A stretch of DNA of 39,843 bases from Oscillospiraceae bacterium (GTDB taxonomy: Bacteria > Bacillota > Clostridia > Oscillospirales > CAG-272): positions 1-39,843 of the forward strand of contig SVRH01000004.1 in the NCBI GenBank assembly GCA_015064925.1. The letters run 5' to 3'. Position 1 is the first letter of the stretch. Every line of letters starts with the position of its first letter. The notes beneath the pieces are model-generated. The model was not told the origin of the DNA, made no database searches, and worked only from the letters and a program-made list of their open reading frames with translations. A program made the translations under genes and the position numbers. Below are positions 1-39,843 of the stretch, piece after piece.

Positions 1-106
1 CCATTCAATTGTCGAATTTTGCCATAGGTATCGACTTTTTGAGGAAGAAAGGCACTTAATACACGCTTTTGGTGTTTTGTTGGGTTCAAAATAAAGTTTA
101 TTAACC

Positions 107-135
107 TTGACAGGACTAATCTTTTATGCTATAAT
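107..135 (+). promoter_or_regulatory. Sigma-A-type promoter for the SipW/TasA-like gene
   Basis: TTGACA (107-112), 17-nt spacer, TATAAT (130-135), upstream of RBS aaaggagg and ATG 244. Confidence 0.85.
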
Positions 136-243
136 AAACTACCATGCGTCTACCCGTTTTGGATAGATTAGGTATGGTGTATCAAACGGCAAAGCCGTTT
201 AATATAGTTTGTCACAAAAATTCTAGAAAAGGAGGAAACAAAA

Positions 244-2553
244 ATGACAAACAAAAGAACAACAAGGCGCGCACTGTTGTTTAGTGTCCTCAGTATGCTT
301 CTCTGCGTAACCATGCTGATGGGTACGACGTTTGCGTGGTTCACCGACTCTGTGAGCTCGATGAACAACATCATCAAGTCCGGTAATCTGGACGTCGAAC
401 TGTATTACAGCTATGACGCAGAAAACTGGGATCTTGTGGACGAAGGTGATATGATCTTCGATCGAAATACCCTTTGGGAACCCGGCCACACCGAGGTGGT
501 TTACCTCAAGGTCAAGAACGCCGGTTCTCTGGCGCTGAAGTATCGTCTTGGCGTAAACGTGGTATCCGAAACTACCGGTACCAACGCTGCCGGCGAGATC
601 TTCAAGCTCTCCAATTACATTAAGTTCGGTACCATCGAAGGTCAGGACGCTAAGTTTGAGACCCGTGATGCCGCGCGTGATGCAGTAGTGAACGGCAAGG
701 TGATTTCTGCCGGCTACACCAAGGGCAGCAGCCTGCTTCCCGCAAACGAGGGAATTTCCGAAGAGTATGTTGCGCTGGTAGTTTACATGCCCGAGTCCGT
801 TGGCAACGAAGCCAACCACAAGACCGGCACCGTTGCTCCCGAAATTACGCTCGGTATCAATCTCGTGGCAACTCAGATGACCTATGAAGAGGATTCCTAT
901 GACGATCAGTATGACGCAGATGCTCTGCCCTGTGACGTCATTGCCACTCCCGCCACCATCGATGAGATCCTGGCTTCCGCTGCGGAAGGCACCGTAATCG
1001 GTCTGGCTGACGGCAAATACGGCAGCATCACTCTGACTCAGAACGGTCTGACTCTGGTCTCCAACTCTGCCGTTGTGGATTTTGTAAATGCAAACGGCAA
1101 GAACAACTGCAAGCTCATCGGTATCACCTTTGACGCTGCAGGTGCACAGGTTGTAAAGGATCCCAAGAGCAATAATCGCGGTGTTTATACGAACGTGACT
1201 ACCGCCGAAGGCAGCAAGGGTGCGGATAATCTGCAGATCATCAACTGTACCTTCACCGGCACTCCTGCCAATGCGGATGTTTTCGTTTCCATTGCAGCGT
1301 ATGACAGACAGCGTTCCACCGGTGCTTCCAACGGTCTGGTGGTAGACGGATGTACCTTTGAAACCAATGCGTTCTACTACATTTATTTGTACTACCCCGG
1401 CACGAGTCCTAAGAACGGCACCATTATGATCACCAACAACAGCTTTGGTACTGCGAATGCGTCTACTCCCGATGCTGTATATGCAGGTGGTATCAAGAAC
1501 AACATTTCCGTGATCGGCAACAGCTTTATCAACAGCGGTGTGACCGTTACGCCCCATAACAATGCATCCTGCACCTATGCTCTGAAGGTTTCTGTGCTGG
1601 AGAACGATTTCGTGAACACCACCACCGATACCGCGACTGTGATTGGTCTGAGACACTTCTATAATCTTCCCAAATGCAACGTTTTGGTAGCAGATAATAC
1701 AGCGAACCTCGGTATGTCCGAGCTGTCAGCTCCTTACATTGACGGATTGCAGTATGAGTGCTATGATATCGAAGGCGTTGCCGGCAAGATCAAGTACGCA
1801 GGCACCGCTGCAGAGCTGCAGACAGCTCTGAATGAAGCCATTGACGGAACCGTGATCTGCATTACCGATGACATCACCGGTGACGTGACTGCCACCCAGA
1901 AGCCTGACGTGAAGGTTACCATCGACGGTGGCGACCACGTCTTTGCTGGCGTGATTACCGTTGACGGCAAGTCCAGTACCTATCTCACCGCAGGTCTGAC
2001 CATCAAGGACCTTACCTTCAAGGCTGACAGCATCTCCGCGGATGCTTGCATCCGACTGGGTGATGGCACTAACGCTACCCGTTATACCTGCAACGTGACC
2101 GTGGAAGGCTGCACCTTTGACGTTCCCGGTGCTGTAGGCGTGAAGTCCTACACCGGCGGTGACAAGAACCTGGTAATCACCGATTGTACCGCAACCGCAA
2201 ATGCACATTCTTTGGTTCAGGCCAAGGGTATCGACGGCATTCTTGTTGAAGGGTGTACCGTTAACTCCAAGAACGGTATGAATTTCAACAACAGCGATAA
2301 CGTTACCGTTAGCGGCTGTACCGTTGACGTAAAGGGATATGCCGTACGTTTCGGTGAAAGCAAGGGCGGCGTTGGCGCGGCTGAGATCTATAAAATTGAA
2401 AACTGCACTCTGAAGTCCGCTTGCGACGATGGCGATGCTGTGATCGTTCTGCGCGGCACTGCAGACTATGCGACCCTGACTCTGGTGAATACCACTCTTG
2501 ACGGCACGACCCAGATCACCAATAATGCCACTGGCGCAACTATTGTAAAGTAA
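244..2553 (+). CDS. Secreted SipW-dependent-type (TasA/camelysin-like signal) surface protein with right-handed beta-helix-like repeats
   Basis: N-terminus RRALLFSVLSMLLCVTMLMGTTFAWFTDSVSS matches SipW-type signal/processing region; later repeated short V-x-G-C-T-F / V-x-G-C-T-V rungs typical of parallel beta-helix proteins; good RBS. Confidence 0.8.
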   Translation: MTNKRTTRRALLFSVLSMLLCVTMLMGTTFAWFTDSVSSMNNIIKSGNLDVELYYSYDAENWDLVDEGDMIFDRNTLWEPGHTEVVYLKVKNAGSLALKYRLGVNVVSETTGTNAAGEIFKLSNYIKFGTIEGQDAKFETRDAARDAVVNGKVISAGYTKGSSLLPANEGISEEYVALVVYMPESVGNEANHKTGTVAPEITLGINLVATQMTYEEDSYDDQYDADALPCDVIATPATIDEILASAAEGTVIGLADGKYGSITLTQNGLTLVSNSAVVDFVNANGKNNCKLIGITFDAAGAQVVKDPKSNNRGVYTNVTTAEGSKGADNLQIINCTFTGTPANADVFVSIAAYDRQRSTGASNGLVVDGCTFETNAFYYIYLYYPGTSPKNGTIMITNNSFGTANASTPDAVYAGGIKNNISVIGNSFINSGVTVTPHNNASCTYALKVSVLENDFVNTTTDTATVIGLRHFYNLPKCNVLVADNTANLGMSELSAPYIDGLQYECYDIEGVAGKIKYAGTAAELQTALNEAIDGTVICITDDITGDVTATQKPDVKVTIDGGDHVFAGVITVDGKSSTYLTAGLTIKDLTFKADSISADACIRLGDGTNATRYTCNVTVEGCTFDVPGAVGVKSYTGGDKNLVITDCTATANAHSLVQAKGIDGILVEGCTVNSKNGMNFNNSDNVTVSGCTVDVKGYAVRFGESKGGVGAAEIYKIENCTLKSACDDGDAVIVLRGTADYATLTLVNTTLDGTTQITNNATGATIVK

Positions 2554-2590
2554 TTTACGACTGTTTTTAAAGCCAACAAAAATAAAGTGA

Positions 2591-2627
2591 CACCGTTCCC
2601 CTCGGGGAACGGTGTTTTCTCGTTTTT
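2591..2627 (+). terminator. Rho-independent terminator
   Basis: CACCGTTCCCCtcGGGGAACGGTG hairpin followed by a T-rich tail. Confidence 0.85.
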
Positions 2628-2661
2628 TATATTTAAAAATGAAAAAACTGCCATTATTCTA

Positions 2662-2690
2662 TTGACAGCGCGCATAGTGGTCTGTATAAT
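2662..2690 (+). promoter_or_regulatory. Sigma-A-type promoter for citrate synthase
   Basis: TTGACA (2662-2667), 17-nt spacer, TATAAT (2685-2690). Confidence 0.8.
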
Positions 2691-2746
2691 GTAAAAATAT
2701 AGATTCTAAAAGAAAGCGTGCCGCACTGCGGTTTGAGATATATTAT

Positions 2747-4075
2747 ATGGAAGTTAACAGATTACTGGAATATGCAAGGGGCAGGGAGGAGATCTGCCGC
2801 TCAAACGACGCCATCGCGCCCGAAATGTACGGGCATTACGGAGTCAAGCGAGGCCTGCGCGATGAGAACGGAAACGGCGTTCTGGCGGGTCTTACCAACA
2901 TCTCCAAGGTCATTGCCTTTGACTATCCGGGCGGCGTGAAGACGCCCTGTGACGGCAAGCTCTGGTATCGCGGCTACCGCGTGGAAAGGCTGCTGGGAGA
3001 GCTTGGCGAGGATACCCTTGGCTACGAAAAGATCGCCTATCTTCTTTTGACGGGAGATCTGCCGACCAAGGCGGAGCTTGCTGATTTCTGCAGCACGATC
3101 GCCGAGTGCCGTTCGCTGCCCTCCAATTTTACTCGCGACGTTATCATGAAGGCGCCCAGCGGCGATATCATGAACTCCATGACCCGCAGCATTCTGACCC
3201 TTGCCTCCTACGACGATCACATTTCCGATGCGAGCGTTGCCAATTCGCTGCGCCAGTGCATCCAGCTCATTGCGGAATTCCCGCTGCTGGCGGTGTATGC
3301 CTACCATGCGTACAACTACTCCGAAAACGGAGAGAGTATGGTCATTCACCGTCCCGATCCCAATTTGTCAACCGCTGAGAATTTCTTGATGATGCTGCGT
3401 CCCGACAAAAAGTATACCAAGACCGAAGCAAAGGTGCTGGACACCGCGCTCATTCTGCACATGGAGCACGGCGGCGGTAACAACTCCACCTTCACCACCC
3501 GTGTCATCACCTCCTCCGGCTCGGATACCTATTCCACCATGGCGGCGGCGATGTCCTCGCTGAAGGGCCCCAAGCACGGCGGCGCCAACATCAAGGTCAT
3601 GGAGATGATGGACGATATCCGAAAGAACGTCAGGGATTTTGCCGATAAGGAGGAGCTTTCCGCCTATCTGACCCGCATCATAAAGAAGGATGCCTTTGAC
3701 AAAAAGGGTCTGGTGTACGGCATGGGCCACGCCATTTATTCGCTGTCCGATCCCCGTGAAAGGGTGTTCAAGGAGTACGTGGCAAAGCTTGCGGCGGAAA
3801 AGGGAAGAGATGCGGATCTGACCCTTTACCGAAACGTGGAGGAGCTGGCTCCTATGCTGATCGCGCAGCACAGACGCATCTACAAGGGCGTCAGCCCCAA
3901 CGTGGACTTTTACAGCGGCTTCGTATACGATATGCTGGGCATTCCCGTGGAGCTGTACACCGCCATGTTCGCCATTGCGAGGATCGTCGGCTGGAGCGCG
4001 CACAGGATCGAAGAGCTGATCTGTATGGATAAGATCATCCGTCCCGCTTACATGAGCGTGATGGAGGAAAAATAA
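2747..4075 (+). CDS. Citrate/2-methylcitrate synthase family protein
   Basis: Characteristic MEHGGGNNSTFTTRVITSSGSDTYSTMAAAMSSLKGPKHGGAN and GMGHAIYSLSDPR motifs. Confidence 0.93.
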   Translation: MEVNRLLEYARGREEICRSNDAIAPEMYGHYGVKRGLRDENGNGVLAGLTNISKVIAFDYPGGVKTPCDGKLWYRGYRVERLLGELGEDTLGYEKIAYLLLTGDLPTKAELADFCSTIAECRSLPSNFTRDVIMKAPSGDIMNSMTRSILTLASYDDHISDASVANSLRQCIQLIAEFPLLAVYAYHAYNYSENGESMVIHRPDPNLSTAENFLMMLRPDKKYTKTEAKVLDTALILHMEHGGGNNSTFTTRVITSSGSDTYSTMAAAMSSLKGPKHGGANIKVMEMMDDIRKNVRDFADKEELSAYLTRIIKKDAFDKKGLVYGMGHAIYSLSDPRERVFKEYVAKLAAEKGRDADLTLYRNVEELAPMLIAQHRRIYKGVSPNVDFYSGFVYDMLGIPVELYTAMFAIARIVGWSAHRIEELICMDKIIRPAYMSVMEEK

Positions 4076-4095
4076 ACCGAGAATAGGGTAAAAAA

Positions 4096-5532
4096 GTGAA
4101 AAAGACGTTTATGACCACCATGCCCGATCAGGCGGGTGCCTTCCTGAAGGCGGACCGATGTCTGGCTGGGCTTGGATTGAATATCACCCGTGTCAGCTAC
4201 AATAAGGCGGTGGACGCCCATATGCTGTTCATCGAGGCGGAGGGCAGCGAGGAATCGCTGCGGCTGGCGCAGCGGGAGCTGTCAAAGCTTGGCTATCTCA
4301 CCGAACAACACCGCGGCAGCGGCGTGATCCTCTTTGAATTCAAGCTGAAAAATGAGGCGGGTGCTCTGTACCCCGTGACAAAGCTGGTGGAGGATTTCGG
4401 CTTCAATATTTCCTACATGAGCTATACCCAGAGCGAAGGCGAATACCAGCGCTTTAAAATGGGCATTTTCATCGAAGACCCTGCGGCGCTTTCCGATTTC
4501 ATGCACCGTGCGTCCGAGATCTGCCCCGTGAAGGTACTGAACTACGACAAAAGCGAAAAGGTGCTGGACAACACCGTGTTTTATCTGTCCTTTGCCAATG
4601 AGATCTCCGAAAAGATGGGCTTTGACGAGAGAGCGAAGAACCGTCTGGTGGTCAATGCCAACCGCATCATGCAGATCCTTGACGAGCAGGGCAATCCGCC
4701 CTACAAGACCTTTGACTACATCGGAAAATTTGCCGACTGCATTCACAAGGGCGCCGGTGAGGGATACGTTCCCCGCGTGAGCCGTCTGCAAACTGCGGGC
4801 GGTATTCCCGTGTTGCTCATTGAGCCGCCCTGCGGCAGCAACACCACCGTTTTGTTCCTTCCCGACCGTCTTCTGGTGTGCGACGGAGGCTTCCCCTGCT
4901 ACGAAGAGGAGCTGCTGGCGGTGCTGCGTCGGGAGATCCCCGATTTTGACACGTGCAAAAAAGAGATCTTTTTGTCGCACGGGGACGTGGACCACGTGGG
5001 ACTGTGCGATATATTTGATAAGGTGCATCTGAGCGCCAACTGTCTTGAAAATTTCCGCCGAGAAAGGGACGGCGAGGGAGCCTTCCGTGAGGAGAACCCT
5101 CTGCACGCTCCCTACGTGAAGATCAGCAAGCTTCTTGCGCACTATAAGACCCCCGAGGCAAAATGCTTTTGCCCCATTGGGGAAAAGAGCAAGCCCACAG
5201 AGGCTCTGCGCTTTGCGGGAGAAATGAAGGTGGGTGAGCTGACCTTCAAGGTGTACGACGGCATGGGCGGACACGTGCTCGGGGAGGCGATCTATGTCGA
5301 GCCCACGCACAGGATCGCATTTACCGGCGACGTTTTGGTAAATCTCAAGAATTTCACCGCCGAGCAGGCGAGGTTCAACCGACTGGCACCCTATCTCATG
5401 ACCTCGGTGGATACCGATCCCGCCGCCGCCAAGGCGGAGCGCGAGGCACTTATGTCCATTCTCACGCCCGGCCTCTGGCAGATCTTCCCCGGCCACGGCG
5501 GGGTGATGACGGTGGAAGTGGATGAAAAATGA
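4096..5532 (+). CDS. Tandem ACT domains fused to a metallo-beta-lactamase-fold hydrolase
   Basis: GTG start; N-terminal two ACT-like segments (TMPDQAGAFLKADRCLAGLGLNITRVSYNK; ...NEAGALYPVTKLVEDFGFNISYMSYTQ); C-terminal MBL motifs SHGDVDHVG, FTGDVLV, FPGHGG. Confidence 0.8.
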   Translation: MKKTFMTTMPDQAGAFLKADRCLAGLGLNITRVSYNKAVDAHMLFIEAEGSEESLRLAQRELSKLGYLTEQHRGSGVILFEFKLKNEAGALYPVTKLVEDFGFNISYMSYTQSEGEYQRFKMGIFIEDPAALSDFMHRASEICPVKVLNYDKSEKVLDNTVFYLSFANEISEKMGFDERAKNRLVVNANRIMQILDEQGNPPYKTFDYIGKFADCIHKGAGEGYVPRVSRLQTAGGIPVLLIEPPCGSNTTVLFLPDRLLVCDGGFPCYEEELLAVLRREIPDFDTCKKEIFLSHGDVDHVGLCDIFDKVHLSANCLENFRRERDGEGAFREENPLHAPYVKISKLLAHYKTPEAKCFCPIGEKSKPTEALRFAGEMKVGELTFKVYDGMGGHVLGEAIYVEPTHRIAFTGDVLVNLKNFTAEQARFNRLAPYLMTSVDTDPAAAKAEREALMSILTPGLWQIFPGHGGVMTVEVDEK

Positions 5533-5556
5533 TCCCAAAAGCATTTTGGAGGAATA

Positions 5557-6291
5557 ATGGGATTTCTGGATTTTATCAAGAATCTTCCTGCAATGAATGA
5601 ATTGACAGGTAGCTTTGGAGAGCATATGGCCAAACTGTGCGCTCAAACAATTCCGGGAGCGCTAGTTTTAAGAGATGTGGTGATAGATGGTGCAGACAAC
5701 TATACGTCCCAGATTGATCTGATCATTGTGGGAAGCAAGGGGATATACGTTGTAGAAGTTAAAACGTTTCCTGATGCCAAAATTTACGGTGATACGCAAA
5801 AAACAAAATGGTATGTATATAACCATGGGAGAAAGTATGAAATCTACAGCCCTTTAAAGCAAAATCAAAAGCACGTGACCTATTTGAAATCATTTTTAAA
5901 GGATTATAAAAACACGCCAATTTTTTCGATTATTACGATGATTTGTGAGGATTATAGTATCAGCGGAGATAATCCACCCGAAACGGTTATCTGCAGCGGG
6001 TTACCTGCGATGAAAAAAGGAATTGAATTGATTTCCAAGGATAGACAGGAAATTTGGAATGAAACCCAAAAGGAGGAAATCTTTACTTACATTCAAAACC
6101 ATCAGTACGCAGAAAAGAATGCGCGCAGAGAGCATAAAGAACAGGTGATTGCATATAAAAGGGAACTGGAGAAAATGAAGGAGAAAAAAATGTGCCCTTA
6201 TTGCAAAACAGAATTGGTGCTAAGAAACGGTAAGTACGGTTCGTTCTACGGCTGTTCACAATATCCTCGATGTAAGTATACTTTGAAATAG
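5557..6291 (+). CDS. NERD-domain protein with C-terminal topoisomerase-type zinc ribbon
   Basis: QIDLIIVGSKGIYVVEVKTFPDAKIYGD matches NERD core; CPYCKTELVLRNGKYGSFYGCSQYPRCKYTLK is a zf-C4_Topoisom-like ribbon. Confidence 0.85.
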   Translation: MGFLDFIKNLPAMNELTGSFGEHMAKLCAQTIPGALVLRDVVIDGADNYTSQIDLIIVGSKGIYVVEVKTFPDAKIYGDTQKTKWYVYNHGRKYEIYSPLKQNQKHVTYLKSFLKDYKNTPIFSIITMICEDYSISGDNPPETVICSGLPAMKKGIELISKDRQEIWNETQKEEIFTYIQNHQYAEKNARREHKEQVIAYKRELEKMKEKKMCPYCKTELVLRNGKYGSFYGCSQYPRCKYTLK

Positions 6292-6305
6292 AATTACTCC
6301 AATAG

Positions 6306-6336
6306 AAAAGCGTCGGAACTGTGTTCCGACGCTTTT
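6306..6336. terminator. Bidirectional terminator hairpin, copy 1 of repeat
   Basis: AAAAGCGTCGGAACtgtGTTCCGACGCTTTT: 14-bp perfect stem, A/T tracts on both sides; identical 31 bp occurs at 7060-7090. Confidence 0.85.
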
Positions 6337-6338
6337 GG

Positions 6339-6551
6339 TTATTCGTCTTTTCTGTATTCTATGAGATCGCAAATGTCGCAATTCAGCACTTCGCAAATGC
6401 GGTTGAGTATATAGCTATCATACCGTTTTACTTTATTTTTATAGTAATTATCGATGATATGATATTGGATGCCACTTGACTTGGCAAGCTGATATCGACT
6501 GATCTGTTTTTCTTGTAGAATTCGGTCTAACTTTAATTGAATCATGATCAT
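6339..6551 (-). CDS. XRE/Cro-C1 family HTH transcriptional regulator (70 aa)
   Basis: LDRILQEKQISRYQLAKSSGIQYHIIDNYYKNKVKRYDSYILNRICEVLNCDICDLIEY is a compact Cro/CI HTH. Confidence 0.85.
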   Translation of the reverse strand: MIMIQLKLDRILQEKQISRYQLAKSSGIQYHIIDNYYKNKVKRYDSYILNRICEVLNCDICDLIEYRKDE

Positions 6552-6587
6552 ACACCTCTATGTCTATTTTATGAGATATATATCCAC

Positions 6588-6616
6588 TTGACAATTCTCT
6601 TGATTGGGTATATACT
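6588..6616 (+). promoter_or_regulatory. Promoter of the DUF2493 gene, flanked by AGATATATAT repeats
   Basis: TTGACA (6588-6593), 17-nt spacer, TATACT (6611-6616); AGATATATAT at 6574-6583 and 6622-6631. Confidence 0.7.
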
Positions 6617-6647
6617 TATATAGATATATATAAACAAAGGTGATGTA

Positions 6648-7007
6648 GTGAAGATTGTAATAGCGGGAAGCAGAGGATATACGAACTATGAACAGGCAAG
6701 CACATATTTAAATGCTTGTTTTCAAAGGCTTGGGTTGCCTAAAGAAGATATTACGATAATATCCGGAGCCTGTCGCGGTGCAGATTCACTGGGAGAGCGC
6801 TTTGCTGTTGAAAACGGTATTCAACTGATAAGGGTCCCGGCAGATTGGAGAATTTACGGAAAAGGAGCCGGACCCAAACGAAATCGAACAATGGTAGATA
6901 TGTGCGACTATATTATTTGTTTTTGGGATGGCAAAAGCGCTGGCACAGAATCTTTGATTGAATATGCGCGTCAAAAGAACAAGCCGGTTATGATACAGTA
7001 TATATAA
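6648..7007 (+). CDS. DUF2493 / SLOG-superfamily (YAcAr) protein
   Basis: MKIVIAGSRGYTNY...IISGACRGADSLGERFAVENGIQLIRVPADWRIYGKGAGPKRNRTMVDMCDYIICFWDGKSAGTESLIEYA is the canonical DUF2493 pattern; GTG start. Confidence 0.85.
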   Translation: MKIVIAGSRGYTNYEQASTYLNACFQRLGLPKEDITIISGACRGADSLGERFAVENGIQLIRVPADWRIYGKGAGPKRNRTMVDMCDYIICFWDGKSAGTESLIEYARQKNKPVMIQYI

Positions 7008-7059
7008 AACAGATGTCGGATATACGTTCAAAAACTATGGCAAGGAGTTTTGTTAAGGA

Positions 7060-7090
7060 AAAAGCGTCGGAACTGTGTTCCGACGCTTTT
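7060..7090. terminator. Bidirectional terminator hairpin, copy 2 of repeat
   Basis: Same 31-bp sequence as 6306-6336; lies 3' of the convergent small ORF 7093-7389. Confidence 0.85.
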
Positions 7091-7092
7091 CG

Positions 7093-7389
7093 TTATTCAT
7101 TTTGAAATTCCGCTTCGTCGATTCGACTTTCCAAATTTTTCTGCCTGTTTTTCAAAAACCATTCATCGGGAAAGGCGGGCTTATCCTTTGGCTCGAAGAG
7201 GTAGCAAACGGCATCTCCCGTTTCCAGATCGTCGCAGTAGAGATCCTTGTATTCAAAGCGGTCTGCCATGGCGTAGGCATCGATCAGGGCGTTTCTGCAC
7301 TTGCACCAGTTGTGGATGCGGTAGCCGGGATCGGCGGCGTCGCAGAGCGTGGCGCAAAAATGGATACAGTTATAGCAGGTCTTGATCAT
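7093..7389 (-). CDS. Small Cys-rich hypothetical protein translationally coupled to hprK
   Basis: MIKTCYNCIHFCATLCDAADPGYRIHNWCKC...; start overlaps hprK stop by ATGA-type overlap; followed by a terminator. Confidence 0.65.
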   Translation of the reverse strand: MIKTCYNCIHFCATLCDAADPGYRIHNWCKCRNALIDAYAMADRFEYKDLYCDDLETGDAVCYLFEPKDKPAFPDEWFLKNRQKNLESRIDEAEFQNE

Positions 7390-8324
7390 ACTTCGATGCC
7401 CGCTTCCTTCATGAGCATTTTGTTGAATTCCTCGGCGGTATTGTAGCCCATGCGCTTCTGACGGTTGTTCATGGCGGCGATCTCCATGATGATGGCAAGG
7501 TTACGGCCGGGGCGCACGGGGATGGTGACCATAGGCACCTTGATGTCCATGATATCGTAGTACTGGGTCTCAAGTCCCAGACGGTCGTAGTATTTATCGG
7601 GATCCCAGGGCTCCAGCACCACCACCATATTGATCTTTTCGGTCTCCTTGATCGCACCGATACCGAAGATGCGGCGCACGTCCACGATGCCGACTCCGCG
7701 CAGCTCCGCGTAGTAGCGGATGGTGTTGGGGGCGGTTCCCACAAGGGTCTTGGCGGAAACCTTTTTGATCTCCACCGCGTCGTCTGCGATGAGACGGTGG
7801 CCGCGCTTTAAAAGCTCGATGGCGGTCTCGCTCTTACCGATGCCGCTGGAGCCGACGATCAGAATACCCTCGCCGTAGACCTCGACCAGAACGCCGTGGC
7901 GGGTGATGCGGGGTGCCAGATGCACCTGCAGGGAGGCAATGAGGGCGGCCATCAAATCGGTGGTCTTGGTGGCGGCCCGCAGAACGGGCACCTTATGCTG
8001 CTTTGCCAGCTCCAAAAAATAGTCGGGGGCGCCGTCATGTCCTGTGAAGATGACGGCGGTGGGATTGCGGGAAAGAAAACCGTCGATATTGCGCAGTCTG
8101 GTTTCGCTGTCCAGGCTTGCCAGATATTCCGATTCGGCGTTGCCGATGATCTGGAGGCGCTGAGGCTCAAACTGTCTGTAAAAGCCGCTCAGCGCCAGCC
8201 CGCAGCGGTGTACCTCGGGGCGGGAGATCTCGATGGTTTCGGGATCCACAGGCAGATAGATCTCCTCCATGGAAAATTCTTTCATAATGGCCGAAAGCGG
8301 TATGGTATATATCTTCATAGGCAC
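7386..8324 (-). CDS. hprK: HPr kinase/phosphorylase
   Basis: Walker A VGSSGIGKSETAIELLKRGHRLIADDAVEIKK and the IMDIKVPMVTIPVRPGRNLAIIMEIAAMN signature. Confidence 0.95.
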   Translation of the reverse strand: MPMKIYTIPLSAIMKEFSMEEIYLPVDPETIEISRPEVHRCGLALSGFYRQFEPQRLQIIGNAESEYLASLDSETRLRNIDGFLSRNPTAVIFTGHDGAPDYFLELAKQHKVPVLRAATKTTDLMAALIASLQVHLAPRITRHGVLVEVYGEGILIVGSSGIGKSETAIELLKRGHRLIADDAVEIKKVSAKTLVGTAPNTIRYYAELRGVGIVDVRRIFGIGAIKETEKINMVVVLEPWDPDKYYDRLGLETQYYDIMDIKVPMVTIPVRPGRNLAIIMEIAAMNNRQKRMGYNTAEEFNKMLMKEAGIEV

Positions 8325-8442
8325 CTCACGGATATTGATAGCATCAGTATAGCACGTTTTTCTTTATTTTTCAATATCAAAGTGTGAGAATATCGGACAA
8401 ACCGAGATGCATAGGATGCAGTATCGGACTTGGAGGTGCGTT

Positions 8443-8592
8443 ATGAAACGAAATACGTGGTGGCTTTGTATGCTGACGGCGGCGCTGCTGGTCTTAGTGA
8501 CCTTGCAGGTGACGGAAAAAAGAGACTCTCAAGCCGAGCGTTACCATCCGAACGGCAGCGAGCCGGTGTACGTGGGGATCTTCGGTGAGTAA
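8443..8592 (+). CDS. Predicted 49-aa single-TM microprotein overlapping the M50 peptidase gene
   Basis: RBS tggagg before ATG 8443; MKRNTWWLCMLTAALLVLVTLQVTEKRDSQAERYHPNGSEPVYVGIFGE; 8-nt overlap with the next GTG start. Confidence 0.55.
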   Translation: MKRNTWWLCMLTAALLVLVTLQVTEKRDSQAERYHPNGSEPVYVGIFGE

Positions 8593-9154
8593 AAAGCGGC
8601 TTGTCGTCAAGCCCTCGGCGGTGGCGGTGTGGCTCTGCTTTGCGCTCTTTGAGCCCTCTGTGTACACGGCGCTTCTTTTTGGGGTGATGGCGCTGCACGA
8701 ATGCGGACATCTACTGGCGCTTCGGCTGTGCGGTGTGCGGGAAACGCAGATGGTCATTTCCGGATTCGGTGCGGAGATCCGCTATCATACGGCGGTGAAA
8801 AGCGTTTGGGGCAGGATCTTCATCGCACTGGGAGGGATCCTCATGAATCTGCTGCTTGGGACAGTGATGCTTTATTGGTACAGATTGCCGCTTTGCCTGT
8901 TTACGTCGGTTGCCTCTTTTGTACTGGCGTTTTTGAATCTGCTGCCCGTGCGGGGGCTTGACGGAGCAAGAGCGCTTGAGGAATGCTTGATATACTTTGC
9001 CGATTACGGAACGGCCTATGCGGTGATGCGATGGTCATCGGTCATGGGACTGCTGCTGCTCGGACTGCTTTCGGCTTTCGTTTTGATGGAAAGCGGCTTC
9101 AATTTTTCGCTTCTTCTTTTTACTTTGTATCTTTCTTTGTCGATTTTTCGCTGA
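8585..9154 (+). CDS. M50/site-2-protease family membrane metallopeptidase (SpoIVFB-like)
   Basis: HECGH zinc motif in a TM segment and NLLPVRGLDG second motif. Confidence 0.82.
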   Translation: MSKKRLVVKPSAVAVWLCFALFEPSVYTALLFGVMALHECGHLLALRLCGVRETQMVISGFGAEIRYHTAVKSVWGRIFIALGGILMNLLLGTVMLYWYRLPLCLFTSVASFVLAFLNLLPVRGLDGARALEECLIYFADYGTAYAVMRWSSVMGLLLLGLLSAFVLMESGFNFSLLLFTLYLSLSIFR

Positions 9155-9191
9155 AAAAACGCAAAAAAGTCAAAAAATATTCACAAATCCC

Positions 9192-9220
9192 TTGACTATT
9201 GCTCCCATACCGGCTATAAT
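9192..9220 (+). promoter_or_regulatory. Sigma-A-type promoter upstream of the structured RNA / pot leader
   Basis: TTGACT (9192-9197), 17-nt spacer, TATAAT (9215-9220). Confidence 0.82.
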
Positions 9221-9226
9221 GGAAAA

Positions 9227-9484
9227 TGCACATTACAAATAGCACGATTTTTGCATCTGTGCCAACGTTCCGCAGGGGAGCAAAGTCCAAGGCGGAATCA
9301 TCATTGTTAAAACTGAATAACATGTACACATCTTGCAGTTCTAATGTGGCAATGCCACTCAGGAATCGTTATCGGATCACGGTCCGATTTTGGAAACAGC
9401 CTGCTGCAGCCGATCTCAAATTCTGATGCGGAGAAATACCGCCGTGGAGATGTCCTCAATAATTTACAGGGGGGACGTTTTTTT
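9227..9484 (+). ncRNA. Highly structured intergenic RNA candidate; architecture compatible with 6S RNA or a long cis-leader
   Basis: Nested pairings by eye: 9265-9271/9472-9478, 9275-9279/9453-9457, 9287-9295/9439-9447, 9299-9303/9424-9428, 9334-9338/9404-9408, 9346-9350/9354-9358, 9360-9363/9400-9403, 9371-9376/9383-9388; T-tract 9478-9484; strong promoter upstream. Start and end are estimates. Confidence 0.5.
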
Positions 9485-9513
9485 CGTGGATCAAGACTCG
9501 GTCTGTAAAAACT

Positions 9514-9596
9514 CTTTGCGGGGGCGACTGTTAGCCGGGTGTGGGGTTTGCGCAGAGCTGTATACGGCTGTACGCGGCCTTTTGCCGCAAAGGGGG
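9514..9596 (+). promoter_or_regulatory. Putative potA leader helix next to and overlapping the Shine-Dalgarno
   Basis: CTTTGCGG (9514-9521) complementary to CCGCAAAG (9585-9592), with SD AAAGGGGG at 9589-9596; inner AGCCG/CGGCT; competing local hairpin GCGGC/GCCGC 9574-9588. Confidence 0.45.
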
Positions 9597-9605
9597 ATGC
9601 AAAAA

Positions 9606-10736
9606 ATGTCTGAACTTAAGAATTTAATTGAACTACGTAACATTTCAATGTCATTTGACGGTGAAACGGTGCTTGACGACCTCAATCTGTCCATCAAGGA
9701 CGGAGAGTTCGTCACCTTTTTGGGTGCTTCCGGATGTGGTAAGACCACCACGCTGCGCATCATTGCGGGCTTCATCGATCCGATACAGGGAGATGTTTTT
9801 TTTGATGGAGAGCGTATCAACGGCGTACCGCCTCACAAGAGAAACGTGAACACCATCTTCCAGCGTTACGCGCTGTTTCCGCATCTGAACGTGTACGAAA
9901 ACGTGGCGTTCGGTCTGCGGGTGGCGAAGGTTCCGAAGGAGGAGCTGCACGAGCGCGTCATGGAGATGATCGCCATGGTGAACTTAAAGGGGCTGGAGCA
10001 CCGCAAGGTGGACAAGCTCTCGGGCGGTCAGCAGCAGAGAGTTGCCATTGCCAGAGCCATCGTCAACCGACCCAAGGTTCTGCTGCTGGACGAGCCTTTG
10101 GCGGCTCTTGACTATAAGCTGCGCAAGGATATGCAGAACGAGCTCAAGCGCATTCAGCGCCAGCTGGGCATTACCTTCATTTTCGTCACCCACGACCAGG
10201 AAGAGGCGCTGTCCATGTCGGATACCGTGGTGGTCATGAACGAGGGCAAGATCCAGCAGATCGGTTCTCCTACCGATATTTACAACGAGCCCATCAACGC
10301 ATTCGTTGCCGACTTTATCGGCGAATCCAATATCATTGCCGGCACCATGGTGCGCGATTACCTTGTGCGCATGGACGGAAGAAACTTCACCTGCCTTGAC
10401 CATGGCTTTGGTGAAAACGAGCCGGTGGACGTGGTCATTCGTCCCGAGGACGTGGACATCGTTCCGCTGGATCGCGGTATGCTGGAGGGGGAGGTCACCT
10501 CGGTGATCTTCAAGGGCGTGCACTACGAAATGATCATCGACGTTTGCGGCTTCAAATGGATGGTGCAGACCACCGACGTGCAGGAGGTGGGCGACAAGGT
10601 GGGCCTTTACATCGAGCCCGATGCCATCCACATCATGAAGAAGTCCAAGTATTCCGATATGTTCGGAGATTACAGCACCTACAGTGACGAGATGGAAGAG
10701 GCACTGGCGGGTGAGGAAGAGGAGGAGCAGGCGTGA
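9606..10736 (+). CDS. potA: Spermidine/putrescine ABC transporter ATP-binding protein
   Basis: Walker [17 protein letters not shown], signature [14 protein letters not shown], Walker B LLLDEP, C-terminal TOBE-like region; followed by two permeases and a binding protein. Start chosen from RBS aaaggggg. Confidence 0.92.
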
Positions 10737-11803
10737 AAACAGCGAAACCCGGATGGGGCAATCGGCTGTTGAACGCTCCGTACATCCTTTGGGCGGCGAT
10801 CTTTATCATCGTGCCCCTTATCATGGTGGCGGTGTATGCCTTCACCGAAACAGCCAACGTCTTTTGTCTGGAGGCCCGGTACAAGGGACAGACCTATTCC
10901 TACGAGATCGAAATGTATTCGGGTAAGATACTGAAGGGAGATCCCGGCAGCTTTACTCTTGATCCCGAAATGGAAGGCAACGTCAATATGGACTATGCCA
11001 AGGACATGGTGGCAAAGTGCTTGGGCGCTGAGCGCTCCGAGGTGACCTTCACCAAGGCGAAGCCCGAGTACAACCGTGTGTCCTCTTTTACCTTTGCCAA
11101 TATAAGGACCGCCTTTTCGGGCAACTACGTCCGCGCCTTCGGGCAGTCGCTGTGGCTGTCGGTGCTGGCGACCTTGATCTCTCTTGTGGTCGCCTACCCC
11201 TTTGCCTATGCGCTCAGCCGCACGAGCATTCGCTCGCAAAAGATCCAGATGCTGCTCATCATGCTGCCCATGTGGATGAATATGCTGATCCGCACCTATG
11301 CGTGGACCGATATTATCGCCAGTGGCGGTATCCTTAATAAAGCGCTCGGCTTCATCGGTCTTGGCCCGTTCAAGATGCTGGAGACCGAGGGAGCGGTGGT
11401 CATGGGTATGGTATACAATTATCTGCCGTATATGATCCTGCCCATCTATACCATCATGTCCAAGATCGAGCCTTCGCTGCTGGAGGCAGCGGAGGACCTT
11501 GGCTGCAACGGCTTTGGAAAGCTGCGCAGGGTCATCATGCCCCTGAGCCTTCCGGGCGTGGTGTCGGGAATCATCATGGTGTTCGTGCCCTCGATCTCGA
11601 CCTTCTATATTTCCTATAAGATGAGTAACGGTAAGATCACGCTGATCGGTGACCTCATCGAAACGCAGATGAAGAACCAGATGACCACGGGCGGACTCAA
11701 CGTCGGCGCGGCGCTGTCGCTGCTGCTGATGGTGATCATTCTGATCTGTACCTTTATTCTCAACCGTGTTGACAAAGACGGGGAAGGGAGCGTGATGGTA
11801 TGA
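10733..11803 (+). CDS. potB: Spermidine/putrescine ABC transporter permease PotB with an inserted PepSY-like extracellular segment
   Basis: MetI-like permease with EAAxxLG motif ([27 protein letters not shown]); 4-bp overlap with potA; extra segment aa 41-118. Confidence 0.88.
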
Positions 11804-12621
11804 AGCACGTAAACCGATTGATCATGGCGCTGGTGTATATCTTTTTGTATGCACCGCTTCTTGTCATGGTGATCTTTTCCTTCAGCGGCGGTAACCACAC
11901 CTCCGTGTTCCAGGTGGTGGAGGGCAGACCCTTCTACTACTGGTATGAGCAGCTGTTCAGAGAGGGCAACCCGCTTCTGCGCTGCCTTTGGAATTCCATT
12001 CAGCTGGGCATCGTTTCGGCGCTGATCGCAACGGTGCTGGGCACGGTGGCTGCGGTGGGCATCTACCGCATGAAGAATCGCAGACTTTCCTCTTCGATGA
12101 TGATGGTCAACAACATTCCCATGATGAACCCCGAAATCGTGACCGGCGTATCCATGATGCTGCTGTTCATGTTCGTGGGCGTCATGCTGGGCGTGTCGGG
12201 TGAAAAGACCAACTTCTGGACCCTCTTGATCGCCCACGTGACCTTCAGCACGCCTTACGTGCTGCTGAACGTGCTGCCTAAGCTGCGTCAGACCGACCCG
12301 CATCTTCTGGAGGCGGCGCAGGATCTGGGATGCACGCCCACCAAGGCGTTCTTCAAGGTGGTCATTCCGCAGATCCGTCCCGGTATCGTGGCAGGATTTT
12401 TGATGGCGTTTACCCTGTCCTTTGACGATTTCGTCATCAGCTACTATACCACAGGCAGCTCCTTCAAGACCCTGCCGGTGTATATCTACAACATGGTCAG
12501 AAAGCCCGTAACGCCCGAGATCTATGCGCTGTACAGCATTATTCTGGCGGGCATTTTGGTGCTGCTGATCGTGTACAATGTCGTTTCCGCCAAGACCCCT
12601 GCGGCGGGAAAGAAGAGGTGA
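11800..12621 (+). CDS. potC: Spermidine/putrescine ABC transporter permease PotC
   Basis: LLEAAQDLGCTPTKAFFKVVIPQIRPGIVAGFLMAFTLSFDDFVISYYTTG signature; overlaps potB. Confidence 0.92.
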   Translation: MKHVNRLIMALVYIFLYAPLLVMVIFSFSGGNHTSVFQVVEGRPFYYWYEQLFREGNPLLRCLWNSIQLGIVSALIATVLGTVAAVGIYRMKNRRLSSSMMMVNNIPMMNPEIVTGVSMMLLFMFVGVMLGVSGEKTNFWTLLIAHVTFSTPYVLLNVLPKLRQTDPHLLEAAQDLGCTPTKAFFKVVIPQIRPGIVAGFLMAFTLSFDDFVISYYTTGSSFKTLPVYIYNMVRKPVTPEIYALYSIILAGILVLLIVYNVVSAKTPAAGKKR

Positions 12622-12625
12622 GCAC

Positions 12626-13756
12626 ATGAAGCGAATCATTTCTTGTGCGTGCGCTCTGCTTCTTGTCGCTGCCTCGGTCCTGTTTGGCGGCTGCGGTGCG
12701 CCCGTGAACACCGACGTGACGGTGGAGAGCACCTATACAAAAGAATTCGCGGGAAAGAGCCTGAACGTTTACAACTGGGCGGAGTATATTTCGGTGGGTG
12801 AGGACGATACCCTCAACGTCAATGCCGCCTTTGAAAAGCTGACCGGTATTCGCGTGAACTACAACACCTACGAAAGCAACGAGGTCTTGTATTCCACATT
12901 GACCGGCGGCACCGTGCAGTGTGAGATCATTATCCCTTCGGATTACATGATCGCACGTCTGTCGGACGAGGGAATGCTGCAGGAGCTGGACTTTTCGCAG
13001 ATCCCCAATTACAAATATATCGATCCCGTATATAGAGATCAGTATTACGATCCCGAAAACAAATACACCGTTCCTTATGCCGTGGGTATGGTCGGTATCA
13101 TCTATAACACCACGATGGTGAAGGATCCGCAAAAGAGCTGGGGGCTGATGTGGGACCCTGCCTACAAGGGACAGGTGCTCAATTTCAATAACAGCCGTGA
13201 CGCCTTTATGACGGCTCAGTGCTATGCGGGCATCGATCTGAATACCAAGGATATCGCGCAGTGGGAAGAGGCTGCCAAGCTGCTGAAAAAGCAGAAAAAA
13301 GAGGTGGATCCCGGCTACGTCATGGACGAGGTCTTCAAGATGATGGAGAGCGGCGAAAAGGCGATCGCTCCCTATTACGCAGGTGACTTTCTGACCATGC
13401 AGGAGGAAAACCCCGATCTGGATTTCTTCTATCCCGAGGAGGGCACCAATATCTTCGTGGACGCCATGTGCGTGCCTGCCACTGTGAAAAAGGACTCGGA
13501 TGAATACAAGATGGCGATGATGTACATCAATTTCATGAACGAGATCGACGTGGCGCTGGCAAACGCGGAGTATCACTATTACGGAAGCCCCCACACGGGC
13601 GTGGTGCAGGACGACCGCTATTCGCTGAAGGGTGACCCCATCCTTTATCCCGAGGACAAGACGTACATTGCCGAAAAATGCACCTATTACGAGAATATGC
13701 CGGTGAAGATCCTGCAGAAATACGAAAAGCTGTGGGAAGACGTGAAGGCATCGTAA
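12626..13756 (+). CDS. potD: Spermidine/putrescine-binding lipoprotein
   Basis: Lipobox LFGGC; LNVYNWAEYISVGE...YNTYESNEVLYSTLTGG...YDIIIPSDYM-like PotD pattern. Confidence 0.92.
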   Translation: MKRIISCACALLLVAASVLFGGCGAPVNTDVTVESTYTKEFAGKSLNVYNWAEYISVGEDDTLNVNAAFEKLTGIRVNYNTYESNEVLYSTLTGGTVQCEIIIPSDYMIARLSDEGMLQELDFSQIPNYKYIDPVYRDQYYDPENKYTVPYAVGMVGIIYNTTMVKDPQKSWGLMWDPAYKGQVLNFNNSRDAFMTAQCYAGIDLNTKDIAQWEEAAKLLKKQKKEVDPGYVMDEVFKMMESGEKAIAPYYAGDFLTMQEENPDLDFFYPEEGTNIFVDAMCVPATVKKDSDEYKMAMMYINFMNEIDVALANAEYHYYGSPHTGVVQDDRYSLKGDPILYPEDKTYIAEKCTYYENMPVKILQKYEKLWEDVKAS

Positions 13757-13785
13757 TAAAATTTTAAATTTTTTCAGAAAAAGTA

Positions 13786-13814
13786 TTGCATTTGCGGAAA
13801 AACTGTGATACAAT
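13786..13814 (+). promoter_or_regulatory. Promoter for rplS
   Basis: TTGCAT (13786-13791), 17-nt spacer, TACAAT (13809-13814). Confidence 0.65.
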
Positions 13815-13823
13815 GCTTTCGTT

Positions 13824-13870
13824 GCGGAGTTTTCTATGGGAAAATTCTGCCCATTAACGGAACAGTCCGC
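13824..13870 (+). promoter_or_regulatory. Structured 5' leader of rplS (possible L19 leader-type element)
   Basis: GCGGA (13824-13828) pairs with TCCGC (13866-13870); inner GTTTTC/GAAAAT hairpin; lies in the rplS 5'UTR. Confidence 0.35.
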
Positions 13871-13916
13871 TGCATTGCTCTGCATGAATGTTCCAGAAAT
13901 AAGGAGGAGCCAAACA

Positions 13917-14258
13917 ATGGATTTGATTAAGGCTTTTACAAGTGAGCAGTTCAGAAAGGACGATCTGGTTCTGAACATCGGTGATACCGTTAAGGTACAC
14001 AACAAGATCAAAGAAGGCGCAAGAGAAAGAATTCAGCTCTTCGAAGGCACCATCATCGCAAAGCACGGCGGCGGTATTTCCGAAACCTTCACCGTTAGAA
14101 GAATCTCCTACGGCGTAGGTGTTGAAAAGACCTTCCCCGTACATTCTCCCAACGTTGTTAAGGTAGACGTAGTTCGTTCCGGTAAGGTTAGACGTGCTAA
14201 GCTGTACTACCTGCGCGACAGAGTAGGTAAGGCTGCCAAGGTTAAGGAATCTAACTGA
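13917..14258 (+). CDS. rplS: 50S ribosomal protein L19
   Basis: [62 protein letters not shown] aggagg. Confidence 0.96.
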
Positions 14259-14279
14259 TTTTGAAGAGAGGTATTTGAA

Positions 14280-14486
14280 ATGAAACAAGGAATTCATCCC
14301 AAGTATGAAGAAGTCACTGTAAAGTGCGCTTGCGGTGCTGAGTACAAGACTCGTTCCACCGCTGCCAATATGCGCGTAGAAATTTGCTCCAACTGCCATC
14401 CCTTCTTTACCGGCAAACAGAAGTTTGTTGACGCGGGTGGACGTGTTGACAAGTTCAAGAAGCGTCTGGAAGCAGCAAAGAAGTAA
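14280..14486 (+). CDS. rpmE: 50S ribosomal protein L31, zinc-binding (C+) type
   Basis: [27 protein letters not shown]...[29 protein letters not shown]. Confidence 0.96.
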
Positions 14487-14528
14487 TCGAAAGATTGCCC
14501 GTGACTGTCAGAACACAAGAAAGCAAGA

Positions 14529-14560
14529 AGGGTTGTTGCCAAGCGCAACGGCCCTTTTGC
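14529..14560 (+). terminator. Rho-independent terminator after rpmE
   Basis: AGGGTTGTTGCcaaGCGCAACGGCCCTTTT hairpin with T tail. Confidence 0.75.
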
Positions 14561-14579
14561 TCTTTTAAGGAAGAAAAGT

Positions 14580-15875
14580 ATGGAAAAACGTGAAGTGATA
14601 TTACGAAACGTGTGCGGCGAGGAGGAAAGACCCGCGCAGGCGGTGCTGGTCTCGGTCTTTCCCAAGGGAAGGGACAAAAGAGAGCACGAGGCATCTCTGG
14701 AGGAGCTGCGTCGGCTGACCGAAACGGCGGGTGCAGAGGTCTTCGCCGTGCTCATCCAGGAGCGCGACAATCCCGATCCCGCCACCTTCATCGGCTCGGG
14801 CAAGCTGGAGGAGCTGGAAAAGCTCTGCCACGACGGCGGTGCGGAGCTGGTGATCTGCGACGACGACCTTTCTCCCTCCAAGATCCGCAATCTGGAGGAC
14901 GCTCTGCCCGACGGCGTGCGGGTCATCGACCGCAGTATGCTGATTCTTGACATTTTTGCGCTGCACGCCGCCACTGCCGACGGTAAGCTGCAGGTGGAGC
15001 TGGCGCAGCTGAAGTACACGGCCCCCCGTCTGACGGGCAGAGGTAAGGATATGTCGCGCCTTGGCGGCGGTATCGGTACCCGAGGCCCCGGCGAAAGTAA
15101 GCTGGAAAGCGACAGACGGCATCTGCGCTCCCGCATTGCGGCGCTGGAGGAGGAGCTGGAGAATTTACGCAAGAACCGCGAGATCCAGCGCAATCAGCGT
15201 ACCCGTTCGGGGGTCTTCAAGGTCGCCATCGCGGGCTATACCAATGCGGGCAAGTCCACGCTGCTCAATCGCTTGACCGATGCGGGCATTCTGGCGGAGG
15301 ATAAGCTGTTTGCCACCCTTGACCCCACCACTCGACAGTACACACTGCCCTCGGGCAAAAAAATACTGCTGACCGATACGGTCGGATTCATTCGCAATCT
15401 GCCCACCCATCTGATCAAGGCGTTTCGCTCGACTCTTGACGAGGTATGCTATGCGGACGCACTGATCATCGTGGCAGATAGCTCCGACCCCGAGTGCGAA
15501 GCGCAGCTGCGGGTCACCGACGCGCTCTTGGAAGAGCTGGGAGCGAAGGGAAAGCCCACGCTGTATTTGATGAACAAATGCGATAAGGAAAGTGCGCTGC
15601 TTCCCTCGCTTGAGCACAAGGACGATCGGGTGCTCTTTGTATCGGCACTGACAGGTCGCGGCATTGCCGACCTGATCGGCACGCTGGAGGAACTGGCCTG
15701 CTCCGGCAAGGTGCAGTGGAAGCTGCTGATCCCGCAGGACAAGCTGGCGCTGGTGTCCGAGCTGTACGGCGAGGGCACGGTGCTGGAGGTGGATTACACC
15801 GCCGAGGGGGCTTTGGTCACTGCACTGCTGGACGGCAGAATGCAGGCCAAGTGTCTACCCTACAAACAAGACTGA
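14580..15875 (+). CDS. hflX: GTPase HflX
   Basis: N-terminal HflX domain (ATFIGSGKLEEL; RLGGGIGTRGPGESKLESDRR) and G1 AGYTNAGKSTLLN, DTVGFIRNLPTHLIKAFRSTL. Confidence 0.95.
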   Translation: MEKREVILRNVCGEEERPAQAVLVSVFPKGRDKREHEASLEELRRLTETAGAEVFAVLIQERDNPDPATFIGSGKLEELEKLCHDGGAELVICDDDLSPSKIRNLEDALPDGVRVIDRSMLILDIFALHAATADGKLQVELAQLKYTAPRLTGRGKDMSRLGGGIGTRGPGESKLESDRRHLRSRIAALEEELENLRKNREIQRNQRTRSGVFKVAIAGYTNAGKSTLLNRLTDAGILAEDKLFATLDPTTRQYTLPSGKKILLTDTVGFIRNLPTHLIKAFRSTLDEVCYADALIIVADSSDPECEAQLRVTDALLEELGAKGKPTLYLMNKCDKESALLPSLEHKDDRVLFVSALTGRGIADLIGTLEELACSGKVQWKLLIPQDKLALVSELYGEGTVLEVDYTAEGALVTALLDGRMQAKCLPYKQD

Positions 15876-15892
15876 AATTCAAGGAGATGCGT

Positions 15893-16522
15893 ATGGCGGA
15901 AAAACCTTATATTACGCTTTCCGGCGACGGAAAGGGAAAGTACAGCGAAAAGAAATCCGATTTTCTCGGCTTTGCCAAGCACGTGACAAGAGAATCGGAG
16001 GCGATCGCCTATATTGCCGCCATCCGCAAGCAGTATAGTGATGCCAGACACCACGTGTACGCCTACCTGCTCACAGAGGGCAATGCAACCCGTTACAGCG
16101 ATGACGGTGAACCGCAGGGCACGGCGGGTCCTCCCGTGCTGGACGTGCTGGCAAAGCGCGGCGTGCGGGATGCCGTTGTGGTGGTGGTGCGCTATTTCGG
16201 CGGCACTCTGCTCGGTACCGGCGGACTGGTGCGTGCCTACACCGAAGCGGCAAAGCTTGCGGTGGAGGACGCGGGGGTGGTGACCCTGATCCCGTTTGCG
16301 GTCTATACGGTGGATACCGATTACGGCGACTATCAGAAGTTGATCGCTGAATGCAAAAAGATCGGCGTGACGGTGCAGGACAGCGTTTTCACCGACCGCG
16401 TGGTGACCACCTGCTCACTGCCGAAGGAAAAAAGCGATGATTTTATGCTGCGCATGCGGGATCTCTTCGGCGGAAGAGTGACGCCCGAATACGTGGAAGA
16501 AAGGCTCGGCGCCGGAATGTGA
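15893..16522 (+). CDS. YigZ/IMPACT family protein
   Basis: KKSDFLGFAKHVTRESEAIAYIAAIRKQYSDARHHVYAYLL...DDGEPQGTAGPPVLDVL...RYFGGTLLGTGGLVRAY. Confidence 0.92.
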   Translation: MAEKPYITLSGDGKGKYSEKKSDFLGFAKHVTRESEAIAYIAAIRKQYSDARHHVYAYLLTEGNATRYSDDGEPQGTAGPPVLDVLAKRGVRDAVVVVVRYFGGTLLGTGGLVRAYTEAAKLAVEDAGVVTLIPFAVYTVDTDYGDYQKLIAECKKIGVTVQDSVFTDRVVTTCSLPKEKSDDFMLRMRDLFGGRVTPEYVEERLGAGM

Positions 16523-16540
16523 CCGAGCCTTTTTTTACAT
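16500..16540 (+). terminator. Rho-independent terminator overlapping the end of the YigZ gene
   Basis: AGGCTCGG...CCGAGCCTTTTTTT. Confidence 0.8.
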
Positions 16541-16643
16541 GTTGAGATAATACGGTCAAAAAAAGGGATTTTTAATTTTTTTGCGTATATTATATGTGAG
16601 TTAGTATCGATTCAAGACGAAACTGCGAAGGAGTGGTCAAAAA

Positions 16644-17669
16644 GTGACTGCAAAAGAGATGCTGTTTGCCAGAGAAAGGGACTATTTGTCCCCTTTTGCC
16701 TGCCTTTCCGAACAAACAAAGGGCAGGCTAACGCCCCTTGCTCCCGATGCCATGCGCACTGAGTTTCAAAGGGACCGTGACAGGATCATTCACAGCAAGG
16801 CGTTTCGCCGCCTCATGCACAAAACGCAGGTGTTTTTGTGCCCCGAGGATGACCATTATCGCACGCGCCTGACCCACACGCTGGAGGTGTCGCAGATCGC
16901 GCGTACCGTTGCCAGAGCCCTGCGGCTGAACGAGGATCTGGTGGAGGCGATCGCCCTCGGACACGATCTGGGGCACACCCCCTTCGGCCACGCAGGCGAG
17001 AGACTGCTCGACCGTAAGAGCAGCTTTGGCTTCAGCCATGCAAGGCAAAGTCTGCGAGTGGTGGATCACAATGAAGAACTGAATCTGACCTACGAGGTAC
17101 GCAATGGCATCCTCTGCCATTCGGGGGATGATAGGGCGGCAACGCTTGAGGGACGCGTGGTGCGTCTGGCAGACCGTATTGCTTACCTCAATCACGATAT
17201 CGACGACGCCTGCCGCGGCGGGATCATTGCTGAGGACGATATTCCTCTGATGCTTCGCAATACTTTGGGATATTCCTCCAGCGAGCGCATCGCTTGCATG
17301 GCGGGCAGCATCGTCAAGCGCGGCATCGAGGACGGAGAGATCGCCATGGAGGACGAGATCGCAGCGGCAACAGAGGAGCTGAGAGATCTTCTCTTTGAGA
17401 TCGTTTACAAAAACCCGATCGCCAAGGGCGAGGAGGGCAGAGCGGAGGCAATGCTGGGCATGCTGTTCGACTATTATCTGCAGCATCCCGAGCAGATGCC
17501 GAGCCAGTATCAGAAATGGCTGGGCAAGGAAGAGACCGAACGGATCGTGGTGGACTTTATCGCCGCCATGACCGACCGATACGCCATCAATCTGTTCAAA
17601 GCCAATTTTGTGCCGGAAGTATGGCAGGGCGGCAAGCCCTCCCGCTTCGGCGAGGAAGTAGAGCTTTAA
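16644..17669 (+). CDS. Deoxyguanosinetriphosphate triphosphohydrolase-like HD protein
   Basis: SKAFRRLMHKTQVFL...RTRLTHTLEVSQIARTVARAL...ALGHDLGHTPFGHAGE; GTG start. Confidence 0.92.
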   Translation: MTAKEMLFARERDYLSPFACLSEQTKGRLTPLAPDAMRTEFQRDRDRIIHSKAFRRLMHKTQVFLCPEDDHYRTRLTHTLEVSQIARTVARALRLNEDLVEAIALGHDLGHTPFGHAGERLLDRKSSFGFSHARQSLRVVDHNEELNLTYEVRNGILCHSGDDRAATLEGRVVRLADRIAYLNHDIDDACRGGIIAEDDIPLMLRNTLGYSSSERIACMAGSIVKRGIEDGEIAMEDEIAAATEELRDLLFEIVYKNPIAKGEEGRAEAMLGMLFDYYLQHPEQMPSQYQKWLGKEETERIVVDFIAAMTDRYAINLFKANFVPEVWQGGKPSRFGEEVEL

Positions 17670-17699
17670 TAAGAAAAATCAAGGAAGGGAGGGAGCGCG

Positions 17700-19443
17700 T
17701 TGATCGACAGACGCGTGGTTGAGGAGATCAAATACCGCAACGACATACGGGACGTCATTTCACAGTACGTCACTCTGAAACGCGCCGGCTCCAATTACAA
17801 CGGTTTATGCCCCTTCCATTCCGAAAAAACGCCGTCCTTTACCGTGTTCACCGCAGGAGAAGGTAATTTTTACTGCTTTGGTTGCGGAGCGGGAGGAGAC
17901 GTGGTCACCTTTGTTATGCGGGCGGAAAATCTGGATTATCCAAGTGCACTCGAATTTTTGGCAAAAAGGGCGGGAATCGACATTCCCGAGGACAGTGCCA
18001 AATCGCAGGGAGAGGTATCCCGCACCCGTGTGATGGATATGAACCGCGAGGCGGCAAGGTTTTTCCATGCGACGCTGGTGTCGGGAAATTATCCCGAGGC
18101 GCTTTCCTATCTGCGGGATAAGCGGGCGTTTCCACCCGCGCTCATTCGCCATTTCGGGCTTGGCTTTGCGCCAAACGAGTGGGGAAGCCTTGTGAAGCAT
18201 TTAAAAAGCAAGCATTTCAGCGAAGAGGAAATGATAGCGGCAAACCTGGCGGCAAAAAGCGCAAAGGGAACGGTGTACGATGTGTTCCGCAACCGCATCA
18301 TTGTGCCGATTCTCGATATAAACGGAAACGTGGTGGCATTTGGCGGAAGAGTTATGGATGACTCCAAGCCGAAGTATCTCAATTCCACCGACACACCCGC
18401 CTTCAAAAAAAGGCGAACGCTGTTTGCTCTGAATTTTGCCAAGGATCTGTGCGCTGAGCGCATGATCCTTTGCGAAGGATACATGGACGTCATTGCCCTG
18501 CACGGTGCGGGATTTTCAAATGCGATCGCAACGCTGGGAACTGCCATCACCGAGGAGCATGCACGGCTGATGAAGCGCTATACCAAGGAGGTCGTCATCT
18601 GCTACGATGCCGACGAGGCGGGACAAAGAGCGGCAGACAAGGCGTTTTCGCTGCTGTCCGAGGTGGGGCTTGAGACCAAGATCCTGAAGGTCGAGGGCGC
18701 CAAGGACCCGGACGAATACATAAAGAAATACGGAGCAGGGAAGTTTAAACTACTGCTTGAAGGAAGTCGGACCCGATTTGATTTCAAATTGGGAAGCATT
18801 TTGGAAAAGCACGATATTACCGTACCGCTTGAAAAGATACGGGCAGCCGACGAGGCGGCCGAGCTGATCGCAGGCTTCTATTCGGCGGTGGAACGGGATA
18901 TATATATCGACACGGCGGCGAGGAAGCTGTCGGTGCCGACGGATACGCTGAAGGCAGACGTGCAGCAGAAGATCCGCAGTCGGCAAAAGAAGGAAAACAA
19001 GGAAGAGCTGCGACGGGTGATGTCGGAAAGTGCGGGATACGGCAATCGGACCAATCCCGATTACGTGCGCAATCCTGCGGCGGCAAGTGCCGAGGAGACG
19101 ATCCTGGGACTGATCTTATACAGTCCCGAGCTGCTTGGAGGTATCGAGGCGTCGGGAGAGCTGCGGGAGGAAACCTTCCAGACCGAGTTTAACCGTAGAG
19201 TGTTCGCAGCCATCCGCGCGATCTACAACGATCATCAGACTCTGGAGGAAGGACTGCTGTCGGAGCGGTTTACCCCCGAGGAGATGGGGCGGATCATCGG
19301 CATGAAGGTGCGCCGTACCGCACTTACCAATAACGGGGAGGATGTGCTCAAGGAGTGCATTGCTCGCCTTCAAAACGCAAGAACAAAAGGAAATAATATC
19401 GAGGACATCGAAGATATACTGGGTGCAAAACGGAGGAAACAGA

Positions 19444-19451
<8 letters not shown>
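17700..19451 (+). CDS. dnaG: DNA primase
   Basis: CHC2 zinc finger [66 protein letters not shown] start. Confidence 0.95.
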
Positions 19452-20595
<1,144 letters not shown>

Positions 20596-20786
20596 TAAAA
20601 ATTAGGCAAAGCGCACAAAAAAACAGACCATAAATCGGTAGAAATGACGGATTTTTGGTCAAAACATACAATATAAACAACATTTTTTTGTACAAATACA
20701 CCCAAAAAGTGTGATAAACAAACATTTTTTTTGAAAAAACTGCGTCATAAGATGAAAATGTTAAGATGCGGAGAAGGATTTTCTCC

Positions 20787-20815
20787 TTGACAATCCGCAC
20801 TTTTTGGTGTATGAT
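20787..20815 (+). promoter_or_regulatory. Sigma-A-type promoter for the large lipoprotein
   Basis: TTGACA (20787-20792), 17-nt spacer, TATGAT (20810-20815). Confidence 0.82.
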
Positions 20816-20851
20816 AGTACTGTTCAAAGTAGTATTAGGAGGACATTCCAT

Positions 20852-23053
20852 ATGAAAAAAAGAATTATCAGTTTCCTGCTTTGTATGTTGATGCTTGCCG
20901 GCACAGCGTTATCCTTTGCAGGATGCGGCGATGAATCGCAGAAGATCTATTCGGAAAGCAAGCCGAAGGCTATGACCATCTCGATTACCACCGTATACGA
21001 TTACGATGAAAACAGCGCCAGCCAGCGCGAAGCGCTCAAGCAGGTACAGGACGCTCTGAACCTGATCACCGAGACCAAGTACAACACGCACGTTGTGATC
21101 AATGCTATGAGCAGCGAAGACTATATGGAAACCGTTCTGGAAACCTCCAAGAACATTCTCGGCGAGGTTGCGGGCGAAGAAGAGCCTATGAAAGAACTGA
21201 CCAATGCCAAGAGCGACGCAGAAAAGACTGCGAAGCGTCAGGCAATTCTCGATAAGAGAAAGTACGCTTCCAAGTATCAGGTTTACCAGAGCAACGAATG
21301 GAAGGATGCTGCCAATACCGATAAGGTGTATTTGGACGAAAACGGCAGATATAAGACCATCTATCCCTCCGTTGATAAAGAAGGTAACTACAATGAAAAG
21401 GGTGCTCAGCTTGACATCGTGCTGGTCAACAGCGCAGAGATGTACAACAAGATGGTATTCAATAACTATCTGTACCTCATCGACAGCACTCTGTCCGGCG
21501 ACTCCACCGGCACCAACCTGATCTCCAAGTTCGTAAACGAATATGTTCACGACTACGTGGATATGGACTTGAGCGCAAGCGATGAGACCAGTGATCTGTA
21601 TGCTGTTCCCAACAATGCGGTATTTGGCGAGTACGGCTATATCGTTGTAAACAAGAAGCTCTTTGATGCCTACGGCTATGACATCAATTTCGACTACAGC
21701 AACGTGGTGCAGGGAAGCAAGGCTTGCGACGACTTTAGCGACTTCGAGAATTTTGTCATGAACATCGCTAAGGACGTTGCCAACGGCACGATCAGCGTTA
21801 AGGATGAATACAAGGATAGTGTTAGCTCTATCTTTGCAGACAAGGACAATCTGTATCCCGTGCTGAACAATCCCAATCTGGAGTTCCGTTCTATTTTCGG
21901 TGCTGATTCTGTCTTGATTGCGGATGCAACCTCCAAGTTCAATATGGATGCAACTCCTGCGCCCAAGGCGATCACCGACTCTCGTATTTTCAAGTCCTAT
22001 TTCCGTACTATGTACACTTTAACCCAGACCACCGCTTACAGCGCTGTTAAGAATCCCATCACTGCTGAGTGGCTGAACGGCACTGAGCTGCTGGAGGGCG
22101 GCAAGTATGAAAACGCCAACTTCGGCGTGGCACTCGGAAAGGGCAATCTTAACACAATCGAGAGATTGACCGAGGAAAAGGGCGATGATTACTACGTAGC
22201 AATCACCCATACTCCCTACATCGATGACAACGTGTACGAATCTATGTACGCGATCAGCAGCTGCATCAAGGCAGACCCCTTCAACGGTACCGAGCGTGCA
22301 AAGCGCTGCTATCAGATTCTCGAGCTCTTCGCTACCAACGCCGAGTGGGTTAACATTCTGACCTACGGTGTACAGGGTGAGCACTATGAGATCTCTACTC
22401 AGGAGCCCGGTCTGGTGATCAACCGCAGCGATGATTATAAGTTTAACCGCAGATATGCCGGTAATATGTTCTTACAGTACGTAAGCGAGGATATGAGCGA
22501 CGAAATGAAGCTCTTCGCTGCAAACGGTTGGGAACTGGGACGCAAACAGAACCAGAATCTGAGCGTTTCTCCCTACGCAGGCTTCACTGTTGCCACTCAG
22601 GGAATGGAGCTTCAGGACGACTTCTCTGAAAAACTGGTGGATCTGACGATCGAAATGGGCGAAAACGAGTTCACTGTTGCTGACGTTATGAAGAGGTGGT
22701 ATGAGCACGATGCAGGACTCAAAGCACTTCTGAGCGTAAACGGCGAAAATGCATTCGCTGACCTTAAGAAGTATCAGGAAGTGACCGGCGGTTCGCTGGA
22801 TGACTATCTCTCCTTCTTCAAGTCCGCTGTTATCATGCAGGAATTCAAGATTCAGGCAGATTACAAGAGCAACGATGACAACAAGTACAAGTTTGTATAT
22901 GATGCGGAGACCGGTAATAAGGTTCAGATCCCCGCAACTGAGAGAATTTACGAGATTGCAACCGGTTCTCATTTGAACAACCCGCTTTCTCAGTACACTG
23001 ATTTCTTTTCTACCAAGCGCGACATGGAAGGTTCCTACAATCTGTTTAAGTAA
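20852..23053 (+). CDS. Large extracellular lipoprotein, possibly solute-binding-protein-like
   Basis: Lipobox ALSFAGC; 733 aa; RBS aggagg; family not confidently recognised. Confidence 0.7.
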   Translation: MKKRIISFLLCMLMLAGTALSFAGCGDESQKIYSESKPKAMTISITTVYDYDENSASQREALKQVQDALNLITETKYNTHVVINAMSSEDYMETVLETSKNILGEVAGEEEPMKELTNAKSDAEKTAKRQAILDKRKYASKYQVYQSNEWKDAANTDKVYLDENGRYKTIYPSVDKEGNYNEKGAQLDIVLVNSAEMYNKMVFNNYLYLIDSTLSGDSTGTNLISKFVNEYVHDYVDMDLSASDETSDLYAVPNNAVFGEYGYIVVNKKLFDAYGYDINFDYSNVVQGSKACDDFSDFENFVMNIAKDVANGTISVKDEYKDSVSSIFADKDNLYPVLNNPNLEFRSIFGADSVLIADATSKFNMDATPAPKAITDSRIFKSYFRTMYTLTQTTAYSAVKNPITAEWLNGTELLEGGKYENANFGVALGKGNLNTIERLTEEKGDDYYVAITHTPYIDDNVYESMYAISSCIKADPFNGTERAKRCYQILELFATNAEWVNILTYGVQGEHYEISTQEPGLVINRSDDYKFNRRYAGNMFLQYVSEDMSDEMKLFAANGWELGRKQNQNLSVSPYAGFTVATQGMELQDDFSEKLVDLTIEMGENEFTVADVMKRWYEHDAGLKALLSVNGENAFADLKKYQEVTGGSLDDYLSFFKSAVIMQEFKIQADYKSNDDNKYKFVYDAETGNKVQIPATERIYEIATGSHLNNPLSQYTDFFSTKRDMEGSYNLFK

Positions 23054-23062
23054 TTAAACATC

Positions 23063-23090
23063 AGAGGCGATACCAACGGTATCGCCTCTT
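23063..23090 (+). terminator. Rho-independent terminator
   Basis: AGAGGCGATACCaacGGTATCGCCTCTTT. Confidence 0.8.
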
Positions 23091-23109
23091 TGATATATGT
23101 ACTTATGTA

Positions 23110-23145
23110 AAAAAGGTCGAACGGGCTTTCCGTTCGACCTTTTTG
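23110..23145. terminator. Bidirectional terminator
   Basis: AAAAAGGTCGAACGGgctttCCGTTCGACCTTTTT, between convergent genes. Confidence 0.85.
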
Positions 23146-23162
23146 GATATGTTGTCAAAGGA

Positions 23163-23750
23163 TTACTTCTTGGATTGCAGGTAATTGAATACGGCGCATA
23201 CGCAACCGATGATGCCTGCAATTACAGCCAACCATGCGGCGAAGTTCATATCGCCCATTTCATAAGTGGTGCTGGTTTCAAAGAAGGAGTACAGAGAGCA
23301 AATCGTGATCACAACTGTTGTGATACCGGTTACCATAGAGGTAAACAGTGCCGTTGCCTTCGGTACTGCCTTGCACTTGCAGATCACTAAGAAAACGGCA
23401 ATTGCGCTGCCAAAGAGACCCTGACCGATCAGAACGGGAAGGAAGGTCAAATTCTGACTGGTGTACCAATCAGCGATCGTGGAAGTGGAGGTGGAAAATC
23501 CGCTGTCGATCGATGCACCGGCGAAGATCCAGAGCAGGCCTGCCAAAGCAAAGCAGATTGCAGTTACGTAGTTGAGAAGCTTAGAAACGTCATTTCCGAC
23601 GTTCAAAACAGACTGCAGATTTTGTGCAGGCTGTGCTGCCGGCTTGGGGGCGGGCTGCTGCACGGGGGCTACGGGTTGAGTTTTGGCGCCGCAAGCGGGG
23701 CAAAAGCTTGCCTGATCGGCAATTTGGGCTCCACAGTTTTTGCAGAACAT
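23163..23750 (-). CDS. Zinc-ribbon domain membrane protein
   Basis: MFCKNCGAQIADQASFCPACGAKTQPV then Pro/Ala linker and four predicted TM segments. Confidence 0.82.
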   Translation of the reverse strand: MFCKNCGAQIADQASFCPACGAKTQPVAPVQQPAPKPAAQPAQNLQSVLNVGNDVSKLLNYVTAICFALAGLLWIFAGASIDSGFSTSTSTIADWYTSQNLTFLPVLIGQGLFGSAIAVFLVICKCKAVPKATALFTSMVTGITTVVITICSLYSFFETSTTYEMGDMNFAAWLAVIAGIIGCVCAVFNYLQSKK

Positions 23751-23813
23751 AGTATATATCTCCTTTTACGGTATTATCAAATAATTATGGAAAATGGAAG
23801 GTAACAAGAGGGA

Positions 23814-24425
23814 TTACTTGCTTTTGCGGCTCTTTGCGTAAACCACAAGGGTCATTGCCAGACCGATCCAAGCCAAAATGAAGAACAGGATAGTAACAGC
23901 GTTCATATCGCCAAGATCAATGCCAAGCCCCTCCTTGAAGCCGTGTACAACAAAGAATGCAAACACGTTTACGATGGATGCAACGATGGCAGATGTCTTG
24001 ATGGCGGTCTTCTTGCTGAGAATATTGGTGTTCAGTACGCCCAGCTGAGGCAGTACCAGCAGCAGAGCGGAGCCTGCCAGTGCCATGATGATGAATACGG
24101 TCAGGAAGGTCAAATGATTGGGCTCAAGGAAGGCTTCATACATGGATGCCTCTTGCTTAAAGCCGAAGCTGGTGATGGATACACCGATGAATCCCCACAA
24201 GATGGCAGCTGCCGCGGAGCAACCTGCGGCGATATAGCCGAGCAGAGCTGAGTTGTCGTTGTTAAGCTTCAGCGCACTTCTCAGATCAGCGGCGGGTGCT
24301 TGCTTTGGTTGTTGGGGGGCAGGGCGTGCTTGCTGTGCAGATTCTTGCACCTTAGTGCCGCAGGCAGGGCAAAAGCTTGCCTGGTCGCTAATGGCGCTTC
24401 CACAATTTTTGCAGAACATAGTCAA
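23814..24425 (-). CDS. Zinc-ribbon domain membrane protein (paralogue of preceding gene)
   Basis: MFCKNCGSAISDQASFCPACGTKVQESAQQ then Pro/Ala linker and TM segments; ATG may be 24419. Confidence 0.82.
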   Translation of the reverse strand: MTMFCKNCGSAISDQASFCPACGTKVQESAQQARPAPQQPKQAPAADLRSALKLNNDNSALLGYIAAGCSAAAAILWGFIGVSITSFGFKQEASMYEAFLEPNHLTFLTVFIIMALAGSALLLVLPQLGVLNTNILSKKTAIKTSAIVASIVNVFAFFVVHGFKEGLGIDLGDMNAVTILFFILAWIGLAMTLVVYAKSRKSK

Positions 24426-24565
24426 TTCTCCTTTTGGAAAAGTTATTTACTATAATATAGCACATTCTGCGGTATAATGCAATGATTGTGTAAAACAAAA
24501 TAACAATTTGTGCAATATGCGCAAATCTTTAACGATGATTTTGTGCATATTGCGTGTTTTTTTGG

Positions 24566-25366
24566 TTAAGAAATAAAGCCAATCAGTTCCAGCCATCGCA
24601 GCAGAAGGTCAGACCAAATACAAACGTGGCGGCTGACGGCATCCTCGCCCTTGGCAAGTCCGAGCCCGTGGTATCCCCTTGGGAACACGTGCAACTCGGT
24701 GGGGACATGACAGCGCTTGAGCGCTTGCGCATAGTATAGACTGTTCAGTACGTTTACCGCACTGTCCTCGAAGGTGTGCCAAATGAATGCCTGCGGGGCT
24801 TCTTCGGTGGCGATCAGATCGGGGCTGAGCGATTCGGCGAGCTCGTCGCAGTGATCGCCCAGCAGGTTGTGCGCCGAATCCTCGTGTGTGATCCCCTTAC
24901 CGAAGAGCCTGATCACCGGATAGCACAGGATCTGAGCATTGGGAAGATAGCTGACCGAATCGATCTCATCGGAGATGACCGGCGGATAGCTTTCACAGCA
25001 GGTGGCGGTTAGCGCCGCCAGATGACCGCCCGCCGAAGACCCCATGATGGCGATCTTTTGCGGATCGATACCGTGTTTTTTTGCATGGTAGCGTACGTAC
25101 TGGATGCCGCGACGGGCGTCCATGAGAGGAATGGGAAAGCGATGTGTGCGACAGCGGTAGTCCACCACGAAGGACAGAATCCCTTTTTCCGCAAAAAACT
25201 CCGCATAACCCTTTCCTTCATGCTCTGCACGGAAATAATAGGCGCCGCCCGGCAGGATCACAATGGCGCAGTCAGCCCGTTTTTTGGTGGGGACGTAGGC
25301 TGTGATCTGTACTGAATCGGGACAAGATTGCCAAAGAGAGGCGGTTTCGGTCTTGTAATGTTGCAT
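24566..25366 (-). CDS. Alpha/beta-hydrolase, acetyl-esterase/lipase family
   Basis: VILPGGAYYFRAEHEGKGYAEFFAEKGILSFVVDYR...GIDPQKIAIMGSSAGGHLAA; catalytic GSSAGG nucleophile elbow, C-terminal HVFPRGYHGLG. Confidence 0.85.
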   Translation of the reverse strand: MQHYKTETASLWQSCPDSVQITAYVPTKKRADCAIVILPGGAYYFRAEHEGKGYAEFFAEKGILSFVVDYRCRTHRFPIPLMDARRGIQYVRYHAKKHGIDPQKIAIMGSSAGGHLAALTATCCESYPPVISDEIDSVSYLPNAQILCYPVIRLFGKGITHEDSAHNLLGDHCDELAESLSPDLIATEEAPQAFIWHTFEDSAVNVLNSLYYAQALKRCHVPTELHVFPRGYHGLGLAKGEDAVSRHVCIWSDLLLRWLELIGFIS

Positions 25367-25390
25367 AAGCTCCTCCTAAGGTAGCAAAAA

Positions 25391-25420
25391 CGGCATGACA
25401 AAAGCCATGCCGCTGATTTT
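25391..25420 (-). terminator. Terminator-like hairpin between luxS and the esterase gene
   Basis: CGGCATGacaaaagCCATGCCG flanked by A/T tracts. Confidence 0.6.
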
Positions 25421-25889
25421 ATGATTTGGGATAACTAAGATCGGTCAGATCCTTGCCTTGCAGGATCTTCAGATACTGAGTGGCGGCAGATTGGGCGCTG
25501 GCAAGATCCAGCTCACGGTAGTTGCCGCATTCGATCTCGGAGGCACCGAATACGGGGCCTTCGTGGGAAACGATTTTTTGCAGGATCTGCGTGACCAGTT
25601 CGCCAACGCTTGTCAGATCACAGTCGCGGATCAGCAGATAAAAGCCGGTGCGGCAGCCCATGGGTCCAAAGTAGATGACCTGAGAGCCGATGCTGCTGCT
25701 GCGCACGTAGGTGGCAAAGAGATGCTCGATGGTGTGCATGGTCAAATTGTCCAGATACTCGCCCCGGTTTGGCTTGCAAAAGCGCAGATCCAGCGTGGTA
25801 ATATCGCCGTCCTGACGGGAAAGATATATGCCGGGAGTGATGAATCGGTGATCTACTTCAAAGCTGGCAATTCGTTTGGGTTGTGCCAT
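25419..25889 (-). CDS. luxS: S-ribosylhomocysteine lyase
   Basis: ASFEVDHRFITPGIYLSRQDG...LDLRFCKPNRGEYLDNLTMHTIEHLFATYVRSS...VIYFGPMGCRTGFYLL. Confidence 0.95.
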   Translation of the reverse strand: MAQPKRIASFEVDHRFITPGIYLSRQDGDITTLDLRFCKPNRGEYLDNLTMHTIEHLFATYVRSSSIGSQVIYFGPMGCRTGFYLLIRDCDLTSVGELVTQILQKIVSHEGPVFGASEIECGNYRELDLASAQSAATQYLKILQGKDLTDLSYPKS

Positions 25890-25900
25890 GATGTCACCTC

Positions 25901-27223
25901 CTAGGATCTGGGACCGAACATTTCGTCGGTCAGCGCGTCAAAGGCATCGTTTGCATCTTCGGGTACAGTCTTTGCGGTTTCTTCTTGGGGCTCTTCGGGA
26001 GTATCGGGAGTGTCTTCCTTGTCAAACGTCGGGGCATTTTCACCTTTTTCTGTGGGTAGCACGTCCACCAGCAGCTCGGCAAGTGCGTTGTCATCAAGCG
26101 GATCAAGAGCGTCGATCGGCACATCTGTGGCATCGGGCAGTACGTCATCCAGCGCGTCTGTCTCGGCATCCTCTTCGCCGGAGAAGGCACGGTCAAATAG
26201 GTCCAGATCGATCTTGGCGGTCAAAATGGGCTTTTCAATGTCGTTGTCCTCGGTGTAGTCGGGCTCCACCATGTCAACGCTGTTCTCTGTTGCCAGAGAA
26301 ACGGTCTGCGGCAGATCCTCCATGGCATCGGCGGAAGCCTGCAGGGCGTATTTCCATTCGGAAAGGAAGAGCAGCATGCGGCATGCTGCGTACATTGCGA
26401 TCATTGCCTCCATGCACGCGTAGATGGTTTGCAGAGAAACCTCCATGTCGCCCGCTACGGTGGCAATCAGACGGGGGATGCCGTTGGTGGCACAGAAGTA
26501 CAGCGCCAGTCCGGCACAAGCCAAATACAGGTTAGGTAGAGGCTTGGAGGCAAAGAAGCGGACCTCATACAGAATGAACAGCATTAGCGCCACAAGAGAA
26601 AGCAGATTGCAGGCGCGAATGGGAGAGGTCAGTCCCTCGTACATATACACGTGGGTGGTGATTAAGGAAAAGACCGCAAATCCGATGAGGCAAATGCCAA
26701 ATACGATCTGCAAAAACTCGCTGAAGCGGTCAGTAATGCCGGGAAACAGGAAGTACAGACTGGCGGGCACAGCAAGGATCATTGCCAACAGATTGGCGCT
26801 TCCCTGGAACTTGCCCAGCTCGAAGCTGTACATGGAAAAGATCAGATAGAGAACCGGGACTGCCAGGAGTGCAAAGCCTGTGAAGATGCGGATGATCTGC
26901 AGCGCGCCGCGCCGTTCGGGAAGGGCGGTCTGGCGGATCCTGTTGGATTTGATTCCCAGCAGAACCGCAACAGCGACCATACTGAGAAAGACTGCCACGC
27001 CAAGCACGGTAAAAACGGTCGTCATGGCATTGTCTTTGAAAAAGCGAAGCTGTATGCGCCCACTGTTGTATCCGGAGGTGCCGGTCATATAAGCAGAAAG
27101 CTTGTCGGTATTGAAAAGATGAAGATAAAGGCTGAGAACAGTGCCGATGACGGTGGCAAGGATCAATGATCCGGATAGGATCGTCATCGCACGGTAAAGC
27201 TTTTTCTCCCGTGTAACTAGCAT
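25901..27223 (-). CDS. Multi-pass membrane protein with a long acidic cytosolic-type tail
   Basis: Several hydrophobic segments, then an Asp/Glu-rich C-terminal region of ~125 aa; start MLVTREKK supported by upstream AAAGGGG. Confidence 0.65.
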   Translation of the reverse strand: MLVTREKKLYRAMTILSGSLILATVIGTVLSLYLHLFNTDKLSAYMTGTSGYNSGRIQLRFFKDNAMTTVFTVLGVAVFLSMVAVAVLLGIKSNRIRQTALPERRGALQIIRIFTGFALLAVPVLYLIFSMYSFELGKFQGSANLLAMILAVPASLYFLFPGITDRFSEFLQIVFGICLIGFAVFSLITTHVYMYEGLTSPIRACNLLSLVALMLFILYEVRFFASKPLPNLYLACAGLALYFCATNGIPRLIATVAGDMEVSLQTIYACMEAMIAMYAACRMLLFLSEWKYALQASADAMEDLPQTVSLATENSVDMVEPDYTEDNDIEKPILTAKIDLDLFDRAFSGEEDAETDALDDVLPDATDVPIDALDPLDDNALAELLVDVLPTEKGENAPTFDKEDTPDTPEEPQEETAKTVPEDANDAFDALTDEMFGPRS

Positions 27224-27346
27224 GTTTGGGTTCCCCTTTCGGTTCAAAATATCCATACCCATTATTATACATGATTTTTCTTCCGATTGCAATAATAAAA
27301 CGAAATATTTTTAAAGCTTCTTATACCGGTGCGGCTGAAAAAACGA

Positions 27347-27375
27347 TTGACAGTTTTCATCAAATATGGTATTCT
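27347..27375 (+). promoter_or_regulatory. Promoter for the small lipoprotein and GH27 genes
   Basis: TTGACA (27347-27352), 17-nt spacer, TATTCT (27370-27375). Confidence 0.75.
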
Positions 27376-27407
27376 AATTATATCAATACAACGCTTTAGG
27401 AGGCAGT

Positions 27408-27866
27408 ATGAAAAGAACGGCAATACTGGCAATGCTACTTGCGCTACTGATGTTGCTTGCGGCTTGCGGCGGTGCAAAGGGCAATAACGGAAATGATGAC
27501 GAAGGCGGTGTGGAAGAGGGGGCCTCCGGCGAAACGCCCGATGACGGCGATGGCTCGGAGCGGACACCGAACACCGACGGCTCCGGTGAGGCATCTGCGG
27601 TGAAGGTAACAAAGAATGAAAACGGTCAGCTCGCGATCGAATTTCAGATCCCCGCAGCGGCAGGTAAAGAGGTATCTGTTCTTGTGCTCCCAAATGAAGC
27701 AGCTCTGCAAACATGGCAGAATAGCCCTGCTCAGGTGTTGGCGATCGAGCAGCTTATGGCGGATGCCGAGGGGGCGGGCAGCATAACGGTAACGGCAAAG
27801 CAGTCGGATACCTATGTGGCGGTCGTTTCCTATGCGGGCGGTAGAGAGATCGCCGCGTTGCAGTAA
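27408..27866 (+). CDS. Small lipoprotein
   Basis: Lipobox MLLAAC followed by GGAKGNNGNDDEGG linker; RBS aggagg. Confidence 0.7.
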   Translation: MKRTAILAMLLALLMLLAACGGAKGNNGNDDEGGVEEGASGETPDDGDGSERTPNTDGSGEASAVKVTKNENGQLAIEFQIPAAAGKEVSVLVLPNEAALQTWQNSPAQVLAIEQLMADAEGAGSITVTAKQSDTYVAVVSYAGGREIAALQ

Positions 27867-27889
27867 GACGGTGATAAGGAGTAAGCGAT

Positions 27890-30800
27890 ATGAAGAGCAG
27901 ATATATGCGTATCTTTACACGCCTTTTGGCGTTTGTGATGACTCTTGGCATGATGAGTGCCTGCTTTGTGGGCTACGGCGTGCAGGCAGAGGAGAAAGCG
28001 TCCTTTGAATCCAGAAAGACCCCCATCATGGGATGGGCTTCCTGGAACGCCTACCGCACCGACATCAGCGAAGAGATCATTCTTTCTCAGGCTACCAAGC
28101 TGAAGGAGCTGGGACTGGCGGATCTTGGCTACGTGTTTGTAAACGTGGATGACGGTTGGCAGTACGGCAGAGGCGAGGATGGCTACGTGAAGATCAACAC
28201 CACCCGTTTCCCCTCCGGTATGGATGATCTGGCGCAAAAGATCCATTCAATGGGTCTGAAGGCGGGCATTTATACCGACGCGGGTGCCTCCACCTGCGGC
28301 TGGGCTTCGGACAATGAGGTGACCAATGACGACGTGGGTCTGCTGGGCTATGAGGAGCAGGACCTGCGTAGATATTTCATCGACTGGGAATACGATTTCA
28401 TCAAGGTCGACTGGTGCGGCGGACGTGAACTGGGTCTTAACAAGCAGGAGCGCTATACCATGATCGGCGACGTGGTCAAAAAGATCGAGAACGAGATCGG
28501 CAAGGACAAGATTTATAACGTCTGCTGCTGGTCATTTCCGGGTGAGTGGGTTGTAGACGTGGCGGATTCCTGGCGTACCGGCGGCGATATTTTCAACAAT
28601 TTCGGCGCGGTGCTGGAGCAACTGGACAATATCAAATCCCTTTCCAAGTATAATGGCCCCGGTCATGTCAACGACCTTGACATGATGCAGGTGGGCAACG
28701 GTATGTCCTACGAGGAGGATAAATCCCATTTCTCCATGTGGTGCATGATGTCCACTCCTCTGATGCTGGGTATGGACCTGAACAGCATCAGCGAAGAGAC
28801 GCTTTCCATTATTTCCAATGCGGAGCTGATCGCGCTGGATCAGGACCCTGCCTGCATTCAGGCGACGGTTGCCAAGACCTACGGCGACAGCGTGGAGGCG
28901 TGGACCAAGGATCTGGGAGCTGCCGGCTCGGGCACCAAGGCGATCGCACTGCTGAATCGCTCGACCCGTGAGCAGACCGTTACCATTTCCTTTGAGGAAT
29001 TGGGGCTGAAGGGCGTGGAGGTTGTGCGCGATCTGTGGGCGCACGCCGATATTTCGACAGCAGATAACTTCCGCGTGACCATTCCTGCCCACGGCACCGT
29101 GGTTCTAAAGGCAAGCGGAACGCCCGTTGCTATCGAAGATGAAATGGACGATCTGCTGGTGGACGACGGATCCGTTGTCAAGAGCAACTGCAAGATGATC
29201 AATAAACCTGCCACCGTCAATCTGACCTCCCTTGGAAGCTATGATTGGGCGCATTTTGGCGGTACTACCAACCGAATGAAGGGGGGCGCGGGCGAAATTT
29301 CCCTGCGCTATGAGGGTAATTACTGTACCTACGGCAATGCTGCCTCCACTTACGTTTGGACAAACGGCGATACCACTCTGCGCAGCACGGGCGATACCAA
29401 CGGTGTGGGCGTGCTGGGCGTTGGGGCGTGGATGATGATCACCACTCCCTGCGATGAAAATCCGAGAACCCTGCAGGTTGCCATCGGTACCTTCTCTGCC
29501 GATATGAAGCTGGAGCTGATCGTGGGCGGCAAGGTGGTGCATTCCGAGGTGATCACGGGCGGAAACGATCAAAAGGTCGATAAGCTGGTGACGTGCTCCT
29601 ATGCCAGTGACAAGGCTACCGCCGCTCACCTGCGCTGGACTGTGACGAAAAAGCACGGCAACAGCGACAGCGTGAACGTGGAGGGCGTGGCATTGTCCAT
29701 GCAGGTGATCCAAAATACCTTGAGGACCCCTGAAATTTCGGTGGGTGCCGGCAGCGTAGAGGTAAAGAGCAACGTCAGTGCCGCAGTGGATGCCAAGTGT
29801 GTTCTGGCGCTGAGGGATACCGAAGGAAGACTGCAGGATCTGAAGGTGATTTCGATTGCCAAGGCAAGTGCCAAGGCGATCAAGCAGACGTTTGAGACTC
29901 CCTTTCATTTCGCGGGAAGCATATCGATGTATCTGTGGGATAAGGAGAATGCGCCGTTGACCGCGGTACAGACGGTCAACCTGAATACAGCATCGGTGGC
30001 GGATTACAGCATCGGTCCGATCTCTGCAAAGGCAATGCTCGCCAAGGGCGAGGCTGTACTTTTGGACGTGCGCACTGCCGAGGAATATGCAAACGGTCAT
30101 CTGGAGGGCGCGACCCATCTGGACTACTCCAAGATCGCCACCGATGCCGAAAGGCTGCTCAAAAACAAGGATCAAAAGATCATTGTGTACTGCTCGGCTG
30201 CCAAACGCAGCGCACAGGCGCTTACGGCACTGATGAAGCTGGGCTACACTGCAGTATACAATCTTGGCAGCATGGAAAACTTCAACGTGCAGCCGGTCAT
30301 CACCTTCTCTACCGACACCTGCCACGTGATCACGGCGGGCGAAAAGGTGAAGGTCAACTTCACTGCCAGCCCCTACGATGCTCCCGAGGTATACGTTTCT
30401 CAAGGCAAGAGTTCTACGCTTAAGGATGCCAAGCCGATGGACGAGTTTAAAGTCAGTGCGGTTGACAGCTATTACCTGACCCTTAAGGCGTATCTTGTGT
30501 ATGAGGGTGAGTGCTATGCCACCTGCGAGAGCGAATTCATTTACTGGTCTGAGGATACCGTGGATGCCTTTGCCACCGATCTTACCTGGACAACGGCAAC
30601 GATCGGCTGGGGTAACATTCATAAGAATCAGTCTGTGGACGGCCACAAGCTGACCATCGCAGGCAAGAATTTCAGCCACGGTATCGGTACCCATGCCACC
30701 TCCGACATCGTCATGAACGTGCCGGCGGGTGCTAAGAAATTCTTGGCAGTGGCGGGCTGCGACCTGGAGATGAGCGGCAGCAACACCATGATCTTCTACG

Positions 30801-30994
30801 TGTATATCGACGGTGAGCTGGTGGATAACTCTTCTCTGATCAAGATTGGTCAGTACTATATTTTTGACGTGGATATTCCCGAAAATGCAAAGGAGATCCG
30901 TTTGTATGCCTACGAGGGAACCTATGGTGGCAACACCAATGACCATGCCGACTGGGCGGTGGCAGGCTTCTTCAATGACGTAAAGGCAAGCTGA
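27890..30994 (+). CDS. Secreted GH27 alpha-galactosidase-like protein with embedded rhodanese domain and C-terminal NPCBM-like domain
   Basis: GH27 motifs KTPIMGWASWNAYRTDI, GYVFVNVDDGWQ, GLKAGIYTDAG, DFIKVDWCGG; rhodanese AVLLDVRTAEEYANGHLEGATHLDYS...IIVYCSAAKRSAQA; NPCBM-like FSHGIGTHATSDIVMNVPAGAKKFLAVAGCD. Confidence 0.88.
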   Translation: MKSRYMRIFTRLLAFVMTLGMMSACFVGYGVQAEEKASFESRKTPIMGWASWNAYRTDISEEIILSQATKLKELGLADLGYVFVNVDDGWQYGRGEDGYVKINTTRFPSGMDDLAQKIHSMGLKAGIYTDAGASTCGWASDNEVTNDDVGLLGYEEQDLRRYFIDWEYDFIKVDWCGGRELGLNKQERYTMIGDVVKKIENEIGKDKIYNVCCWSFPGEWVVDVADSWRTGGDIFNNFGAVLEQLDNIKSLSKYNGPGHVNDLDMMQVGNGMSYEEDKSHFSMWCMMSTPLMLGMDLNSISEETLSIISNAELIALDQDPACIQATVAKTYGDSVEAWTKDLGAAGSGTKAIALLNRSTREQTVTISFEELGLKGVEVVRDLWAHADISTADNFRVTIPAHGTVVLKASGTPVAIEDEMDDLLVDDGSVVKSNCKMINKPATVNLTSLGSYDWAHFGGTTNRMKGGAGEISLRYEGNYCTYGNAASTYVWTNGDTTLRSTGDTNGVGVLGVGAWMMITTPCDENPRTLQVAIGTFSADMKLELIVGGKVVHSEVITGGNDQKVDKLVTCSYASDKATAAHLRWTVTKKHGNSDSVNVEGVALSMQVIQNTLRTPEISVGAGSVEVKSNVSAAVDAKCVLALRDTEGRLQDLKVISIAKASAKAIKQTFETPFHFAGSISMYLWDKENAPLTAVQTVNLNTASVADYSIGPISAKAMLAKGEAVLLDVRTAEEYANGHLEGATHLDYSKIATDAERLLKNKDQKIIVYCSAAKRSAQALTALMKLGYTAVYNLGSMENFNVQPVITFSTDTCHVITAGEKVKVNFTASPYDAPEVYVSQGKSSTLKDAKPMDEFKVSAVDSYYLTLKAYLVYEGECYATCESEFIYWSEDTVDAFATDLTWTTATIGWGNIHKNQSVDGHKLTIAGKNFSHGIGTHATSDIVMNVPAGAKKFLAVAGCDLEMSGSNTMIFYVYIDGELVDNSSLIKIGQYYIFDVDIPENAKEIRLYAYEGTYGGNTNDHADWAVAGFFNDVKAS

Positions 30995-31008
30995 GGACAA
31001 ATTGCGGT

Positions 31009-31584
31009 ATGAGTAAAATAGAGTGGAAGGGCGGGGCACTTCTTGCCCCCGTCCCGCCCACAATGATCACCTGCGGTACGTTGGATACCCCCAACGTAAT
31101 GACGGTGGCGTGGACGGGAATTCTGAATACCAAGCCTCCCAAGACCTATATTTCGGTGCGCCCGGAGCGATTTTCTCACCCGATGATCCTGCAAAGCGGT
31201 GAGTTTGTGATCAATCTGACCACAGAAAAGCTGGTCAAGGCGGCGGACTTTTGCGGCGTGCGCAGCGGAAGAGATCTGGACAAATTCGCGCACTGCGGTC
31301 TGCATCCCGAAGCATCCTGCAAGGTGGCGGCTCCTTCTCTTGCCGAGAGCCCGCTATCGCTGGAATGTAAGGTGACCGACAGAGTCAGTCTCGGGAGCCA
31401 CGATATGTTCATTGCGGACATCGTGTGCGTCACGGTGGATGAAGCGCTGCTGACCCCCGAAGGGAAGCTGTGCCTTGATAAATGCGGCCTTGCGGCTTAT
31501 GCCCACGGGGAATATTTCGCATTGGGAAAAAAGCTGGGTAGCTTTGGCTATTCGGTAAGAAAAAAGAAAAAAACACGAAAGTAA
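31009..31584 (+). CDS. Flavin reductase (flavoredoxin-like) family protein
   Basis: PVPPTMITCGTLDTPNVMTVAWTGILNTKPPKTYISVRPERFSHPMILQSGEFVINL; Cys-rich C-terminal half. Confidence 0.85.
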   Translation: MSKIEWKGGALLAPVPPTMITCGTLDTPNVMTVAWTGILNTKPPKTYISVRPERFSHPMILQSGEFVINLTTEKLVKAADFCGVRSGRDLDKFAHCGLHPEASCKVAAPSLAESPLSLECKVTDRVSLGSHDMFIADIVCVTVDEALLTPEGKLCLDKCGLAAYAHGEYFALGKKLGSFGYSVRKKKKTRK

Positions 31585-31586
31585 TA

Positions 31587-31614
31587 AAAAGCCAACGGGA
31601 CCGTTGGCTTTTTT
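31587..31614 (+). terminator. Rho-independent terminator
   Basis: AAAAGCCAACGGgaCCGTTGGCTTTTTT. Confidence 0.85.
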
Positions 31615-31691
31615 GTATGACAGCCCGCGAGTCGGATAAATATGACGCTCAAAAAATATATACAAAAAACAGGGAATTGTGGGAGAATGGC

Positions 31692-31720
31692 TTGAATTTC
31701 AAAACAGAATGTGTTATAAT
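31692..31720 (+). promoter_or_regulatory. Promoter of the polysaccharide operon
   Basis: TTGAAT (31692-31697), 17-nt spacer, TATAAT (31715-31720). Confidence 0.65.
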
Positions 31721-31814
31721 GAAATGATCATTGTGGGAAAGACTACGCTTTGATCGGAATCAACGAATCAGTATAAATCGACCGCGACCGAGCGCGCGGC
31801 AGGAGATAGATGCA

Positions 31815-33884
31815 ATGAGCAAGCAGAAGGAATCAGATATTCTCGGTATCGATACAGTTGGCAAGAAAAAAGGAAAAACGTTTGAGCACTGGCACATGAT
31901 CGCACTGTTTTTGATCGTGTTTGATCTTGTAGTGTCGGCAGGATCATACTTTACGGCGCTATGGCTGCGCTTTGACTGCCGCTTCAGTCAGATCCCGCAG
32001 GATTATATGGACGCATGGTTGAAATTTGCACCCTTGTATGCCGTTGTCACGGTTGTGGTGCTGTGGTCTTTCCGTTTGTACAAGAGCTTGTGGCGTTTTG
32101 CCAGCTTTGTGGAGTTGAAGCGGATCACGATGGCATCCTTGTTGCTGGGAGTGTTGCACACGGTGATGATCACCGTTTTGATGAAGAGAATGCCCATCAC
32201 CTACTATGTGATCGGCATCACCATTCAGGGAATGCTGACGCTTACTGTTCGCTTTTCATACAGATTTTTACTACTGGAGCGTAGTAAAAGAGAAAAAGAA
32301 CTGCAAAAGGCAGTAGCAAGACGCGTGATGCTCATTGGCGCAGGTGCTGCGGGACAAATGATCCTGAGGGATTTAAACAATGCCAAAAAATGCACCGATC
32401 GCGTTTGCTGTATTATCGATGACAACAGCAACAAGTGGGGACGCTTCATTGATGATGTGCCGATCGTGGGCGGCAGAGACGATATTCTGCTGAACGTGGA
32501 AAAATACAAGATAGAGAAGATCTATCTTGCCATTCCCAGTGCTACTCCCAAGCAGAGAAGAGATATTCTGGATATCTGCAAGGAGACCGATTGCGAGCTG
32601 AAGAACCTGCCGGGGGTATATGAATCCGTTCAGGAGGATATAACGGCAAAATCCATGAAGGACGTGGACGTGGAAGACCTGCTCGGACGCGATATCGTCA
32701 AGGTGGACACGGACGAGATCTGCCGTTTTATCACGGGAAAGGTGATCCTTGTTACGGGCGGTGGCGGCTCCATTGGCAGCGAGCTGTGCAGACAGATCGC
32801 TAAGCACAGTCCCAAGCAGCTGATTGTCTTTGACATTTATGAAAACAATGCCCATGCCATCGGGCTTGAATTAAAGGACAAGTATCCCGATCTGAATCTC
32901 GAGGTTCTGATCGGCTCTGTGCGCGATAGCAGACGCATCAATCAGATATTCGAAAAGTATAAGCCGGAGGTTGTGTACCACGCAGCGGCGCACAAGCACG
33001 TGCCGCTGATGGAGGATAGCCCCTGCGAATCCATCAAAAACAATGCGGTGGGAACCTATAAGACAGCGTATGCAGCCATGCTGAACGGATGCAAGCGCTT
33101 TGTACTGATCTCCACCGATAAGGCGGTCAATCCCACCAACATCATGGGCGCATCCAAGCGTCTGTGCGAGATGATCATTCAGTCCTTTGACAGAAAGATC
33201 AGAGAAGGGAAATCGGCTGATCTGTTTCCCATCTGCATGCACATGGGGCGTGATGAGGCGGATGTACCGGACGTAGTACCCAGCACCATCGTTCCTCAAA
33301 CCGATTTTGTGGCGGTTCGGTTCGGAAACGTGCTGGGAAGCAACGGCTCGGTGATACCTCGGTTCAAGGAACAGATCGCCAAGGGCGGACCCGTTACCGT
33401 TACTCACCCCGATATTATCCGTTATTTCATGACCATTCCCGAGGCAGCTTCGCTGGTACTGCAGGCGGGCACCTACGCCAACGGCGGCGAAATCTTTGTG
33501 TTGGATATGGGTTCTCCCGTGAAGATCGATACCCTTGCCAGAAACTTGATCCGTTTGTCAGGTTTGCGTCCCGATGTGGATATTAAGATCTCCTATACAG
33601 GGCTGCGCGCGGGCGAAAAACTATATGAGGAAAAGCTCATGTCCGAGGAGGGGCTACGAAAGACTCCCAATCAGCTCATCCATATCGGTAGCCCGATTCC
33701 CTTTGATACCGATGAATTCCTGCGTCAGCTGCCTATATTGATGGAGGCGGCATACGATGGAAAAGAGGACGAAATCCGTACGCTTGTGGGGCAGGTGGTT
33801 CCCACCTATCGCCCGGCAGGTCAGAACGGCAGCGAAGAAAAGGGAGAGGCGTATGATCGCCAGTTAGAGAGCACTGTAAAATAA
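31815..33884 (+). CDS. Membrane-bound nucleotide-sugar 4,6-dehydratase (CapD/PglF/FlaA1 family)
   Basis: Four N-terminal TM segments, MLIGAGAAGQMILRDL, then VILVTGGGGSIGSELCRQIAKHSPKQLIVFDIYEN, HAAAHKHVPLME, RFGNVLGSNGSVIP. Confidence 0.92.
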   Translation: MSKQKESDILGIDTVGKKKGKTFEHWHMIALFLIVFDLVVSAGSYFTALWLRFDCRFSQIPQDYMDAWLKFAPLYAVVTVVVLWSFRLYKSLWRFASFVELKRITMASLLLGVLHTVMITVLMKRMPITYYVIGITIQGMLTLTVRFSYRFLLLERSKREKELQKAVARRVMLIGAGAAGQMILRDLNNAKKCTDRVCCIIDDNSNKWGRFIDDVPIVGGRDDILLNVEKYKIEKIYLAIPSATPKQRRDILDICKETDCELKNLPGVYESVQEDITAKSMKDVDVEDLLGRDIVKVDTDEICRFITGKVILVTGGGGSIGSELCRQIAKHSPKQLIVFDIYENNAHAIGLELKDKYPDLNLEVLIGSVRDSRRINQIFEKYKPEVVYHAAAHKHVPLMEDSPCESIKNNAVGTYKTAYAAMLNGCKRFVLISTDKAVNPTNIMGASKRLCEMIIQSFDRKIREGKSADLFPICMHMGRDEADVPDVVPSTIVPQTDFVAVRFGNVLGSNGSVIPRFKEQIAKGGPVTVTHPDIIRYFMTIPEAASLVLQAGTYANGGEIFVLDMGSPVKIDTLARNLIRLSGLRPDVDIKISYTGLRAGEKLYEEKLMSEEGLRKTPNQLIHIGSPIPFDTDEFLRQLPILMEAAYDGKEDEIRTLVGQVVPTYRPAGQNGSEEKGEAYDRQLESTVK

Positions 33885-33926
33885 CGGCTTTCGTAAAATG
33901 CAAAAGTACAGTCAGGAAGTGATAGC

Positions 33927-35150
33927 ATGGCAACCGAGAATAAAAGAATGATCCCCTTCAGTCCTCCCGATATCAGTGAGCTTGAGATCGAAGAGGTGGC
34001 AGCGGCGCTGCGCTCAGGTTGGATCACAACAGGTCCCAGAACAAAGGAACTGGAGCGCAAGATTGCGGCATGGATCGGCACCGAAAAATGTGTCTGTCTT
34101 AATTCACAAACTGCTTGCGCCGAAATGGCTCTGCACGTGATGGGAATCGGCGCGGGCGATGAGGTGATCACCTCTGCCTACACGTATACCGCCTCCGCTT
34201 CCGTGATCGCCCACGTGGGGGCGAGGATCGTGCTGGTGGATACGCAGGAAAACAGCCTTGAGATGGATTACGACGCGCTGGAAAATGCCATTACCGAGCG
34301 CACCAAGGCGATCATTCCCGTGGATCTGGCGGGCATTCCCTGCGACTACGATCGGATCTTTGAGATCGTGGAGCGCAAAAAGGCTCTGTACAGACCCGCA
34401 AACGAGATCCAGACTGCTCTTGGCAGAGTGGCTGTGATGGCGGATACCGCCCACGCCTTCGGTGCCAGATGGCATGGAAGAATGGTTGGGGCGGTGGCTG
34501 ATTTTTCAAGCTTCAGCTTCCATGCGGTCAAGAATCTGACCACTGCCGAGGGTGGGGCACTGACTTGGCGAACCATTCCCGGAATTGACAATGAGGATAT
34601 TTATAAAAAACTGCAGCTATTTAGTCTGCACGGTCAGTCCAAGGATGCCCTTGCCAAGACAAGGCTCGGCGCATGGGAATATGATATTGTCGGCACCTAT
34701 TACAAGTGCAATATGACCGACGTGGCGGCAGCCATCGGTCTTCGCCAGTTCGAGCGCTATCCCGATATGCTGAGGCGCAGAAAAGAGATCATTGAAGCTT
34801 ACGATGCGGCGCTGCGTCCTCTGGGCGTAGAAACGCTTTCGCACTACACGAAGGATTGGGAATCGTCGGGACATTTGTATCTGACAAGGATCTCCGGTAT
34901 TTCGGCAGAGCAGAGAAATGAGATCATCACCGCGATGGCACAGCGTGGGGTGGCGTGCAACGTGCACTATAAGCCCCTGCCGCTGCATACGGCGTACCGA
35001 AATCTGGGATTTGATATCAAGGATTACCCGAATGCCTACGCGCATTTTGCCAATGAGATCACCCTGCCGCTGCATACCTCTTTGACCGACGAGGACGTGC
35101 AGTACGTGATCGCGCAGTATACCGACGTTTTGAAGGAGTACGGTAAGTGA
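33927..35150 (+). CDS. DegT/DnrJ/EryC1/StrS-family PLP-dependent sugar aminotransferase
   Basis: IPFSPPDISELEIEEVAAALRSGWITTGPRTKELE, AVMADTAHAFGARWHGRMVGAVADFSSFSFHAVKNLTTAEGGAL. Confidence 0.93.
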   Translation: MATENKRMIPFSPPDISELEIEEVAAALRSGWITTGPRTKELERKIAAWIGTEKCVCLNSQTACAEMALHVMGIGAGDEVITSAYTYTASASVIAHVGARIVLVDTQENSLEMDYDALENAITERTKAIIPVDLAGIPCDYDRIFEIVERKKALYRPANEIQTALGRVAVMADTAHAFGARWHGRMVGAVADFSSFSFHAVKNLTTAEGGALTWRTIPGIDNEDIYKKLQLFSLHGQSKDALAKTRLGAWEYDIVGTYYKCNMTDVAAAIGLRQFERYPDMLRRRKEIIEAYDAALRPLGVETLSHYTKDWESSGHLYLTRISGISAEQRNEIITAMAQRGVACNVHYKPLPLHTAYRNLGFDIKDYPNAYAHFANEITLPLHTSLTDEDVQYVIAQYTDVLKEYGK

Positions 35151-35866
35151 GACTGGTAAAATGGGAAGAACTGCCACCTGAAATGCAGACCGAAGAGGTC
35201 AGACGCTACTACGATATTTTGAAGAAAAAACGGATGACGCTGTTTTGGAAACGGGTTTTCGATATCGTGGTGTCGCTGGTTTTACTGATCCTTTTGTCCC
35301 CCATTTTTTTGATCCTTGCGGTGGCGATCAAGATCGACAGCCGCGGCCCCGTGTTTTACAGACAGGTGCGGCTGACGCAGTATAATAAAAAATTTCGAAT
35401 TTTTAAATTTCGCTCGATGGTGCAGAATGCCGACAAGGGCTCGCAGGTGACGGTCAGCGGCGATGCGCGGGTGACGCGTGTGGGTAAGATCGTGAGAAAA
35501 TGTCGCCTGGACGAGATCAGCCAGCTCATCGACGTGCTGCGAGGTACCATGACCTTTGTGGGTACCCGCCCCGAGGTGCCGAAATACACCGAGCAGTACA
35601 CGCCCGAAATGATGGCAACGTTGCTGCTGCCCGCAGGGGTCACCAGCCGTGCCAGCATTTATTATAAGGACGAGGCGGCACTGTTGGATACCGCCAAGGA
35701 TACAGACAAGGTCTACGTGGAGCAGATCCTGCCGGATAAGATGTACTACAATTTAAAGGAAATTGAGCGCTTTGGCTTTTGGCGCGACGTCGGAACACTG
35801 TTCATGACCGTGTTTGCGATGCTCGGTAAGGAATACAAGGGAGATTACGAAAAATCGCAGGAGTAA
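35147..35866 (+). CDS. Polyprenyl-phosphate sugar-1-phosphate transferase (PglC/WbaP-like)
   Basis: KRVFDIVVSLVLLILLSPIFLILAVAIKIDSRGPVFYRQVRLTQYNKKFRIFKFRSM...LDEISQLIDVLRGTMTFVGTRPE. Confidence 0.93.
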   Translation: MRLVKWEELPPEMQTEEVRRYYDILKKKRMTLFWKRVFDIVVSLVLLILLSPIFLILAVAIKIDSRGPVFYRQVRLTQYNKKFRIFKFRSMVQNADKGSQVTVSGDARVTRVGKIVRKCRLDEISQLIDVLRGTMTFVGTRPEVPKYTEQYTPEMMATLLLPAGVTSRASIYYKDEAALLDTAKDTDKVYVEQILPDKMYYNLKEIERFGFWRDVGTLFMTVFAMLGKEYKGDYEKSQE

Positions 35867-35880
35867 GAGGGATCCAAAGT

Positions 35881-36900
35881 ATGGTAAACGACTGTATCGT
35901 ATCGGTAGTCATGCCGATCTATAACGAAGAAAAATATATTGAAAAATGCGTGGACTCCTTACTGCAGCAGGATTATCCGATGGAGGATATGGAGTGGATC
36001 TTTGTGGACGGCTGCTCCACGGACAGAACGGTGGAGATCCTGAAGGAATACAGTGCCCGTTATCCCGAGCTAATAAAAATTCTTGACAATCCCCACAAGA
36101 TCGTGCCGTATGCCATGAATATCGGTATTGCGGCATCCTGTGGAAAGTATATCGTGCGTTTGGATGCCCACGCGGATTACGCTCGTGATTACATTTCAAA
36201 ATGCATCGCCTGCCTTGAAAGCACCGACGCGGAAAACGTAGGCGGTGTGGCGGAAACAAGGGCGAACGGTTTTATGGGAAATGCCATCGCAAAGATGCTC
36301 TCCTCCAAATTCGGTGTGGGAAATTCCCAGTTCCGTACAAACGGCGAGAGCGGATACGTGGATACGGTTCCGTTCGGTGCCTTCAGACGTGAGGTTTTTT
36401 CAAAGTACGGCGGCTACGATGAGCGCCTGGTGCGCAATCAGGACAACGAGATGAATTACCGCATTCGCAAAAACGGCGGTAAGATCTATCTGTCAAACGA
36501 CATCCGCCTTTCCTACTATTGCCGCGATACTGTCAAGGGTATCGCAGATATGGCAAGAAAGAACGGAATGTGGAATATCATCACCATGAAGCTGTGTCCC
36601 GGCGCCATGGGATGGAGACATTTTATTCCTCTTTTGTTCGTGCTGTCGGTGATCGGGCTTGGTGCGCTCGGCTTTTTACACCGGATGTTCTGGGCGCTGC
36701 TGGGATTGGAGCTGACGCTGTATACACTGCTTGACGTGGTGTTTTCGGCAAAGCTTGCAGGCAGTGTCAAGGAATTTTTTGCACTCATGATGCTCTTCCC
36801 GGTGTTCCACACCGTTTACGGATCGGGCTCTATGATAGGAATTACAAAGCTGTTTTCGAAGAAATTCGGTAAGAATAATTACACAAATAAGAAGATTTAA
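35881..36900 (+). CDS. Glycosyltransferase family 2 with C-terminal TM segments
   Basis: VSVVMPIYNEEKYIEKCVDSLLQQDYP...WIFVDGCSTDRTVEIL...YIVRLDAHADY. Confidence 0.9.
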   Translation: MVNDCIVSVVMPIYNEEKYIEKCVDSLLQQDYPMEDMEWIFVDGCSTDRTVEILKEYSARYPELIKILDNPHKIVPYAMNIGIAASCGKYIVRLDAHADYARDYISKCIACLESTDAENVGGVAETRANGFMGNAIAKMLSSKFGVGNSQFRTNGESGYVDTVPFGAFRREVFSKYGGYDERLVRNQDNEMNYRIRKNGGKIYLSNDIRLSYYCRDTVKGIADMARKNGMWNIITMKLCPGAMGWRHFIPLLFVLSVIGLGALGFLHRMFWALLGLELTLYTLLDVVFSAKLAGSVKEFFALMMLFPVFHTVYGSGSMIGITKLFSKKFGKNNYTNKKI

Positions 36901-36923
36901 TGGTTGTTTTGGAGGAGACAATA

Positions 36924-38246
36924 ATGTCTTTGTATACTGAACTGATTGATAAAAAAGAAAAGCTTTCGCTGGTCGGACTGGGTTATGTGGGTATGCCGAT
37001 TGCTGTGGCGTTTGCCAAAAAGGGTGTGGACGTCATTGGGTTTGATTTGAACAAAGCCAAAATTGAATTATATAAAAAGGGTATTGATCCCACCAAAGAG
37101 GTCGGGGATGAGACGATACGTAACACATCGGTCTGTTTTACGTCCGATGAAAAGGATCTACAAAAGGCAAAGTTTCATATTGTTGCTGTGCCTACACCGG
37201 TCAACACAGACCACACTCCCGATTTAACGCCCGTGATTGGCGCATCGGAGATTGTTGGTAGAAATCTAACCAAAGGATCCTACGTTGTGTTTGAGTCCAC
37301 GGTGTATCCCGGTTGTACAGAGGATGTTTGTATTCCGATTTTGGAAAAAGAATCCGGGCTCACATGCGGTATGGACTTTAAGGTCGGCTATTCTCCCGAG
37401 CGTATCAATCCCGGTGATAAGATCCATAGGCTGGAAAACATTACAAAGATCGTGTCGGGCTGTGATGATGAAGCGTTGCAGATCATTCAATCTGTCTACG
37501 ATATTGTGATAGAAGTGGGAACCTATCCCGTCAGAAACCTCAGAACGGCAGAAGCAATTAAGGTAGTTGAAAACAGTCAGCGCGATATTAATATTGCCTT
37601 TATGAATGAATTGGCAATGGCTTTTGATAAAATGGATATAGACACCAATGAAGTGGTGGACGGTATGAACACCAAGTGGAATGCGCTTGGCTTCCGCCCC
37701 GGTCTTGTGGGTGGACACTGTATCGGCGTTGACCCCTATTACTTTACATATCAAGCCGAAAAGCTTGGATATCACAGTCAGATCATTCTCAATGGCCGTA
37801 TTGTGAATGACAGCATGGGTAAATTTGTGGCGGATGCAGCAATTAAGAATATGATTGCTGTTGGTCAAGCTCCGAAAAAATCTAAGGTAGTGATTTTGGG
37901 ACTGACCTTTAAGGAGAATTGTCCGGATACCAGGAATTCGAAGGTGGATGACATTATCAAGCGCTTGACTGAATATGAAATCACGCCGATTGTTGTGGAT
38001 CCATGGGCAAATGAGAGGGATGCCATGCATGAATACGGCGTCACACTGACTCGATTGGAGGAGGTAAAGGACGCAGATTGTGTGATCGTTGCGGTGGCGC
38101 ACAATGAATTCAGAGCAATGGCATTGGAAGATATCAAGAAGCTGTTTAAGATGTGTAATGATGCCGAAAAGGTTCTGTTGGATGTGAAGGGCATTTATAA
38201 AGTATCTGATCTGAAAGCCTCCGGCATGAAGTATTGGAGATTGTAA
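36924..38246 (+). CDS. UDP-glucose/UDP-ManNAc-type nucleotide-sugar dehydrogenase
   Basis: KLSLVGLGYVGMPIAVAFAKKGVDVIGFDLN...PGLVGGHCIGVDPYYFTYQAEKLGY...LGLTFKENCPDTRNSKV; RBS ggagga. Confidence 0.92.
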   Translation: MSLYTELIDKKEKLSLVGLGYVGMPIAVAFAKKGVDVIGFDLNKAKIELYKKGIDPTKEVGDETIRNTSVCFTSDEKDLQKAKFHIVAVPTPVNTDHTPDLTPVIGASEIVGRNLTKGSYVVFESTVYPGCTEDVCIPILEKESGLTCGMDFKVGYSPERINPGDKIHRLENITKIVSGCDDEALQIIQSVYDIVIEVGTYPVRNLRTAEAIKVVENSQRDINIAFMNELAMAFDKMDIDTNEVVDGMNTKWNALGFRPGLVGGHCIGVDPYYFTYQAEKLGYHSQIILNGRIVNDSMGKFVADAAIKNMIAVGQAPKKSKVVILGLTFKENCPDTRNSKVDDIIKRLTEYEITPIVVDPWANERDAMHEYGVTLTRLEEVKDADCVIVAVAHNEFRAMALEDIKKLFKMCNDAEKVLLDVKGIYKVSDLKASGMKYWRL

Positions 38247-38249
38247 ACA

Positions 38250-39293
38250 ATGAAAAAAGTGTCTGTGATAGGGCATTTTGCTATTGGATTAACCTATTTG
38301 GACGGCCAAACAATTAAAACAAAAATTGTAACTGAGGAATTGAAGCGAGATCTCGGCTCGAATAGTGTAGATATATATGATACACACGGTGGAATCAAAA
38401 CGCTTTTAAAAGCACCGTTTATGGTATGGCGTGCGTTTCGAAAATCGGAAAACATTATCATATTGCCTGCGCATAATGGGCTGCGTATATTTGGCCGTTT
38501 GTTGGCTGCTTTTAAACGTTTTTTTAAAAACAAAAAAATACATTACGTGGTAATTGGAGGATGGCTTCCTCAAAAACTGGAAAAAGAGAAGCGTCTTGCA
38601 AAGTCTTTGAAAAAGTTTGACTGCATATATGTGGAAACCAATACGATGAAGAAAGCGCTTTGTAATATGGGCTTTCAAAATATCCTTGTTATGCCAAATT
38701 GCAAACAGCTTACAGCGTTGACGCCCGATGAACTTGTGTATCAAACAAACGCTCCGTATAGATTATGTACTTTTTCACGTGTGAATAAAGAAAAGGGAAT
38801 TGAAACGGCAGTTGATGTGATTCACAAGGTGAATGATAGACTTGGATATGCAGCGTATTTGCTTGATATTTACGGCCCTATTGATCCTGCTCAAACGCAG
38901 TGGTTTGAAAGCTTGAAACTGAGATTTTCAAATAATGTTCGGTATTGTGGATCGGTTCCGTCGGACGAAAGCGTTGAAGTATTAAAGAATTATTTTGCAC
39001 TGCTGTTTCCAACTCATTATCTAACAGAGGGGATTCCCGGAACGATTATTGACGCTTACGCAGCAGGAGTGCCGGTAATTTCTGCAAAATGGCAAAGCTT
39101 TGATGATGTTGTGGAAGATGGCTTGACCGGTATCGGGTATGAATTTGACAGCGAGGAAGCATTAGAGTGCGTGCTCTTAGAAATTGCAAATAACAGCGAT
39201 ATGCTGAATGCAATGAAGTTAAATTGTTTGAAAAAGAGTTTTGTGTACTTGCCGTGCAATGTTGTGAGAATAATCGAAGCAAATATGACTTAA
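38250..39293 (+). CDS. Glycosyltransferase family 1-like protein
   Basis: FSRVNKEKGIETAVDVIHKV...VRYCGSVPSDESVEVLKNYFALLFPTHYLTEGIPGTIIDAYAAGVPVISAKW. Confidence 0.82.
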   Translation: MKKVSVIGHFAIGLTYLDGQTIKTKIVTEELKRDLGSNSVDIYDTHGGIKTLLKAPFMVWRAFRKSENIIILPAHNGLRIFGRLLAAFKRFFKNKKIHYVVIGGWLPQKLEKEKRLAKSLKKFDCIYVETNTMKKALCNMGFQNILVMPNCKQLTALTPDELVYQTNAPYRLCTFSRVNKEKGIETAVDVIHKVNDRLGYAAYLLDIYGPIDPAQTQWFESLKLRFSNNVRYCGSVPSDESVEVLKNYFALLFPTHYLTEGIPGTIIDAYAAGVPVISAKWQSFDDVVEDGLTGIGYEFDSEEALECVLLEIANNSDMLNAMKLNCLKKSFVYLPCNVVRIIEANMT

Positions 39294-39314
39294 GTGCAAA
39301 TAGGTGTGGAAAGT

Positions 39315-39843
39315 ATGTGGACGATTAAGAAAAAACTGCTCTTCGTTTTTTATAAGCTAACTGCTGCATGGTTACCGATCAGTCAGAGATCTTCATTTGC
39401 AAAAGCAATGAGAGGATTTTGGGCAAAACGCATTGTTCAAAAGATGGGAAAGAATGTCAATATCGAACGGTGGGCGGTATTTGGCCCACTTTTGGAAATT
39501 GGGGATCATTCCGGTATAGGTATCAACTGCGAGGTTTACGGACCTGTTTCAATTGGCAAGGATGTAATGATGGGACCGGAAGTGGTGATATACACAAGCG
39601 GTCACAAGCATGATAGATTGGATGTACCAATGAGGATGCAGGGGAACACTGAGGCCGAACCGGTTGTCATTGAAGACGATGTGTGGATCGGAAGACGTGT
39701 TATCATATTACCGGGGGTAACGATTGGAAAAGGATGTATTATTGGTGCAGGAGCAGTGGTAACCAAAGATATTCCCCCGTATAGTGTTGCTGCGGGCGTT
39801 CCGGCTAAAGTGGTTAAGGTCAGATGCAGTGACAGTACAATTA
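39315..39843 (+). CDS. Left-handed beta-helix (hexapeptide) acyltransferase, truncated by the window edge
   Basis: Open frame from ATG 39315 to the window end: [27 protein letters not shown]...[21 protein letters not shown]...[52 protein letters not shown]; absent from the supplied ORF list because no stop codon is present. Confidence 0.9.

Follow-up and report, generated by a model that had tools for sequence, protein, structure and literature searches.

Between the gene for an M50 protease and potA, in the 39,843 nt of Oscillospiraceae DNA analysed here (the window), a near-consensus promoter is followed by a stretch of some 380 nt, and the question raised by this locus is what kind of RNA the stretch encodes. 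The first-pass annotation proposed a 6S-like RNA, folded as a long rod with a central bubble and ending at a T-tract, and offered as a fallback a cis-leader of the polyamine transporter that had gone unrecognised. It is the fallback that homologues lying next to potA and conserved there have borne out. Sequence comparison gives good support to the region as a conserved structured RNA which forms a cis-regulatory 5′ leader of potABCD. That this large structured leader controls translation initiation, senses polyamine and is OFF when polyamine is plentiful is considered moderately probable.

Position, extent and relatives of the potA leader

All features described are on the forward strand. The promoter consists of TTGACT and TATAAT separated by a 17-nt spacer (9192-9220, 11 of 12 matches), as had been noted from the sequence, and predicts a start site near 9227. 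When the 120 nt preceding the conserved GCAUC were scanned with a cut-off of 9 of 12 matches, a promoter-like site was found in all 72 homologous leaders, compared to 16.4 expected from mononucleotide shuffles. In about half of these leaders the end of the −10 box lies 14-18 nt before GCAUC, a position which places the conserved 5′ strand near the 5′ end of the transcript. The leader RNA would thus occupy 9227-9605 (approximately 370-380 nt), from the predicted start site to the base preceding the potA AUG, and it has the same position in relatives.

Conservation extends from just 3′ of the promoter to the potA start codon at 9606 and is strongest at 9509-9605, beyond the T-tract at which the RNA had been thought to end. 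This extent argues for a 5′ leader of potABCD and not for a separate small RNA. The stretch ahead of potA is non-coding, as first described, since the 66-aa open reading frame that overlies it is not conserved in the homologues. The RNA is also structured, with comparative support, but its fold is not the one originally drawn. The description of 9226-9486 as strongly structured is not upheld by folding energy, because its minimum free energy of −69.4 gives z = −0.66 and 49 of 200 shuffles were as good; taken over its whole length (9226-9605), the leader departs modestly from shuffled sequence (z = −2.04, 3 of 100 shuffles).

The regulated gene, potA (9606-10736), passes the NCBIfam cut-offs for potA, TIGR01187 and NF043075, and is followed by the permease genes potB (10733-11803) and potC (11800-12621) and by potD (12620-13756, start approximate), whose polyamine-binding product matches solved spermidine/putrescine-binding proteins. 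The operon is thereby confirmed as a polyamine importer. The potA Shine-Dalgarno sequence, AAGGGGG (9590-9596), lies 9 nt before the AUG at 9606. There are two in-frame AUGs, at 9597 and 9606 (AUGCAAAAAAUG, 9597-9608), the first of them inside a conserved strand discussed below (H1 3′); since it is too near the Shine-Dalgarno sequence, the second is the likely start.

Some 80 homologues, which come from several families within the class, are located immediately upstream of potA. A blastn search of 59 related genomes with 9226-9490 matched six relatives. In five of these the match lies directly upstream of potA (one of the five, L004, has a contig that stops just before potA); the sixth (L007) was rejected as a chance similarity inside a coding gene. 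A covariance model (R1) built on the strongly conserved 3′ domain (9509-9605) gave matches in 60 of the 397 genomes searched from this family; one match (L068) was spurious, so that 59 of 397 have the leader directly upstream of potA. The model also matched genomes in other families of the order. A second model (R2), for which 47 diverse sequences were used, extended the matches to further families within the class and gave none beyond the class among 299 genomes of the phylum. L068 and L082 were discarded as false matches. The open reading frame downstream is potA in every genuine readable homologue; L032 is the one case in which the script did not identify the start codon. Each genome has a single locus, always at potA, and no other gene is associated with the leader. 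Comparison among these loci establishes, at the level of sequence, the conservation, position and promoter of the leader.

These results bear directly on the reading of the locus as 6S RNA, or as a second 6S paralogue, acting as a free RNA that binds RNA polymerase. Its length and promoter would fit, and some bacteria have two 6S RNAs; the resemblance to RF00013 is nonetheless one of length only, since fold and position differ. RF00013 gave no match in the window, even in a permissive scan of 9100-9700, and no Rfam 15 family reached its gathering score anywhere in the window, so that the database comparison suggested with the original proposal lends it nothing. (The permissive scan returned fstAT, SNORD72 and psbT-asRNA as weak matches far below cut-off; 18 homologous loci searched against Rfam 15 matched no family.) The genome's own 6S RNA lies on another contig (G000:C61:2459-2660, L001:1501-1702) and scores 61.5 bits, where the gathering score is 46.4. 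With no RF00013 match here, a clear 6S RNA elsewhere and homologues directly upstream of potA, the 6S identity is unsupported; conservation that enters the potA ribosome-binding site, and a conflict between the rod helix and the fold described below, also oppose it, and it is scarcely credible. Direct adjacency to potA, with conservation into the ribosome-binding site, is instead the mark of a cis-acting leader.

A trans-acting small RNA, processed or terminated near 9484, to which the position as potA leader would be incidental, can point to the T-tract at 9479-9485. No terminator is predicted at this tract, however, the tract is missing in most relatives, and helices P7 and P8 join the sequences on its two sides, which makes this reading improbable. 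Even less probable is an attenuator based on a leader peptide, in which a ribosome stalled on an upstream open reading frame would open the potA site, as with speFL in enterobacteria. Polyamine genes elsewhere are regulated through upstream open reading frames, the window has such a frame at 9226-9426, and an AUG occurs in the conserved AUGUACAC. However, frames that begin at the conserved AUGU(A/U)CA range from 3 to 115 aa in length and lack a consistent Shine-Dalgarno sequence, the motif is present in just 44 of 73 leaders, and indels and stem variation ignore the reading frame.

The pseudoknotted core and the upstream helices

The core of the cis-acting leader is formed by two interleaved helices. 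In P7, AACAG (9395-9399) pairs with CUGUU (9528-9532), and in H2, CUCUUUGCGG (9512-9521) pairs with CCGCAAAGGG (9585-9594), which overlaps the Shine-Dalgarno sequence. Because P7 encloses the 5′ strand of H2 and not its 3′ strand, the two together make a pseudoknot. P7 is a long-range helix which reaches nine pairs in relatives, with changes on both sides at eight of the nine; strand pairs from homologues include AAUCACAG/CUGUGAUU, AAUCAUAG/CUAUGAUU, AACCGCAG/UUGCGGUU and AUAUGCC/GGCAUAU. Inside P7 lies the P8 arm (9405-9507), which is enlarged in the genus of the window and is closed by UGCAG (9405-9409) with CUGUA (9503-9507). H2 has all ten positions paired in 47 of 47 sequences (100% of cells), and three adjacent pairs are compensated in L078 and L083 (GCGG/CCGC to GUCA/UGAC), which probably represents one lineage. 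The P9 hairpin (9550-9575, GCG-CAG-AGCUG-UAUA-CGGCU-GUA-CGC) is contained within H2 and has changes on both sides at six of eight pairs. In one genus (L059, L060, L062, L065, L066 and L067) there is a long insertion between P9 and the 3′ strand of H2, and both H2 strands are kept, which supports H2.

These pairings were evaluated on alignment A5, made from sequence alone with MAFFT (47 sequences). In A5, 93.9% of the cells of the structure are paired and 20 of 32 pairs have changes on both sides; the covariation is 0.258, compared to 0.152 ± 0.007 in shuffles (0 of 500), and is at most 0.058 when the partners are slid by 1-3 columns. Since kinship can inflate such scores, P7 was also compared to a null in which each column evolves along the tree independently of the others. 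It was 91.9% paired against a null mean of 52.5% (maximum 74.8), and had 57 doubly changed cells against a null maximum of 44 (0 of 400 in each case). For H2 the tree null is unreliable, since an ambiguous state at the root might be resolved to an unpaired one. When all pairs (approximately 10,000) were compared by a G-test under a rate-preserving tree null, which is noisy for single pairs, none reached E < 0.05; a P7 pair ranked first (E = 0.17), followed by one at the position expected for a P8 pair. A5 carries a bias towards P7, in that 12 of its sequences were cut on the 5′ side according to a visually picked string resembling P7; an untrimmed test was weaker but agreed (20.2 for own strands and 18.0 for crossed strands, 61 of 72). 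Two other products were set aside. When RNAalifold was given just six 3′ domains, its consensus contained an incorrect inner helix, since the partner of the P7 3′ strand lies outside the segment used; and an initial MAFFT alignment of five complete leaders placed the variable middle part wrongly.

Upstream of the core, the P3 hairpin (9267-9298) is formed by GUUCCGC (9267-9273) with GCGGAAU (9292-9298) and has an upper stem GGA/UCC (9277-9279/9286-9288). The stem re-pairs in relatives, with a value of 21.1 for own strands against 13.4 ± 0.44 when the 3′ strands were permuted (0 of 2000, n = 58). This removes the helix that had been drawn between 9287-9295 and 9439-9447, since 9292-9298 pairs within P3 and does so again in relatives. 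In the closest relative (L003) the 9287-9295 strand becomes UCUUUGGGAGG, a change compensated inside P3, and CCGCCGUGG (CCGCCGTGG) is unchanged. With its named helix gone, the rod with a central bubble loses its support. Helices P3, P7, H2, P9 and P8 are those which comparison of the homologous sequences establishes.

The remaining upstream elements are smaller. The P4 stem (9302-9324) pairs CAUUGUU with AACAUG in the window and AACAUC with GAUGUU in most relatives, and further changes among homologues give AACGTC/GACGTT, AACAGC/GCTGTT and AACGCA/GCGTTC. The P5 stem-loop (9338-9366; GUUC...GGAAU) holds an inner GUGGC/GCCAC hairpin, and its pairing gives 11.6 for own strands against 10.2 ± 0.22 for permuted strands (0 of 2000). 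P6 (9371-9388, AUCGGA/UCCGAU) is a predicted hairpin of variable length, based on the sequence and the minimum-free-energy fold, and P2 is an optional small stem. The leader of L064 has approximately 170 extra bases between P5 and P7 which resemble a small inserted element.

A putative helix, H1, would join the two ends of the leader. Its 5′ strand, UUUUUGCAUC (9248-9257), is near the 5′ end of the RNA and near-invariant in homologues. The 3′ strand, GAUGCAAAAA (9596-9605), lies between the Shine-Dalgarno sequence and the start codon, and its GAUGC, with the A-run, is invariant in A5. The strands are perfectly complementary, with a predicted duplex energy of −10.2 kcal/mol; they vary so little that covariation is scarce, and H1 therefore rests on complementarity. 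UCUGUGC (9256-9262) and GCGCAGA (9550-9556), both near-invariant, are also complementary (−10.9 kcal/mol) and are a possible competing or alternative helix.

Proposed control of potA translation

The leader has the features by which a riboswitch is recognised, a conserved structured 5′ leader with an expression platform, the platform here being H2 over the Shine-Dalgarno sequence. Given the position of the leader and its pairing, translational control is the simplest reading. Transcription from the leader's promoter would begin a little upstream of H1. H2 would, in the closed state, mask the Shine-Dalgarno sequence, and H1 would hold the 5′ end of the RNA against the nucleotides that separate the Shine-Dalgarno sequence from the AUG; since this buries the Shine-Dalgarno sequence and leaves no free spacer, a ribosome could not load. 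As P7 is pseudoknotted with H2, the folded upstream domain may either stabilize or oppose the closed state.

The open state that we infer involves the loop of P3. This loop, GCAAAG (9280-9285), repeats part of the 3′ strand of H2 and is complementary to CUUUGC in the 5′ strand (9514-9519), so that it could compete for that strand as a candidate anti-sequestor. GCAAAG is present at the P3 stretch in 58 of 72 homologues; most members of the window's family keep it, as do L141 and L143, which belong to other families, and it is absent in several branches. Because of these absences the competitor step is put forward as a proposal.

The likeliest signal would be spermidine or putrescine, which may bind the pseudoknotted core and favour the OFF state, thus limiting import. 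The suggestion of this ligand comes from gene context alone: a polyamine importer, one copy of the leader per genome and no other gene. The direction of control is suggested by the feedback already known to act on polyamine genes (PMC10853860, PMC10319736), from which an OFF switch is expected, and the leader is on this analogy probably a polyamine-responsive OFF switch. A more specific claim, that it is a new and unusually large pseudoknotted riboswitch class with a dedicated polyamine aptamer unrelated to SAM-I, which shuts import by pinning the mRNA's 5′ end to the bases beside the start codon, is advanced more tentatively.

The same cis-leader could instead sense something other than a polyamine, which might be temperature, an ion, a different metabolite or a protein (PotA, for instance, or a factor associated with the ribosome). 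Structure and position do not specify a ligand, and since the leader occurs only at potA there is no second gene from which the signal could be triangulated. The exclusive association with a polyamine importer nevertheless makes a polyamine the simplest signal, and the strong conservation of unpaired bases points to a specific site of binding more than to a thermometer. A non-polyamine signal is for these reasons rather unlikely, and the polyamine-sensing leader is the reading retained below.

Relation to known systems and distribution among Clostridia

Polyamine riboswitches have long been claimed, and only recently was one demonstrated, a rare variant of SAM-I (Salvail et al. 2023, PMC10853860). 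This spermidine riboswitch resembles the potA leader in being a polyamine-related cis-RNA of Gram-positive bacteria and an OFF switch, as is proposed here. It differs in that it keeps the SAM-I four-stem fold, belongs to biosynthesis genes and acts by transcription termination, while the potA leader is pseudoknotted and acts, as proposed, on the ribosome-binding site of a transporter. No SAM-I family match to Rfam was found in the window or in the 18 homologous loci, and the leader does not have the four stems.

The potE and odc1 motifs (PMC8632094) are also structured RNAs linked to polyamine genes. The potE motif, however, is from Veillonella, has a weakly supported structure and lies approximately 200 nt from potE with no clear expression platform, and odc1 is an element which incorporates an upstream open reading frame and is tied to ornithine decarboxylase; neither has been described upstream of potABCD, and both are set apart from the potA leader by their descriptions. 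The 5′ RNAs of Borrelia potB (PMC10319736) are similar in that spermidine lowers potABCD expression after transcription start, but they have premature 3′ ends within the potB coding sequence and no structured leader before potA. Translational riboswitches which hide the Shine-Dalgarno sequence, some of them pseudoknotted (such as the pnuC motif, PMC8632094), likewise use a paired ribosome-binding site as expression platform; the potA leader is distinguished by its length (approximately 370 nt) and by a 5′ end tied beside the AUG, and shares no sequence family with them. Literature searches at the level of article text found no description of a potA leader of this type. The potA leader is a new RNA class among structured cis-regulatory leaders.

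Its distribution is patchy. A pattern scan of named genomes gave 57 loci, all in uncultured, metagenome-assembled Clostridia (Oscillospiraceae and similar), many of them from the gut of ruminants or other herbivores and one from Candidatus Avispirillum faecium. A potD-like gene is present in 133 of 148 genomes of the family, yet the leader is found in just 13 of 71 genera, and most relatives that have potD are without it. Of ten regions retrieved from relatives without the leader, nine have a gene for a potA-type ATPase with a different upstream sequence. Since the leader is patchy and other sequences stand in its place, regulation of the operon seems to have been rewired repeatedly. Four regions from leaderless relatives (L151, L157, L152 and L150) have terminator-like hairpins followed by T-runs before potA (for example TGCACGGAAAAA...TTTTTCGTGCATTTTTTT), which suggests transcription attenuators at the same operon.

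As an RNA confined to a polyamine importer, with covariation and an expression platform, the leader is a testable candidate for a second independent class of polyamine riboswitch, and its comparative fold specifies the exact mutations with which to test it. If the proposal is true, it would explain how polyamine uptake is tuned in some gut Clostridia, which would be of interest for the relation between host and microbe.
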